Source: Cardiobacteriaceae bacterium (GTDB lineage: Bacteria; Pseudomonadota; Gammaproteobacteria; Cardiobacteriales; Cardiobacteriaceae). From it: DNA of 64,000 bases. Within the stretch, counting starts at the first letter, position 1, and the number at the start of each line of letters is the position of its first letter. Location of the stretch: positions 1 to 64,000 of the forward strand of contig JAUMXB010000004.1 in the NCBI GenBank assembly GCA_030529365.1, in the 5' to 3' direction. Below are positions 1-64,000 of this stretch, piece by piece. A model generated the notes under the pieces. That model made no database searches. It had not been told where the DNA came from and worked only from the letters and a program-made list of their open reading frames with translations. The position numbers were made by a program, and so were the translations under genes.

Positions 1-169
1 GCTGTTTTGATTACATAATTCTCTGTACAAATCGTCCATGAGCTACTAATACGGCAGTTCAGAAGAGGACTGCGATGAACAATCAGTTGTCTGCTTACAG
101 CGGCTCGACTTTTGTCCATTGGGCTTCCATGAGGGAGCTGAGTATGTGTGGATCACAAGGTTAAAATGT
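1..169. other. No gene seen, left flank of IS remnant
   Basis: This is the sequence outside the left inverted repeat of the insertion-sequence remnant. I see no convincing reading frame, RNA gene or repeat here. Confidence 0.4.
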
Positions 170-1167
170 GGCGTAAGGGACAAAATGGATGCTCTGGCGG
201 TCATTTTTTCGAGAAATAGTCCTTGATAAACCGAACCTTGTTTTCCTTTTTCATCCCTTGATGGCACCTTAATTTTGCCTTCAAATCCGCAAACCTCCCT
301 TCCAGCAAATTGGTGGTATTGTGAATGCCCAAGTCGGGATAACGCTCGAAGGTAAAGAGGTGTGGCAGGTTGCGTTTCAGACTGTGGTAAGCGCTTCTTA
401 AGCGGGTATGGGTGTAACGGGATTGGTGTGTCAGCGGGTTTGTCGAGCGTTCATTCAAAAACGCTTTATGGCGCTCGTGCCATGCCCGCAAAGCAACCTC
501 AAAGCCGGTTTGCGTGCTGTTTTTCAAGGTCAGGGCAAGCGCTTTCAACTCGCGTGCCGCAAGGCTTTTGGGGTGACGGGTGAAGTGGCGCTGGATGATC
601 TGCACCTGGTGAAACTGGCACATCTGCATGGGGATGTCAGGAAAGAGTTTCGTCAATCATCGCCGCCCATCACAGCTAATGCTCTGTATGTGTGTCCCTT
701 TTTTTGCAGACTGCGTATGGCTTCAAAGTAAGGGGCATTGCTCTCATAACGCACTTCTACTACGAACAAGGCTTGTTTGCTGAGACTGTCGTACAAGGCC
801 ATGATGCCGTATTGTCGGTATCCATGAGGATATTGGCCGTTTGCACCACAGCAAAATCGGATTTGGTCTGTGCTTTTTGCAGATAACGGCTGATGGTTTT
901 GCGGCTGTATCCGTAACGTTGGGCCAGTTGTTCAGTGGTTTGTTTGCCTTGGCTGTAAAGCTTTCAAGGATGTCAGGCATTTAGCCAGTTGCCTTCCTCA
1001 AACTGCTTATGACAACTTTAGTATCGATAGTGTTGTTTGCCGTTTCTGGTGCCGTTTTTCCTGGTGTGTTTTGAGTGGCAAAAAAGGCTCAAAGTCTTTG
1101 ACCCCGCTGAAAGCCTTGCAGGATAAGGCTTGCAGCGATTTTCAGCATCCATTTTGTCCCTTACGCC
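170..1167 (-). mobile_element. Insertion sequence remnant with intact terminal inverted repeats
   Basis: The element is about 1.0 kb and is bounded by perfect 24-bp inverted repeats at 170-193 and 1144-1167. Both begin GGCGTAAGGGACAAAATGG when read inward. The single transposase frame between them, on the minus strand, ends only 7 bp inside the left repeat. The flanking bases show no target-site duplication that I can recognise. The zinc-ribbon plus DDE architecture and the phrase MCQFHQVQI recall IS1249/IS256-like elements; this family call is uncertain. The ends are intact but the transposase is dead, so the copy could move only if a relative supplied the enzyme in trans. Confidence 0.8.
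201..1152 (-). pseudogene. Degenerate DDE transposase with zinc ribbon and HTH
   Basis: Read on the minus strand, one ancestral protein can be followed through several lesions. From the ATG at 1152 (inside the inverted repeat) a zinc-ribbon-like part (CHSKHTRKNGTRNGKQHYR) runs to a TAA near 1018 where a Cys-rich segment is expected. The same frame resumes with SCHKQFEEGNWLN, meets two more TGA codons, then gives a helix-turn-helix-like stretch (TTEQLAQRYGYSRKTISRYL). A frameshift near 835 leads to YGIMALYDSLSKQALF, and a second near 660 leads to the C-terminal core with MCQFHQVQ, NTTNLLEGRF and KVRFIKDYFSKK. The enzyme would have cut and joined DNA at the element ends. It cannot be made intact as written. 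Confidence 0.85.
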
Positions 1168-1226
1168 CTTATTTTCTATTGTGATGGCTATAATAATCCG
1201 GTTTATGATTGGCTTTGGAGGGAAGA

Positions 1227-1436
1227 ATGTCTTTGTTTGAGCAATTGAGTAATGCGGACAAGGATTGCGCGTGTTGCAACAAGGTGATGGCGCAGTATTA
1301 CGATCGTTATTTGAAGGCAGGGAGCGAGGGAGTGGGGCAGTCTGCTGAAGGTAATGTAATGCCACTTTGCCATAACGTCAGGGCCTATGTGTTGACACGG
1401 AAGAAGCATTGGCGCAAAAGCGTTTGCCGGGTTTGA
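1227..1436 (+). CDS. Small hypothetical protein, 69 aa
   Basis: An ATG at 1227 is preceded by a good ribosome binding site (GGAGG at about 1216-1220), which favours this start over the upstream in-frame ATG at 1209. The protein begins MSLFEQLSNADKDCACCNKV, has a CACC cysteine cluster near residue 15 and a basic C-terminus. I do not recognise a family. It lies between the IS remnant and the fur terminator. The second half reads less like a normal protein than the first, so a frameshifted or decayed gene is possible. Confidence 0.35.
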   Translation: MSLFEQLSNADKDCACCNKVMAQYYDRYLKAGSEGVGQSAEGNVMPLCHNVRAYVLTRKKHWRKSVCRV

Positions 1437-1453
1437 GGATGAAATGCCGGCAC

Positions 1454-1483
1454 AAAAAACCGCCTTGTACAGGCGGTTTTTTT
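1454..1483. terminator. Bidirectional rho-independent terminator after fur
   Basis: The stem ACCGCCT (1459-1465) pairs with AGGCGGT (1471-1477) around a 5-nt loop. A-rich sequence lies on the left and a run of seven T on the right, so it can stop transcripts from both sides. It sits 11 bp beyond the fur stop codon (minus strand) and 18 bp beyond the small plus-strand frame. Confidence 0.85.
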
Positions 1484-1493
1484 ATGGAGATGC

Positions 1494-1916
1494 TTATTTC
1501 TTGTTGAGATCACCTTTGTACACACCGTAGAGCACGAGCGAGTGGTCTTCCAGTTCATACCCAAGTTCCTCGGCAATTTCTTTTTGGCGTTTGGCGATGA
1601 CTTCATCGTAGAACTCCACGACTTTTCCGGTTTTCACGCAGATGAGGTGGTTGTGGTGATCGCCGTTGTCGATTTCAAAGACGCTGTGGTTGCCTTCGAA
1701 GTTGTGGCGCTTCAAGATGCCGGCCTGTTCGAATTGGGTGAGTACGCGATAGACGGTGGCGAGGCCGATTTCTTCGTCGGCTTTCAGGAGGATTTTATAG
1801 ACGTCTTCTGCGGAGAGGTGGACGTCGTTTTCCGAGGTTTCGCGTTCCATGATTTCAAGGATTTTCATGCGAGGGCCGGTGACTTTCAGGCCGGCTTTCT
1901 TGATTTGTTGGCTCAT
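1494..1916 (-). CDS. fur: Ferric uptake regulator Fur
   Basis: This is a 140-aa iron-responsive repressor that binds Fur boxes as a metal-loaded dimer in the cytoplasm. An N-terminal winged helix (GLATVYRVLTQFEQAGI, residues 51-67) is followed by the metal-binding dimer domain with HHNHLIC at 87-93. After Cys93 the protein reads VKTGKVVEF, so the second cysteine of the E. coli Cys93-x2-Cys96 pair is absent; from memory Pseudomonas Fur is similar, so this is a lineage trait and not damage. The start at 1916 has GGAG seven bases upstream. A palindromic element lies between it and rpoH upstream, and a strong terminator lies downstream. I see no clear Fur box in its own leader. Confidence 0.97.
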   Translation of the reverse strand: MSQQIKKAGLKVTGPRMKILEIMERETSENDVHLSAEDVYKILLKADEEIGLATVYRVLTQFEQAGILKRHNFEGNHSVFEIDNGDHHNHLICVKTGKVVEFYDEVIAKRQKEIAEELGYELEDHSLVLYGVYKGDLNKK

Positions 1917-2020
1917 GATGGTTCTCCAGAATAATGAGGGGTCACGATATTATACAAAACAAATGACTATCGCGGCCTGGGAATGTTTTTTTGATGATGG
2001 TGATTTTTATAAAATTACTA

Positions 2021-2106
2021 AAAATAGTGATTTTTTTACCATCATTAAGCGCTTATTGTGAGAAAATTTCTCATAATAAGCGCTTGTTGGTGAGAAATTT
2101 TCTCAT
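2021..2106. repeat. Composite palindromic element, copy 1
   Basis: This copy shows the full layout: AT arm AAAAATAGTGATTTTTTTACC at the left, K box AAGCGCTT at 2047-2054, S box GAGAAAATTTCTC, second K box at 2078-2085, and a second S box ending at 2106. The K boxes start 31 bp apart. The 23 nt between them can fold into an 11-bp stem with one G-T pair, extending the pairing of the K boxes. It lies between the 3' end of rpoH and the 5' end of fur. Confidence 0.95.
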
Positions 2107-2112
2107 GCGTCT

Positions 2113-2988
2113 TCAGACAGGATCGGGGGCATCGATATGGCCGCGCAGGGTGCTCATCGCCTGCTGTTCGATCTGGCGGATGCGTTCGGCAGACACGCCG
2201 TAGCGGTCGGCAAGGCTTTGCAGGGTTTCCTTGCTGTCTTCGTTGAGCCAGCGCGCTTGCACGATTTCGCGGCTGCGGTTGTCCAAGAGGGCCAGGCCGT
2301 TTTGCAGCTGGTTTTGCAGGCGGTCGCGCGTTTCGTTCTGCTCGGTTTGCTCGGCGGGATCGACGTGTTCGTCGTGCAGCCAGGCGGAGGGCGAGAAGGG
2401 CGAATCGTCGTCGTTGTCATCGAGGTCGAAGGCGATGTCCTGGCCGTGCATGCGTTTTTCCATTTCATAGACTTCGCGCACGGGGACGTTGAGTTCTTCG
2501 GCGATGCTTTGCGCTTCGTGATCAGACAGCCAGTTGACGCCTTTTTTCAGCGAGCGCAGGTTGAAGAAGAGTTTGCGCTGTGCCTTGGTGGTGGCGATTT
2601 TCACCATGCGCCAGTTGCGGATGATGTATTCGTGGATTTCGCTTTTGATCCAGTGCACGGCAAAGGAGACAAGGCGCACGCCGTGGTGCGGCTCGAAGCG
2701 CTTGACGGCTTTCATGAGGCCGATGTTGCCTTCCTGGATGAGGTCGCCCAAGGGCAAGCCGTAGCCAGCAAAGCCGCGCGCGATGTGGACGACGAATTTC
2801 AGGTGATGAATGATGAGCGATTGCGCGGCATCGAGATCCTGATGATGGTAGAAGGCGTCAACGAGCTTTTGTTCTTCTTCGGCAGTGAGAATGGGGATTT
2901 GCCGGACTTTGGCGATGTACTGGTCGATGTCGCCGCTCGGGACGAGCTGGTTGCCCGCAACGAAGGGGACAGGGAGGGTTTGCGTCAT
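2113..2988 (-). CDS. rpoH: RNA polymerase heat-shock sigma factor RpoH (sigma-32)
   Basis: This 291-aa sigma-70-family factor directs core RNA polymerase to heat-shock promoters. Region 2 (DLIQEGNIGLMKAVKRF, residues 82-98) binds core and the -10 element. The RpoH box QRKLFFNLR at 137-145 separates sigma-32 from the housekeeping factor. The region 4 helix-turn-helix (GVSAERIRQIEQQA) is near residues 265-278. An acidic insert DLDDNDDD lies near residue 190. The gene follows ftsY by 21 bp in the same direction, reminiscent of the E. coli ftsYEX-rpoH order but without ftsEX. Confidence 0.97.
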   Translation of the reverse strand: MTQTLPVPFVAGNQLVPSGDIDQYIAKVRQIPILTAEEEQKLVDAFYHHQDLDAAQSLIIHHLKFVVHIARGFAGYGLPLGDLIQEGNIGLMKAVKRFEPHHGVRLVSFAVHWIKSEIHEYIIRNWRMVKIATTKAQRKLFFNLRSLKKGVNWLSDHEAQSIAEELNVPVREVYEMEKRMHGQDIAFDLDDNDDDSPFSPSAWLHDEHVDPAEQTEQNETRDRLQNQLQNGLALLDNRSREIVQARWLNEDSKETLQSLADRYGVSAERIRQIEQQAMSTLRGHIDAPDPV

Positions 2989-3009
2989 TGAGATGAGCCT
3001 TGCTGTGAA

Positions 3010-4377
3010 TTATTCGCCATATAGTAACGCACTGACGAAATCGTGCGCGTTAAAGGGCCGTAAATCCTCGGGCGCTTCGCCGACGCCGATGTAGCGCACC
3101 GGTAGGTGGAGGCGCTCGGTGATGGCAAAGACGATGCCGCCCTTGGCGGTGCCATCGAGTTTGGTGAGGATGATGCCGTCGAGCTGCATGGCCTGATGGA
3201 ATTGCTCGGCCTGGCGCAGGGCGTTCTGGCCGTTGCCGGCATCGATGACGAGCAGGGTTTCGTGCGGGGCGCTGGCGTCCTGTTTTTGCAATACCCGCTT
3301 GATTTTCTTGAGTTCCTCCATGAGATGGTCCTGGGTATGGAGACGGCCTGCGGTGTCAATGATGAGCACATCGATTTGCCGCGCCTTGGCGGATTCCAGC
3401 GCATCGTAGGCGACGGAGGCGGCGTCCGCGCCGGTTTTCTGGGCAATGACCGGGATATGGTGGCGCTCGCCCCAGCTTTGCAGTTGTTCGACGGCGGCAG
3501 CGCGGAAGGTGTCGCCGGCGGCGAGCATGACTTTCAGGCCCTGATTTTGGAAATGGCGCGCGAGTTTGCCGATGGTGGTGGTTTTGCCCGCGCCGTTGAT
3601 GCCGGTCATGAGCAGGACGAAAGGCTTGTGCGCCTGTACGTCGAAGGGGCGGGCATAGGGTTCGAGCAGGCTTTGCATGTGGGTTTTCACTGCCTGTTGC
3701 ACGGCTTCGACATCGTTGAGTTCCTTGCGCGCCACTTTTTGCGTGACGTCGCGGATGATTTTGTCGGTGACTTCCATGCCAACATCGGCGGTGAGAAGCT
3801 GCATTTCCAGATCGTCGATAAGATTCTGGTCGAGCGCTTTTTTGCCGAGAAAGAGATCGGCAAAGCCGCTGCGCGTTTTCGCAAGCCCCTGTTTCAGGCG
3901 CTGGAAATAGCCGGGCGCGGCAGGCTGCGCTTCCGCAGCAGGCGGAATTTCCGCGAGCACGTTGTCGGCAAGCGGCATTTCTTCTGGCTCGCTTTCGGGT
4001 GCTTGTGGGGCATCGAGCGGCGGGGCGTCATTGACGATGGCAGCAGTGGTTTCTTCGCTAACTGCGGCAGGGGGGATTTCCGCGAGCGCGTTGTCAGCAA
4101 GCGGCATTTCTTCTGGCTCGCTTTCGGGTGCTTGCGGGGTATCGAGCGGCGGGGCGTCATTGACGATAGTGGCGGTTGTTTCTTCGCTAACGGCGGCAGG
4201 CGGAATTTCCGCAAGCACGTTGTCAGCAAGCGGCATTTCCTCGGGTGCGCTTGCGGAGGTATCTGGGGCATCGAGCGGCGGGGCGTCATTCACGATGGGC
4301 AGGTTATTATCAGCGCGTTCGGCCTCGACGGCAGGAGGCGGGTCTTTCTTTTTGCGGCGCAGCCAGTCAAATACCAT
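3010..4377 (-). CDS. ftsY: Signal recognition particle receptor FtsY
   Basis: This 455-aa GTPase receives SRP-ribosome complexes at the inner membrane. I chose the ATG at 4377 (MVFDWLRRKKKD) because AAGGA lies about 8 bases upstream and the longer frame runs back into the preceding gene. Residues 1-12 are basic and membrane-contacting. Residues 28 to about 147 are an acidic, proline-rich repeat region. The NG domain follows, with P-loop GINGAGKTTTIGKL, the DTAGR motif and TKLDGTAKGG. It lies 10 bp after the phosphatase gene and 21 bp before rpoH, suggesting one operon. Confidence 0.97.
   Translation of the reverse strand: MVFDWLRRKKKDPPPAVEAERADNNLPIVNDAPPLDAPDTSASAPEEMPLADNVLAEIPPAAVSEETTATIVNDAPPLDTPQAPESEPEEMPLADNALAEIPPAAVSEETTAAIVNDAPPLDAPQAPESEPEEMPLADNVLAEIPPAAEAQPAAPGYFQRLKQGLAKTRSGFADLFLGKKALDQNLIDDLEMQLLTADVGMEVTDKIIRDVTQKVARKELNDVEAVQQAVKTHMQSLLEPYARPFDVQAHKPFVLLMTGINGAGKTTTIGKLARHFQNQGLKVMLAAGDTFRAAAVEQLQSWGERHHIPVIAQKTGADAASVAYDALESAKARQIDVLIIDTAGRLHTQDHLMEELKKIKRVLQKQDASAPHETLLVIDAGNGQNALRQAEQFHQAMQLDGIILTKLDGTAKGGIVFAITERLHLPVRYIGVGEAPEDLRPFNAHDFVSALLYGE
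3937..4296 (-). repeat. Tandem 129-bp repeat inside ftsY (43-aa units)
   Basis: Three near-identical units begin IVNDAPPLDAP and end around VSEETTA, the last one truncated. The shared DNA phrase GCGTCATT starts at 4025, 4154 and 4283, exactly 129 bp apart, so the frame is kept. The units are rich in Glu, Asp, Pro and Ala and fall in the A domain, which varies among FtsY proteins. Confidence 0.9.
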
Positions 4378-4387
4378 GAGAAGTCCT

Positions 4388-5158
4388 TTAAGCGTTGAGC
4401 AAGGCAAGTGCCTGTGCGTGAAGGGAAGGGGTGGCGGCGGCAAGAATTTCGCCGCTGCTGTCGGGATGCAGAGGATTGCCCTGCCAGTCGCTGATGATGC
4501 CCCCCGCCTGTTCGACGATGAGGACGAGCGGCATGAAGTCGTGCGCTTTCATGTCGGCTTCGATGACGAGATCGATCCAGCCGGCAGCAAGCATGGCATA
4601 GAGATAGGCGTCGCCGCCGTAGCGCGATTGCGCGCAGTGCCGGGCAAGCGCTTCGCGGCGCGCAAATTGCGCGGCGTTGAACATGTCAGGCGAGCTGCTG
4701 TAAAGGAGGGCGTCGGCAAGCGGCACGTCGCGGGTGTGCACGGCGTTGCCGTTGAAGGTGGTTTGCGTGTCGTGGGTGGCGGCAAAGCGCTCGCCGAGCG
4801 CGGGCATGTCGATGATGTTGACGAGCGGGATGCCTTCGTAACAAAGTGCGATGAGCACGGCATAGATGGGGTGCCCGGCCATGAAGCTGCGCGTGCCGTC
4901 AATGGGGTCGATGATCCAGCGCCACGGCGAATCGCCGCTTGCGCCTTCTTCTTCGCCGAGGATGGCGTGTTCGGGATAACGGGCGCGAATGAGGGCGCGC
5001 AAGTGGCGCTCGGTTTCGCGGTCGGCAAGGGTGACGGGCGAAGCGTCCGCTTTCCATTCGTGAGCAAGCGGCTTGCGAAAGTGGGCGAGCGTGATGCGGC
5101 GTGCTTCATCGGCAAGCTGTTCGGCAAAGGCGGCGAATTCGGGCGGGAGAGGGAGCAT
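4388..5158 (-). CDS. Inositol-monophosphatase-family phosphatase, HisN-like
   Basis: This is a 256-aa soluble metal-dependent phosphatase. The metal-site motifs are GEEEG (residues 68-72) and DPIDGTRSF (84-92). The GTRSF variant is typical of HisN-type histidinol-phosphate phosphatases and not of SuhB. A C-terminal motif with Asp (KAHDFMPLVLIVEQAGG) completes the active site. I start at the ATG at 5158 because the longer frame crosses the divergent promoter region. No other his genes are present, so dephosphorylation of histidinol phosphate is inferred from motif alone; another sugar or inositol phosphate is possible. Confidence 0.85.
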   Translation of the reverse strand: MLPLPPEFAAFAEQLADEARRITLAHFRKPLAHEWKADASPVTLADRETERHLRALIRARYPEHAILGEEEGASGDSPWRWIIDPIDGTRSFMAGHPIYAVLIALCYEGIPLVNIIDMPALGERFAATHDTQTTFNGNAVHTRDVPLADALLYSSSPDMFNAAQFARREALARHCAQSRYGGDAYLYAMLAAGWIDLVIEADMKAHDFMPLVLIVEQAGGIISDWQGNPLHPDSSGEILAAATPSLHAQALALLNA

Positions 5159-5240
5159 CGGCGGAGGGGTTGTGGTATAAAAGGCAGGATTATACCGCCT
5201 CTGCCCGCAAATGGCAGGGGCATAGCTAAGGAGTATCAGC

Positions 5241-5609
5241 ATGCTGGAAAAAGAACGTATTTGGATTTTGTTGTGGGCGCTGTCGGGATTGCTGTGGGTG
5301 GCGCTGGGGGCTGCAACCGGACATGAGCCGCTGCCGGAAGTGGCGGCAGTGTATTTCGAAAAGGCGCACCGCTATCACATCACCCATACCCTGGCGGCGC
5401 TTGCCGTGCTCGCATTGCCGGTGCGTGGCAAAGCTTGGGCATTTTTGCTTTGGCTTGCTGGCGTGCTGCTCTTTTCGGGAAGCCTGTATGCGATGGCGTT
5501 GCTTGGCTTGCCGTTGCGCTATGTGGTGCCGGTTGGCGGCGTGGCGTTCCTGGGCGGTTGGCTGTGGCTGGCGATTGCGGGTTTTAGACGCTGTTCAAAA
5601 AATCAATAA
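5241..5609 (+). CDS. DUF423 family membrane protein
   Basis: This 122-aa inner-membrane protein has about four hydrophobic segments. The second half (FSGSLYAMALLG, then GGVAFLGGWLWLA) matches the DUF423 signature as I know it. Its function is unknown. The ATG at 5241 has AAGGAG about eight bases upstream. It is divergent from the HisN-like gene with an 82-bp gap. Its TAA stop at 5607-5609 lies in the first bases of palindromic element copy 2. Confidence 0.85.
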   Translation: MLEKERIWILLWALSGLLWVALGAATGHEPLPEVAAVYFEKAHRYHITHTLAALAVLALPVRGKAWAFLLWLAGVLLFSGSLYAMALLGLPLRYVVPVGGVAFLGGWLWLAIAGFRRCSKNQ

Positions 5610-5693
5610 AAATAGTAATTTTTTACCATCATGAAGCGCTTTCTGTGAGAAATTTTCTCGCGATAAGCGCTTAATGGTGAGAAAATTTCTCAT
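5608..5693. repeat. Composite palindromic element, copy 2
   Basis: The AT arm AAAAATAGTAATTTTTTACC is at the left, the K boxes are at 5634-5641 and 5665-5672 (31 bp apart), and a terminal S box ends at 5693. It lies between DUF423 and the sirtuin gene. A spurious upstream ATG for the sirtuin lies inside it. Confidence 0.95.
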
Positions 5694-5721
5694 TGAGTAT
5701 TTTGCGCGGGGAGGTGCTGCG

Positions 5722-6411
5722 ATGTGCCGGATGGTGATTTTGACGGGAGCGGGGATTTCCCAGGAGTCGGGTATTCGCACGTTTCGCGCAAGCGACGGTC
5801 TCTGGGAGGATCATCGCATCGAGGATGTGGCGACGCCCGAGGCCTTTGCCCGCAATCCGGCCCTGGTGCACCGCTTTTACAACGCGCGTCGCGCCCAGCT
5901 TTTTTCCGGCAGCGTGCACGAAAATGCCGCGCATCTGGCGCTTGCCCGCTTGCAGCGCGCGTTGCCGGGGGAAGTGATGCTGGTCACGCAAAACGTCGAT
6001 GATCTGCACGAGCGCGCGGGCAGCGACGTGCTCCACATGCACGGCGAGCTGGGCAAGCTTTTTTGCCTTCATTGCGATGCGCTCCTGCAAACGCAAGGCG
6101 ACTGTTTCCCGGAAACACCTTGCCCCCATTGCGGCAAAAGCGGCGGCCTGCGCCCGGATATCGTGTGGTTCGGCGAGATGCCCTATCACATGGATTGCAT
6201 CGACCGCGCCTTGCGCGAGGCGGAGTTGTTCGTTGCGATTGGCACGTCGGGGCAGGTGTATCCGGCGGCGGGCTTCGTGCATCTTGCCAAGGCGGCAGGG
6301 GCGAAGACGGTGGAAATCAATCTCGAACGCACCGGCGCCTACTTCGACGAGGGCTATTACGGCAAGGCAACCATCGAAGTTCCGCGATTTGTCGAAGCTG
6401 TGCTAGCATAA
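5722..6411 (+). CDS. cobB: Sirtuin NAD-dependent protein deacylase
   Basis: This 229-aa Sir2-family enzyme removes acyl groups from lysines using NAD. The NAD-binding motif GAGIS is at 9-13. QNVDDLHERAG and the catalytic-His motif HMHGELG follow. A zinc module is formed by CLHC and CPHC. I start at the ATG at 5722 (MCRMVILTGAG) because GGGGAGG lies 8-14 bases upstream; the longer frame begins inside the palindromic element. It is a class III (CobB-like) sirtuin by motifs. It lies 24 bp before prc. Confidence 0.93.
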   Translation: MCRMVILTGAGISQESGIRTFRASDGLWEDHRIEDVATPEAFARNPALVHRFYNARRAQLFSGSVHENAAHLALARLQRALPGEVMLVTQNVDDLHERAGSDVLHMHGELGKLFCLHCDALLQTQGDCFPETPCPHCGKSGGLRPDIVWFGEMPYHMDCIDRALREAELFVAIGTSGQVYPAAGFVHLAKAAGAKTVEINLERTGAYFDEGYYGKATIEVPRFVEAVLA

Positions 6412-6435
6412 TTTTCTTTTTGCGAAGACGATTCT

Positions 6436-8583
6436 ATGGCTTTCCGATTCTCCGCCGCCCTGACCCTGATGCTGAGTGCCTGTAGCATGGCCAGTTCCCC
6501 GGTTGTCGAGGAATCTCCTCTTGAGGCGCAAGTTGTTGATGAAATGCCGACTTTGGTCGTAAGCGCCGAGCAGAAGCGCGCCTATCGCCTGATGGTCAAT
6601 TTGCTGCTGAACCATCATTATCACAAGCTCTCGCTTGGCCAAATCAGCGCGGATATCCATAACGATTTTCTGGATGCGCTGGATCCGGCGCGCATTTATT
6701 TCCTGCATACGGATATCGACGAATTCGAAACCTATCGCGGCAATTTGTTGAACAGCATCCAGAGCGGCGATTTGAGCGGCATCATCGCCATGTACCAGCG
6801 CTACTATGAGCGCAGCATGGCGCTGGATCGCTGGACGCTGGCGCGGCTGAAACGGCCTTTCAATTTCAACAGCCGCGATACGGTGATTCTGGATAGCTTC
6901 CGCAAGGATGCCAAACCCAGACCATGGCCGGATTCCGTTGATGATGCGCATGAAATCCAGGAAAAACGCCTGCAAGACCAGATGATCCGCCTGATGCTTG
7001 CCGGGCGCAGCGAGGAAAAGGCGCGCGAAACCCTGATCAAGCGTTACGAAAGCGCGCTCAAGCGCAACAACCAGTTCACCATGAACGACCTGTTTGATGT
7101 TTATACCAACGTTTTCACCGAGCGCTTTGATCCGCACAGCAACTATCTCTCGCCGAAAAACTCCGAGAATTTCGAGATTCACATGCGTCTGGAGCTGGAA
7201 GGGATTGGCGCGGTGCTCTCTTCCAAGGATGACAAAATCACCATTCGCGAGCTGACGCCCGGCGGCCCGGCCTTCAAGAGCGGGCAGCTCAAGATCAAGG
7301 ACCAGATCATCGGCGTTGCCCAGGGCAAGGACGGCGAAATGGTCGATATCGTTGGCTGGCGGCTGGACAAGGCCGTGGAGCAGATTCGCGGCAAAAAAGG
7401 CACGCTGGTGCGCCTGCTGGTCGAGCCGGCCAATGGCACTTCGCCGCCGCGCGAAGTGGTCATCGAGCGCGACAAGATAGCGCTGGAAGAACAGGCGGCC
7501 AGCGCGCACGTGGAAGTTTTGCAGCAAGGCGGTCGCGATTTTCGTATCGGCGTCATCAATCTGCCTTCTTTCTATCTCGATGTGACCGGAGCCACCAGCG
7601 GCAAGGCAGACTATCGCAGCACCAGCCGCGACGTGAAAAAGCTGGTGGAAGATCTGAAAGCCAAACAAGTGGACGGCATTATTCTCGACTTGCGCAACAA
7701 CGGCGGCGGTTCGCTCTATGAAGCCGTGCAAACCGTGGGGCTTTTCATCGATGAAGGGCCGGTAGTGCAGGTTTCCTATGCCAATGGCTCGGTGCGCGAT
7801 GAAACGGATGACAGCAAAGGCAAAATCTATGATGGCCCGCTCGCCGTGCTGATCAACCACGGCTCGGCGTCCGCTTCGGAAATTTTTGCCGGCGCCATTC
7901 AGGATTACGCGCGCGGCCTGATCATTGGCAACAGCTCCTATGGCAAAGGCACGGTGCAGACCGTGATGGATTTGAACCGTTTCGTGCCTGACAACCAGCC
8001 GCCGCTTGGCGAAGTGAAATTCACCATTGCCATGTTCCACCGCGTGACCGGCAGCTCCACCCAGCTGAAAGGCGTCGTGCCCGATGTGCAGCTGGCGGAA
8101 GTGATCGCGCAGGAAGAAGTGGGCGAAGTCTCGGAAAAGCATGCCTTGCCGTGGAAACAAATCCCGCCTACAAAATATAAAGCCGATGCGGAAATCAACG
8201 ATCAATGGCGGCAAATCCTGAGCGGCAAGCAGGCATTGCGCGCCCAGGAAAATCCGGTGTTCTCGCGCTATCGCAGCTATGCGGGCAAGGCCGTGGCGCG
8301 CGGCAACAATACGGAATGGTCGCTCAATCTCGAGGAAAGACGCCAGGAATTCGATAACTGGAAGGCCTACGAAGAAGAATACAAAAGTCTGCAACGCGCG
8401 GAAATTCCCGAACTGAACAGCGATGAAAAGCGGCGCAAGGATGTGGAAACTTTCAATGATTTCGTTGACGAGGATGCCGACAAGGAATCGTTTGTGCCGG
8501 ATGTCGAGCTTTACGAAGCGCTGCATATCGTTGGCGATTATCTGGAATTGATTAACCCGGTGGCAGTCAAGCCTGCCGCCTGA
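6436..8583 (+). CDS. prc: Tail-specific periplasmic protease Prc, predicted lipoprotein
   Basis: This 715-aa S41-family carboxy-terminal protease degrades or trims envelope proteins. The N-terminus ends in the lipobox LSAC with Cys at residue 16, so it is probably a lipoprotein, unlike E. coli Prc, which has an ordinary signal peptide. A PDZ domain (GIGAVLSSKDDKITIRELTP) is near residues 255-340. The protease domain has the catalytic Ser in HGSASASEIFAG and the Lys in SSYGKGTVQT. A C-terminal domain rich in charged residues follows, as in the Prc/Tsp subfamily. It is co-directional with the sirtuin and transketolase genes. Confidence 0.95.
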   Translation: MAFRFSAALTLMLSACSMASSPVVEESPLEAQVVDEMPTLVVSAEQKRAYRLMVNLLLNHHYHKLSLGQISADIHNDFLDALDPARIYFLHTDIDEFETYRGNLLNSIQSGDLSGIIAMYQRYYERSMALDRWTLARLKRPFNFNSRDTVILDSFRKDAKPRPWPDSVDDAHEIQEKRLQDQMIRLMLAGRSEEKARETLIKRYESALKRNNQFTMNDLFDVYTNVFTERFDPHSNYLSPKNSENFEIHMRLELEGIGAVLSSKDDKITIRELTPGGPAFKSGQLKIKDQIIGVAQGKDGEMVDIVGWRLDKAVEQIRGKKGTLVRLLVEPANGTSPPREVVIERDKIALEEQAASAHVEVLQQGGRDFRIGVINLPSFYLDVTGATSGKADYRSTSRDVKKLVEDLKAKQVDGIILDLRNNGGGSLYEAVQTVGLFIDEGPVVQVSYANGSVRDETDDSKGKIYDGPLAVLINHGSASASEIFAGAIQDYARGLIIGNSSYGKGTVQTVMDLNRFVPDNQPPLGEVKFTIAMFHRVTGSSTQLKGVVPDVQLAEVIAQEEVGEVSEKHALPWKQIPPTKYKADAEINDQWRQILSGKQALRAQENPVFSRYRSYAGKAVARGNNTEWSLNLEERRQEFDNWKAYEEEYKSLQRAEIPELNSDEKRRKDVETFNDFVDEDADKESFVPDVELYEALHIVGDYLELINPVAVKPAA

Positions 8584-8613
8584 CTCGTTTCAAGGCAAAG
8601 AAAAGGAAAGAGC

Positions 8614-10602
8614 ATGAATCAGCATCAACTGGTGGCAAACAGCATCCGCGCGCTCAGCATGGATGCCGTGCAAAAAGCCAATTCCGGGCACCCCGGCGCG
8701 CCGATGGGCATGGCCGATATGGCGGCGGTTCTCTGGGGCGGGCATCTGCGTGTCAACCCCGCCAATCCGCGTTGGGACAACCGCGACCGCTTCATTCTTT
8801 CCAACGGCCACGCCTCCATGCTGCAATATGCCCTGCTGCATCTGGCCGGTTTCGAGGTCAGCCTTGATGATCTGAAAAATTTCCGCCAGATGCACAGCAA
8901 AACACCGGGGCATCCCGAAGTGCATGAAACGCCGGGCGTGGAAACCACCACGGGCCCACTTGGCCAGGGCATTGCCAATGCCGTGGGCTTTGCAGTCGCT
9001 GAAGCGCATCTTGCCGCGCGCTACAACCGCGATGCGCTCAAAATCGTTGATCATTACACGTACTGCTTCCTCGGCGACGGCTGCCTCATGGAAGGCATTT
9101 CCCACGAGGCCTGCTCGCTCGCCGGCACGCTGAAACTGGGCAAGCTCATCGCCCTTTACGACAGTAACAATATTTCCATCGATGGCGAAGTGGAGCCGTG
9201 GTTCAGCGAAAACGTGGCCGAGCGCTTCCGCGCCTACGGCTGGCAAGTGATTGGCCCGGTTGACGGCCATGATGCCGAGGCCATCGACAAGGCCATCCGC
9301 GAAGCGCAAGGCGAAACCGGCAAGCCGTCACTGATTGTCTGCAACACGGTCATTGGCTACGGTTCGCCCAATCTCGCCGGCTCGGAAAAAAGCCATGGTG
9401 CGCCCCTGGGCAATGCGGAAATTGCCCTGGTCAAGGAAAAACTGGGGCTTGCGCCGGAAGCGTTTGCTGTGGCCGAAGAGGCCTATGCTGCCGCGAGCTT
9501 GCGCGACAAGGGCGCGGCCTGGGAAAAGGCCTGGCAGGAAACCTTTGCCGCCTATGAAAAAGCGCATCCCGAGCTTGCCGCCGAATACCGCCGCGTGATG
9601 CGCGGCGAATTGCCGGCGGATTTCGATGGCGTCTTCCAGCAGGCATTGCAGGCGGCGCAGGACAAGGCGGAAAAAGTTGCGACGCGCAAGGCGAGCGAAT
9701 TGGCGCTGAACGTGCTCGTGCCAGTCTTGCCGGAGATGATGGGCGGCTCGGCGGATCTCACCGGCTCCAACCTCACTTTCAGCAAAGCCTCGTCTTTCAT
9801 TGATCCCAGCGATTTTTCGGGCAATTACCTGCGCTATGGCGTGCGCGAATTTGCCATGGCCGCGATGATGAACGGCATGTATCTGCATGGCGGTTTGCGC
9901 CCCTATGGCGGCACTTTCCTCGTCTTTTCCGATTACATGCGCAATGCCATTCGCCTGTCCGCGCTCATGAAGCTGCCGGTCACTTATGTGCTGACCCACG
10001 ATTCCATCGGCCTTGGCGAAGACGGCCCGACGCACCAGCCTGTCGAACAGGTTGCGTCTTTGCGCCTGATGCCGAACGTACAAGTCTGGCGCCCTTGCGA
10101 TACCGTGGAAACCCTGGTGGCCTGGCGTGCTGCGCTGAATGACGGGACGCCTTGCGTGCTGGCGCTGTCGCGGCAAAATCTCGCCTGCCAGCCGCGCGAC
10201 GCGCAAACGCTCGCGCAAGTGGCAAAAGGCGGTTATGTGCTGCGTGAGGCGGAAAATGCCAAAGTCGCGCTGCTTGCCACGGGATCGGAAGTGGAGCTGG
10301 CCATGGCGGCTGCGGAAGCTCTGGGCAAGGAAGGCGTGGCCGCGCGCGTGGTTTCCATGCCTTGCCTGGAAGTGTTCGAGGCCCAGGATGTCGGCTACCG
10401 CGAGCGCGTATTGCCCAAGGGGCTGCCGGTGCTTGCTATCGAAGCGGGCGTCTCCGCGCAGTGGCGCGGCGTGGTCGGCCATGAAGGCGATGTGATCGGT
10501 ATCGATACGTTCGGCGCTTCCGCGCCGGCCGGGGAGTTGTTCGCGCATTACGGCTTCACGGTCGAGAACGTCGTGCAAAAAGCCAAAGCGCTACTTAAAT
10601 GA
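8614..10602 (+). CDS. tkt: Transketolase
   Basis: This 662-aa thiamine-diphosphate enzyme moves two-carbon units in the pentose phosphate pathway. The pyrophosphate-binding stretch ([13 protein letters not shown] and the DSNNISIDG region), the pyrimidine-binding domain (FVFSDYM-like [29 protein letters not shown]) and a C-terminal domain are all present at normal length. GGAAAG precedes the ATG at 8614. Pgk follows after 64 bp containing a strong hairpin, a common tkt-(gap)-pgk carbon-metabolism grouping. Confidence 0.97.
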
Positions 10603-10609
10603 GGAATAT

Positions 10610-10635
10610 TTGCGCCGGACTGTGCTCCGGCGCAA
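10610..10635 (+). promoter_or_regulatory. Perfect hairpin in the tkt-pgk gap
   Basis: The arms TTGCGCCGGA (10610-10619) and TCCGGCGCAA (10626-10635) are perfect complements around the loop CTGTGC. They begin 7 bp after the tkt stop. The following TCGTTTTGATTG is only a weak T-tract, so it may be a partial terminator, attenuator or RNA-stability hairpin reducing pgk readthrough. Confidence 0.7.
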
Positions 10636-10666
10636 TCGTTTTGATTGTGCAATACGGGAGAGGGAA

Positions 10667-11836
10667 ATGAAAACGCTGGATGATCTCAGTCTGTCGGGCA
10701 AACGTGTTTTGATGCGTTTGGATTTGAACGTGCCCATCAAGGAAGGGCGCATTACCAGCGATGCGCGCATTCAGGCGGCATTGCCGACCATTCGCAAGGC
10801 GCTTGCCGATAACGCTGCCGTACTGATCATGGCGCATTTGGGCCGCCCGAAAGAAGGCGAATACGATGAGCAGTTCTCGCTCGCGCCGGTGGCGGCCTAT
10901 CTTGGCGGACTGCTGGGGCAGGAGGTGCCGCTGGTCAAGGACTATCTGGAGAACGCGCCCAAGGTTGCGCCGGGGCAAGTGGTCATGCTCGAGAACGTGC
11001 GCTTCAATGTGGGCGAAAAGAAAAACGATCCGGCGCTTGCCAAAAAATATGCCGCGCTTTGCGATGTTTTCGTGAGCGACGGATTTGGCGTGGTGCATCG
11101 CGCCCAGGCTTCGACCGTGGGCGTGGCGGAACATGCGGCGGAAGTGTGCGCCGGTTATCTGGTGGCGCAGGAAGTGGCCGCGCTGGAGAAAGTGCTGCAC
11201 AGCCCCGAGCGCCCGATGCTGGCCATCGTGGGCGGCGCGAAAGTTTCAACCAAGTTGCTGATTTTGCAGGCGCTGATTGAAAAGGTTGACGCGCTGATTC
11301 CTGGCGGCGGCATTGCCAACACTTTCCTTGCCGCGCAAGGCCATCATGTCGGTTCATCCCTCTATGAGCCGGATTTGATCAATGATGCCAAGGCATTGCT
11401 GGAAAAAGCCAAGGCGCGCGGCGTCAATATTCCGTTGCCAGTGGATGTCGTGGTCGGCGAGGAGTTTTCTGCCGATACGAAAACCCAGACCAAGGCCATT
11501 CAGGATGTGGCGGAAAACGAGATGATCCTCGATATTGGTCCGCAAACCGCGCGTCTTTATGCCAGCCTTGTCGCCGACATGAAAACCATCATCTGGAACG
11601 GCCCGGTGGGCGTTTTTGAAATGGAGCCTTTCGCGGCCGGCACCAAAACCCTGACGGAAGCCGTCGCAGACAGCCCTGCGTATTCTTTCGTGGGTGGCGG
11701 GGATACTATCGCCGCAGTGCAGCAGTTTGGCGCGAGCGACAGGATTGACTATATCTCCACCGGCGGCGGCTCCATGCTGGAATATCTGGAAGGCAAGGAA
11801 CTGCCGGGGATTGCAATTCTCAAACAAAAAGCGTGA
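10667..11836 (+). CDS. pgk: Phosphoglycerate kinase
   Basis: This 389-aa glycolytic kinase transfers phosphate from 1,3-bisphosphoglycerate to ADP. The substrate region (LMRLDLNVPI, residues near 20), MAHLGRPKE and the nucleotide-binding GGGDTIAAV near residue 345 are intact. The ATG at 10667 has GAGAGGG just upstream and gives the usual MKTLDDL-type start; the longer frame begins within the hairpin. Its TGA stop (11834-11836) is part of the first S box of palindromic element copy 3. Confidence 0.97.
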   Translation: MKTLDDLSLSGKRVLMRLDLNVPIKEGRITSDARIQAALPTIRKALADNAAVLIMAHLGRPKEGEYDEQFSLAPVAAYLGGLLGQEVPLVKDYLENAPKVAPGQVVMLENVRFNVGEKKNDPALAKKYAALCDVFVSDGFGVVHRAQASTVGVAEHAAEVCAGYLVAQEVAALEKVLHSPERPMLAIVGGAKVSTKLLILQALIEKVDALIPGGGIANTFLAAQGHHVGSSLYEPDLINDAKALLEKAKARGVNIPLPVDVVVGEEFSADTKTQTKAIQDVAENEMILDIGPQTARLYASLVADMKTIIWNGPVGVFEMEPFAAGTKTLTEAVADSPAYSFVGGGDTIAAVQQFGASDRIDYISTGGGSMLEYLEGKELPGIAILKQKA

Positions 11837-11915
11837 GAAAATTTCTCATGACAAAGCGCTTATGGTGGGAAATTTTCTCACCATAAGTGCGTATTTTTGG
11901 TAAAAGTATCTTTTT
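11833..11915. repeat. Composite palindromic element, copy 3 (reverse)
   Basis: An S box overlaps the pgk stop, the K box is at 11854-11861, and a second S box lies before a degenerate K box (AAGTGCGT) starting at 11885, still 31 bp on. The 23 nt between the K boxes pair along their full arms with one G-T wobble (ATGGTGGG against CTCACCAT). The AT arm at the right is degenerate (TGGTAAAAGTATC). Confidence 0.85.
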
Positions 11916-12129
11916 TTTGTGATTTTTAAAATGGGATTTTCCGCTTTTTTGTTTTCGGATTCAGCTTTTCCTGGTCGTATGTGATGTGATGATGGAGGCT
12001 GTTTTGGTTAAATTGCTTTGGTAATAAGACAATAGTAAGAAAACCGTCGCATAAGTCTTGTGTGTTATGCGTTTACTGCTGTTGCGTAAATTCAGAGTGA
12101 CCGCAGGCTTTCATACAAAATAGGCAATA
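11916..12129. other. AT-rich gap between pgk and ompA-like gene
   Basis: There is no reading frame of note. The sequence is AT-rich beyond the element, and only the terminator at its right edge is recognisable. Confidence 0.4.
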
Positions 12130-12160
12130 AAAAACCCCGCTGAATCAAGGCGGGGTTTTT
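12130..12160. terminator. Bidirectional rho-independent terminator
   Basis: AAAAACCCCGC (12130-12140) pairs with GCGGGGTTTTT (12150-12160) around a 9-nt loop. The A and T tracts make it work in both directions. It lies 29 bp beyond the stop of the ompA-like gene on the minus strand. Confidence 0.9.
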
Positions 12161-12189
12161 GGATTAGGCATTGCGAGAGATAAAAGGAA

Positions 12190-12771
12190 TTATTTGGCGG
12201 GGGTAACCGGGACTTCGATAACGCCGTCAACAGCGATATCTACACGACGGTTTTGCGCACGGCCTTCGGCAGTGGCGTTGTCAGCAACCGGGTTGCGCTC
12301 GCCGTTACCGTAAGCTTCGATCAAAGAAGCCGGAACGCCGTTTTCGATCATGTAGTTGCCAACGGCAGCTGCACGACGCTCGGAAAGTTTCTGGTTGTAA
12401 GCGTCAGAACCTTTGGAGTCGGTGTTACCAACAACAGTGATTTTCTGAACGTTGGCGCCACGGCTGTTCAGGTCTTGCGCCAGTTGCTGGATGGCTTGCT
12501 TGCCTTCCGGCTTGAGAACGGACTTGTCGAAGTCGAAGTAGGTGTCGGCAGACAGCGTGATAACTTGTCTTTCCTGCTTCACTTCTACTTCAGGAGCAGC
12601 GCCACAGCCGGTGCGGCCTTCGTTCTTCAGAACGGTAACGCACTGGTCGTAGTTGTTTTTGACAAGGATGCCATAACCGGAAGTGAGATCTTCCACGCGG
12701 GTTGAATCTGCAAAGGCAGAGGTTGCGCACGCCGCGATTGCAACCGAGGCAATCATTTTGTTTAATTTCAT
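12190..12771 (-). CDS. OmpA-family outer-membrane/peptidoglycan-linking protein
   Basis: This 193-aa exported protein starts MKLNKMIASVAIAACATSAFA, a typical cleaved signal peptide. A short linker with two cysteines (YDQCVTVL and RTGCGA) follows. The C-terminal OmpA domain binds peptidoglycan; its core motifs are YFDFDKSVLKPEG, VVGNTDSKGSDAYN, LSERRAAAVGNYM and AQNRRVDI. There is no beta-barrel, so it resembles RmpM (class 4) proteins of Neisseria and not full OmpA. The start at 12771 is favoured by the signal peptide and a GGGAG about 11-15 bases upstream. It is divergent from gyrA. Confidence 0.9.
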   Translation of the reverse strand: MKLNKMIASVAIAACATSAFADSTRVEDLTSGYGILVKNNYDQCVTVLKNEGRTGCGAAPEVEVKQERQVITLSADTYFDFDKSVLKPEGKQAIQQLAQDLNSRGANVQKITVVGNTDSKGSDAYNQKLSERRAAAVGNYMIENGVPASLIEAYGNGERNPVADNATAEGRAQNRRVDIAVDGVIEVPVTPAK

Positions 12772-13075
12772 AGTCTTGAATCTCCCAATAACAAAACTTG
12801 CAAGTTTGTTGTTAAGTCGGTGGGCATACGCCCAACTTTGACGGCATCCCTGCACCATGCATGCATCATCGGCCTGAATGCCCATCCACTGCGCATCATA
12901 AGCGTTTTGTTGCAAAAACGCAAAGGGAAAGTGTTAAAAATGCAACGAATCGGCAGGCTGTTTGTTGTAGAAATGATACAAAAGACAGGCTTCTGGTGTC
13001 GTGTTAATATATGCCGCTATTTTTGCGGCGAATGTGTTGTCCGCAAACTGTTTTCAAGAGATAAGGTTAGGGCAT
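12772..13075. promoter_or_regulatory. Divergent promoter region ompA-like / gyrA
   Basis: These 304 bp between divergent genes must hold both promoters. No gene or palindromic element is present. A short ATGCATGCAT palindrome lies near 12858. I could not fix -35/-10 boxes with confidence. Confidence 0.5.
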
Positions 13076-15643
<2,568 letters not shown>

Positions 15644-15656
15644 AACATAAAATCAC

Positions 15657-15743
15657 TAAAAATAGTTATTTTTTACCATTTTAAAGCGCTTGTTGTGAGA
15701 AGTTTTCTCATAACAAGCGCTTGCTTATGAGAAAATTTACCGA
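15657..15743. repeat. Composite palindromic element, copy 4
   Basis: The AT arm is at the left, the K boxes are at 15684-15691 and 15715-15722 (31 bp apart), and a degraded S box (GAGAAAATTTACC) is at the right. Bases flanking the K boxes changed together relative to copy 1 (CTTGTT with AACAAG), keeping the hairpin. It lies between gyrA and the Mrr-like gene. Confidence 0.95.
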
Positions 15744-15753
15744 ATCACCAACT

Positions 15754-16671
15754 ATGCTCACGATCAACCAATTTCGCCCCTACATTTTGCGACTCATGGC
15801 AGACGGGCAAAGCCGCCATGGCTATGAAATTTCCGCGCAAGTGATCCAGATGGCCGACTTAAGCCCGGCAGAAAAAGCTGAACGGCTTAATACCGGACAA
15901 AGCCGTGCAGAAAACCGCATTGGTTGGGGCGTTAGCGCATTCCTCCATGCCGGTATCCTTGAGCGCCCCGCACGGGGGCAATATGTCATCACCGACTTGG
16001 GGCGCGAACGGGCACAACAATGGCAGCAATGCGACATCATTCGTGAAAGCGACTTTGCTGGACTCCCGTTGTGGGATGCCTATCAACAAGCCTTGGAAGA
16101 AAGACGCGCGGCGCTTAACGATGAAACTGCGTCAACCGCAAACGAACACGAATCGCCCGACATCATCGCCATGCAAGCCGTGCGGCAAATCGAAGCTGCG
16201 ACCGCGCTTGAACTGCTCACGCGCCTGCGTCAAGAATCCCCCGAATTCTTTGAAAAAACTGTTATCAGAGTATTGCTCGCCATGGGCTACGGCGGCAGGG
16301 AAAACCTCTTTGAACACCTTGGTCGTTCACACGATGGCGGCATTGACGGCGTCATCCGTCAAGACCCGCTTGGAATCCAAAAAATCTATATTCAGGCAAA
16401 GCGTTATGCTGAAGGTAACAACATCGGCAGCGAAGCCATTCAATCCTTTGTCGGTGCCTTGCAAGGGCATGGCGTGGAGCACGGCGTTTTCATCACCACC
16501 TCAGCCTTCACTGCCCCTGCCCAAGAATATGCCACCAGACTGTTGGGCAAAATCATCCTGATCGATGGCAACGAACTCGCCTCCTTAATGATTCGTTACA
16601 AAGTCGGCATTCAAACCAAACAAACGCTGGAAATCGTGCAATTGGACGAAGATTTCTTTGAATCATTTTGA
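15754..16671 (+). CDS. Mrr-type restriction endonuclease
   Basis: This 305-aa protein has an N-terminal Mrr-like winged-helix domain (residues about 1-90; NRIGWGVSAFLHAGILERP and GQYVITDLGRE) and a C-terminal Mrr catalytic domain of the PD-(D/E)XK fold. Visible catalytic elements are the Asp in HDGGIDGVI and the QxK pair in IYIQAKRY. Mrr enzymes cut modified DNA (type IV restriction). The ATG at 15754 (MLTINQFRPYIL) fits the family start; the longer frame begins in the palindromic element. It heads a three-gene co-directional cassette with the ADP-ribosylglycohydrolase and PD-(D/E)XK-like genes. No methylase is adjacent. Confidence 0.85.
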   Translation: MLTINQFRPYILRLMADGQSRHGYEISAQVIQMADLSPAEKAERLNTGQSRAENRIGWGVSAFLHAGILERPARGQYVITDLGRERAQQWQQCDIIRESDFAGLPLWDAYQQALEERRAALNDETASTANEHESPDIIAMQAVRQIEAATALELLTRLRQESPEFFEKTVIRVLLAMGYGGRENLFEHLGRSHDGGIDGVIRQDPLGIQKIYIQAKRYAEGNNIGSEAIQSFVGALQGHGVEHGVFITTSAFTAPAQEYATRLLGKIILIDGNELASLMIRYKVGIQTKQTLEIVQLDEDFFESF

Positions 16672-16708
16672 AATGTCGTAATAGAGGGCATTAAAACAAG
16701 GAGACAAC

Positions 16709-17500
16709 ATGCTATTGGGGGTAGTAATTGGCGATGTGGCAGGATCGCGTTTTGAAGCGCGCAATTATCGCCATACGGATTTCGAGATGTTTGCGCTGGA
16801 ATCGCGCATCACCGATGACACCGTCTGCACTGTCGCCGTCGCCGAATGGCTGCGCGCCGGGGCAGGCGATGACTTGCCGGTCATCATGCGCCGCTGGTGC
16901 CGTGGGCGTTATTTTGGCGTCGGTTACGGGCGCGACTTCATTAAATGGTTGAACAGCGATAATCCGCAACCTTATGCCAGCGAAGGCAACGGCTCGGCGA
17001 TGCGCGTCTCGCCCGTTGGCTGGGCATTCGCCACCCTCGAAGAAACCTTGTGTTACGCGGAAAAGTCCGCCGCCATCACCCACAACCACCCGGAAGGTAT
17101 CAAGGGCGCGCAAGCGGTTGCCGCCGCCATCTTCTGGGCGCGCAATGGCCACGACAAAACCTTTATCAAAGAAAATATTGCATCGCGCTTCGGTTATGAC
17201 TTGCTCGCCACCTGCGATGACATCCGTCCGCATTTCAAGCATCGCCCCGTTTGTGCCTACACCGTACCACCCGCCATCATCGCCTTTCTCGAAAGCACCG
17301 ATTTTGAACACGCCATCCGTTTGGCAGTGTCGCTTGGCGGCGACTGTGACACGGTTGCCGCCATCACCGGCAGCATTGCCGAAGCGTTTTACGGCAAAAT
17401 TCCCGATGCGCTGGTGGCAGGCGTTATGCCCTACATCCCGGAAAAGATGCGCGATATCCTGCGCTATTTCGGTTGGCAAAGCGATGCGCACGCGTCGTAG
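16709..17500 (+). CDS. ADP-ribosylglycohydrolase family protein
   Basis: This 263-aa DraG/ARH-type hydrolase is predicted to remove ADP-ribose from proteins or other acceptors using two metal ions. GDVAGSRFE at the N-terminus, TDDTVCTVAVAEWL near residue 36, and GGDCDTVAAITG near residue 209 are the metal-binding hallmarks and are intact. The ATG at 16709 has AAGGAG about 10 bases upstream. It starts 37 bp after the Mrr-like gene. No ADP-ribosyltransferase is visible in the window, so its substrate is unknown. Association with a nuclease suggests defence or damage repair, but that is inference. Confidence 0.88.
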   Translation: MLLGVVIGDVAGSRFEARNYRHTDFEMFALESRITDDTVCTVAVAEWLRAGAGDDLPVIMRRWCRGRYFGVGYGRDFIKWLNSDNPQPYASEGNGSAMRVSPVGWAFATLEETLCYAEKSAAITHNHPEGIKGAQAVAAAIFWARNGHDKTFIKENIASRFGYDLLATCDDIRPHFKHRPVCAYTVPPAIIAFLESTDFEHAIRLAVSLGGDCDTVAAITGSIAEAFYGKIPDALVAGVMPYIPEKMRDILRYFGWQSDAHAS

Positions 17501-17541
17501 GAAAGTTTCTTTTCTCGTCAGAGCGGGTGAGCGAAGATTTT

Positions 17542-18006
17542 ATGTCGGAAAGGGATGAATCAATGATATTCAGGGTTCAACGCATCGATTACCGCAATCT
17601 GAACGGCAAGCAACAAGAAAACCACAATTTTGCCAAGGTGGCAGGTTATTTGGCAGAGTATGGATTCCATTGCATACGCCTTACTGATGATTGGAAAGGT
17701 GCAGATTTTCTGGCAGTACATATAAATGGTGAGCACTTGCTCAAAGTCCAGCTGAAAAGCAGGGTGGGAATAGAAAAAAAGTATTCGGGCAGGAAGATTT
17801 ATATGGCGTTTCCGATCAAAAATACAGGGTGGTATTTGATTGCACACGAAAAATTGGTTGAAATTTTCGATTTAACAACAAACGCATTAAACACATCTGC
17901 TTGGAAAGATAGAGGAGCGTACCACTCTCGTGATCCCTCTGTTGAATTACGCAATGCGCTTGAAGAATATCGCATTGATACAGGCAGAGACGAAATTCTG
18001 TTATAA
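17542..18006 (+). CDS. Putative PD-(D/E)XK nuclease-like protein
   Basis: This is a protein of about 154 aa. The segment DWKGADFLAVHINGEHLL followed by KVQLKSR has the D...QxK spacing of PD-(D/E)XK nucleases and resembles group-I-intron-associated or archaeal Holliday-type nuclease domains. I cannot name a family with confidence. The start is uncertain: the ATG at 17542 (MSERDESM) or 17563 (MIFRVQRIDYRN). It begins 41 bp after the ADP-ribosylglycohydrolase and is clearly more AT-rich than the genes around it, a sign of transfer. Confidence 0.6.
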   Translation: MSERDESMIFRVQRIDYRNLNGKQQENHNFAKVAGYLAEYGFHCIRLTDDWKGADFLAVHINGEHLLKVQLKSRVGIEKKYSGRKIYMAFPIKNTGWYLIAHEKLVEIFDLTTNALNTSAWKDRGAYHSRDPSVELRNALEEYRIDTGRDEILL

Positions 18007-18072
18007 ATTTAGGCAACCGGATAGGGATGTGGCTCGTTGCATCTCTAAAAAATATTTTCTTACGGAGACCCC

Positions 18073-19155
18073 ATGCGAACCCTTGCCGAATTGCGCGAAG
18101 CCATTGATGCCCTCGATGCCGACATCCTTGCCAAACTCTCCGCGCGCGCGCGTTGCGCCCAGGAAGTGGGCGAAGTGAAAAAAGCGGAAGAAGGCGAGAA
18201 CATCGTCTTTTACCGCCCCGAACGCGAGCGCCAGGTGCTGGCGCGCGTCGCTGCCTTGAATGATGGCCCTTTGCCCGATCAGGAAGTGATGCGCCTTTTC
18301 CGCGAAATCATGTCTGCCTGCCTCGCCCTCGAATTGCCGCTCAATGTCGCCTACCTCGGCCCGGAAGGCACATTTACGCAAGCGGCCGCCCTGAAGCAGT
18401 TCGGCCATTCGGTGCGCACCCAGCCCAAGCGCTCGATTGCCGACGTCTTCAAGGCGGTGGAAACCGGTGCGTGCAACTATGGCATTGTCCCGGTGGAAAA
18501 TTCCACCGAAGGCATGGTCACGCATACGCTCGATACCTTCGTCACTTCCAATCTCAACATCTGCGGCGAAGTGCAGCTGCGCATCGAGCAGAATCTGCTC
18601 ACCCACGCCGCCGAACTGAAAGACATCAAAACCATTTATTCGCACAGCCAGTCGCTTGCGCAATGTCGCAACTGGATTGCGGAAAACCTGCCCGATGCCG
18701 AGCAGCATGTGGTGGCGAGCAATGCCGAAGCCGCGCGTCTCGCGGCGGAGAATCCGCAAGCGGCTGCCATCGCCGGCAAAATGGCGGCGGAATTGTATGG
18801 TCTGCCGGTGCGTTACGCCCATATTGAGGACGACGGCAATAACACCACGCGCTTTCTCGTCATCGGCAAGCAAAACATCGGCGCGAGCGGGCAGGACAAA
18901 ACCACCATTCTCGTCTCCTCGCACAACCGCCCGGGACTCCTCTACAAACTCCTCGAACCCATCGGCCGCCACGGCATCAACATGACCCGCATCGAATCGC
19001 GCCCGAGCAAGCAGGGCATGTGGGAATACGTGTTTTTCATCGATCTTGACGGCCACCAAAGCGAGCCGGAAATGCAGGCGCTCTTGGCAGAAATCCGCGA
19101 AACGGCAAGCCTTTTCCGCGTGCTCGGCAGCTATCCCAAGGCGGCGTTGTCGTGA
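18073..19155 (+). CDS. pheA: Bifunctional chorismate mutase/prephenate dehydratase (P-protein)
   Basis: This 360-aa enzyme carries out two steps to phenylpyruvate in phenylalanine synthesis. The AroQ chorismate mutase domain is residues 1-90. The prephenate dehydratase domain (VAYLGPEGTFTQAAAL, then NNTTRFLVIG with the conserved TRF) follows. The C-terminal ACT domain (HNRPGLLYKLLEPIGRHGIN, then ESRPSKQG) senses phenylalanine. GGAG lies upstream of the ATG at 18073. I see no leader peptide or attenuator in the short 66-bp gap. The last codons overlap the next gene. Confidence 0.96.
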   Translation: MRTLAELREAIDALDADILAKLSARARCAQEVGEVKKAEEGENIVFYRPERERQVLARVAALNDGPLPDQEVMRLFREIMSACLALELPLNVAYLGPEGTFTQAAALKQFGHSVRTQPKRSIADVFKAVETGACNYGIVPVENSTEGMVTHTLDTFVTSNLNICGEVQLRIEQNLLTHAAELKDIKTIYSHSQSLAQCRNWIAENLPDAEQHVVASNAEAARLAAENPQAAAIAGKMAAELYGLPVRYAHIEDDGNNTTRFLVIGKQNIGASGQDKTTILVSSHNRPGLLYKLLEPIGRHGINMTRIESRPSKQGMWEYVFFIDLDGHQSEPEMQALLAEIRETASLFRVLGSYPKAALS

Positions 19156-19430
19156 AGCGCTTTCGTGTGCGCATGATGCGCTTTGAACGCGACAAGGGCT
19201 GGCATTATGTGGCCGTTCCGGCTGAATTGACGAAAGACCTGTTGCCGCTTGCCGATCGCGGCCTGATTGCCGTGCAAGCGGAAGTGGGTGGGATGGCGTG
19301 GCGCACCTCGCTGTTACCGATGGGCGATGGCACGCATTTCCTCGCCTTGCCGCAAAAGGTGCGGCAACGGGCGGGATTGCAGCTCGGCGATTGGGTGGAG
19401 GTTTCCTTTGCCACAAGAACAAGATCGTAA
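19152..19430 (+). CDS. DUF1905 domain protein
   Basis: This 92-aa small cytoplasmic protein is read from a GTG at 19152, overlapping the pheA stop by 4 bp (GTGA), which implies translational coupling. GWHYVAVP, EVGGMAWRTSLLPMGDG and LQLGDWVEVSF match the DUF1905 beta-barrel pattern. Its function is unknown. Confidence 0.75.
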   Translation: MKRFRVRMMRFERDKGWHYVAVPAELTKDLLPLADRGLIAVQAEVGGMAWRTSLLPMGDGTHFLALPQKVRQRAGLQLGDWVEVSFATRTRS

Positions 19431-19431
19431 G

Positions 19432-20273
19432 ATTCGCAGGTTGGGGTGAAGCGAAGCGAACCCCAACATGGGTTGCCTGTTTTATAGCCGCTTCCCCAAA
19501 ATGGCACAGATTCGTAGGTCGGCCACTTTGTGGCCGACATGTGTTTGACGTCGGGCATAAATGCCCGACCTACGGCCGCAATACGCGACGCAAAACATTT
19601 TGGTGTGGAAAGCCGAGCCGTGCAGATACAAAACATCGCAAACCGCATGGCTTACGCCCATCCTACAATGATTATTCATAAAATCATTAAAAATAGATTC
19701 GTAGGTTGGGGTGAAGCGAAGCGAACCCCAACACGGGTTGTCTGTTTTATAGCCGCTTCCCCAAAATGGCACAGATTCGTAGGTCGGCCACTTTGTGGCC
19801 GACATGTGTTTGACGTCGGGCATAAATGCCCGACCTACGGCCGCAATACGCGACGCAAAACATTTTGGTGTGGAAAGCCGAGCCGTGCAGATACAAAACA
19901 TCGCAAACCGCATGGCTTACGCCCATCCTACAATGATTATTCATAAAATCATTAAAAATAGATTCGTAGGTTGGGGTGAAGCGAAGCGAACCCCAACACG
20001 GGTTGTCTGTTTTATAGCCGCTTCCCCAAAATGGCACAGATTCGTAGGTCGGCCACTTTGTGGCCGACATGTGTTTGACGTCGGGCATAAATGCCCGACC
20101 TACGGCCGCAATACGCGACGCAAAACATTTTGGTGTGGAAAGCCGAGCCGTGCAGATACAAAACATCGCAAACCGCATGGCTTACGCCCATCCTACAATG
20201 ATTATTCATAAAATCATTAAAAATAGATTCGTAGGTTGGGGTTCGCTTCGTTCACCCCAATCTACAGTATTGC
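19432..20273. repeat. 265-bp tandem repeat, three copies, REP-rich
   Basis: Three copies start near 19432, 19697 and 19962, with a partial fourth at 20226-20272. The second and third copies appear identical; the first differs at a few bases. Each holds GTAGGTTGGGG with a GAAGCGAAGCG loop, the hairpin GGTCGGCCACTTTGTGGCC, the hairpin GTCGGGCATAAATGCCCGAC, and a tail ATAAAATCATTAAAAATAG that matches the left edge of the palindromic elements. Open frames within it are repeat artefacts. Confidence 0.95.
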
Positions 20274-20287
20274 AAACTTAAAACCCC

Positions 20288-20373
20288 AAAAATGGTAATT
20301 TTTTACCACCGTTAAGCGCTTATCGTGAGAAAATTTATCAACATAAGCGCTTAAAAATGAGAAAATTTACCAT
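20288..20373. repeat. Composite palindromic element, copy 5
   Basis: The AT arm (AAAAATGGTAATTTTTTACC), K boxes at 20314-20321 and 20345-20352 (31 bp apart), and an S box variant ending GAGAAAATTTACC are present. It lies between the tandem repeat and the ABC exporter gene. Confidence 0.93.
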
Positions 20374-20445
20374 TCATATCATCCTAGCCCGCTGCATTCG
20401 CCAGAAGCGGGTATAATGCCGCCCCTGTTTCCCGGAGAGGTCAAC

Positions 20446-22290
20446 ATGCTGAATCTTTATAAATACTTCGAAAAAAAGACCAATCCTTTCCCGCCTGAAT
20501 ACGAGCAGGCGCCGCCGCAAACCCTCTTTGCCTTTATCCGCCATTACTGCCGGGGTTTTTATTTGCCTTTGATCGTGATCATGGTCACCAACATGATCTA
20601 CGGCGGGCTCGAAGTGCTGGTGTACGGCTTTGTCGGCAGCATTGTTGACTGGCTGGGCGCGCGCCATCCCGATACTTTGCTGGCCGAAGAGGGCTGGTAT
20701 TTGGTTGGCATGGGCGTCGTCGTGCTGCTGCTGTTGCCGCTCCTGAATGCCGCCAGCACCTTTGCGCGCCACCAGATGATCATGGGCAATATGCCGATGG
20801 CGGCGCGCTGGCGCATGCACAATTATCTGCTCGGCCAGAGCATGGCCTTTTATCAGGACGAGTTTTCCGGGCGCGTGTCGGCGAAAGTGATGCAGACGGC
20901 GCTTGCGGTGCGCTCGGTCGCGACAACGATGACGGACGTGATGGTCTATGCCTTGACCGTGTTTGTCTCCATCATCGTCATGATGGCGAGCCTGCACTGG
21001 GCGATGCTGCTGGTGATGACGGGCTGGTTCGTCATTTACGGCGTGTTGCTGAAAGTGTTTTTGCCGCGCCTGAAAAAAGTGGCGGAAGAGCAGGCCGATG
21101 CGCGTTCGATGATGACCGGCCGCATCACCGATGCCTACACCAATATCGCCACCGTCAAGCTCTTTGCCCACACGCGGCGCGAAGCCGATTACGCGCGCGG
21201 CGCGATGGGCGAGTTTCTCACCACCGTCTATCGCCAGTTCCGTCTGGCCGCGAGCCTCGATATCTATCTCACCACGCTCAATTTCGTGCTGATTTTCATG
21301 GTCGGCGCGCTCGGTATCGGTCTTTGGATGCACGGGCAGATCACCGTTGGCGGCATTGCCATCGCCGCCGGGCTTGCCATGCGCCTGAACGGCATGTCGC
21401 ACTGGATCATGTGGGAAATCGGCGGGCTTTTTGAAAACATCGGCACGGTCGCCGACGGCATGAACATGCTCGCCAAACCCATCGCCGTGGCCGACAAAGC
21501 CGACGCCCGCGATTTGCAGGTGCAAAACGGCGCGATCACGTTCGACAACGTCAGCTTCGCCTACGAGGGCGACAACAAGCCGCACGTGCTGCGCGAACTC
21601 ACGCTCGATATCAGGCCGGGCGAGAAAATCGGCCTCGTCGGGCGCTCGGGCGCGGGCAAATCGACTTTGGTCAACGCGCTCCTGCGTTTTTATGATGTCG
21701 ATGCCGGCGAAATCCGCATCGACGGGCAAAACATCGCCGACGTCACGCAAGACAGCCTGCGCCGCCATATCGCCATGGTCACGCAAGACACTTCGCTCCT
21801 GCACCGCTCGGTGCGCGACAACATCCTCTACGGTCGCCCCGATGCCACCGAAGCCGAATTGCAGCGCGCCATCGATCAGGCGGAAGCGGCGGAATTCATT
21901 GCCGGGTTATCCGATCCGCGCGGCAATACCGGGCTTGATGCACAGGTGGGCGAGCGCGGCGTGAAACTCTCCGGCGGGCAGCGCCAGCGCATTGCCATTG
22001 CCCGCGTGCTCCTGAAAGACGCGCCCATTCTGATTCTCGATGAAGCCACCTCCGCGCTGGATTCGGAAGTGGAAGCGGCGATTCAGGAAAGCCTGATGCA
22101 GCTCATGGAAGGCAAGACCGTGATCGCCATCGCCCACCGCCTCTCCACCATCGCGGCCATGGACCGCCTCATCATTCTTGATGAAGGCCGCATCGTCGAA
22201 CAGGGCAGTCATGATGAGCTGCTCGCCAAAGGCGGCATCTACGCGCAGCTGTGGTCGCGCCAGACCGGCGGCTATCTGGGAGAGGATTGA
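20446..22290 (+). CDS. ABC exporter, fused permease and ATPase
   Basis: This 614-aa half-transporter has about six membrane helices in residues 30-320 and an ATPase domain after residue 345. Walker A GRSGAGKST, signature LSGGQRQR, Walker B ILILDEATSALD and the switch histidine in IAHRLST are intact. The ATG at 20446 follows GGAGAGG. It belongs to the MsbA/multidrug-type exporters; the substrate cannot be told. A DUF559 gene begins directly at its stop codon. Confidence 0.92.
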   Translation: MLNLYKYFEKKTNPFPPEYEQAPPQTLFAFIRHYCRGFYLPLIVIMVTNMIYGGLEVLVYGFVGSIVDWLGARHPDTLLAEEGWYLVGMGVVVLLLLPLLNAASTFARHQMIMGNMPMAARWRMHNYLLGQSMAFYQDEFSGRVSAKVMQTALAVRSVATTMTDVMVYALTVFVSIIVMMASLHWAMLLVMTGWFVIYGVLLKVFLPRLKKVAEEQADARSMMTGRITDAYTNIATVKLFAHTRREADYARGAMGEFLTTVYRQFRLAASLDIYLTTLNFVLIFMVGALGIGLWMHGQITVGGIAIAAGLAMRLNGMSHWIMWEIGGLFENIGTVADGMNMLAKPIAVADKADARDLQVQNGAITFDNVSFAYEGDNKPHVLRELTLDIRPGEKIGLVGRSGAGKSTLVNALLRFYDVDAGEIRIDGQNIADVTQDSLRRHIAMVTQDTSLLHRSVRDNILYGRPDATEAELQRAIDQAEAAEFIAGLSDPRGNTGLDAQVGERGVKLSGGQRQRIAIARVLLKDAPILILDEATSALDSEVEAAIQESLMQLMEGKTVIAIAHRLSTIAAMDRLIILDEGRIVEQGSHDELLAKGGIYAQLWSRQTGGYLGED

Positions 22291-22680
22291 ATGATGGCGG
22301 AGAAAATCCTGCCGCGCCGTGCCACGCTGTTGCCGCACGCCAAAAGCCTGCGTGGCCGGATGACCGATGCTGAACATTGTCTGTGGCAGCATTTGCGTGC
22401 CGGACGCTTGCAGGGCTACAAATTCCGCCGCCAGCAGCCACTCGGCGAATACATTGCGGATTTTCTCTGCCTCTCGCCGAAGCTGATTGTGGAAGCCGAT
22501 GGCGGTCAACATGGCGAACGGCAAGCCTATGACCAAGTGCGCACCGCATATCTGCAAAGCCTGGGATTTGAAGTCTTGCGCTTTTGGAATCACGAGATTT
22601 TGCAGCAGACGGAAGTGATGCTGGAGGTCATCCTGCGGCGCCTGCGTGAATTGGATGGGCGAGATGGGGGAAATGGATGA
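22291..22680 (+). CDS. DUF559 endonuclease-like protein
   Basis: This 129-aa protein has the DUF559 (very-short-patch-repair-like) fold. LRGRMTDAEHCLWQHLR, GYKFRRQQPLGEYIADFLCLSPKLIVEADGGQH and FWNHEIL are its characteristic phrases. IADF...LIVEADG supplies the nuclease-like acidic residues. Its ATG begins in the base after the exporter stop codon, implying coupling. Its biological role is unknown. Confidence 0.88.
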   Translation: MMAEKILPRRATLLPHAKSLRGRMTDAEHCLWQHLRAGRLQGYKFRRQQPLGEYIADFLCLSPKLIVEADGGQHGERQAYDQVRTAYLQSLGFEVLRFWNHEILQQTEVMLEVILRRLRELDGRDGGNG

Positions 22681-22715
22681 TGCGCAGCTGTTGTAGGCAA
22701 AGTGCTGAATCAAAG

Positions 22716-22916
22716 CCCCTCCCCCAACGGGACTCGAAAGAGCTCGCGAAGCGAGAAAGGGGTGGGGGAGAGGGGGTGGATAAAGCCGCGCAGCGACATG
22801 TCCATATGCAGCCATGGTCGAATGTTTGATTCTTTTGGTATCCCTCAAATGAATCGTTTATTTGCAAAAATATTTCTTTACCCCTCTCCCCTCCCCCTCT
22901 CCCGTGGGGAGAGGGG
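22716..22916. repeat. C/G-rich inverted repeats between DUF559 and sbmA-like gene
   Basis: CTCCCCCA (about 22719-22726) pairs with TGGGGGAG (about 22763-22770), with an inner CTCGCGAAGCGAG hairpin. A second hairpin, CCCCTCTCCC (22894-22903) with GGGAGAGGGG (22907-22916), lies 120 bp on. The two clusters can also pair with each other. No gene is present in this 340-bp gap. Confidence 0.8.
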
Positions 22917-23023
22917 TTATTCGTGCCAATTTTTGTCTTCCGTACAGTCACGCAGATCATTCAGAGCTGTGGAGCGGCGAGGAGTCAAACACTTTTCCAA
23001 AAAACTATATTAAAAGGACATCC

Positions 23024-24025
23024 ATGTTCCGCAGTTTCTTCTTAAACCGCAAATGGCAGGGCTGGTCGCTTGCAGGCTCTCTCCTGATTCTGCTCGTCAC
23101 CTGGTACAAGGTGCAGCTCGACGTCAAAATCAACGAATGGTTCGGCGATTTTTACGACGCCGTGCAACAGGCGCTTGCCAGCCCGGGCAGCATCACGCTG
23201 GGCGAGTTTTTCCTGAAATGCCTCACCTTCGGCAAAATCGCCGGGGTGTATATCATCGTCGCCGTGTTGATCGATTTCTTCGCGCGGCACTACGTCTTCC
23301 GCTGGCGCACGGCGATGAACGACTACTACACCGCGAACTGGCAAAAACTCCGCCATATCGAAGGCGCGTCGCAGCGCGTGCAGGAAGATACCATGCGCTT
23401 TGCCCGCATCATGGAAGCGCTTGGCGTGAATCTCCTGCGCTCGGTGATGACGCTTATCGCCTTCCTGCCGCTGCTCTGGGAGCTTTCCAAACATGTGACG
23501 GAACTGCCGTGGATAGGGCCAGTGCCGCATGCCATGGTGTGGGTGGCGCTGGTCTCCGCCATCGGTGGCACAGTGATGCTCGCCGGCGCCGGCATTCGCC
23601 TGCCCGGGCTGGAATTCAACAACCAGAAAGTCGAGGCTGCCTATCGCAAGGAACTCGTTTTCGGCGAGGATTACGCCGATCGCGCCCAGCCGGAAACTTT
23701 AGGCCATCTTTATGAAAACGTGCGCAAAAACTATTTCGTGCTCTATCGCAACTATCTCTATTTCGATCTCGTCAAATGGAGCTATTTGCAGGCGAGCGTG
23801 ATGTTTCCCTATGTGGCGCTCGGCCCCACGCTGATTGCCGGCACGATTACCCTCGGCGTGATGCAGCAAATCGTGCGCGCCTTTGGCAAAGTGGAAGGCG
23901 CGTTTCAGTTTCTCGTCAACAGCTGGGGCACCATCGTCGAGCTGATGTCCATCTACAAGCGCCTGAAAGCCTTTGAAAAGCAGATGCAGTCTGATGAGAA
24001 AATTTCCCATCAGGAAGCGCTTTGA
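23024..24025 (+). CDS. SbmA/BacA-family peptide transporter
   Basis: This 333-aa inner-membrane protein has about six hydrophobic segments, and there is no ATPase domain. FGDFYDAVQQAL, FARHYVFRWRTAMNDYYTANW and EGASQRVQEDTMRFARIMEALG are typical of SbmA/BacA proteins, which import antimicrobial peptides and other peptides. E. coli SbmA is about 406 aa, so this one is shorter. The ATG at 23024 fits the family (MFRSFFLNRKW). The last ten residues (DEKISHQEAL) and the TGA are encoded by palindromic element copy 6. Confidence 0.87.
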   Translation: MFRSFFLNRKWQGWSLAGSLLILLVTWYKVQLDVKINEWFGDFYDAVQQALASPGSITLGEFFLKCLTFGKIAGVYIIVAVLIDFFARHYVFRWRTAMNDYYTANWQKLRHIEGASQRVQEDTMRFARIMEALGVNLLRSVMTLIAFLPLLWELSKHVTELPWIGPVPHAMVWVALVSAIGGTVMLAGAGIRLPGLEFNNQKVEAAYRKELVFGEDYADRAQPETLGHLYENVRKNYFVLYRNYLYFDLVKWSYLQASVMFPYVALGPTLIAGTITLGVMQQIVRAFGKVEGAFQFLVNSWGTIVELMSIYKRLKAFEKQMQSDEKISHQEAL

Positions 24026-24081
24026 GTGATAAATTTTCTCATCGTAAGCGCTTATTGACGGTAAAAAATCAATATTTTTAG
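23995..24081. repeat. Composite palindromic element, copy 6 (reverse), overlapping a gene end
   Basis: The S box GAGAAAATTTCCC is inside the 3' end of the sbmA-like gene, the K boxes are at 24015-24022 and 24046-24053 (31 bp apart), and the mirrored AT arm GGTAAAAAATCAATATTTTT is at the right. It lies just before sbcD. Confidence 0.94.
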
Positions 24082-24088
24082 ATAAAAT

Positions 24089-25294
24089 ATGAAATCATTC
24101 AAACTCCTGCACAGCGCCGACTGGCATCTGGGCGCACGCTTGGCCGGGCAAGCGCGCGAGGCCGAGCAGCGCGCCTTTCTCGACTGGCTGCTTGGCGTGC
24201 TCGCCGAAGAAGCGCCGGATGCGCTGGTGATCGCCGGTGATGTGTTCGACAGCGCCACGCCGCCCGTCGCCGCGCAGGAAATGTATTACCGCTTTCTCCA
24301 TGCGGCGGGTGCGCATTGCCGCCATATCGTCGTGATCGGCGGCAACCACGACAGCGCCGCGCTGCTCGATGCGCCGCGCGCCCTGCTTGCCGCGCTCTCC
24401 GTGCAGGTGGTGGGCGCCACGCACGAAAAGGAAGTCTTCGCCCTGCATGATGGCGACGGCGCGATGCAGGCAGTCGTCGCCGCCGTGCCTTATTTGCGCG
24501 AGCGCGATGTGCGCAGCCAGCAGGCGGGCGAAAGCGTGGACGACAAGGCGCGCGCGGTGGCGACCGCCATTGCCGCGCATTACGCGCAGGCCGCGGAAAA
24601 GGCGGAAGCGCTGCGTGCCGGCGCGGATATCCCCGCGATTGCCACCGGCCATCTTTTTGCCGCTGGCGGCGCGAGCGTGGCGGATGATGGCATGCGCGAA
24701 CTCTACGTCGGGCAACTGGGGCAGGTCGGCGCGGAAATTTTTGCCGATACCTTCGATTATGTGGCGCTTGGCCATTTGCACCGCGCGCAGACCGTCGGCG
24801 GCCGCGCGCATATCCGCTACAGCGGCGCGCCATTTGCCCTCGGTTTTGGCGAAAGCACGCTTCCGCGCCAAATCCTGCGTGTCACCTTCCACGGGCGCAC
24901 GCCAGAAATCGCGCCCATTGCCGTGCCCGTCTGGCAAACGCTTGCCACCCTGCGCGGCACGCGCGACGCGCTGATCGCGCAATTGCAGGCATTGGCGGCA
25001 AAAGGCGAGAGCGTGTGGGTGGAAGCGCATCTCGAAGCCGATACTTTCGACAGCCATTTGCACGACGCCCTGCAAGCCGTGGTCGCCGATACGCCGGTCA
25101 AGCTCCTGCGCCTGCACAACGCCGCGCGCCGCGCCGAAGCCCTGCGCGACAGCGGGCAAACGCTGGCAACGCTTACCCCCGAACAGGTCTTCGCCGCGCG
25201 TCTCGCGCAGGACGAAAGCCTCGATGACGACGCCAGAGCCGCGCTCAGCGCGCGCTTTGCCGAGATTTACCACGCGGTGCAACATGCGCATTGA
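24089..25294 (+). CDS. sbcD: Nuclease SbcCD subunit D
   Basis: This 401-aa Mre11-type phosphoesterase acts with SbcC to cut hairpins and blocked DNA ends. Metal-binding motifs are LHSADWHLGARL (10-20), VIAGDVFDSATPP, GGNHDSAALLD and FDYVALGHLHRAQ. The stop overlaps the start of sbcC by 11 bp. Note that the hairpin-prone palindromic elements abundant here are the kind of structure SbcCD cuts during replication. Confidence 0.96.
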   Translation: MKSFKLLHSADWHLGARLAGQAREAEQRAFLDWLLGVLAEEAPDALVIAGDVFDSATPPVAAQEMYYRFLHAAGAHCRHIVVIGGNHDSAALLDAPRALLAALSVQVVGATHEKEVFALHDGDGAMQAVVAAVPYLRERDVRSQQAGESVDDKARAVATAIAAHYAQAAEKAEALRAGADIPAIATGHLFAAGGASVADDGMRELYVGQLGQVGAEIFADTFDYVALGHLHRAQTVGGRAHIRYSGAPFALGFGESTLPRQILRVTFHGRTPEIAPIAVPVWQTLATLRGTRDALIAQLQALAAKGESVWVEAHLEADTFDSHLHDALQAVVADTPVKLLRLHNAARRAEALRDSGQTLATLTPEQVFAARLAQDESLDDDARAALSARFAEIYHAVQHAH

Positions 25295-28200
25295 ACGCCT
25301 GACCCTGCATAACATCAATGCCTTGCAAGGCAAGTGGAGCATAGACTTCACCGCCCTTGCCGAAAGCGGCATTTTCGCCATCACCGGCCCGACCGGCGCG
25401 GGCAAATCCACCATTCTCGATGCCATCTGCCTCGCGCTCTACGGGCAGACCCCGCGCCTCGGCAAAATCACCGCGAGCCACAACGCCCTGATGAGCCGCC
25501 ACACTGGCGAATGCTCGGCGGAAGTGGAAATTGCCGCCGGCGGCAGGCGCTATCGCGTCTTCTGGGGGCAGAAACGCGCGCGCGGCAAGGCCGACGGCAA
25601 ATTGCAGGCCGCGCGCCACGAAATCGCCGATGCCGACAGCGGCGAAATTCTCGAAGAAAAGCCGAGCCGCACCGCGCCCAAAGTCGCAGAGCTTACCGGC
25701 CTTGATTTCGAACGCTTCATGCGCGCCGTGCTGCTCGCGCAGGGGCAGTTTGCCGCCTTCCTCCATGCGGGCGGCGACGAACGCGCACCCATTCTCGAGC
25801 AAATCACCGGCACCGCCATTTATTCGCAAATCTCCATCGCCGTGCACGCGCGCCACAGCGAAGCACAGCAGGCCTTGCAGCGTCTTGTGGGCGACAGCGC
25901 CCATCTCGCGCCGCCCGATGACGCCGCCCTGGCACAACTCTGCGAAGCGCTTGCTGCCGCCGCGCAAGCGGTTGCCGACGGCAAAGCCGCACGCGAGGCA
26001 AGCGCGGCACGGCTCGCGCAACTACGGCAATGGGCCGCGCAGCAAACGCTGGTGGCGCAGCTCGCCGCCGAGCGCGAAGCCGCGGAAGCGAACTGGCAAG
26101 CGCTGGCCGAGATCCGCGCGGCACTCGCGCGTTACCGGCAAAGCGAGCCTGGCGTCGCGCTCTATCGCGATGGGCAGCGCGAGCAGGCAGCGCATGCCGC
26201 GCTTTGCGAAAAAATCGCGCAGAACCAGCAGCAAAAAGAGAGCTTGCAGGCGCGCGTACAGGAAAGCGCCGCGCGCGTGCAGGAAGCCGCAGCACGCACG
26301 CAGGCCGCCCGTGAAGCGGAAAACGCGGCCGAGCCGCAGCTGCGCGCAGCGCGCGAATACGACAGCGCCCATCGCCATTTGCAAAGTCGCGCCAGGGAAG
26401 ATGAGGCGCGCCTGCAAACGCTCGCCTTTGCGGCGGCAGACGCGATGACGGCGCTTGCTGCGCAGCCTGTGGACAAGGCCGCGCTCGAGGCGCGCTATCA
26501 CCAGGCGCTCGGCGGCAAAACAGCGGACGACTGGCAGCAGGCACTCGATGCCGCGCGCGAGCGCTTCGTCGCCCTGCGCGAACTGGTGAAGATGCAGGAA
26601 GCGCAGCAGGCGCTTGCCGCCGAGATGCGCACCGCGCAAGAAACGCTTGCCGCGCGGCAAACCCGCGCACAACAGGCAGTGGATGCAGAAACGCAAGCGC
26701 AACAATCGCTTGCTGCCGCTACGGAAAAGACGGTTGATAAACGCCGTATATATGAATACGCAATGCGAACGCAAAGTTTCGCCACGCACCGCGCCCACCT
26801 GCACGAAGGCGAGCCTTGCCCGCTCTGCGGTGCGCGCGAGCATCCGTATGCCAGTGGTGCGCCGTTGCCCGATGATGATCGCGCCGCCTTGCGTGCGGCG
26901 GAACTGGCTGAGGAAAAGGCGAAAAAAGCGTGGCAACAGGCGCATGGTGTGCGCGTGGAAGCCGGGCGTGATGTGGCGCATGCCAAAGAGGCCGTCGAAG
27001 CGCTTGCCGCACGCGCCGCGCAGGAAGCGCAAAGCCTGGCGCAGGGGTTGCGCCATTGGCAGGTAGAAGGTGGTTTGCCAGAAGCGCTTGCAGCCTGCGA
27101 AAGCGAAGGCAAGGCGCTCGGCGAACGCATTCGCGCCCTGCACGCCTTGCAGCGCGAACGCGAACAGGCTGCGAACATCCTGCGCGCGCGTGATTGGCAA
27201 AGCGCCTGGCAGGCGCTGGCCGCACTCCATCAGGAAATCGCCGCCAATCGCGCCGCACGAAAGGCAGCACTTGCCGCGCCGGATGCGGATGCCCATGCCG
27301 CTCTCCTGCGCGCTGCCGTTAATGACAGCCTCGCCGCGCAACAGGCGATGGAGGCGGCGCATCAGGCCGAGCGCGAACGCCTCGGCAAACTGGACGCGGA
27401 AAAAGAGACGCTTCTTGCCTTGCAGGCCGCCCATGCACAGGCGGCGGCGCGCGCAGAAGGCGCTTTTGCCGCTTTCCTGCGCGAAGCCGGATTTGCCGAC
27501 CACGCGGATTGGCAGGCGGCGCAGCAGGTCGCGGCGGAAGTCGATGGCTGGCAGACCAGCGTGCAGCAGGCATCAGCGCAGCGCGAGCAGGCGCAGGCGC
27601 GTCTTCTCGAAAATGAACGAACGCTTGCCGAATGGCGCGCCGCCTTGCCAGCCGAGTTGCCCGACGAGGAAGCGCTTGCCGCCGAGCATGAGGCGAACGA
27701 GGCGCGCTATGCCGATGCCCTGCAACAACAGGGGCAATATCTGGCGGAAGAAAGGGAATACGCGCGGCGCGCGGCGCTCTGGCAGGCGCGGCGCGGGGAA
27801 ATCGCCGCCCAGCAGCGCGAATGCGACGATTGGCGGCAAATGTACGATTTGATCGGCTCGGCGGATGGCAAGAAATTCCGCAATTTTGCGCAGGGGCTTA
27901 CGTTCGACGTGATGATTCATCACGCCAATCAGGAGCTTGCAAAAATGAGCGACCGCTATCTCCTCGTGCGCGCAGCGGGCGCGCATCTCGAGCTTGATGT
28001 GATTGACGACTGGCAGGGCGGCGAAGTGCGCACCACGAAAAATCTCTCGGGCGGAGAGCAGTTTATCGTGAGCCTCGCGCTGGCCCTGGGGCTTGCGAAA
28101 ATGGCCGGCGAAAACATCCGCATCGACAGCCTCTTTCTCGACGAAGGCTTCGGCACGCTCGATGAACAATCGCTCGACCAGGCGCTCGATACGCTCGCCG

Positions 28201-28340
28201 CCCTGCCGCAAGAGGGCAAACTGATCGGCATCATCTCGCACGTCGGCTCCCTGCGCGAACGTATCCCCACGCAAATCCGGGTGACGCCGCAGGCGGGCGG
28301 CGTCAGCACTCTATCCGGCAATGGTGTCAAGAAACTGTAG
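25284..28340 (+). CDS. sbcC: Nuclease SbcCD subunit C
   Basis: This 1018-aa Rad50-like ATPase partners SbcD. Walker A GPTGAGKSTILDAIC is near residue 35. Long Ala/Gln/Glu-rich coiled coils flank a zinc hook (PCPLCGAREHP) near residue 510. The signature NLSGGEQF and Walker B SLFLDEGFGTLDEQS are near the C-terminus. I start at the ATG at 25284 (MRIERLTLHNINAL), which overlaps sbcD by 11 bp. Codon use is extremely rich in GCG and GCC alanines. Confidence 0.96.
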   Translation: MRIERLTLHNINALQGKWSIDFTALAESGIFAITGPTGAGKSTILDAICLALYGQTPRLGKITASHNALMSRHTGECSAEVEIAAGGRRYRVFWGQKRARGKADGKLQAARHEIADADSGEILEEKPSRTAPKVAELTGLDFERFMRAVLLAQGQFAAFLHAGGDERAPILEQITGTAIYSQISIAVHARHSEAQQALQRLVGDSAHLAPPDDAALAQLCEALAAAAQAVADGKAAREASAARLAQLRQWAAQQTLVAQLAAEREAAEANWQALAEIRAALARYRQSEPGVALYRDGQREQAAHAALCEKIAQNQQQKESLQARVQESAARVQEAAARTQAAREAENAAEPQLRAAREYDSAHRHLQSRAREDEARLQTLAFAAADAMTALAAQPVDKAALEARYHQALGGKTADDWQQALDAARERFVALRELVKMQEAQQALAAEMRTAQETLAARQTRAQQAVDAETQAQQSLAAATEKTVDKRRIYEYAMRTQSFATHRAHLHEGEPCPLCGAREHPYASGAPLPDDDRAALRAAELAEEKAKKAWQQAHGVRVEAGRDVAHAKEAVEALAARAAQEAQSLAQGLRHWQVEGGLPEALAACESEGKALGERIRALHALQREREQAANILRARDWQSAWQALAALHQEIAANRAARKAALAAPDADAHAALLRAAVNDSLAAQQAMEAAHQAERERLGKLDAEKETLLALQAAHAQAAARAEGAFAAFLREAGFADHADWQAAQQVAAEVDGWQTSVQQASAQREQAQARLLENERTLAEWRAALPAELPDEEALAAEHEANEARYADALQQQGQYLAEEREYARRAALWQARRGEIAAQQRECDDWRQMYDLIGSADGKKFRNFAQGLTFDVMIHHANQELAKMSDRYLLVRAAGAHLELDVIDDWQGGEVRTTKNLSGGEQFIVSLALALGLAKMAGENIRIDSLFLDEGFGTLDEQSLDQALDTLAALPQEGKLIGIISHVGSLRERIPTQIRVTPQAGGVSTLSGNGVKKL

Positions 28341-28417
28341 AAAATAGTGATTTCTTGCCAATTTTAAGCGCTTATATAGCGATATTTTCTCGTTTCAAGC
28401 GCTTGTTGATGAGAAAA
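28340..28417. repeat. Composite palindromic element, copy 7
   Basis: The AT arm GAAAATAGTGATTTCTTGCC, K boxes at 28366-28373 and 28397-28404 (31 bp apart), and a terminal GATGAGAAAAAGATG are present. The inner S box is degraded. It lies between convergent sbcC and nitroreductase genes. Confidence 0.9.
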
Positions 28418-28448
28418 AGATGCTATTCCAGACTGTTTTTTGACGGCC

Positions 28449-29426
28449 TTATGCGATGCTGTCGATGAGATCGGCGACGGGTTTGCGCGGTGCGGGCGGG
28501 AGCGCTTTGCCATAGCCGATGCGCAGGAGGATTTGCGGATGTTCGCCGCCGACGAAGGTTTCGTCTTGCAATTGGCGGCGCAGCGGCGCGACTTCGCAGG
28601 GCTGGTTGAGGTAGGCGTGGGCGATGCCCGCCCGGGTGAGTTGCAGGAGCAGGTGTTGCAGGGTGCGGCCGGTTGCGATCCAGGTGGGGACGGTGTTGTC
28701 GCGGCTGGTGAGGAGGATGAGATGCGAGGCGGAGGCGATGTTGCGCGTGTCGGCGCGGTTCTGCTTCGCGGGGTTGAGCATGGCGCGCACGATGGGGCGC
28801 GAGATGAAGGCGGGCAGGGCGGGCGCGCCGAGGGCGGCATAGCTGATGCCGTTGTGCGTGGCCTGGACGTGTTTGGCGTTGAAGCGTATCCACGAGAGGA
28901 GTTCGGCTTTGAAGGCGGGGTCAGCGAGCTGGGCGTTGTTGCCTGCCATGACGTATTGCACGAGGGTTTGCGCTTCGCTGCTGCCAACCGCAAAGGCTTG
29001 CGCGCGGATGCCGTGGGTGTTTGCCGTGCTGTCGAGGAGGGTGCGCAGGGTGTCTTCGCGGATGCGGCGGCCGTCGTAGGTCGAGCGGTTGGTGCGGCGG
29101 TGCGCGATGGCGTCGGTGAGCGGATGTTGCGTGATGTCGGCTGCCGGCTCGAGGGCGATGATGATGCCGTGTTCGTCCGTTTGCGTGATGCGGGTGCGGT
29201 AGCCGCGCGTGCCGGCGGCAAGGCAGAGGTTTTCCAGCGCGCAGCCGAGGCTGATGTAAAGCTCGCGGTTGTCGGGATCGACGACGGGCAGGGTTGCGCG
29301 GAAATCGGGGCGGATGGTGATTTGTCCGTCGGTTGCGGCAAAGCGCCAGGGCTGGGTATTGTGGCCGGAAGGGGCAAGGCCGGCCTGTTCGAGGATGTGC
29401 AGGTAGTCGGCATTGAGGGTGTTCAT
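28449..29426 (-). CDS. Acg-type nitroreductase-like protein
   Basis: This 325-aa protein begins MNTLNADYLHILEQAGLAPSG and has APSGHNTQPWRF near residue 17, the phrase by which nitroreductase-fold proteins bind FMN. AHRRTNRSTYDGRRI and WIATGRTLQHLLLQLT further on match the Acg/TM-nitroreductase group, whose partners and substrates are poorly known. I start at 29426 because the longer frame lacks family similarity and GGAGCGC precedes this ATG. It is convergent with sbcC. Confidence 0.8.
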   Translation of the reverse strand: MNTLNADYLHILEQAGLAPSGHNTQPWRFAATDGQITIRPDFRATLPVVDPDNRELYISLGCALENLCLAAGTRGYRTRITQTDEHGIIIALEPAADITQHPLTDAIAHRRTNRSTYDGRRIREDTLRTLLDSTANTHGIRAQAFAVGSSEAQTLVQYVMAGNNAQLADPAFKAELLSWIRFNAKHVQATHNGISYAALGAPALPAFISRPIVRAMLNPAKQNRADTRNIASASHLILLTSRDNTVPTWIATGRTLQHLLLQLTRAGIAHAYLNQPCEVAPLRRQLQDETFVGGEHPQILLRIGYGKALPPAPRKPVADLIDSIA

Positions 29427-30108
29427 GGGGCGCTCCGGTTGCGGGTTTTGCTCATGGTATAGCCATTCAACCGGAAAACCCACACACTTTCTCCGCAAAC
29501 AGTGGAATGGAGGCAGACCGTCGGGTACTCATGAACAACTGCCGTATTTTGATGGATGCCCGGTGGTTCGCGATGCGTGAACCCCAGCGCGGATGGCCAA
29601 AATGTTGGGGTTCAGTTCGGCAAAGTCTCATCCCAGCCTGCGTCCGTTTTGTGTCTGCATTAGACATTGTCGGCCACAGAGTGGCCGACTTACGACAAAA
29701 ATATCGATGAATCCGAGCTGTAGGTCGGGCACTTTGTGCCCGACATCAAATATCCGTCGGCCACAGAGTGGCCGACCTACGATGCTGCGCGATTTCCTCT
29801 ATCTCCCTCTCTGCTCCGCAGCTCTTCGAGTCCCCAACCTTTCTCGTCTTTCGGGCGAGCTGGCAAAGCCACTGGAACAGCTCACGTCAGCGAGAGTCGC
29901 CCCTCAATGGGGAAGGGCTTTCATCCGCGCTTTATTTGGCGTCCATTGCATCAAGGCATCAATTGCCAACAGACCTTACGGCCAAGGTGTATCGATGAAT
30001 CCGGGCTGTAGATCGGGGACTTTGTGCCTGCATCAAGCATCCGTCGGCCACAGGGTGGCCGACCTACGATGTTATAGATACCCTGTAGCTTGCTGTGGGA
30101 GGGATGTT
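29427..30108. repeat. Gene-free gap with REP-like palindromes
   Basis: About 680 bp have no convincing gene. GTAGG-tagged hairpins are GTCGGCCACAGAGTGGCCGAC (two copies near 29669 and 29756), GTCGGGCACTTTGTGCCCGAC near 29724, and GTCGGCCACAGGGTGGCCGAC near 30043. The phrase ATCGATGAATCC plus a GTAG tag recurs at 29704 and 29990. Frames across it follow the repeats and look spurious. Confidence 0.8.
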
Positions 30109-30193
30109 TGAGAAATTTTCTCATCAATAAGCGCTTTTTCTGAGAATTTTTTGCACAATAAGCGCTTTATGGTGAGAAAAATCATCTATTTTT
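30109..30193. repeat. Composite palindromic element, copy 8 (reverse)
   Basis: An S box is at the left, the K boxes are at 30129-30136 and 30160-30167 (31 bp apart), and a mixed right end reads GGTGAGAAAAATCATCTATTTTT. The central S box is damaged. The CTA at 30186-30188 is the patatin stop codon. Confidence 0.92.
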
Positions 30194-31613
30194 CGATATT
30201 TTGTGTTTTTGATGCGTGAACCGGAAAGGGGATGGTGGCAGGCGGGGCGGAGAGGGCACGGAGCAGGCGCTGGTATTCGCCGGATTGGGCAAGGAGCAGG
30301 TGCGCGGCCTGTTTCAGGTGATTGACGTCGTCGGGCGGCAGGAAGAAGCGGGTGGGGATGTTGAGCACTTTGTCGCGCAGCGGCGAGGGCGGCAGGTCGC
30401 GCAGGTTGAGGCTGACGAAGTACATGTGCGCGCGGGTGCCGCCCGGTTGCTGGTGACGGGTGGCGTTCCAGTTGTCGGTGACGGCGCGGAAGCGGCGCAG
30501 GGTTTCCAGCGAGTGCTGGTCGATGGGGATGTCGATCAGGGCACTGACGACGTCGCGCAGGCCGGGAACGGCGGCGCTTTTGTCGATGTCGCTGGCCATC
30601 TGGTTTTGCGCGTTGACGTTGATGATGACGATGTGGCGGATGTGTTTCTGGCGGAATTGGCGGTAGAGGACGTTTTCCGGGTAGATTTCGGTGAGGTCGA
30701 GCAGGCTGCGCAGGCCGAGGTTGTCAGTCAGGCCGCCGTCGAGGAGATGGATGTAGGGGCGTTCGCGGCTGTTTTCATAGAGGCTGAGGTTGCGGGCAAA
30801 TTCGCGGCGCGTTTCTTCCTGGAGTTTGCCGCTGTCGCTGTCGAGGGTTTGCAGGATGCGCTGCGGCAGACGGTAGCCGCAGTTGCCGCCGTGGTTGTTG
30901 AGGGTGAGCGGGCTGAAGATGATGGGGACGGCGCTGGAGGCGGCGACGGCGCGGGCAAGGCGCAGGCGGGAGAGGTCGAGGCACATGGCGTCGAAGTATT
31001 CCTGGGTGAAATCCAGGCGGTTGCCGGCGGACATGTCGGTGGCGGAGATGACGGCGAAGGGGCCTTTGCGCGATGTTTCCAGGTCGCCGAAGGTGGCTTT
31101 GCCAAAGAGGGTGGTTTCGAATTGTTCTTCGAGGAGGTCGCCACGGCCGAATTCGGGGGAGGTGAGGCGCGGCAGGTTGGCGGCGGAAAAGACCTGGCGC
31201 ACGACCTGGCGCTGGAAGTTCTGCTTGAGGAAGTGTTTTTCAAAGCGCGGGATGGTGTCGGCGCCGTGCAGGGAGTAGTAGGCGGCGAGCACGGCGCCGC
31301 CGGATACGCCGTAAACGAGGTCGATGCTGTCGGCGAGTTTGCGTTTGCGGCTGCCGAGGTGCACGGGCTGGCGGGCCAGCGCTTCGAGGACGCCGTAGCC
31401 GAGCGCTGCGGCACGGCTGCCGCCGCCGGATATCATGAGGACGATGAAGGCTTCGTCGCCGCTCTGCTGTTGCAGGCTGTTGTGCAGGCGGTAGCCCTGG
31501 CGGGTGTCGATGCGGTCGAGGGTTTCCAGCGGCTGGTATTGCACGAGGGAGCAGGCGGAAAGCATCAGCGCGGCGGCAAGGGCGGGCAGGTGTTTCAGGC
31601 GGCGAACGGGCAT
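30186..31613 (-). CDS. Patatin-like phospholipase, predicted lipoprotein
   Basis: This 475-aa protein has a signal sequence ending in the lipobox LSAC (Cys21), so it should be anchored in the outer or inner membrane. The patatin domain has an oxyanion-hole GGGSRAAALGYG near residue 64, the nucleophile Ser in GVSGG near 103, and the catalytic Asp in LDGGLTDN near 288. It is expected to hydrolyse acyl lipids. It is probably monocistronic, with palindromic elements on both sides. Its TAG stop is the AAAAATAG of element copy 8. Confidence 0.92.
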   Translation of the reverse strand: MPVRRLKHLPALAAALMLSACSLVQYQPLETLDRIDTRQGYRLHNSLQQQSGDEAFIVLMISGGGSRAAALGYGVLEALARQPVHLGSRKRKLADSIDLVYGVSGGAVLAAYYSLHGADTIPRFEKHFLKQNFQRQVVRQVFSAANLPRLTSPEFGRGDLLEEQFETTLFGKATFGDLETSRKGPFAVISATDMSAGNRLDFTQEYFDAMCLDLSRLRLARAVAASSAVPIIFSPLTLNNHGGNCGYRLPQRILQTLDSDSGKLQEETRREFARNLSLYENSRERPYIHLLDGGLTDNLGLRSLLDLTEIYPENVLYRQFRQKHIRHIVIINVNAQNQMASDIDKSAAVPGLRDVVSALIDIPIDQHSLETLRRFRAVTDNWNATRHQQPGGTRAHMYFVSLNLRDLPPSPLRDKVLNIPTRFFLPPDDVNHLKQAAHLLLAQSGEYQRLLRALSAPPATIPFPVHASKTQNIEK

Positions 31614-31640
31614 GGTTTTGCGGGGGTTGCAATGATGGTG

Positions 31641-31691
31641 TGTTTTTCTCGCGAGAAGCGCTTATTTATGAGAAAAACAGGCTATTTTTTC
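31641..31691. repeat. Composite palindromic element, copy 9 (truncated)
   Basis: There is one K box (31656-31663) with a partial S box to its left (TTTTCTCGCGAG) and a right part TGAGAAAAACAGGCTATTTTTTC. The second K box is missing. It lies between the patatin gene and ispB. Confidence 0.8.
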
Positions 31692-31708
31692 TTTTTATGT
31701 GAGAATTT

Positions 31709-32677
31709 TCATGATTTCCGGTCAGCGGCCAGGTGCGCGAGGGTGGCAAGCGCCTGTTTGTAGGGGCTGTCAGGGAAGACGGTGAGGCAGTCCACGGCTT
31801 CGGCGGCAAGGCGCAGGGCGGCTTCGCGGCTGTAGGCGAGGGCGTCGGTGCTTTCCAGCATGTGGCGCACTTCGTCGATGGCGTCGCGCTCGCCCTGTTC
31901 GATGATTTGCCGCAGGCGCGCTTTTCTTTCCGGGGCAAGCTGGCTTTGCGCGCGGATGAGGGGGAGGGTGGGCTTGCCTTCGGCGAGGTCGTCGCCAAGG
32001 GCCTTGCCGATGGTTTGCGCGTCGCCCATGTAGTCGAGGAGGTCGTCCATGATCTGGAAGGCCATGCCGAGTTTTTTACCATAGTTGGCAAGGGCTTGCA
32101 CTTTTTCCGCGCTGACGCCGGCAAACAGGCCGGCAACCTCGCAGCCGGCGGAGAAGAGGACGGCGGTTTTCAGTTCGATGACGCGGTAGTAGCGCGTTTC
32201 ATCGACGTCGGGGTCGTGCATGTTGGAGAGCTGCATGACTTCACCGGCGGCCACCTGGTTGGTGGCGTCGGACATGACTTGCAGGACGGCGAGGTTGCCG
32301 GTGCGCACCATGAGCTGGAAGGCGCGGGTATAGAGGAAATCGCCGACGAGGACGCTGGCGGCGTTGCCAAAGGCGACGTTGGCCGAGGGCTGGCCGCGGC
32401 GCATGGCGGATTCATCGACGACGTCGTCGTGCAGCAGGGTGGCGCTGTGGATGAATTCGATGAATGCGGCGGCGGTGATGTCGTTGTCGCCTTCGTAGGC
32501 GCAGGCACCGGCGGAAAGCAGCACGAGCAGGGGACGGAAGCGCTTGCCCTTGCTGCCGAGCGCATAGGCCATGACGAGTTCGGCGAGCGGCACTTCGCTG
32601 GCGATTTCGGCGTGCATGAGCGCTTCGCTGCGCTGCATCCGTGTGGCAACCAGCGCCTGAATGTCGGATAGCGTCAT
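31709..32677 (-). CDS. ispB: Octaprenyl diphosphate synthase
   Basis: This 322-aa trans-prenyltransferase makes the side chain of ubiquinone/menaquinone. GSKGKRFRP near residue 41, the first aspartate-rich motif LLHDDVVDES near 81 and the second, MDDLLDYMGD, near 214 are intact. Chain length cannot be read reliably from sequence, so octaprenyl is inferred from similarity to IspB. It is flanked by palindromic elements 9 and 10. Confidence 0.94.
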   Translation of the reverse strand: MTLSDIQALVATRMQRSEALMHAEIASEVPLAELVMAYALGSKGKRFRPLLVLLSAGACAYEGDNDITAAAFIEFIHSATLLHDDVVDESAMRRGQPSANVAFGNAASVLVGDFLYTRAFQLMVRTGNLAVLQVMSDATNQVAAGEVMQLSNMHDPDVDETRYYRVIELKTAVLFSAGCEVAGLFAGVSAEKVQALANYGKKLGMAFQIMDDLLDYMGDAQTIGKALGDDLAEGKPTLPLIRAQSQLAPERKARLRQIIEQGERDAIDEVRHMLESTDALAYSREAALRLAAEAVDCLTVFPDSPYKQALATLAHLAADRKS

Positions 32678-32867
32678 TTGTTACTCCACGGTAACCCGGA
32701 AAAGGGCGCTATTGTATAGCGGAGGCCGGTGGCTTGCCAGATGTGGCGGGCGAACGATGGGAGAAGGGCGGTTGTCTGCGGCGTTCGTGTTTGGGGAGCG
32801 GAGGTTGCGGGCAATGTTCCTGCAATGGCTGTGCGATGATGGGCTGAAGCCTGTTGAACAGTTTTTG

Positions 32868-32953
32868 GTGAGAAATTTTCTCACGATTAAGCGCTTATAA
32901 CGAGAAAATTTCTCATGATAAGCGCTTGTTGATGGTAAAAAATGACTATTTTT
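32868..32953. repeat. Composite palindromic element, copy 10 (reverse)
   Basis: An S box, a K box (32889-32896), an S box, a K box (32920-32927; 31 bp apart) and the mirrored AT arm GGTAAAAAATGACTATTTTT are all well kept. It lies between ispB and the HerA-like gene. Confidence 0.95.
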
Positions 32954-32973
32954 GGTGTTTTTATGAATGCCTG

Positions 32974-35316
32974 TTATCCCAGCGGCTGGTAGCCGAGCGC
33001 GAGGAAGCGGATGTCGATGTCGCTGGCTTTGACGGCGATTTGCTTTTCCGTGAGTTCCAGGGTTTGCGGGTCGAACTGCTCACGCAGGGTTTGCAGTTCG
33101 GCGGCGAGTTCCGCTTCGAGTTGGGCGATTTGTTCGGCGATGAGCTGTTCCTTGGCGGCGGCAGCGGCGATGTCCTGCCGCTCTTTTTGCACTTTGGCGG
33201 CGCTTTTGATGGCGCTTTGCGCTTTGCCGATATTGCTGGTGCTCATGACTTTGCGTCCGCCAAAGGCGCCGAGGATGGCGCCGCCGATGGCGAGCCCGGC
33301 TTGCAGCAGGCTTTGCGAGCTTTGCGCCTGTTCGCGTGCGGTGGCGCTTTGTGCGGCGAGTTGCTGTTTGTCGAGCGCGGTTTGCTTTTTCGCGTATTTC
33401 ATGCGCAGCGCGGCCATGGCAGCGTCGCGTTTTTCATGGGCGGCGGTGGTGAGACGCGCGCGGAAGGCGGTTTCGCTTTCGCCGGGTTCGCTGTAGAGGT
33501 CGAGCGCTTTGCTGTGATAGACGGCGACGGTCTGGTTTTGCCGGAGCCAGGTGGCGAGCGCTTTTTCCCAGGCTTTCCATTGCGCGGCATCCTGTACGCT
33601 CACCGGCGCGGGATGATGCTGGCAGGGCTGGTGCGGCGCGTTTTGCAGTTGGGCAAGGGTGAGGGGGCTCGGGGAGGATTGGCTCCAGTCGGGGGCGTCG
33701 CCGTCAAAGGGGCATTGCAGGAGGAGGGTTTGTTCGCTGCGCGCGCCGGATTTGCTGTCGCTGAAGTGGAGGCGGGCGGCGGCGATGGCAAGCGGGTAGT
33801 AGTGGGTGGTGGCGCTTGCCTGCGCGCTCGGGAAGTAGTAGCGCGCGATGCCGTTGGGGAGGATGGGCGGGCGGCTGTCGTGGCCGTTGTCGGCGCTGGC
33901 AACGGGAGCGCTGGCGCGGCGCGGGTTGCTGGCGGTGAGGGCGCGGGTGTGTTCGCGGCTCAGGGGGCCTGCGAGGTAGCTCATGGCAAAGCGGGTTTTG
34001 AAGAGGCAGGGCGCTTTTTCGTGGATGTTGTGCAGCAAAAATAGGCGTTTGTCGATGCGGTCGAACCATGTGTCGAGTTCGGCGCGATCAAGCCCCTGGG
34101 CGCTGGCGCTGGTGAGGCCGTCGGCGACGCGGGCGCGATCCTGCGCGGTTTGCAGGCGGCCGATGAGCCAGGTGCCGGCGTTCGATAAGGCTTTGTAGTC
34201 GAGATCGACGGGGTTTTGCGTGGAGAGGACGAGGCCGAGGCCGAAGGCGCGCGCCTGTTTTAAAAGGGTGAGGAGCGGTTTTTTGCTCGGCGGGTTGGCG
34301 GAAGGCGGCAAATAGCCGAAGAGTTCGTCCATGTAGAGGATGGCGCGCAGGGTGCTGCTGCCGCTTTGCCGCCGCATCCAGCTGATGAGGTTGCCGAGAA
34401 GGAGGGTGACGAAGAACATGCGCTCAGCGTCGGAGAGGTGCGAGATGTTGAGGACGCTGGTTTGCGCGCGGTTGTCGGCATCATAGAAGAGCTGCTGGCA
34501 ATCGAGCGGCGCGCCCTGGCGCCAGGCGGCAAAGGAGGGCGAGGCAAGGAGGGCGTTCAGGCCCATCGCGAGCTTGTCGCGCGATTTGGGCGGGAAGACT
34601 TGCGCGACGGGGAGCACGCCGATGCGCTCGAAGGGCGGCTGGTTGATGCCCTGGATGAGGGCGGCGAGGTCGAGGTCTTCGTTGTGATCCCAGTAGTGTT
34701 TCAAAAGATGCGAGAGGAAGATGTGCGCAGGGCCAAGCGCTTCGCTGTCTTCGCCGATCAGCGCCAAAAGGGCACCGGCAGTGGCATCGAGATAGTCGGC
34801 ATAGCTTTGCGCGTCTTCACGGATGGCGAGATCGGGGGCGGTGAGGTTGGCAAGGAGCGAGAGGGGGATGCCGTAGTCGGCACCCGGGGTGTAGAGGTGC
34901 ACGGGGTTGGCGTTTTTGAGCGTTTGCTGGCGCGCGGCGCTTTGCCCGCTGCCATCAATGCCCTGTGCCCATTTTTGCGCGGTGTTTTCCGCCCAGCTTT
35001 GCGCGCTGTCGCCGCTTTGCCGCAGGGCGGCTTCGTCGGCATAAGGGAGGAAATCTTCGGGGCGGCGCGCGGGGAAGTTGAGCGCGAGGTTGCCCAGATC
35101 GCCCTTGGGATCGATGGCGATGACGGGGATGTTGTCGAGCGCGGCTTCTTCGAGCAGGCTGATGCCGAGGCCGGTTTTGCCGGAGCCGGTCATGCCGATG
35201 ATGACGGCGTGGGTGGTGAGGTCGGCGGCGTCGTATAAAACGGGCACGCCGTCGTTGGGCAGGATTTCCGTGCCGAGGTAGAACTGGCCGATGTTTTCGG
35301 GGATGGTGATGGTCAT
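32974..35316 (-). CDS. HerA/DUF853-family ATPase (YjgR-like)
   Basis: This 780-aa predicted cytoplasmic ATPase has Walker A GMTGSGKTGLG near residue 41, a Walker B ILYMDELFGYLPP near 317, and LVLSTQNPVDLDYKAL following. It belongs to the DUF87/DUF853 HerA-like group. Residues from about 600 on are Ala/Gln/Glu-rich coiled coil, with a short hydrophobic patch (GLAIGGAILGAFGG). I start at 35316 (MTITIPENIGQFYLG); the longer frame is a GC-rich extension over the neighbouring gap. Its role is unknown; HerA relatives pump or thread DNA or act in defence. Confidence 0.88.
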   Translation of the reverse strand: MTITIPENIGQFYLGTEILPNDGVPVLYDAADLTTHAVIIGMTGSGKTGLGISLLEEAALDNIPVIAIDPKGDLGNLALNFPARRPEDFLPYADEAALRQSGDSAQSWAENTAQKWAQGIDGSGQSAARQQTLKNANPVHLYTPGADYGIPLSLLANLTAPDLAIREDAQSYADYLDATAGALLALIGEDSEALGPAHIFLSHLLKHYWDHNEDLDLAALIQGINQPPFERIGVLPVAQVFPPKSRDKLAMGLNALLASPSFAAWRQGAPLDCQQLFYDADNRAQTSVLNISHLSDAERMFFVTLLLGNLISWMRRQSGSSTLRAILYMDELFGYLPPSANPPSKKPLLTLLKQARAFGLGLVLSTQNPVDLDYKALSNAGTWLIGRLQTAQDRARVADGLTSASAQGLDRAELDTWFDRIDKRLFLLHNIHEKAPCLFKTRFAMSYLAGPLSREHTRALTASNPRRASAPVASADNGHDSRPPILPNGIARYYFPSAQASATTHYYPLAIAAARLHFSDSKSGARSEQTLLLQCPFDGDAPDWSQSSPSPLTLAQLQNAPHQPCQHHPAPVSVQDAAQWKAWEKALATWLRQNQTVAVYHSKALDLYSEPGESETAFRARLTTAAHEKRDAAMAALRMKYAKKQTALDKQQLAAQSATAREQAQSSQSLLQAGLAIGGAILGAFGGRKVMSTSNIGKAQSAIKSAAKVQKERQDIAAAAAKEQLIAEQIAQLEAELAAELQTLREQFDPQTLELTEKQIAVKASDIDIRFLALGYQPLG

Positions 35317-35354
35317 GGCAGGGCTCCGGTTGCGGGATGGGGGCATTGTAGCGC

Positions 35355-36353
35355 CTAAAGCGCTTCTTTCAGCACGATAAAGTGCTCGATCAGGCGGATG
35401 ATGAGTTCCTTTTGCGCGGGATCGCTTTCGGCAACGAGCAGGGCAAGGGCGACGAGGGTGTTGTCGTTGACGAGTTGCTCGACGGGTTTGGCGAGGAGAT
35501 GGGCATTCAGGCGCAGATACCACAAGAAGAGAAAGGCGCCGCTGCGCTTGTTGCCGTCGGCAAAGGGATGGTTTTTGATGACGAAATAGAGGAGATGCGC
35601 GGCGCGCGCAGCGATGTTGGGATAGAAAAGTTCATCGCCGAAGCCTTGCTCGATGGTGGCGAGCGCGGAGGCGAGGCCGTCGCCGCGCAATTGGCCGAAG
35701 AGAGCGGTGGCTTCGCCCTTGGCGATGAGCGCGGCTTTCAGTTCGGCAATGGCGGCTGCGACGGCAGCGGGTTCGAGGGCGCGCATGTCGTGCTGCCGTG
35801 CGGATTGCGCGGCAAGGCTTTGTTCATCATAGGCTTGCAGCAGGCTCCAGCTTTTCGCGTATTCCTGGACGACGGCAAGCACAGCGGCGCCATCGGCCGT
35901 GATGCCGGTCTGGTTGTGCAGGGTGCGGCCGAGGAGGTCGAGCACTTGCGAGAATTCGATGCCACGCTCGCGCAGGCGCTGTTCGTGCAGGGTGTAGCCG
36001 TCAACGAGATGCTGCTTCAGGGTGCGGGTGGCCCATTGGCGGAATTGCGTGGCGCGCCTGGAGCTGATGCGGTAGCCCACGGAAATGATGGCGTCGAGGT
36101 TGTAGTGTTTTATCAATCGTTTGACTTGTCTTGAGCCTTCGGTGCGAACTATCGAGTAATCCTCGACAGTTGCCGCTTCGCTCAATTCCGCTTCGCGATA
36201 GATGTTTTTCAGGTGCAGGCTGATGTTGTCCACGCTGGTATCAAACAGCAGGGCCATCTGCGCCTGGGTGAGCCAGACGGTGTCGTGGTCGAGCGAGACT
36301 TGCAGGCGGATGTTGCCGTCTTGCGTGGTGTAGATTTCGATGGGGTGGTTCAT
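35355..36353 (-). CDS. RhuM-like/Fic domain fusion protein
   Basis: This 332-aa protein joins an N-terminal RhuM (virulence-associated) domain (residues 1-160; DTVWLTQAQMALLFDTS, VGYRISSRRATQFRQWA) to a C-terminal Fic/Doc domain. The Fic motif is HPFADGNKRSG near residue 267: the catalytic His and DGN are as in AMP-transferring Fic enzymes. The second Arg of HxFx(D/E)GNxRxxR is missing, and KR resembles Doc. It could be a toxin or a signalling transferase. I see no separate antitoxin gene; an inhibitory helix could be internal. A palindromic element lies upstream. Confidence 0.88.
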   Translation of the reverse strand: MNHPIEIYTTQDGNIRLQVSLDHDTVWLTQAQMALLFDTSVDNISLHLKNIYREAELSEAATVEDYSIVRTEGSRQVKRLIKHYNLDAIISVGYRISSRRATQFRQWATRTLKQHLVDGYTLHEQRLRERGIEFSQVLDLLGRTLHNQTGITADGAAVLAVVQEYAKSWSLLQAYDEQSLAAQSARQHDMRALEPAAVAAAIAELKAALIAKGEATALFGQLRGDGLASALATIEQGFGDELFYPNIAARAAHLLYFVIKNHPFADGNKRSGAFLFLWYLRLNAHLLAKPVEQLVNDNTLVALALLVAESDPAQKELIIRLIEHFIVLKEAL

Positions 36354-36387
36354 GTGGTTGTCCTGTTTTTCATCTCATTTCCTTGTT

Positions 36388-36467
36388 AAAAATAGTCATT
36401 TTTTACCATACATAAGCGCTTATGATAAGAAATTTTATCGCCATAAGCGCTTTATGTTGAGATTGCC
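36388..36467. repeat. Composite palindromic element, copy 11
   Basis: The AT arm AAAAATAGTCATTTTTTACC, K boxes at 36414-36421 and 36445-36452 (31 bp apart), and a degraded right end (GTTGAGATTGCC) are present. It lies between the RhuM-Fic gene and the small gene downstream of serB. Confidence 0.93.
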
Positions 36468-36468
36468 A

Positions 36469-36600
36469 TCATTCTGTTGGTTCTTCGCTTTCCTGCCAGG
36501 CGTCGCGGATGATTTTTTCCTGCTGTTTGCGCGCGCGTTTGTGCGGGATGTGCGCGGTTTTCAGCTGTTTGCCTGAGGTTTTTTTATGTTCTCTCTCCAT
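36469..36600 (-). CDS. Small basic protein overlapping serB end
   Basis: This is a 43-aa frame, MEREHKKTSGKQLKTAHIPH..., ending QESEEPTE. It starts at an ATG (36600) inside the last codons of serB, in another frame, and overlaps serB by 17 bp, so it could be translated by coupling. Residues are strongly charged: basic first, acidic last. It stops one base before the palindromic element. I do not recognise a family; conservation in relatives would decide whether it is real. Confidence 0.45.
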   Translation of the reverse strand: MEREHKKTSGKQLKTAHIPHKRARKQQEKIIRDAWQESEEPTE

Positions 36601-37258
36601 GCAGCAGGGGCAGCAACGCGCGCAGGTCGTTGTCTGCCACAAAGACATCCGCCTGTTTGCGCACGGCGTCGCGCACGATGACGCCGCCGTAGCCGATTAC
36701 GGCATCGGCAGCGCCTTCAGCGCGGGCGGCGATGTCGCTCATGCCGTCGCCGACCATGACGACTTGTTTGAATCCGTGCCGCTTTTTCCAGGCGGCGATC
36801 ACTTCCGCCTTGCCGTGCGCGGTGGCGAGCGGATGCGCGGGCAGACCCAGATAGTCGCCGTTGCCGTCGAATTCGAGAGGGACGGCGAAGACGTTTTCTT
36901 CGGCAATGCCCAAGGCATGGGCAAGCGGCAGGATGGCATCGATGAGGCCGCCGCTGACGATGGCAACGGCCACACCGCGCGCTTGCAGGGCGGCAATGGT
37001 TTCGCGCGCGCCGGGTACGATGGTCGCGAGATATTCGCGGGCGATGTGCGCAAGATCTGCGCGTTTGGGGCGGATGAGGTCGAGGCGCTTGCCATAGACG
37101 GCTTCGAGGGGAATGTCGCCGTTCATGGCCTGGTCGGTGAGGCTTGCGACTTCTTCGCGCACGCCGGCAAGGGCGGCGAGTTCGTCGATGCCTTCGAGGC
37201 TGGAAAGGGTGGAATCGCAATCGAATGCGACGGCATCGGGGATGAATTTCAGCGCCAT
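36584..37258 (-). CDS. serB: Phosphoserine phosphatase-like HAD hydrolase
   Basis: This 224-aa HAD-superfamily phosphatase is expected to make serine from phosphoserine. Motif I FDCDSTLS (residues 13-20), the SGG of motif II near residue 103, the Lys in HGKAEVIAAW, and GDGMSDIAA of motif IV are present. The start at 37258 (MALKFIPDAVAFDCDST) has GGAG eight bases upstream. It lacks the N-terminal ACT domain of some SerB proteins. It is divergent from trmA with a 51-bp gap. Confidence 0.88.
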   Translation of the reverse strand: MALKFIPDAVAFDCDSTLSSLEGIDELAALAGVREEVASLTDQAMNGDIPLEAVYGKRLDLIRPKRADLAHIAREYLATIVPGARETIAALQARGVAVAIVSGGLIDAILPLAHALGIAEENVFAVPLEFDGNGDYLGLPAHPLATAHGKAEVIAAWKKRHGFKQVVMVGDGMSDIAARAEGAADAVIGYGGVIVRDAVRKQADVFVADNDLRALLPLLHGERT

Positions 37259-37309
37259 GGCAGCTCCAGGTAGGGGATAATGGGGGCATGTTAGGAAATG
37301 TATGGATGT

Positions 37310-38395
37310 ATGACAACGTATCCCCAGCAGCTTGAGGGCAAGGTGGCGCGCCTGGCCGCTTTGCTCGCGCCGTTTGCCGCGCCGGACATGCAGGTTTTTT
37401 CTTCTGATCCCGAAGGTTATCGTTTGCGCGCCGAATTTCGCCTTTGGCACGATGAAGGCGGCCTGCATTATGTGATGGTCGCGCCGGGGCAGCGCGCCTC
37501 TGCCGCAACCATCCAGAAAATCACGCAATTGCCGATTGCCGCGCCCGCCATCAACGCGCTGATGCCGCGTTTGCTTGCTGCATTGCAGGCAGATGCGGCA
37601 TTGCATCGCAAGCTGTTTCAATGCGAGTTTTTAAGTACGCTCTCGGGCGATATGCTGGTCAGCCTGATTTATCACCGCCGTCTCGATGAGACATGGCAGC
37701 AAAAAGCACAAGCGCTTTCTGATGCGTTGGGCATTGCCGTGATCGGCCGTTCGCGCGGGCAGAAAATCGTGATTGGCCGGGATTATGTGCAGGAAACGCT
37801 GGCAGTTGGCGGGCGCGACTGGCATTACCGCCAGTACGAAGGCGCGTTCACCCAGCCGAACGGCAGAATGTGCGAAAAGATGCTTGCCTGGGCGTGCGCG
37901 CAGGCAAGCGAGGACGGGCGCGATTTGCTCGAACTCTATGCGGGCAACGGCAATTTCACCTTGCCGCTGTCGCGCCATTTCCGCAAAGTGCTCGCCACTG
38001 AAATCAGCAAATCGGGTGTGCGCGCGCTGCGCGAAAACGTGGCGACCAACGGCATCGACAACATCCGTCTCGCGCGTCTCTCCGCCGAGGAATTCAGCGA
38101 GGCTTGGCGCGGCGTGCGCGAATTCCAGCGCCTGAAGCAGGATGGCATCAGCCTTGGCGATTATGATTTTTCCACCGTGTTCGTCGATCCGCCACGCGCC
38201 GGGATCGATGATGCCACCCTCGCCATGATGCAACGCTTTGATCGCATCATGTATATTTCCTGCAACCCGCAGACGCTTGCCGACAATCTGGCAACGCTCA
38301 CGCAAACGCACCGCATCGCTGCCTGCGCGCTTTTCGATCAATTTCCGGGCACGGAGCATATTGAAAGCGGCGTATCATTGGAGCGCAAAAAATAG
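37310..38395 (+). CDS. trmA: tRNA (uracil-5-)-methyltransferase TrmA
   Basis: This 361-aa SAM-dependent enzyme makes 5-methyluridine at position 54 of tRNA. The SAM-binding motif is LLELYAGNGNFTLPL near residue 210. FVDPPRAG, the nucleophilic Cys in YISCNPQTLA, and FPGTEHIESG with the general-base Glu are at the C-terminus. The ATG at 37310 (MTTYPQQLEGKV) gives the family-like start; an in-frame ATG at 37298 is also possible. Its TAG stop is the AAAAATAG motif of element copy 12. Confidence 0.95.
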   Translation: MTTYPQQLEGKVARLAALLAPFAAPDMQVFSSDPEGYRLRAEFRLWHDEGGLHYVMVAPGQRASAATIQKITQLPIAAPAINALMPRLLAALQADAALHRKLFQCEFLSTLSGDMLVSLIYHRRLDETWQQKAQALSDALGIAVIGRSRGQKIVIGRDYVQETLAVGGRDWHYRQYEGAFTQPNGRMCEKMLAWACAQASEDGRDLLELYAGNGNFTLPLSRHFRKVLATEISKSGVRALRENVATNGIDNIRLARLSAEEFSEAWRGVREFQRLKQDGISLGDYDFSTVFVDPPRAGIDDATLAMMQRFDRIMYISCNPQTLADNLATLTQTHRIAACALFDQFPGTEHIESGVSLERKK

Positions 38396-38475
38396 CGATT
38401 TTTTACCATAATTAAGCGCTTATATTGAGAAAATTTCTCACGATAAGCGCTTATTGGTGAGAAAAAACGACTATC
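38388..38475. repeat. Composite palindromic element, copy 12
   Basis: The AT arm AAAAATAGCGATTTTTTACC overlaps the trmA stop, the K boxes are at 38414-38421 and 38445-38452 (31 bp apart), and the right end is GGTGAGAAAAAACGACTAT. It lies between two convergent genes. Confidence 0.95.
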
Positions 38476-38478
38476 CCA

Positions 38479-39876
38479 TCAGGCAATCCACATTCCTGCC
38501 AGGGCAAGCAATGCCGTATTGAGCAGCACCAGCGCGAGGCCAAAGCGCGCGAGATGCTGTTCTTCGCCGCGATCGGCTTTGGCCAATCCGGCAATCAACG
38601 CCGCCATCGGCAGCGCGCCGAGCGCCGCATGTCCGGCGGCGCTGTTTATGAGCGCGGCCTGCCACAAGTCGCCTCCGGCAAGGCTAGGCATCATCAGCAC
38701 ATTGCCGCCCACGGCAGAAGCGGTGAGATAGCCGCCGAGCGCGCCCAGCCCCGCCAAAAGCGGCATCAGCCATGCGCCATCGAGGCGGGCGCCCAGTTCG
38801 CGCACGCCATCGAGAAAACCGCCCTTGACCATGATTTGCGAGAGCACGAGAAAGCAGAAAATAGTGAACAATGGCCGCCAGGCGCGAGCGAGCCACGCCG
38901 CAGCGAGGGCGCTGTCGCGATATTCTCCGCGATGACGCCACCACACGATGAACGCAACGAAAACAAGCACCACGCCCGGCGAATTGAGCGGCTTGTACGC
39001 TACCTGCGCCCCTTGCCAGACGAGCGCATCCGCCCAGCCCGTCAGCCGCCACAAGCCTTTCAGCAGCAAAACGCCCGCGAATATCAGGCCATATGGCCAG
39101 GCGGCGCGCGGCAAGGTCACGCGCTTGCCGACAAGGAGCAGCGCCATCACTGCCGTGCCCGCGCACATCCCCGCCACTTCCGCGCCAAGCCAGCGCGAGG
39201 CGGCATGGAGCACGGCCACGAAAAAAAGGGCAAGCGCTGCGGTTTCCAGCAAGATGCGCCATTTTCGATAACCGGCAAGCCACACGGCCAGCAGCGCCAG
39301 CGCCAGGAAAACCGGCGCGCTGGTCACGGCGCTGTGCGCGCCAAGCGCGCCCGGCGGGAGTTTCACAAGCGCGGCTCCCGTAACCGTCGCCAGCCCCATG
39401 GTGCCCCACGGCATGATCGCCATCCCGGCAAAGACAATGGCGAGCGCCGCGCGGCGCGGCAAGGTGGCGAGCAATACCGGCACCACCGCAATCAGGGAAA
39501 CGCCGAAGCCGGTGAGCGCTTCCAGCGCTGGCGCAAGCCCCAGCACCACGAACAGCAAGCGTCGCGCGTCAGTGAGACCATTGTCCGTCACCCAAGCGGT
39601 GAGCGCCTGATTGGCATCGGTTTTCGCCAGCAGCACCACCAACAGCAAACCCGGCGCCATCACGGCGGCAACGCTCGCGAAAAGCAGCGCGGCATCGCTT
39701 GCCATCGCCTGCGCCACAGGCAAGGCATAAGGCTGTGCCGTGCCCGTCATCCACAACACCAGCGCGGCCAAGACGCCAGCGAGCGCCGCCTGCCACGGTG
39801 GCCGCCTGCCGACCACCAGAAAGAGCAGCACGGCAATGATGGGGAAAATTTGCAGGAAAATCAGCCAGGGATGCAT
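38479..39876 (-). CDS. L-lactate permease family transporter
   Basis: This 465-aa integral membrane protein has at least 11 hydrophobic segments. PALEALTGFGVSLIAVVPVLLA, GLATVTGAALVKLPPGALGAHSAV and GGYLTASAVGGNVLMM are typical of the LctP/LldP family of lactate-proton symporters. No lactate dehydrogenase gene lies nearby, so another small hydroxy acid is possible. It is convergent with trmA. Confidence 0.85.
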   Translation of the reverse strand: MHPWLIFLQIFPIIAVLLFLVVGRRPPWQAALAGVLAALVLWMTGTAQPYALPVAQAMASDAALLFASVAAVMAPGLLLVVLLAKTDANQALTAWVTDNGLTDARRLLFVVLGLAPALEALTGFGVSLIAVVPVLLATLPRRAALAIVFAGMAIMPWGTMGLATVTGAALVKLPPGALGAHSAVTSAPVFLALALLAVWLAGYRKWRILLETAALALFFVAVLHAASRWLGAEVAGMCAGTAVMALLLVGKRVTLPRAAWPYGLIFAGVLLLKGLWRLTGWADALVWQGAQVAYKPLNSPGVVLVFVAFIVWWRHRGEYRDSALAAAWLARAWRPLFTIFCFLVLSQIMVKGGFLDGVRELGARLDGAWLMPLLAGLGALGGYLTASAVGGNVLMMPSLAGGDLWQAALINSAAGHAALGALPMAALIAGLAKADRGEEQHLARFGLALVLLNTALLALAGMWIA

Positions 39877-40131
39877 ATTATCGTCCTCTCGATAGGTTGG
39901 GTCTCATGATAAAGGCTTCGTCGCGCAAAAAAATGGTGATAAAGCCCTTGCTTGTGCAAAAACCTGTCGCCAGCAGCGCTGCCAGCGGATGGCCTGTGTC
40001 TCTTGAATGCAAAACCATGCCGGATGGATTGATAAATTTTATTGTTTTGAGTGCGCTTTGATTTGTGTTTCATTCATGAAATTTGTTTTTGTGAAAAAAT
40101 ATCGCCATGACACTCTTTGCGGGAGGGCGAC
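39877..40131. promoter_or_regulatory. Divergent gap, lactate permease / VIT gene
   Basis: These 255 bp between divergent genes hold the promoters of both. The region just before the VIT gene is AT-rich (near 40030-40110). No palindromic element is present. Confidence 0.4.
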
Positions 40132-40830
40132 ATGGGATACAGCGTGCATGAAGAAGCGCATTTCAGCCAGCGCAACAATTGGCTGCGCGCCGGCGTGCTC
40201 GGCGCGAACGATGGCCTGATTTCCACGGCGAGCCTGATGATGGGCATGGCTGCGGCCACGCCCGATCGCGCCACCTTGCTGCTCGCCGGTGTGGCCTCGT
40301 TGGTGGCCGGCGCAATCTCGATGGCGGCAGGGGAATATGTATCGGTTTCCAGCCAGGCGGATACGGAAAAAGCCGATTTGCGCAAGGAAATGCACGAGCT
40401 TGCCAACCATCCCGAGCGCGAGTTGCAGGAACTTGCCCATATCTACCGGCTGCGCGGCCTCGATGCGGAGCTGGCGCTGGCCGTGGCGGAAGCGCTGATG
40501 GCGCACAATGCCCTCGATGCGCACGCCCGCGATGAGATCGGCATCACCGAAGTCAGCACCGCCAATCCCTTGCAGGCAGCGGGAGCGTCGGCACTGGCCT
40601 TCTGTGCGGGGGCGATCTTGCCGGTGCTGGTGGGATGGTTTGCGCCGGGCAAAGGGCTGATGCTGTGGCTGGCATTGGCGACGCTCACAGGCCTTGCCGG
40701 GCTGGGGCATTTGTCGGCACGCCTCGGCGGCGCGCCCGCTGTGCCTGCGGTGATTCGCGTGGTGCTGTGGGGCGTGATCGCCATGGGCAGCACCAGCCTG
40801 ATTGGCCATTTTCTCGGCCTGAACCTGTAA
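40132..40830 (+). CDS. VIT/CCC1-family iron or manganese transporter
   Basis: This 232-aa membrane protein has about five helices: VLGANDGLISTASLMMG, VASLVAGAISMAAGEYVSVSS and three near the C-terminus. The cytoplasmic middle (residues about 80-140) is rich in Glu and His as in metal-binding VIT1 domains. It is predicted to move Fe(II) or Mn(II) out of the cytoplasm. GGGAGGG lies 5-11 bases before the ATG at 40132. Confidence 0.88.
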   Translation: MGYSVHEEAHFSQRNNWLRAGVLGANDGLISTASLMMGMAAATPDRATLLLAGVASLVAGAISMAAGEYVSVSSQADTEKADLRKEMHELANHPERELQELAHIYRLRGLDAELALAVAEALMAHNALDAHARDEIGITEVSTANPLQAAGASALAFCAGAILPVLVGWFAPGKGLMLWLALATLTGLAGLGHLSARLGGAPAVPAVIRVVLWGVIAMGSTSLIGHFLGLNL

Positions 40831-40896
40831 GACGGCGGATTTTGCTTTGCGGCGGCGGCGTGCCAGAATACGCTCCCTTTCCAGCCCCTTGCCGTC

Positions 40897-41358
40897 ATGA
40901 ATCTGGATGCCTTCGACCGCAAAATCCTCGATCTCTTGCAGCGCAACAATCGCCAGTCCCTGCAAGCGCTTGCCGAACAGGTCAATCTGTCGCCGTCGGC
41001 CGTGAACCGCCGCATTAGCGCCTTGGAAAAAGCGGGCGTCATCCGCGCGCATGTGGCCGTGCTTGACGGCGGCAAAGCGGGGCGTCCGCTCACCGTGATC
41101 GCCGAAGTGGCGCTCGCGAGCGAAACGCAGACGCATATCGAGGCGGCGAAAAAGCGCTTTCTCGCCTGCCCGCAAGTGCAGCAGCTGTATTACGTGACCG
41201 GCGATTACGATTTTTTCCTGATTTTTCAGGTGCGCGACATGGCCGAATACGAAGCGCTCACCCGCGAACTCTTTTTCGCCGACAGCAATATCAAGCGCTT
41301 TCAGACCCGCGTCGTTCTTGAGGCGATCCGGGCGGGCATGGCAGTCTCTCTGGAGTGA
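40897..41358 (+). CDS. Lrp/AsnC-family transcriptional regulator
   Basis: This 153-aa regulator has an N-terminal helix-turn-helix (LQRNNRQSLQALAEQVNLSPSAVNRRISALEKAGVI) and a C-terminal RAM ligand-binding domain (GDYDFFLIFQVRDMAEYEAL). Such proteins usually sense amino acids as octamers. It follows the VIT gene by 66 bp in the same direction; its targets are unknown. Confidence 0.9.
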   Translation: MNLDAFDRKILDLLQRNNRQSLQALAEQVNLSPSAVNRRISALEKAGVIRAHVAVLDGGKAGRPLTVIAEVALASETQTHIEAAKKRFLACPQVQQLYYVTGDYDFFLIFQVRDMAEYEALTRELFFADSNIKRFQTRVVLEAIRAGMAVSLE

Positions 41359-41373
41359 CGTATTTCTGGAAGA

Positions 41374-41425
41374 TATAGTGATTTTTTACCACCAATAAGC
41401 GCTTATCGTGGTAAAAAATCATTAA
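41374..41425. repeat. Composite palindromic element, copy 13 (short symmetrical form)
   Basis: TGATTTTTTACCAC (from 41379) and its mirror GTGGTAAAAAATCA flank a single K box (41397-41404), giving a near-perfect 43-bp palindrome without any S box. It shows that the AT arms of forward and reverse copies are the two ends of one design. Confidence 0.92.
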
Positions 41426-41468
41426 TAATACATTTTTAATGAGAAAATAATATTTCAAGAGAGTTGCC

Positions 41469-41882
41469 ATGAATGACCAAGATGTCACCCCAGGCGCCAA
41501 TGAGGGCTCTGCCGAATCTCCCCTGCATGCCGCCGCCTGGGCGGGCAACCTGCCTTTGGTGCAGCAGCTGGTGGAAAACGGCGCGGACGTGAACTGGCGC
41601 GATTCGACAGGAGAAAGCGCGATTTTTGGCGCGTGCAGCTGGGGGAATGTGGAAGTGGTGCGTTATCTCCTTGCCATGGGCGCGCGCCACGATTTTGCCG
41701 AGGCGCACGGCTACACCGCGCTGCACTGGGCGGCAAGCCACGGCAATGCGGAAACCATCGAAGCCTTGCTCGAGGCGGGCGCCGATCCCCATGCACGCGA
41801 TGCCACGGGCAGAACGCCGCTCGAAGTTGCCCGTGCGGAAGCGAACCGCGATTGCCTCATGCGGTTTTTGGCTTCGCCCTGA
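41469..41882 (+). CDS. Ankyrin repeat protein
   Basis: This 137-aa protein has about three ankyrin repeats: SPLHAAAWAGNLPLVQQLVENGADVN, a middle repeat and TALHWAASHGNAETIEALLEAGADPH, then TPLEVA. There is no signal peptide, so it is probably a cytoplasmic protein-binding scaffold. Its partner is unknown. It is bordered on both sides by palindromic elements. Confidence 0.85.
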   Translation: MNDQDVTPGANEGSAESPLHAAAWAGNLPLVQQLVENGADVNWRDSTGESAIFGACSWGNVEVVRYLLAMGARHDFAEAHGYTALHWAASHGNAETIEALLEAGADPHARDATGRTPLEVARAEANRDCLMRFLASP

Positions 41883-42063
41883 AAGGCGGAAGGCAATTGC
41901 CTTTGCCAACGTTGGCCAGATGGATCAAAGATGCCGGTTTTATGGTGATGGGCGAGCTGATGATTCTTTGGCGCGAAAGGTCTCGCCATCGTATGGGCAG
42001 AGCAGCCATGCGGTTGCGGGGCGTTGGGAAATGGCAGGCCGTTTTTGCGTCAAGAAAGAGTAG

Positions 42064-42148
42064 AGTGAGAAAGTTTCTCATGTTTAAGCGCTTATGGTGA
42101 CAAATTTTCTCACCATAAGCGCTTTATGATGGTAAAAAATCACTATTT
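42064..42148. repeat. Composite palindromic element, copy 14 (reverse)
   Basis: An S box, a K box (42086-42093), an S box, a K box (42117-42124; 31 bp apart) and the mirrored AT arm GGTAAAAAATCACTATTTA. The 23-nt centre pairs along ATGGTGA/TCACCAT with one mismatch beyond. The 180 bp between the ankyrin stop and this element hold nothing I recognise. Confidence 0.95.
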
Positions 42149-42196
42149 ATGCCTAATTTTTGTTTTTCGTTGCATTTACAGGCTGTTGTGCGGTGA

Positions 42197-44179
42197 TCAT
42201 TTTCCCAGTGCGTATTGCAGAAAGCGCAGCCAGGCGTAGGCGTCGGCGGTGATGCTGCGCTGCTGTCCGTATTGCTGCGCGAGGCCTGTCAGCAGCGCTT
42301 GGCGATAGACGGGGCGCAGGGCGCGCAGGGTGTGCACGGCATCACGGGCGCGCCCGAGTTCCGCGTCATCCGGCAAAAGCAGTGGCTCGATTGGCCAGCC
42401 TTCTTCGTCTGCCGCCTTGCAGGGCACGGGCGTGACCTTGCGGGTGGCAAGCGCTTGCCAGGGCGTGGCGGCAATGGGCAGGGTGTGCGCGGGCAGTTCG
42501 GCAAAAAGACGCGCGCGGCTGTCTTCGTCGGCGGCCAGCAGATGGGCGGAAAGGCGCAGGATGCTGGCAATGGCGCCTTGCGCCTGCTGGTGATCGAGCG
42601 TGGCTTCAGGCGCTTGTGGCAAATCGAGCGCTGCAAGCGCGCACCATTCGGCGAGGCTGGTGAGGCCGTCGGCGGCGGCAATGGCTTTGAGCGGGGCTTG
42701 CAGCCGCTGCGGGTGATGGATGCGCGCAAGATGGTTGAGGAATACGGGCAGGAAACTCGCCTGGTGCGCAGGCAGCATTTTCTGCCATGCGGGCATGAGC
42801 GGGCGCAAGGTGTCGGCATCGAGATGGCGGGCAAGCGCCAGCCCTTTGGGCGTGGCGTTGGCAAGACGCATCATGGCGACTTGCACGATGGCTTCGGGAG
42901 CGAATTCCGGCAGCGACAACGCGGCGTGGTGATCGAGCAGGCCGAGCGGAAAGCGGGTGTCGGCGTAGTGGGTGGCGCTGCGTTTCGGCGCGGGGTCGAT
43001 CTGGTCGTAGGGCGGGATGTCTTGCAGGGCGTAGGCGAGTTGGTGGATGTCTTCGGCGTGGTATTCGCCGTAGCGTTTGAGGCGGACGAGGGTGTTGGGG
43101 TGGGTGTTCAGGCGCTTGCCGTCGCTGCGCTGGCGGTAGTCGATGAGGAGGAGATGGCGGTTTTCCGCGCGCGTCGGCGCAGGCAGTTCGCGGCTTTTGC
43201 CGAGCGCCAGCACTTTTTTGAAGACACTTGCCAGCGCTTCACCGTTGCGCGTGAATTGCACGGCCTTGGCATCGGCCATCCATTCGCGTTCGCGGGCAAT
43301 GGCAGCCTGCATGAGGCGCGCGTAGCCGGTGAGCAGCAGGCTGTAGAGGGAAAGGAGAAAGACGAGTGTGCCGAAGATGATGCCGTAGCCGCCGAAGATG
43401 CTTTGCAGACGGAGCTGTTCGCGCTCTTCCTCGCGCTCGCGGCGATGGGCGGCGCTCGCGTAGGCGAGCTGGCGGATGGCCTGTGCTTCCGCTTCGTTTT
43501 GCGGGTTGGCGGTATCAATGAGCATTTTTTCGCGCATATTGAGCGCTTCTTCTTTGTCGCCGAGCAAACGGTAGCGCAGGTCGGCGAAAAAGCGGTAGCC
43601 GTGAATCATGGCGGTCAGGCGGCCATAGAGGGCGAGGTCGTCATCGACGATATGGCCGAATTCATGCGCGACAAGCGCTTGCAGTTCGTCGCGGTCAAGA
43701 TAGCGCAGGGCGCCCGCAGTCACGGCAATGGCCGTGCTCCCTTGCGCACCGCCGATGACGAAGGCGTTGATGCTGTCGTCGTGGCGGACGAGCATGACGT
43801 CGGGCGGGCGGATGCCGGCGGCAACAGCCATTTCTTCCACGATATTGCGATATTGCGTTTCTGCCGGGAAACGCGGGGTGCCGAGCATTTCCGCACCAAG
43901 GGCGGCGGCGCGTTCGGCGGCCGGCGTGCTTTTCGCCTCGCGTTGCGCGAGATAGTAGCCGTAAACGACGACGAGGCTGGTGGCAAGGCCTGTCAGCATG
44001 GCATAGACGTGCACATGCGGCAGTGCACCGCCCGCGAGCCAAAAGAGCGCGACGAGAAAGGCCCACGACACCAGCGAATAGCTGGCAAAGCTCAGCAGCA
44101 CGCCGCTCCAGAACCACAGGGTGAGCTTGCGGCTGGCAGCGCGCGAGGTTTCGTGATGGACGGTGTAGAGCGTGCGCAT
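42197..44179 (-). CDS. M48-family membrane metalloprotease
   Basis: This 660-aa protein has two N-terminal membrane segments (residues 20-80), the zinc motif HEFGH (172-176), and another helix pair near 265-290 (YGIIFGTLVFLLSLYSLLL). The third zinc ligand is probably the Glu in AREREWMADAKAV. The long C-terminal half is soluble and unlike HtpX. It is likely an envelope or inner-membrane protease. The upstream and downstream gaps each carry a palindromic element. Confidence 0.88.
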   Translation of the reverse strand: MRTLYTVHHETSRAASRKLTLWFWSGVLLSFASYSLVSWAFLVALFWLAGGALPHVHVYAMLTGLATSLVVVYGYYLAQREAKSTPAAERAAALGAEMLGTPRFPAETQYRNIVEEMAVAAGIRPPDVMLVRHDDSINAFVIGGAQGSTAIAVTAGALRYLDRDELQALVAHEFGHIVDDDLALYGRLTAMIHGYRFFADLRYRLLGDKEEALNMREKMLIDTANPQNEAEAQAIRQLAYASAAHRREREEEREQLRLQSIFGGYGIIFGTLVFLLSLYSLLLTGYARLMQAAIAREREWMADAKAVQFTRNGEALASVFKKVLALGKSRELPAPTRAENRHLLLIDYRQRSDGKRLNTHPNTLVRLKRYGEYHAEDIHQLAYALQDIPPYDQIDPAPKRSATHYADTRFPLGLLDHHAALSLPEFAPEAIVQVAMMRLANATPKGLALARHLDADTLRPLMPAWQKMLPAHQASFLPVFLNHLARIHHPQRLQAPLKAIAAADGLTSLAEWCALAALDLPQAPEATLDHQQAQGAIASILRLSAHLLAADEDSRARLFAELPAHTLPIAATPWQALATRKVTPVPCKAADEEGWPIEPLLLPDDAELGRARDAVHTLRALRPVYRQALLTGLAQQYGQQRSITADAYAWLRFLQYALGK

Positions 44180-44213
44180 GGGAGCGTCCGGCTGCGGAAG
44201 ATGGCGGTATTAT

Positions 44214-44301
44214 AATGGGAAATTTTCTCACGGAGAAGCGCTTGTTGTGAGAAAATTTATCGCGATAAGCGCTTATAGTTGGTAAAAAACGATTATTTTT
44301 A
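44214..44301. repeat. Composite palindromic element, copy 15 (reverse)
   Basis: An S box, K boxes at 44236-44243 and 44267-44274 (31 bp apart) and the mirrored AT arm GGTAAAAAACGATTATTTTT. It lies upstream of the M48 gene. Confidence 0.94.
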
Positions 44302-44319
44302 GGAATATTTTAAAAATCT

Positions 44320-44565
44320 CTTTGCGCCCTTGCATGGCCAAACGCATGAGCACGGACGTTGCAGGCAACGTCCCTACAGCCAATCGTGCTGCCGTTGTGG
44401 GGTACGGTCAGATGGGGGTCGCATGGGGTCGGGTTCTCGTGGCAAGGCGCTTTGCGCCCTTGCATGGCCAGACGCATGAGCACGGACGTTGCAGGCAACG
44501 TCCCTACCGCCAATTGTACTGCCGTTGTGGGGTGTGTTTGTAGGTCGGCCATTCATGGCCGACAT
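44320..44565. repeat. Direct repeat of about 83 bp plus REP-like hairpin
   Basis: Copies at 44320-44402 and 44450-44532, 130 bp apart, both start CTTTGCGCCCTTGCATGGCC and contain the hairpin GGACGTTGCAGGCAACGTCC followed by CTAC. A REP-like hairpin (GTAGGTCGGCCATTCATGGCC) follows at about 44540-44565. No gene is present between the element and argA. Confidence 0.85.
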
Positions 44566-44602
44566 TTTTTGATGCCGGGCAGGAAGCGCCGCGACCTGCG
44601 GC

Positions 44603-45901
44603 TCAATCTTGCGCATTTCCCAGTTTTTTCAGATAGGGCCGCGAGTTGCGCTGGTAGTTGTAGGCCTGCTGTTTGGCAACGGGGAGGTCTTCGATGCCGA
44701 TGGCTTTGAAGCCGCGTTCTTCAAACCATTGCGCGGTTTGCGTGGTGAGGATGAAGAGGTTTTCCACGCCCTGTTCGCGCGCTTTGGATTCCAGCGCGGC
44801 AAGGAGCTGGTCGGCGCGCTGGTTTTTGCGGTAGTCGGGGTGGATGACGACGCAGGCAAGTTCGGCGGCTTTTTCTTCCGCATAGGGGTAAAGCGCGGCG
44901 CAGCCGATGATGGCGCCGTCGCGCTCGAGCACGAAGAAGCGCGCGATTTCCATTTCCAGCTGCTCGCGCGAGCGCTTGACGAGGATGCCTTGCGCTTCGA
45001 GCGGGCGGATGAGGTCGAGCAGGCCGCCGATGTCGTTGACGCTGGCCTGGCGCAGGTTGTCGTAGCGGTCGGCGGTGACCATGATGCCGGAGCCGTCGCG
45101 GGTGAAGAGTTCGGCGAGAAGCGAGCCTTCTTCGTCGCGCTCGATGAGATGCACGCGGCGGATGCCGGCATCGCAGGCGTTGGCCGCGACTTTCAGGCTT
45201 TGCACGATCCACGGATTGGCGCTGTCGATGGCGAGCGCTTCGCGCGGCGCGAGCTGGCGCGGCAGGGCGGCATTTTTGTAGGCGTTGACGCCGTCCATGA
45301 TGTAGATGAGTTTGTCGGCTTTCAGCGCGCTGGCCACTTCGCTCGCGACTTCTTCGCTGTTGAGGTTGTAGATTTCGCCGGTGGGCGAGTAGCCGAGCGG
45401 CGAGAGGAGGACGATTTCGCCGAGATCGAGATGGCGCTCAATGGCGGCGGTATCGATCTGGCGGATTTGCCCGGCAAAGCCGTAATCCTGGCCGTCGATG
45501 ACGCCGACGGGGCGGGCGATGAGGAAATTGCCGCCCGCGACTTTGACGGGGGCGTCCTGCATGGGCGCGCTGATGGAAAGCGCCGCTTCGATGCGCAGGC
45601 GCAGGCTGCCGACGGCATCGAGGATGTGCGGCATCATGGCCTTGCTGGTGATGCGCTTGGCGTTGACGAATTGCGAGGGGATTTGCGCGCGGGCGAGGTG
45701 GGCATCGATTTGCGCGCGCGCGCCGTGGACGAGAATGAGGCGGATGCGCAGGGCATGGAGCAGGGCGCAGTCGTGCAGGAGATTTTTCTGCTGCGGCAGG
45801 TTGATGTCGCCGTTGAAGGCGATGACCATGGTTTTGTTGCGGTGCGCGTGGATATAGGGCGCGGCCTGGCGGAAAAAATGCAGAAAGGGGGTATCGGCCA
45901 T
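44603..45901 (-). CDS. argA: N-acetylglutamate synthase ArgA
   Basis: This 432-aa first enzyme of arginine synthesis joins an N-terminal amino-acid-kinase domain (NKTMVIAFNGDI, LILVHGARAQID, LLSPLGYSPTGEIYNLNSEEVA) to a C-terminal GNAT acetyltransferase domain (FVLERDGAIIGCAALYPY, ACVVIHPDYRKNQRADQLL). The start at 45901 (MADTPFLHFFRQAAPYI) has GGGAG just upstream; the much longer frame is spurious. The upstream gap has no ARG box that I can recognise. Confidence 0.95.
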   Translation of the reverse strand: MADTPFLHFFRQAAPYIHAHRNKTMVIAFNGDINLPQQKNLLHDCALLHALRIRLILVHGARAQIDAHLARAQIPSQFVNAKRITSKAMMPHILDAVGSLRLRIEAALSISAPMQDAPVKVAGGNFLIARPVGVIDGQDYGFAGQIRQIDTAAIERHLDLGEIVLLSPLGYSPTGEIYNLNSEEVASEVASALKADKLIYIMDGVNAYKNAALPRQLAPREALAIDSANPWIVQSLKVAANACDAGIRRVHLIERDEEGSLLAELFTRDGSGIMVTADRYDNLRQASVNDIGGLLDLIRPLEAQGILVKRSREQLEMEIARFFVLERDGAIIGCAALYPYAEEKAAELACVVIHPDYRKNQRADQLLAALESKAREQGVENLFILTTQTAQWFEERGFKAIGIEDLPVAKQQAYNYQRNSRPYLKKLGNAQD

Positions 45902-46565
45902 GAGGTCTCCCGCGATGGTGGTGGCAAAACGGAATGGTATAGTGCGTTTTGCAAAATATCCAGCAGATTTTTCCAGCAGGTTTGCTGTATGTGTTGATGG
46001 TTTGCGGGTTGATGATAAAAAAGCGCTATTTCTTGCGTTTTCTTTTTTGAGATTGCGCTTCGCGGTTGCTGTAGCGGCTTGCCGGGTTTTTTGCGGGGGT
46101 TGCAGGCAACGCTTAGCGTTTTTGGTCGAAACTCTCACGGTAAAGGCAAATCGCTCGATTGGCATGGCATTGGGGCGAGAGGGAAACAAAGTTTTCCACA
46201 ATATTGGCATCAACAAGTTTCGCGGCGATTTTCTGCATGATTCTCTCTTTTTGAGATTGCGCTTCATGGCCGCGCGGCCACCTACTTTCTTTGCGTCGCC
46301 AAAGGACATGTTCCTGTTTTTGGAGGCAAAGAAAGGCGACCCCGGGGCGCAGTTTTTCCTTGCCGCGGGGCTTTTGGCGGCGGGCTTGTAAACTCGCTGT
46401 CGCTCAAACACCCAAGCCCGTATTCCCGCCAAAAAAGCCCCGCGTCTGCGGCTGCGCCCAGGGGCTTTGAGGCGCTTCGTTGCAACCGCATGTGTAAACA
46501 GATAAATCCAATTTGCTCTAGACAGCGTTGCGCGATGGTGGGCTGAAGCCCATCCTGCGTTATTT
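45902..46565. other. Gene-free gap upstream of argA with large palindromes
   Basis: About 660 bp carry no credible gene. A 14-bp perfect palindrome TGGCCGCGCGGCCA lies at 46267-46280, followed by an AAGAAAGTAG-type phrase and the large inverted repeat listed separately. GATGGTGGGCTGAAGCCCATCC near 46532 is REP-like. Confidence 0.7.
46364..46444. repeat. Long imperfect inverted repeat
   Basis: The left arm CGCGGGGCTTTTGGCGG...CGGGCTTG (46364-46388) pairs with CAAGCCCG...CCCGCCAAAAAAGCCCCGCG (46413-46444), leaving a 24-nt loop with AACTCGCTGTCGCTCAAAC. It is outside any gene and unlike the K/S elements. Confidence 0.85.
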
Positions 46566-46652
46566 GTGAGAAATTTTCTCACAAACAAGCGCTTATTGCG
46601 ATAAATTTTCTCACATTAAGCGCTTATTGATGGTAAAAAATAACTATTTTTG
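46566..46652. repeat. Composite palindromic element, copy 16 (reverse)
   Basis: An S box, K boxes at 46587-46594 and 46618-46625 (31 bp apart) and the mirrored AT arm GGTAAAAAATAACTATTTTT. Its CTA at 46644-46646 is the stop codon of the DUF2069 gene. Confidence 0.95.
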
Positions 46653-47024
46653 CTGATTTTCTGTTTTTGGGTTGCGCGGTTTCCGTTTCTGGAAGTTGTG
46701 CAGGATGGCGCCGGTTTCCAGGGCGACCGACCAGACGCAGATCCACAGGCCGAAGCGCCAGTCCGCCCACAGCCATACCACGCCGCCAATAAAGAGATAG
46801 ACCGGCGCGAGCAGGGCCAGCGCCTGGAAGCTGCGCGGATGCCTGTGCCAGGCGCCACGCACGAAAAGGAGGAGCGGAAGCAGGGTGATGGCGGCGCCGG
46901 TTATCCGTTGCAAAGGGCTGCCCTGCATGGTGGCGCTCATCCAGGCAAAGGCGGCAATCAGCGCGAGCAGGGCGGTGAAGGCAAGAAGATGGCCGAGTTT
47001 ACGTCGATTGGTGCCGGGGTTCAT
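46644..47024 (-). CDS. DUF2069 family membrane protein
   Basis: This 126-aa protein has four hydrophobic segments and a basic C-terminus (FQKRKPRNPKTENQQK). The order and phrases such as PVYLFIGGVVWLWAD fit DUF2069 of gammaproteobacteria. Its function is unknown. It starts at 47024, 26 bp inside the 3' end of the RND gene, so it is the third gene of that operon. Its stop is supplied by palindromic element 16. Confidence 0.8.
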   Translation of the reverse strand: MNPGTNRRKLGHLLAFTALLALIAAFAWMSATMQGSPLQRITGAAITLLPLLLFVRGAWHRHPRSFQALALLAPVYLFIGGVVWLWADWRFGLWICVWSVALETGAILHNFQKRKPRNPKTENQQK

Positions 47025-50000
47025 GTTGCGGGGTTTCCTGGGAGTGGTTGCTGCCGAAGAGGCGGGAAAAAAGACGGGAGATGTCGTCCATGAAGGTATA
47101 GACCACGGGGATGACGACGAGGCTCAGCAGCGTGGATGTGACCAGTCCGCCGACGACGGCCGCGGCCATGGGCTGGCGGAAGGTGGGGTCGGCGTCGCCC
47201 CAGCCGATGAGGATGGGCATCATACCTGCGCCCATGGCGACGGTGGTCATGATGATGGGGCGGGCGCGTTTGTGGCAGGCGTCAAGCAGCGCTTCCGTGC
47301 GCGGCAGGCCGTCGCGGCGCTGCGCGATGATGGCGTAATCGACGAGCAGGATGGAGTTTTTCGTGGCGATGCCCATGAGCATGATGAGGCCGATGAGCGA
47401 GGGCATGGAGAGGCTTGCGCCGGTGATGAGCAAGCCGGCAAAGGCGCCGCCGATGGAGAGCGGCAGGGCCATGAGGATGGTGAAGGGTTGCAGGACGCGG
47501 TGAAAGAGGAGAACAAGAATGGCGAAAATGCAAAAAACGCCGACGCCCATGGCGAGCATGAAGCCGGTGAAAAGCTCTGCCATGATTTCCGCCTGGCCGC
47601 CGTCGCTGGTTTTGACGGCCGCGGGGAGGTTTTGCATGGTGGGCGTGGCTTTCACGGCGCTGACCAGTTCGCCCAGTTCGCCGCTGCCGACTTGTACGGT
47701 AATGCGGATTTCGCGGGCGCGGTCGAAGCGGCTGATCAGCGCGGCGCCACCGGCAAATTGCAGGCGGGCGACATCGCCGATACGCACGGGGCCGCGCGGC
47801 GAGCTGACCAGCAGGTTTTCCAGGGTGGCAAGATCGTGGCGCGCCGCTTCGGGCAGGCGCACGACGATGGGCAGCTGGCGGCTGTCGAGATTGAGCTTGG
47901 CGAGGCGCTGTTCGTAATCGCCTTGGGTGGCGATGCGCAGGGCATTGGCAATTTGCAGGGTGGTGACGCCGTGATCCGCCATTTTCAGGGGATCGGGCAG
48001 GATTTGCAGTTCTTCGCGGGTCAGGTTGCGGCTGCTGGAAATCATGCCGGCATTGGGCAGGGCGCGGATATCGCGCATCAGTGCCTGCGCGGTGTCTTCG
48101 AGAAGCTGCGGGTTGTCGCTGGTGAGCGAGATGGCGTAGCCGGGATCGCCGCCGTTGCTCAGTCCCACCTGGAAACGCGCGCCGGGCACGTGTTCCAGGC
48201 GCTGGCTGATCTCGCGTTCGATCTCTGTTTTGCTGATGCGGGTGCCGCGCGGTTCGAGCACGAGATCGAGGCTGGCCTTGTTGAGATTCTTGCCGCCAAA
48301 TGCGGAGTTTTCGCCCATGTCGCGCGCGGTTTGCCCCACGGCGGTGAAGACGTGGGCAATGCCGGGCACATCGGCGATGGCATGACGCGCAGCTTCGCTG
48401 ACGGCGAGGGTGTCTTCCAGCGTGGCGTCCGGCGTGAGTTCGATGGAGATGCGGCTCTGGTTGATGTCGTCATTGGGCAGAAAGCCGGTGGACAAATGGC
48501 GCACCAGCGTGAGTGATCCGGCAAAGAGAAGCAGGGTGACGAGCATGGTGAGCCAGCGCCAGCGGACGACGAAGGCAACGAAGCGCAGATAATGGCGCAT
48601 CAGCCAGCCGTCCCGGCACTCGGTTTGCAGCTTCTCCGGGCGCAGGAGATAGGCGGCCATCATCGGCGTGATCAGGCGCGCGACGACGAGCGAGAAGAAA
48701 ACGGCCATGGCCGCCGTCCAGCCGAACTGGCGGAAAAATTGCCCGATGATGCCATCCATGAAGGCGGTGGGCAGGAACACGGCGATGAGCGTAAAAGTGG
48801 TGGCAATCACGGCGAGGCCGATTTCGTCCGCCGCTTCCATCGCTGCCTGATATGGCGTTTTGCCGGTGCGCAAGTGGCGGATGATGTTTTCGATTTCCAC
48901 AATGGCATCATCAACCAAGACGCCCACCACCAGCGACAGCGCCAGCAGGGAAATGATGTTCAGGCTGAAGTCGCCGAGCCACATGAAGAGAAAAGTGGGG
49001 ATGACCGAAAGCGGCAGGGCGGTGGCGGCGATAAACGTGGCGCGCAGATTGCGCAGAAAGAGGAACACCACGATCACGGCGAGCACGCCGCCTTCCATCA
49101 GCATGGTGAGCGAGGCGCGATAGTCTTCATAAACCGGCGTGGCAAGGTCGTAAACCTTTTCAATGCGCAATTGCGGGTATTCGGCCTGGATTTGGGCAAG
49201 TTCCGCTTCCACCGCGCGCATCATCGCCACTTCGCTGGCGCCACGGCTGCGTACCACGCTGAAGGCGACCACTGTTTTGCCGTCAAAAAGCGCCACGCTG
49301 GAGGCTTCCGCCGCGCCGTCGCGAATCTCGGCAATAGCGCCGAGCGGCTGCGCACCGCCCGCCGTGGCAATTTGCATATCGGCGAGCGCGGCGGCGTGAT
49401 CCAGTGCGCCCAGCGTGCGGATGGTCTGGCTGCGTCCGCCCACCTTGGCTTCTCCGCCCGGCGCGTCCTGCTGGATGGCGGCCACTTGCGCCGAGACATC
49501 CGTGACCGGCAAGCCCAGCGCATTGAGGGCAAGGGGATCGGCCAGCACTTCCACTTCGCGGGCAAGGCCGCCGATACGCTTGACGCTGCCCACGCCTGGC
49601 AGGGCGGTGAGGCGGCGCGACAGCTTGTCATCCACAAACCACGACAGCGCCAGCACGTCCATATCGCCAGCCACGGAAAAGGTCAGCGCCGGAAAGCCGC
49701 TGGTACCCACCTTGGAAATCACCGGATCGTTGGCCGCCGCCGGCAAATCGCTGCGAATTTCGCCCATTGCCGAACGCACTTCATCCAGCGCTTCCTGGAT
49801 ATCCTTTTCCAGACGGAATTCGACGACAGTCGTGGAAATGCCGGTCTGCACCACGCTGCGCATCTTTTTCACCCCGTCGATCGAGGCCACGCGGCTTTCC
49901 ACCTTTTTGGCGACATCGCTTTCCAGCTGCGGCGGCGCGGCGCCGGGCAGCGTCACCATCACTACCACCACCGGGAAATCCATGTCGGGAAACTGCTGGA

Positions 50001-50100
50001 TTTTCATGGCATGAAAGCCATACCAGCCGCCCAGCGTCAGCAGAATGAAAAGCAGAATGGGCGCGAGCGGATTGCGGATCGACCAGGCGGAAAAATTCAT
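46999..50100 (-). CDS. RND efflux transporter, inner-membrane pump
   Basis: This 1033-aa AcrB/HAE1-family pump has 12 predicted membrane helices and two large periplasmic loops. The proton-relay motif in helix 4 reads VVGVLVDDAIVEIENI with the paired Asp. The N-terminus FSAWSIRNPLAPILLFILL is typical. It is predicted to export drugs or metabolites together with the adaptor encoded just upstream; no outer-membrane channel gene is in the window. It overlaps the adaptor gene by 4 bp. Confidence 0.93.
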   Translation of the reverse strand: MNFSAWSIRNPLAPILLFILLTLGGWYGFHAMKIQQFPDMDFPVVVVMVTLPGAAPPQLESDVAKKVESRVASIDGVKKMRSVVQTGISTTVVEFRLEKDIQEALDEVRSAMGEIRSDLPAAANDPVISKVGTSGFPALTFSVAGDMDVLALSWFVDDKLSRRLTALPGVGSVKRIGGLAREVEVLADPLALNALGLPVTDVSAQVAAIQQDAPGGEAKVGGRSQTIRTLGALDHAAALADMQIATAGGAQPLGAIAEIRDGAAEASSVALFDGKTVVAFSVVRSRGASEVAMMRAVEAELAQIQAEYPQLRIEKVYDLATPVYEDYRASLTMLMEGGVLAVIVVFLFLRNLRATFIAATALPLSVIPTFLFMWLGDFSLNIISLLALSLVVGVLVDDAIVEIENIIRHLRTGKTPYQAAMEAADEIGLAVIATTFTLIAVFLPTAFMDGIIGQFFRQFGWTAAMAVFFSLVVARLITPMMAAYLLRPEKLQTECRDGWLMRHYLRFVAFVVRWRWLTMLVTLLLFAGSLTLVRHLSTGFLPNDDINQSRISIELTPDATLEDTLAVSEAARHAIADVPGIAHVFTAVGQTARDMGENSAFGGKNLNKASLDLVLEPRGTRISKTEIEREISQRLEHVPGARFQVGLSNGGDPGYAISLTSDNPQLLEDTAQALMRDIRALPNAGMISSSRNLTREELQILPDPLKMADHGVTTLQIANALRIATQGDYEQRLAKLNLDSRQLPIVVRLPEAARHDLATLENLLVSSPRGPVRIGDVARLQFAGGAALISRFDRAREIRITVQVGSGELGELVSAVKATPTMQNLPAAVKTSDGGQAEIMAELFTGFMLAMGVGVFCIFAILVLLFHRVLQPFTILMALPLSIGGAFAGLLITGASLSMPSLIGLIMLMGIATKNSILLVDYAIIAQRRDGLPRTEALLDACHKRARPIIMTTVAMGAGMMPILIGWGDADPTFRQPMAAAVVGGLVTSTLLSLVVIPVVYTFMDDISRLFSRLFGSNHSQETPQHEPRHQST

Positions 50101-51164
50101 TCTTCCACCCTCACCAGATCGCCGTCCTGCAAGAAAGCGCCGCCGCGCGCGACAATGCGCGCATCCGCAGCAAGCCCGCTTTCCACCACCACGCGATCAT
50201 CCAGCCGCGTGCCGAACAGCGGCTTTTCGCGCACGATGCGACCGTTGGCATCCACCCGCATCACGTAATCATGGCCATCCTCGCGCACCAGCGCCGCTGC
50301 CGGTACAGTCAGCACTTCTACCTTGCCGAGGAGAAATTCGCCGCGCAGGAACATTCCCGCGCGCAGCAACGCATGTGACTCCATTGCCACGAATACCGTC
50401 ACCCGCCGCGAACGCGCATCGGCCACCGGCGCGAATTTCGCAATCCGCCCGGAAACGGCCTCGCCATTGCCGAGCGGAAGACGCACCCGCGTGCCCACGC
50501 CAAGCTGCGCCACATCCAGCGCCGCCACCTGTGCCCGCCATTCCAGCGCGCCCCCGCTCATCAGGGTAAAAAGCGGCAGGCCGATATTGGCCGTCATCCC
50601 CACTTCGGCAGGGCGGGTAATCACGATGCCATCAACGGGCGCGCGCACCTGCGCATAATCCAGACGCAGCTGCGCCGCATCGCGCGCCGCAAGCGCGCCA
50701 TCCAATGCCGCGCGCGCTTCCTGCTCGCCGGAAATCATCTGGTCGGCATCGAGCTGGCTCATAGCTTTGTCTTTCAGGAGTTTGCGTGCGCGTGCTGCAT
50801 TGTTTTTCGCAAGCGACAGCGCCGATTCCGCGCGCGCCACCGCCGCCTTGGCCTGGGCAAGGTCATGGCGAATCATCGCCGTATCAAATTCCGCCAGCAC
50901 CTCTCCGGCCTTGACGCGATCGCCCACATCCGCATGCAGCGCAACCAGCGCCACACCGGCCACCTGGGCATTGACTGCCGCCATCTCGCGCGCCGCCACT
51001 TCGCCTTCGGCCACAAGCGTCATGTCATGCGTGAGCGGTTGTGGCTGCACCACCGCCACGGTCAGCACCGGCTTTTCCGGCGCGGCAGGCGTGGTTGCCT
51101 CATCAGCGGTTGCCAGCGTGATGGCGAACAGCAAAGTCAACATCGCAAATTTTTTCATCGTCAT
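50097..51164 (-). CDS. RND periplasmic adaptor (membrane fusion protein)
   Basis: This 355-aa HlyD/AcrA-type adaptor has a signal peptide (MTMKKFAMLTLLFAITLATA), a barrel-sandwich domain (ALHADVGDRVKAGEVLAEFD), an alpha-helical hairpin and a beta-barrel. It links the RND pump to an outer-membrane channel. The start is the ATG at 51164 or six bases in at 51158; the longer frame runs into the palindromic element. No local regulator gene is visible. Confidence 0.9.
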   Translation of the reverse strand: MTMKKFAMLTLLFAITLATADEATTPAAPEKPVLTVAVVQPQPLTHDMTLVAEGEVAAREMAAVNAQVAGVALVALHADVGDRVKAGEVLAEFDTAMIRHDLAQAKAAVARAESALSLAKNNAARARKLLKDKAMSQLDADQMISGEQEARAALDGALAARDAAQLRLDYAQVRAPVDGIVITRPAEVGMTANIGLPLFTLMSGGALEWRAQVAALDVAQLGVGTRVRLPLGNGEAVSGRIAKFAPVADARSRRVTVFVAMESHALLRAGMFLRGEFLLGKVEVLTVPAAALVREDGHDYVMRVDANGRIVREKPLFGTRLDDRVVVESGLAADARIVARGGAFLQDGDLVRVEE

Positions 51165-51255
51165 GAATCCCGGCGGGCGGCAGCAAAGGGCGACAGTGTA
51201 ACAAAAGCGGGAAGACGGTATTTGCGAAAATCCCGCAACAAGCGCGCGGGAGGTC

Positions 51256-51342
51256 GTGATAAATTTTCTCATCATTAAGCGCTTATCGTGAGAAAATTTA
51301 TCGAGATAAGCGCTTGGTTATGGTAAATAAATGCTATTTTTT
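51256..51342. repeat. Composite palindromic element, copy 17 (reverse)
   Basis: An S box, K boxes at 51277-51284 and 51308-51315 (31 bp apart) and the mirrored AT arm GGTAAATAAATGCTATTTTTT. It lies between the efflux operon promoter and hutI. Confidence 0.94.
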
Positions 51343-51348
51343 GGTTAT

Positions 51349-52542
51349 TTATGAATTTCCCTTTAATATCAGGGCATGCAGCGGATTGAAGCCGATGCGG
51401 TAGGCGAGGTCGGCGGGGCGTTCGATGTCCCAGATGGCGAGGTCGGCATCCATGCCGGTGGCGAGCTGGCCTTTGCGCTCTTGCAGGCCGAGGGCGCGCG
51501 CGGCATGGCGCGTGACGCCGGCAAGCGCTTCCTGCGGAGTGAGTTTGAACAGGGTGCAGCCCATGTTGAGGGTGAGGAGCAGCGAGGTGAGCGGCGAGGT
51601 GCCGGGGTTGCTGTCGGTGGAGAGCGCCATCGGCACGGCGGCGGCACGCAGGCCTTCCACGGGCGGCAGTTGCGTTTCGCGCAGGGTGTAGAACGCGCCG
51701 GGCAGCAGCACGGCAACGGTGCCTGCGGCTTTCATGGCGGCGATGCCTGCGGGCGAGAGGTATTCGAGATGGTCGGCGGAGAGGCCACCGTAGCGGGCAA
51801 CGAGCGCTGCGCCTTCGAGGTTGGAGAGTTGCTCGGCATGCAGTTTGACGGGGAGATCCAGCGCTTTGGCGGCATCGAAGACGCGCGCCATTTGCGCGGG
51901 CGAGAAGGCGATGGTTTCGCAGAAGCCGTCCACGGCGTCAACGAGGCCTTCAGCGTGCAGTTCGGGTAGCCAGGCGCAGACGGCTTCGATGTAGTCGTCA
52001 GCGCGACCGGCGTATTCCGGCGGCAGGGCGTGCGCGGCGAGGTAGGTGGTGCGGATGGTGAGGCCGGTTTCTTTGCCGAGCGCGCGGGCGACGCGCAGCA
52101 TTTTTCTCTCCGTTTCCAGATCAAGGCCGTAGCCGGATTTGATTTCGACGGTGCCGGTGCCTTCCTGTTGCAGGGTGCGCAGGCGCGGCAGGGCGCTGGC
52201 GAGGAGTTCCGCTTCGCTGGCGGCGCGGGTGGCGCGGACGCTGGCGAGGATGCCGCCGCCCTGTTTGGCGATGTCGGTATAGCTCACGCCGTTCAGGCGC
52301 GCTTCGAATTCGTTGCTGCGGTTGCCGCCGTAAACGAGATGGGTGTGGCAGTCGATGAGCGCGGGGGTGATCCAGCGTGCGCCCATGTCGTGCACGGCGT
52401 CGGCGCGGGCGATTTGCCCGGCGGCGTCTTCGCGCTTGCCGAGCCAGACGATTTTGCCATCTTCCACGGCGATGGCGCCGTTTTCTATCGTGCCGTAGTC
52501 GTTGCCGGTCATGGTGGCGAGGTGGCCGAGCCAAATCTGCAT
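51349..52542 (-). CDS. hutI: Imidazolonepropionase
   Basis: This 397-aa amidohydrolase opens imidazolonepropionate in histidine breakdown. Metal ligands lie in [10 protein letters not shown] (near residue 64) and in [19 protein letters not shown] carries the catalytic Asp. HutH, hutU and hutG are not in the window, so it is either an orphan or part of a scattered pathway. It has a palindromic element at both ends. Confidence 0.94.
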
Positions 52543-52555
52543 GATAATCTCCTGT

Positions 52556-52643
52556 TATGAAATATTTTCTCATGGTGAAGCGCTTTTTATGAGAAAGTTT
52601 CTCATGGAAAGCGCTTCATGGTGATAAGAAAACGCTATTTTTA
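52556..52643. repeat. Composite palindromic element, copy 18 (reverse)
   Basis: An S box variant, K boxes at 52578-52585 and 52609-52616 (31 bp apart), and a degraded right arm GTGATAAGAAAACGCTATTTTT. It lies between hutI and recG. Confidence 0.92.
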
Positions 52644-52655
52644 CTGTTTTTTTGT

Positions 52656-54716
<2,061 letters not shown>

Positions 54717-54729
54717 GGTGGTAACAATA

Positions 54730-54805
54730 ACACCATTAAGCGCTTCATGTGAAAAAATTTCTCGCATGAAGCGCTTCGTGATGGTAAAAAACAGTCATTC
54801 TAAGG
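54730..54805. repeat. Composite palindromic element, copy 19 (reverse)
   Basis: K boxes at 54738-54745 and 54769-54776 (31 bp apart) and the mirrored AT arm GGTAAAAAACAGTCATTCT. The bases next to both K boxes are CATG on the two sides, a paired change against the usual ATTG/CAAT. It lies between recG and the SIS gene. Confidence 0.93.
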
Positions 54806-54812
54806 ATTTTTA

Positions 54813-55550
54813 TTAGAAACGGTAACGGATCACATCCTGGTATTGCTCGATCAATGCCTGGTTGCGTGCCTGTCCGCCATCCATGTTGGCGGAATAGTAA
54901 ATGGGCGGATATTCCATGCCTGAGGCAATCAGGCGTTTGCAAACTTCGACGACGATAGTGTTCATGATGGCGGCGCCGACCACGGTTGACGTCGGCCCCA
55001 CTTTTTGCGAGATGCCGGGCAGCTCGCATACTGCATCGCCGATAACGCCGTGGTTATCGATGACGATATCGGCGAGTTCAAACAGGCGCTTGCCGCTGGA
55101 ATGGCGGCTGGTCACGCTTTGCGAGTAGGCGAGATTGGTGATGGCGATGATTTGTGCGCCCCTGGCTTTTGCCGCCAGCACCAGATCGATGGCGACGGCG
55201 TTGCGACCGGATACGGAATGGGCGATCAATACGTCGCCCGCGCGGAAATCCACGGTGCCTGCCAGTATTGTGCCGTAGCCTTCGAGCTGTTCCATGCGGC
55301 TGGTGGCGCTGATTGGGGTGCGGTTGAGCATGATTTCTTCGCCGAAAATGGGGTTGATGACCATGAGACCACCGGCGCGGTAATACATTTCTTCGGCAAG
55401 AATGCCGGCATGGCTGGCGCCGAAGATGTAGATGGCGCGCTTGTCGAGTATGGCATCGGCAAGCGCTGCAATGGTGGCGTCGATGGCAGCCTGCTCTTCC
55501 CTGAAAGCCTGCTCCAGCATTTCCAGCACCGCTTTTTGGTAAGCGTACAT
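54813..55550 (-). CDS. SIS-domain sugar-phosphate binding protein
   Basis: This 245-aa protein has a SIS fold (AIYIFGASHAGILAEEMYYRAGG; GDVLIAHSVSGRNAVAIDLVLAAKARGAQIIAITN), as in sugar-phosphate isomerases and the UPF0309 group. It starts in the base after the PTS IIC stop codon, so it probably acts on the sugar phosphate brought in by the PTS. The exact reaction (isomerase or deaminase or etherase) is not visible. Confidence 0.88.
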   Translation of the reverse strand: MYAYQKAVLEMLEQAFREEQAAIDATIAALADAILDKRAIYIFGASHAGILAEEMYYRAGGLMVINPIFGEEIMLNRTPISATSRMEQLEGYGTILAGTVDFRAGDVLIAHSVSGRNAVAIDLVLAAKARGAQIIAITNLAYSQSVTSRHSSGKRLFELADIVIDNHGVIGDAVCELPGISQKVGPTSTVVGAAIMNTIVVEVCKRLIASGMEYPPIYYSANMDGGQARNQALIEQYQDVIRYRF

Positions 55551-56822
55551 TTATCCTCCGAAAATCAGGCTGATGTAATAGCTGACCAGGCCGCTGAGCG
55601 AGAGATCGTTGCCGCCGAAAATCAGAATCCAGTTCTGGATGGTGTGGCTGTAGATTGCGGCTGACAGGCCAACCAGTACCACCATCAGAATCGCGGCGCT
55701 GATGCTGCCGACAATGGCGCCACGCAGGCCGCCCTGTCCTTCGCCGATGACAGCTGCGCCGCCGCATTCGAAAAAGCTGGTAACCACCAGGGGCAACAGC
55801 AAGACGCCGAATACGTTGAAATAGTTGGTGATCAGAATCATGACGGTAGAAGCCACCATGGCCACGACAAAGCCGATGATCACAGCGTTGGGGCGATAAC
55901 CGAACAGTATCGGCACATCAAAGGCCGGCTTGGCGCCGGGGACAATTTTCTCGGCAATGCCCTTGAAGGCGGGAATGATCTGGCTGATCAGCATGCGCAC
56001 GCCATAGAGCATGACCAGCAAACCGGCAGCGAATTTCAGCCCGGCATCGATAGCGACGAAAAAGAGGCTCTTGCCTTCCGGCGCCAACGTCGGCAAAAAC
56101 ACGCCGGCCACCAGATAAATCAGAAACATCACCATCGCCCCGGCGACAGAGATTTCTTTGAAAAACGACAAGCTTTGCGGAATCTGCAAATCTTCGGTGG
56201 AGCGCGCCTTGTTGCCTGCGGCTTTGGCCACATAGCCGGAAAGCAGGGCGAGAATGCCGGTCGGGTGGCCGATCAAAAAGCTTTCGTCACCCGTGGCATC
56301 CCAGACGAAACGGCGCATGATCCACGGCATCAGCGACCAGTAGAGCGCGGAGAGCACGGCGCTGACCGCAATCAGCATGGCGCCGTCGAGTTTTGCCTCC
56401 ACACCGCCCGCCACGATGACGAAGGGAAACCACCACAGCATGTGTCCGGTGAGGAAAATCGTTTTGATCGGGGTGAAGCGGGCAATCAGCACGTGCAAAA
56501 TCAAGCCGATGAACATGCTCATGCCGACGATGCCGCCATATTCGGCAGTGAAGGCCACATCCGACAGGCCTTCGCCGGTGCTTACGCCCATTTGCGCCTG
56601 TACGGCCTGGTTGATGGGAGCAATGATGCCGACGAGAATGCCGACGCCTGCCTGTAAGATGACCATGCCGAACGCCGTCATCAGCGCACCCTTGACCACA
56701 TCGGGCAAGGGTTTGCGCTGTAGCAGCAGGCCGAGCATGGCAATCAGCCCCATCAGCACCGGGGCGTTGTTCAATATGTTGTCGAGCACGAAGCGCGCGA
56801 CGTCGTTCAGAAACGTACTCAT
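55551..56822 (-). CDS. PTS EIIC, ascorbate (UlaA/SgaT) type
   Basis: This 423-aa permease has about 11 membrane helices. FTAEYGGIVGMSMFIGLILHVLIARFTPIK, GHMLWWFPFVI and VTSFFECGGAAVIGEGQGG mark the ascorbate-galactitol IIC family. It overlaps the IIB gene by 4 bp. Its sugar is unknown; true ascorbate use would need UlaD/E/F-like enzymes, which are not here. Confidence 0.88.
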   Translation of the reverse strand: MSTFLNDVARFVLDNILNNAPVLMGLIAMLGLLLQRKPLPDVVKGALMTAFGMVILQAGVGILVGIIAPINQAVQAQMGVSTGEGLSDVAFTAEYGGIVGMSMFIGLILHVLIARFTPIKTIFLTGHMLWWFPFVIVAGGVEAKLDGAMLIAVSAVLSALYWSLMPWIMRRFVWDATGDESFLIGHPTGILALLSGYVAKAAGNKARSTEDLQIPQSLSFFKEISVAGAMVMFLIYLVAGVFLPTLAPEGKSLFFVAIDAGLKFAAGLLVMLYGVRMLISQIIPAFKGIAEKIVPGAKPAFDVPILFGYRPNAVIIGFVVAMVASTVMILITNYFNVFGVLLLPLVVTSFFECGGAAVIGEGQGGLRGAIVGSISAAILMVVLVGLSAAIYSHTIQNWILIFGGNDLSLSGLVSYYISLIFGG

Positions 56823-57097
56823 GATGCACCTCCGGGAAGCGTGGCCAGCTGCGCTTTCACCTCGTTTAGATCCATGTAGTTGCGCACTGGAAAGACAGGC
56901 ACCTGGACAGCAGCTTTCAGCTGGTCAGCCAGCTGGTAGCTGGTGAAAATCGCATCGGCATCCATGCTTTGCGCAGAAGTGAGATCGGTATTTTCCACGT
57001 CTGCCGCCATGCCCAGTTCGGCGGCGGCCTTTTCTATCGTAAATTTCAGCACCATGGAACTGCCGACGCCAAAACCGCATACCGCCAATATTTTCAT
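56819..57097 (-). CDS. PTS EIIB, ascorbate/galactitol type
   Basis: This 92-aa IIB protein carries the phosphorylated Cys in LAVCGFGVGSSM (Cys7). AAGGAG precedes the ATG at 57097. It pairs with the following IIC. No IIA domain gene is in the cassette, so phosphate must come from a IIA encoded elsewhere. Confidence 0.9.
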   Translation of the reverse strand: MKILAVCGFGVGSSMVLKFTIEKAAAELGMAADVENTDLTSAQSMDADAIFTSYQLADQLKAAVQVPVFPVRNYMDLNEVKAQLATLPGGAS

Positions 57098-57311
57098 CGT
57101 TCTCTCCTTGCCTTTCTGTGTGAATGACACGCGAAGAACGCGCTGCGAACCTGGGCGGAATGTGAAGGCCGCCACAACAGCTTTCGTCTCCAATCGTTGG
57201 CCATTGTATAGCCAGGATTACAGAAAATCAGTGTTTTGGCGAATGTGGCAGAAAAGACGCCCTGTAAGATGGTACATTTTCTCTCGCTGCGCGAGCAGTT
57301 TCTGTTATACA

Positions 57312-57380
57312 AAAAGCGCTTATTATGAGAAAATTTCTCACAATAAGCGCTTATGGGTGGTAAAAAATAGCTATTCTTGA
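57312..57380. repeat. Composite palindromic element, copy 20 (reverse)
   Basis: K boxes at 57316-57323 and 57347-57354 (31 bp apart). The 23-nt centre pairs along 11-bp arms with a single mismatch, forming the clearest hairpin in the window. The mirrored AT arm is GGTAAAAAATAGCTATTCTT. It lies between the PTS promoter and the ridA 3' end. Confidence 0.95.
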
Positions 57381-57395
57381 CTGTTTTTTGAAATA

Positions 57396-57770
57396 TCAGT
57401 CAGCAAAGACCGCTTCCATTTCCACCATGGCGCCTTTGGGCAGGGCGCTGATTTGCACGGCGGCGCGGGCCGGATACGGGGCGCTGAAATATTTGCCCAT
57501 GATGTCGTTGAGTTCGGCGAAGTTGCCGAGGTCGGTGACGTAGATGTTGAGCTTGACGATGTTGGCAAGGTCACCGCCCGCTTCCTGGCAGATGGCTTGC
57601 AGGTTTTTGAAGACGCGGTGGGTTTGCTCGGTAAAGCCTTGTTCGAGCTCCATGTTTTCCGGGTTCAGGGGGATTTGCCCGGAGATGAAGACGAGGTTGC
57701 CGACGCGCACGGCTTGCGAGTAGGTGCCGATGGCTTTGGGCGCTTTGTCGGTATTGAGGACTTGTTTCAT
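57396..57770 (-). CDS. ridA: RidA enamine/imine deaminase
   Basis: This 124-aa YjgF-family protein removes reactive 2-aminoacrylate and related imines. [21 protein letters not shown] and the Arg in [21 protein letters not shown] (active-site Arg near 103) are intact. It starts 15 bp after spoT and is the last gene of rpoZ-spoT-ridA. Confidence 0.94.
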
Positions 57771-57785
57771 GGTTTCTCCTTGTTT

Positions 57786-59957
57786 TTACATGCGTTTGAT
57801 TGAGGTGACGCCGTCGATGCCGCGCAGCATGCGGATGATTTGCGCGAGATGGTCGCGGTCGCGGACTTCCAGCCAGAGTTTGAGGAGGCGGCTGGTGTCG
57901 TCGTAAGGGATGCGGGCGATTTGCAGGTTGATGATGCTGCCGTCGGTTTCGCCGATGGCGGTGCTGATGTCGGCGATCATGCGCAGGCGTTCGGTAAATT
58001 GCAGTTCGAGGTTGGCGGCGAAGCGGCCGTGGCTGTCTTCGCCCCAGTCCACGCGCACCCATTGGCTGCGGTCGAGGGCGTCGAGTTCGCGGCAGTTGCG
58101 GCGGTGAACGGCGATGCCGGTTTGCGGCGACATGACGCCGACGATGTCTTCGCGCGGCAGCGGATGGCAGCATTCCGCGAGTTCGATGCCGGCATCGAGG
58201 GCGGAATGGATGTGCAGCACGTGTTTTTCATTGTGGATGGCCGAGCATTTGCCGCCAAGGAGGGAGTCGGCGACCAGCATGGGCTGGAGGTCGCCACGGC
58301 CGATTTCGCCATAGAGGGCTTTTTCGCTCAGCTGGTGCGCCTGGAGATAGCTTTCCAGGGTGCCGTGCGGCAGGGTGGCGATGCTGCTGCCGAAGTGGTG
58401 CAGGGCGCCGTCGAGCAGGCGCTTGCCGTTGGCAATGGCCTGGCGGGTGGCGAGATGGCGCAGGTAGTGGTTGATGGCGGCGCGGGCTTTGGCGGTGACG
58501 ACGAATTGCAGCCAGTTGGCGTTGGGGTGGGCGTTGTCGTCGGTGCGGATTTGCACGGTTTGCGCGTTTTCCAGCGGCTTGAAGAGGGGGTAGGGTTCGC
58601 CGTTGACTTTGGCGGCGACGCAGTGGTTGCCGACTTCGGTGTGGATGGCATAGGCGAAATCAAGCGGGGTGGCGCCGCGCGGAAGATCGATGACCTGGCC
58701 GCGCGGGGTATAGACGTGGATGTCGCCGGAGGAGAGTTCCTTTTTGATGGCGTCGTAGAATTCGAGCGGGTCGTGCGTGACGTTTTGCACTTCTTTCAGG
58801 CGCGAGAGCCAGTCGCGCATGTATTTTTCCGCTGAAATGGTGCGTTCTTCGAGTTTGACGCCGCGTTCCTTGATGTGCTGGTGCCAGACGGCGATGATGC
58901 CGGTTTCCGCGAGGGTGTGCATTTCGCGGGTGCGGATCTGGATGTTGAGGACGTCGCCGTTGGGGGTGATGACGCTGGTGTGCAGCGAGCGGTAGCCGTT
59001 GCTTTTCGGGGCGGCGATGTAGTCTTCAAATTTGCCGCTGACCGGGCGGTACAGGGCGTGCAGGCGGCCGAGCACGCGATAGCAGTCGTCTTCGTTTTCG
59101 GTGATGATGCGCAAGGGGACGGTGCGCGAGGCGGCCTTGAAGCTGGCCTTGCGTTTCATGCGCAGGTAGAGGCCCCAGAGATGGCGCTGGCGCTGGCTGA
59201 TGGAGGCTTTGATGCCGAGTGCGGTGAGGGCGGGTTTGAGATCGTGACGCACGCGGTCGAGAACTTCGGTGCGACGGAAGCTGTTGTTGTAATGCTTTTT
59301 GATAACGGCGTAACGCCAGGGGTGCAGGTGGGAAAAGGCGAGGTCTTCCAGCTGCATGCGCGAGTAGAAAAGGCCAAGGCGACCGGCGATGGAGGCATAG
59401 ACTTCCAGCGTTTCGCGCGCCTTGCGTTTGCGTTTGTCCGGCCGCAAGGCGCCGAGCGTTTGCATGTTGTGCAGGCGGTCGGCGAGCTTGATGATGATGA
59501 CGCGCGGGTCATCCGTCATCGCCATGAACATTTTCTTGAAGCTTTCCGCCTGCACTTCCTGCGGACCTTGATGTTGCAAGCGGTCAAGCTTGCTGACGCC
59601 ATCGACGATGGCAGTAACTTCATCGCCGAATTCCGCGCGCATTTCATCGGCAGTGACGGGCGTGTCTTCCAGTACGTCGTGCAGGAGCGCGGCCTGGAGG
59701 ACGGGCAGATCGAAGCGCTGCGAGGCGAGCAGACGGCAGACGGCGATGGGGTGGGTGAAGTAGGGACCGCCGGACTGGCGTTTTTGTCCGTCGTGGGCAA
59801 TGGCGCCAAAGATGGCGGCTTTTTCCACGGCTGCCATGTCTTGTGCGTCGAGATAGTTCGCCATTTCCGCTTCCAGCTCGGCATAGGCCGGTTGCAGGAA
59901 ATCTTCGCCCTCAACCTGGGCAAAGGGGCGGTGGATGGTTGTGGCAGCCCCGTCCAT
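57786..59957 (-). CDS. spoT: SpoT/Rel-family (p)ppGpp hydrolase, synthetase site probably lost
   Basis: This 723-aa long RSH protein has, in order, HD hydrolase, synthetase, TGS, helical, zinc-finger-like and ACT domains. The hydrolase is intact: LLHDVLEDT at 91-99 and KLADRLHN near 157. In the synthetase region the residues I align with catalytic positions differ: Arg278 where the DIYAFR Asp is expected, KFED (309-312) in place of RxKD or ExDD, and Asn338 in LNIQIRT where the catalytic Glu of EVQIRT belongs. So it is likely a (p)ppGpp hydrolase only. It starts 4 bp after rpoZ at the ATG at 59957 and precedes ridA. Confidence 0.95.
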   Translation of the reverse strand: MDGAATTIHRPFAQVEGEDFLQPAYAELEAEMANYLDAQDMAAVEKAAIFGAIAHDGQKRQSGGPYFTHPIAVCRLLASQRFDLPVLQAALLHDVLEDTPVTADEMRAEFGDEVTAIVDGVSKLDRLQHQGPQEVQAESFKKMFMAMTDDPRVIIIKLADRLHNMQTLGALRPDKRKRKARETLEVYASIAGRLGLFYSRMQLEDLAFSHLHPWRYAVIKKHYNNSFRRTEVLDRVRHDLKPALTALGIKASISQRQRHLWGLYLRMKRKASFKAASRTVPLRIITENEDDCYRVLGRLHALYRPVSGKFEDYIAAPKSNGYRSLHTSVITPNGDVLNIQIRTREMHTLAETGIIAVWHQHIKERGVKLEERTISAEKYMRDWLSRLKEVQNVTHDPLEFYDAIKKELSSGDIHVYTPRGQVIDLPRGATPLDFAYAIHTEVGNHCVAAKVNGEPYPLFKPLENAQTVQIRTDDNAHPNANWLQFVVTAKARAAINHYLRHLATRQAIANGKRLLDGALHHFGSSIATLPHGTLESYLQAHQLSEKALYGEIGRGDLQPMLVADSLLGGKCSAIHNEKHVLHIHSALDAGIELAECCHPLPREDIVGVMSPQTGIAVHRRNCRELDALDRSQWVRVDWGEDSHGRFAANLELQFTERLRMIADISTAIGETDGSIINLQIARIPYDDTSRLLKLWLEVRDRDHLAQIIRMLRGIDGVTSIKRM

Positions 59958-59961
59958 GGCG

Positions 59962-60189
59962 CTAGCCGTCGATGTCGCTGGCGGGCGCGGCGTGATCGAG
60001 CAGGCCTTTGATGCTGGTTTTGCCTTCTTCAATTTCGCGCAGGGCAAGAACGGTAGGCTTGTCGTGCTCGGGAATGACAAGCGGCTGGTGGCCAAAGGCG
60101 ATCTGGCGCGCGCGCTTCGATGCGGCCATGACCAGGCGGAATCGGTTGTTTTCTTCTTTCAGACAGTCTTCTACGGTAACTCGGGCCAT
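59962..60189 (-). CDS. rpoZ: RNA polymerase omega subunit
   Basis: This 75-aa subunit binds the beta' C-terminus and stabilises RNA polymerase. [10 protein letters not shown] and [16 protein letters not shown] are diagnostic. In E. coli omega with DksA mediates ppGpp control, which fits its place directly before spoT. The usual upstream gmk gene is absent here; the upstream neighbour is a ROK regulator. Confidence 0.95.
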
Positions 60190-60310
60190 ATGTTCCTCAA
60201 TGAATGGGATGTAAGAGAAAAGCGCAAATCATAGCAAAAATCGGGCGTTGTTGCTTGGTTGAAGCGGGTATTCCGAAACATGGTGATTGTTTTTGCATGT
60301 TTTTCTTTTT

Positions 60311-60361
60311 TATGATTGGTTTTTATCATCAACAAGCGCTTGTCGTGAGAAAATTTCTCAT
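60311..60361. repeat. Composite palindromic element, copy 21 (truncated)
   Basis: A degenerate AT arm (GGTTTTTATCATCA), one K box (60334-60341) and one S box (GAGAAAATTTCTCAT) are present. The second K box is absent. It lies between rpoZ and the ROK gene. Confidence 0.85.
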
Positions 60362-60375
60362 GAAGGCGCGTGTAT

Positions 60376-61542
60376 TTATGGCGCAAAAGGCGTGATCGCA
60401 TCGTAAAAGGGCAGGGCGGCAGCGCCCAGCGCGGCCGTGAATGCGCCGGTATCGCCGCGGATAAGGCGGGGCTGGGTGCGGTCTTCGCGGGTGGCAATGG
60501 AGGTTTTCAGCGGAATGGCGGCTATCAGGGCGTCGATGACGGCAGCGGGAAGCTGGCCGCCGATGATGATGGTTTGCGGGTCGAGCAGATTTTCGATCAT
60601 GCGGATGACAGGATCCAGCACATTGCCGGATTCGGCAATCCATTCCAGCAGCAGGGGATTTTGCGCATCCCAGTATTGCTGCACGGTGCCGGGCGAGAGC
60701 GGGCTGCCGAGTTTCTCCGACAGGGCGTGACGCGAGACGTAGCGCTCGAGGCAGCCCTGCTGGCCGCAAGGGCAGGCAAGGCCTTGCGGGATGACGGGAA
60801 TATGGCCGATTTCCCCGGCGTTGCCGTAACCACCGCGAAAAAGACGGCTGCCGCTGATGATGCCAAGGCCAATGCCCGCGCCGAAATAAAGCATGGCGAA
60901 ATCGCGCAGGCGCGCGGCCTTGCCAAAGAGCGACTCGGCAAGGGCGGCGGCGTTGGCATCGTTTTCTATCCATACCGGGGTGGCAAGGGCATCGCTCAGG
61001 AAAGCGCTGTTCATGTTTTCCCAGGGCGGCAGGGTGGTGGGGCCGATGCCGGAGATGCCTTCGATGGCAAACGGGCCGGGCATGACCACGCCGACGCCAA
61101 GCAGGCTGCCCGGCGCTTTCGTGGCGATGCGCGCCTGCTCCTCGCGCAGGATGTTCAGGCAGTTTTCCCGGGAGGGGTCGTGATTGAAGATGCGGTTGCG
61201 ATAAATGGGATTGCCGCCGAGATCCAGCGCCAGGCTGACGATGCCGTTGACGCCGATTTCAAACCCGATGGTGTAGGCGCCTTTGGGGTTCAGGGCGAAT
61301 TGCAGGGCAGGCTGGCCGCGGCCGCTGCGCAGGCGGCCCATGTCGAGGATGAGTTCCTGGGCGAGCAGGGTATCGAGAATGTTGGCAATGGCCGGGCCGG
61401 ACAGGCGCGTCATTTCCGCGAGTTCCTTGCGCCCGAGCTGGCCGTGCTGGCGCAGGAGATCGAGGATGATCTTGCGGTTGTGATCGCGGATGCGGATGGG
61501 ATTCTTGCCGATTTCTTCCGGCGTGGCCTGCGGATCATTCAT
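60376..61542 (-). CDS. ROK-family transcriptional regulator
   Basis: This 388-aa NagC/Mlc-like repressor has an N-terminal winged helix (LLRQHGQLGRKELAEMTRLSGPAIANILDTLLAQ) and a ROK sugar-kinase-fold domain. The zinc motif CPCGQQGCLERY is near residue 254 and the ATP/sugar site includes IENDANAAALAES. The start is the ATG at 61542. It is divergent from a sugar ABC transporter and most likely represses it until the sugar binds. The intergenic palindrome is its probable operator. Confidence 0.93.
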   Translation of the reverse strand: MNDPQATPEEIGKNPIRIRDHNRKIILDLLRQHGQLGRKELAEMTRLSGPAIANILDTLLAQELILDMGRLRSGRGQPALQFALNPKGAYTIGFEIGVNGIVSLALDLGGNPIYRNRIFNHDPSRENCLNILREEQARIATKAPGSLLGVGVVMPGPFAIEGISGIGPTTLPPWENMNSAFLSDALATPVWIENDANAAALAESLFGKAARLRDFAMLYFGAGIGLGIISGSRLFRGGYGNAGEIGHIPVIPQGLACPCGQQGCLERYVSRHALSEKLGSPLSPGTVQQYWDAQNPLLLEWIAESGNVLDPVIRMIENLLDPQTIIIGGQLPAAVIDALIAAIPLKTSIATREDRTQPRLIRGDTGAFTAALGAAALPFYDAITPFAP

Positions 61543-61587
61543 GGCAGATGCTTTTGTTAACGTATTGGTTGGAAAGGTAACATAAAA

Positions 61588-61640
61588 AATAAATAAAGTT
61601 AGTTTATTTATTGACAGCAAATATTGCACAAGCGTAACAT
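61588..61640 (+). promoter_or_regulatory. Probable ROK operator overlapping ABC promoter
   Basis: A perfect 10-bp inverted repeat AATAAATAAA (61588-61597), 5-nt spacer, TTTATTTATT (61603-61612). A consensus -35 TTGACA (61611-61616) overlaps its right edge and TAACAT (61635-61640) is a fair -10 with an 18-bp spacer, driving the ABC genes. AT-rich palindromes of this type are the sort NagC/Mlc proteins bind. Confidence 0.75.
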
Positions 61641-61734
61641 AACCGTTGTCCGGGCTTGACGCCCGGGCCGCAGTGTTTCGCCGGGAATCGCGCGAAGCGC
61701 TTGCCAATTCACAACAACGATGGAGAGGGTAGCG

Positions 61735-62973
61735 ATGAAAATGAAGGTACTGGCCGGTGTGTTGGGCGGCTTGTTCGCGATGAATGCGGCAAGCGCCGTG
61801 GAAATCGAATACTGGCAATACGTGTTTGAAACGCGCGTGAAGGCGATGGACAAGCTCATTGCCAATTTCGAGGCGAAAAACCCGGATATCAAGGTCAAGC
61901 AGGTGACTTTCCCCTACGCCGATTACCAGACGCGCGTGGTAGCGGCCACCATGGCGAAGAAAGGCCCGGACGTATTGCAGCTTTTCTACGGCTGGACGGA
62001 CCAGTTCGTGAAAGGCAAGGTGGTGCAGCCGCTGGATGGCAAAGTCTTTGCCCATGACGCCATCGAGAAGGACTTTTTCCCCATCGTGACCGCCATGAAG
62101 CGCGACGGGGAGTATTACGGCCTGCCGACCGCAGTGCGTTCGCTCGCGCTTTTCTACAATGAAGATCTTTTCAAGGCTGCTGGCGTGGAAGCGCCGCCGC
62201 AAACGCTCGATGAACTCGTGGCCGTTGCCAAGAAAATTGCCCAGCATGACGCGGGCGGCAACCTCACCACCGCCGGCATGACGCTCGACATGGCCGGCCA
62301 GGATCACCACTGGTGGCGCGAAGTGCTGGTGCGCCAGTTTGGCGGCGCGCCCTACAGTGATGACAATAAAAAAGTCGCCTACAACAACGAAGCCGGGCAA
62401 AAAGCGCTTGCCTTCTATACCGGCCTGCAAACCAACGAGAAAATCGGCATGGCCGGTTTCATGGACGAAGGCCAGGCCGCTTTCCGTGCCGGACGGGCGG
62501 GCATGACCATTGACGGCACCTTCCGCCTCGGCGCCTTCAAATCCATAGAAGGCTTTACCTGGAAAGTCGCAGAACTCCCGGCCAATGCCGACGGCGTGCG
62601 CTCCAACTATGCCTCCTATTTCGCAAACGGCATCGGCAGCGGCAGCAAGGGCGAAAAACTCGAAGCCGCGCAGAAATTCCTGCAATACATCTCCTCGCCG
62701 GAAGCGATGGACATCTGGCTTGCCGAAGTGGGCGAACTGCCCGCGCGGCGCGACGTGGCATTGACCGACGCCAACCTTGCCAACCCGATCTACGCGCCCT
62801 TCCTCAAAGGGCTGGAATACGCGCACACCACCATCTTCGTGGATGAATCGGCGCAGCGTCAGGTCGCCATCGACATGGCCAACCGCGTGCTCCTGCAAAA
62901 TGAAGCCGTGGATGCCTCGTTGAAACAGGGCGCGGAAGCCGAACAGAAGCTGCTCGACAAGTTTTACAAATAA
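61735..62973 (+). CDS. Sugar ABC transporter substrate-binding protein
   Basis: This 412-aa periplasmic protein starts with a signal peptide (MKMKVLAGVLGGLFAMNAASA) and belongs to the MalE/UgpB-like cluster (IEYWQYVFETRVKAMDKLIANFEAKNPDIKV; GLPTAVRSLALFYNEDLFKAAGV; GQAAFRAGRAGMTIDGTF). It captures an unknown sugar for the permease encoded 755 bp on. GAGGG lies just upstream of the ATG at 61735. A divergent ROK repressor and an operator suggest substrate-induced expression. Confidence 0.92.
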   Translation: MKMKVLAGVLGGLFAMNAASAVEIEYWQYVFETRVKAMDKLIANFEAKNPDIKVKQVTFPYADYQTRVVAATMAKKGPDVLQLFYGWTDQFVKGKVVQPLDGKVFAHDAIEKDFFPIVTAMKRDGEYYGLPTAVRSLALFYNEDLFKAAGVEAPPQTLDELVAVAKKIAQHDAGGNLTTAGMTLDMAGQDHHWWREVLVRQFGGAPYSDDNKKVAYNNEAGQKALAFYTGLQTNEKIGMAGFMDEGQAAFRAGRAGMTIDGTFRLGAFKSIEGFTWKVAELPANADGVRSNYASYFANGIGSGSKGEKLEAAQKFLQYISSPEAMDIWLAEVGELPARRDVALTDANLANPIYAPFLKGLEYAHTTIFVDESAQRQVAIDMANRVLLQNEAVDASLKQGAEAEQKLLDKFYK

Positions 62974-63041
62974 AAAACCGTAGGGGGTGGGCTTTGGCCC
63001 ACCGTTCGATTTACGGGGAAATGTATAAATTCACAAATTGA

Positions 63042-63127
63042 TTAAAAATAGTGATTTTTTACCATAATGAAGCACTTTCAATGAGAAAATTTATCGATAT
63101 AAGCGCTTTTTGATGGGAGTTTCTCAT
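63042..63127. repeat. Composite palindromic element, copy 22
   Basis: The AT arm AAAAATAGTGATTTTTTACC, a variant K box AAGCACTT at 63070-63077, and an exact K box at 63101-63108, still 31 bp apart. The last S box is damaged (GGGAGTTTCTCA). Confidence 0.92.
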
Positions 63128-63255
63128 GATGCGTAGGGTGGGTGTTAACCCGCCATTGCGAAGCGATTGTAGGTTGGTGGTGAGGCGAAGCCGAACCTCA
63201 ACATCAATTGGCATCGTTTGTTGGGGTTCACTCCGTGGTTATCGCATTTTGGCGG

Positions 63256-63310
63256 GCGGTTATCGCATTTCGGCAGGCGGTTATTGAGCTTGCCGAAATG
63301 CAATAACCGC
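63256..63310. repeat. 20-bp-arm hairpin in the ABC gap
   Basis: The arms 63256-63275 and 63291-63310 start GCGGTTAT and end TTTCGGCA (read on opposite strands) and differ at one base, which forms a G-T pair. The loop is 15 nt. A third partial copy of the arm lies just upstream (GGCGGGCGG). It is unrelated in sequence to the K/S elements. Confidence 0.85.
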
Positions 63311-63435
63311 TTGTCGAGATGTCCACCGGGCACCCATGAAAATGCGACTGCATTTTCATGGGAAACCCGCCAAGCTACGCTTTATTTATAACCGCATGGG
63401 TTTACACCCATCCTACGATGGTTTTATAAAATGGT

Positions 63436-63522
63436 TAAAAATAGCAGTTTTTTACCATTATAAAGCGCTTATCGTGAGAAATTTTCTCGCCATAAGCGCT
63501 TATGAATGAGAAAATTTCTCAT
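63436..63522. repeat. Composite palindromic element, copy 23
   Basis: The AT arm AAAAATAGCAGTTTTTTACC, K boxes at 63463-63470 and 63494-63501 (31 bp apart), and both S boxes are intact. Confidence 0.95.
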
Positions 63523-63607
63523 ATTGCCCTGCGGGCAACGGTGAGTTGACATCCACCACACCCAATGATGGGCTGAAGCTCACCTTACATGAAATTCATG
63601 AATTGAT

Positions 63608-63689
63608 TGAAAATAGATGTTTTTTACCATCATGAAGCGCTTATGGTGAGAAAATTTATCGCAATAAGCGCTTGTTGATGAGAAAAAAT
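63608..63689. repeat. Composite palindromic element, copy 24
   Basis: The AT arm GAAAATAGATGTTTTTTACC, K boxes at 63635-63642 and 63666-63673 (31 bp apart), and a right end GATGAGAAAAAATACC. It ends about 40 bp before the permease start codon. Confidence 0.94.
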
Positions 63690-63728
63690 ACCAAAACCAC
63701 CTGCCAATCCACAAACCCGAGGACTGCC

Positions 63729-64000
63729 ATGACCACGCTCAGCCACAACACCCGCAAACTGCTCTGGGTCTGGAGCTTTCTCGCCGTGCCCGTGGTGTTT
63801 TACAGCGTGATCCGCTTTTATCCCACGCTGGAGGCTTTCTGGCTGTCCTTGACCGACTGGGATTTCCTCTCCGACCCCGAATTCATCGGTTTGGAAAATT
63901 ACCGAAATCTTTTCAATGACCCGGAATTCTGGAAAGTCTTCAAGAACACCTTCCAGTATCTCGCGATCGGCATGCCGGTGTCGCTGCTCCTTGCCTTCAC
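63729..64000 (+). CDS. Sugar ABC transporter permease (MalF/UgpA-like), cut by window end
   Basis: The first 90 codons are visible. The N-terminal membrane helix (LLWVWSFLAVPVVFYSVIRFYPTLEAFWLSLTDWD) and FIGLENYRNLFNDPEFWKVFKNTFQYLAIG are typical of MalF/UgpA-type permeases of sugar importers. GAGGA lies about 6 bases before the ATG at 63729. It should form the channel with a second permease and an ATPase beyond the window, fed by the binding protein upstream. Confidence 0.9.
   Translation, partial: MTTLSHNTRKLLWVWSFLAVPVVFYSVIRFYPTLEAFWLSLTDWDFLSDPEFIGLENYRNLFNDPEFWKVFKNTFQYLAIGMPVSLLLAF

Follow-up and report, generated by a model that had tools for sequence, protein, structure and literature searches.

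Hydrolase-only SpoT was described for Moraxellaceae in 2011, and proof for Acinetobacter baumannii followed in 2022; the protein, designated SpoT[Hs], is represented by PDB entry 7qpr (PMC9974481, PMC3153485, PMC12742793). With losses of the same kind as those reported here, A. baumannii SpoT was experimentally found to be hydrolase-only, and its pseudo-synthetase domain was shown by experiment to tune the hydrolase (PMC9974481). In Rel of Thermus thermophilus, the base is coordinated by R249, R277 and Y329; A. baumannii SpoT has lost these residues and does not bind GDP (PMC9974481). In papers from 2011 to 2025, a full division of labour, with RelA as the maker and SpoT as the breaker of (p)ppGpp, is described as a Moraxellaceae trait.

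The stretch of DNA analysed here (the window; 64,000 nucleotides) carries a spoT gene whose product, according to a preceding sequence-only reading, should only degrade (p)ppGpp, as do Moraxellaceae SpoT proteins. The parallel held for function and failed for lineage: the genome is from Cardiobacteriaceae, not Moraxellaceae, and the case therefore concerns a lineage different from the known one. Dichelobacter nodosus is a member of Cardiobacteriaceae, and no relevant report on SpoT of Cardiobacteriaceae or Dichelobacter was found in the open-access papers searched. Hydrolase-only SpoT as such is already known; its occurrence in the Cardiobacteriaceae lineage appears to be unreported.

The spoT gene and its product

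The contig of the window is part of a 2.30-Mb genome assembled in 32 contigs, with a completeness of 96.6%. The gene order around spoT is rpoZ-spoT-ridA, with the following positions:

59962..60189, minus strand: rpoZ, directly upstream of spoT, read from the sequence (MARVTVEDC...) and taken by us, on similarity, to encode RNA polymerase omega
57786..59957, minus strand: spoT, open reading frame from ATG to TAA, 723 amino acids
57396..57770, minus strand: ridA-like gene of 124 amino acids, directly downstream of spoT, presumably of the RidA/YjgF family as judged from its translation

Beyond ridA, the minus strand holds genes for a PTS IIB-like protein, a PTS IIC-like membrane protein and a SIS-domain sugar-phosphate protein (54813-57193), which likely constitute a sugar uptake operon.

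Pfam analysis of the spoT product revealed matches to HD_4, RelA_SpoT, TGS and ACT_4, and, together with the predicted model, the order HD, synthetase fold, TGS, zinc finger and ACT/RRM as in a long RSH. The domains are HD (residues about 28-215), pseudo-synthetase (about 216-362), core, TGS (413-472), helical, zinc-finger (with a CC motif at 596-597) and ACT/RRM. The protein groups with SpoT and not with RelA, a separate RelA being encoded elsewhere in the genome. A shorter core or alpha6-alpha7 loop, reported as a mark of hydrolase specialisation, was not seen, the core of the window protein having 55 residues versus 49 in E. coli SpoT. The SpoT of a same-genus assembly was 94% identical. 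A pseudogene or a sequencing error was ruled out by the open frame and by R278, one of the changed synthetase residues, being kept in the same-genus assembly (L034, cut before residue 338).

The predicted N-terminal half superposed on S. aureus Rel with pppGpp (7oiw) at 2.2 Å over 324 residues and on S. equisimilis Rel at 1.8 Å over 306 residues. Since the model superposes on these solved Rel domains, the synthetase fold is predicted to be retained. The superpositions give ranges and not residue pairs, so that the residue placement rests on sequence alignments. The full-length model superposed poorly on the compact, tau-shaped 7qpr (TM score of 0.42), at a pTM of 0.69 and with uncertain interdomain placement, and lends no support to regulation by precisely the 7qpr mechanism.

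Catalytic residues and the RelA partner

Residues were placed by alignment with E. coli SpoT, PDB chains of Rel and RelA, and about 40 relatives, yielding the following features:

59664..59681, minus strand: HD catalytic motif H93-D94-V-L-E97-D98, intact
59466..59486, minus strand: hydrolase motif LADRLHN (residues 158-164), intact
59124..59126, minus strand: R278, where the synthetase motif DIYAFR has its Mg-binding Asp; R, Q, H or K across Cardiobacteriaceae
59022..59033, minus strand: KFED (309-312), at the site of RxKD in SpoT/Rel or ExDD in RelA
58992..59009, minus strand: PKSNGY (317-322) with K318, N320 and the guanosine-stacking Y322, present family-wide and lost in A. baumannii SpoT (roles from PMC9974481)
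58944..58946, minus strand: N338, replacing the Glu of EVQIRT that is catalytic in synthetases; Asn in 11/11 family members readable there

All ten hydrolase residues checked (H55, R60, H69, H93, D94, E97, D98, K157, D160 and N164) were present, bearing out the sequence-only reading, which had called the HD motifs intact. Its assignment by hand of the three deviating synthetase sites to R278, KFED and N338 was reproduced. An alignment shift behind the missing residues was ruled out: none of the three positions on either side of 278 is acidic and no gap interrupts the QIRT anchor following 338, so that a shift rescues neither site. The base-coordinating R249, R277 and Y329 of T. thermophilus Rel correspond to R256, R283 and Y322 of the window protein, which were present in all 11 members aligned; therefore, the catalytic sites are gone but not the whole pocket. 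The His of the TGS domain, which reads the CCA end of tRNA, is kept in the window protein (H439) and was lost in one family member (L008).

The only other long RSH of the genome is RelA, encoded on another contig, with intact synthetase motifs (DVRAVR, EFDD and EVQIRT) and a destroyed HD motif. A small alarmone synthetase or hydrolase was not found in this genome (96.6% complete, 32 contigs), as PF04607 and PF13328 each matched just spoT and relA; the genome search thus returned no second synthetase besides RelA. The split of control that had earlier been proposed for the case that RelA is present is what this gene complement points to: because the synthetase of RelA is intact, its HD domain dead and no further RSH gene was found, making and breaking of (p)ppGpp would be divided between two single-purpose enzymes. 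RelA proteins of eleven other genomes of the family also had an intact synthetase and a dead HD domain.

Given the losses of catalytic residues, the kept HD domain and the RelA partner, a SpoT confined to degradation is also our best reading of the sequence, as proposed before. With high confidence, we conclude that the window SpoT only degrades (p)ppGpp, and that RelA is the sole synthetase; the pseudo-synthetase would be retained as a structural or allosteric part. The HD domain would cleave the 3'-pyrophosphate off (p)ppGpp. The second domain, with a synthetase fold, would not perform pyrophosphate transfer because the Mg-binding Asp and the catalytic Glu are lost, and synthesis by SpoT would be absent. 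RelA would be unable to hydrolyse, and the retained pseudo-synthetase would, by analogy with A. baumannii SpoT, tune the hydrolase. (p)ppGpp would then rise only via RelA or via slower SpoT hydrolysis of the basal output of RelA.

Distribution of the losses in the order and the class

Eleven Cardiobacteriaceae SpoTs could be read at both sites; the Asp was replaced in each of them by R, Q, H or K and the Glu by N, and a twelfth, cut by a contig end, had R278; loss of both residues is fixed in Cardiobacteriaceae. Elsewhere in the order, both Asp and Glu were missing in families f3 (G013) and f4 (G014), with one genome each, and the SpoTs read from family f2 kept D and E. In a tree calculated without the synthetase columns, Cardiobacteriaceae (f1), f3 and f4 formed one clade with a support of 85, adjoining f2. 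The most economical interpretation is a single loss following the divergence from f2, with f4 being a very long branch. The f3 protein (L183) had neither the zinc-finger stretch (no CC motif) nor the synthetase catalytic residues, yet kept the HD motif and the ACT/RRM-like end.

The survey comprised SpoT proteins from 174 genomes, representing 140 families of the class, and none of the 174 was without the HD pair. Neither Asp nor Glu was seen to be lost in 151, of which one is cut by a contig end before the Glu, and 23 genomes from seven families (f1, f3, f4, f70, f36, f34 and f106) had lost Asp and/or Glu. Set against these numbers, the changes in the window SpoT go beyond a chance occurrence. 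Losses were found in f70 (3/3), in f36 (3/3, Asp only), in f34 (3/3, Glu only) and in one of two f106 genomes, the other being intact. Counting Moraxellaceae, for which the PDB sequence of A. baumannii SpoT stood in, the losses represent at least five lineages. A search of 370 genomes of the class with A. baumannii SpoT at E 1e-130 gave no match, so that close Moraxellaceae seem to be absent from the sample; an assignment of the f70 protein L051 to Moraxellaceae was unsupported (about 32% identity to 7qpr). Parsimony on the tree without synthetase columns yielded six changes. Loss of synthetase activity, as suggested by sequence, is less certain in f34, f36 and f106, because these families have lost a single catalytic site or show conservative replacements.

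In the f34 proteins (L078, L186 and L187; genomes of 1.4-1.8 Mb), Glu was changed to His and the GR and AFR arginines were changed, and conservation of the synthetase domain was equal to that of the HD domain. L066 (G180) and L093 (G112), placed close to f34 in the tree, had Asp and Glu kept but an altered GRxKH motif and a synthetase domain that is relatively diverged; these SpoTs are possibly on the way to loss.

In each of the dead-SpoT genomes examined, the synthetase motifs of RelA are intact to the extent that they can be read, the RelA of G014 being cut by a contig end. In genomes with a single RSH, D and E were kept in 31/31 readable SpoTs; the association was not significant by family (Fisher p = 0.35) and gave p = 0.016 by genome, where genomes are not independent. 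The pattern agrees with loss occurring only where RelA exists. A RelA-type RSH of f106 (L199, G238) combined FDVRAVR, GEFDDY and EIQIRT with kept HDVVED and LADRLHN motifs and, going by these motifs, is a possible bifunctional RelA. A second RSH with a well-kept HD domain occurred in about ten other genomes.

The retained domain and comparison with known systems

Given the identity of the HD domain, synthetase identity within Cardiobacteriaceae equalled that of live SpoTs (mean z -0.45). On the same measure the dead lineages f70 (z -2.2) and f36 (z -3.1) came out relaxed, so the measure can detect decay. Against live SpoTs, the Cardiobacteriaceae synthetase domain was shifted (z about -2.0; live f2, -0.3 to -0.9). 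This shift and the normal rate within the family reveal a dead domain that was remodelled once and then held. R258, R266, R323, N338 and Q360 are new residues fixed in the family (100%), and R256, R283, K318, N320, Y322 and R342 are kept throughout.

That the kept substrate-binding Arg, Arg, Lys and Tyr can be read as residual activity, and that an assembly in 32 contigs could lack another RSH gene, speaks against a SpoT confined to degradation. Weak synthesis through a rearranged active site, with E311 or D312 of KFED, for instance, binding the metal, would be in line with KFED being acidic like ExDD of RelA and with R256, R283, K318, N320, Y322 and Q340 being kept in the window protein. We regard it as highly improbable, as every member that could be read at both sites has lost D as well as E, and position 278, where 99% of live SpoTs have D, is occupied by R, Q, H or K, none of them an Mg-binding carboxylate. 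Decay of the whole synthetase domain into a relic without function is unlikely; while the family has lost 11 of the 45 positions that live SpoTs conserve, the domain changes within the family at the rate of live synthetase domains and its new residues are fixed. From the above, we infer a non-catalytic, possibly nucleotide-sensing, regulatory domain. The kept base-binding pocket and the normal constraint suggest a nucleotide-binding sensor in Cardiobacteriaceae, where binding of GDP/GTP or ATP would report the energy state to the hydrolase, a tentative proposal that we hold to be rather doubtful.

A loss event shared with Moraxellaceae, for example via spoT transfer, is quite improbable, even though a clade of Cardiobacteriales SpoT and A. 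baumannii SpoT was not rejected (p-AU 0.73); because of this value, the case for independence from Moraxellaceae is built on taxonomy and the live sister family instead of the gene tree. Within the order, D and E are retained in the sister family f2. A. baumannii SpoT, a very long branch with different replacements, has lost the K, N and Y of PKxNGY and the TGS His, which the window SpoT keeps, and a single clade of all dead SpoTs was rejected (p-AU 0.0056).

With a degrade-only SpoT beside a synthetase-only RelA as the preferred reading, the split is fixed in Cardiobacteriaceae and is probable in several further families, in each case together with a RelA and a retained hydrolase. This amounts to a repeated natural experiment on why synthesis by SpoT is dispensable and on what the dead domain does. 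Stresses which act via SpoT synthesis in E. coli would need control of the hydrolase or RelA in split-enzyme bacteria.

Among the known systems, A. baumannii SpoT shares with the window SpoT the architecture of a long RSH, the intact HD domain, the loss of synthetase catalytic residues and a synthetase-only RelA partner. It differs in belonging to another order and in having lost the equivalents of R256, R283, K318, N320, Y322, R342 and H439, which are kept in the window. A. baumannii has SahA, whereas no SAH was detected in the window genome, and its pseudo-synthetase is the most diverged one seen (z -5.1), whereas that of the window is constrained. The bifunctional SpoT[HS] of E. coli is alike in domain order, HD motifs, rpoZ-spoT neighbourhood and TGS His, but keeps D259, RVKD and E319 and can synthesise, while the window SpoT is without these residues. 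RelA[hS] with its pseudo-HD domain is likewise a paralogue with one dead but retained catalytic half, yet it is the mirror image, the HD domain being dead in RelA and the synthetase in the window SpoT.
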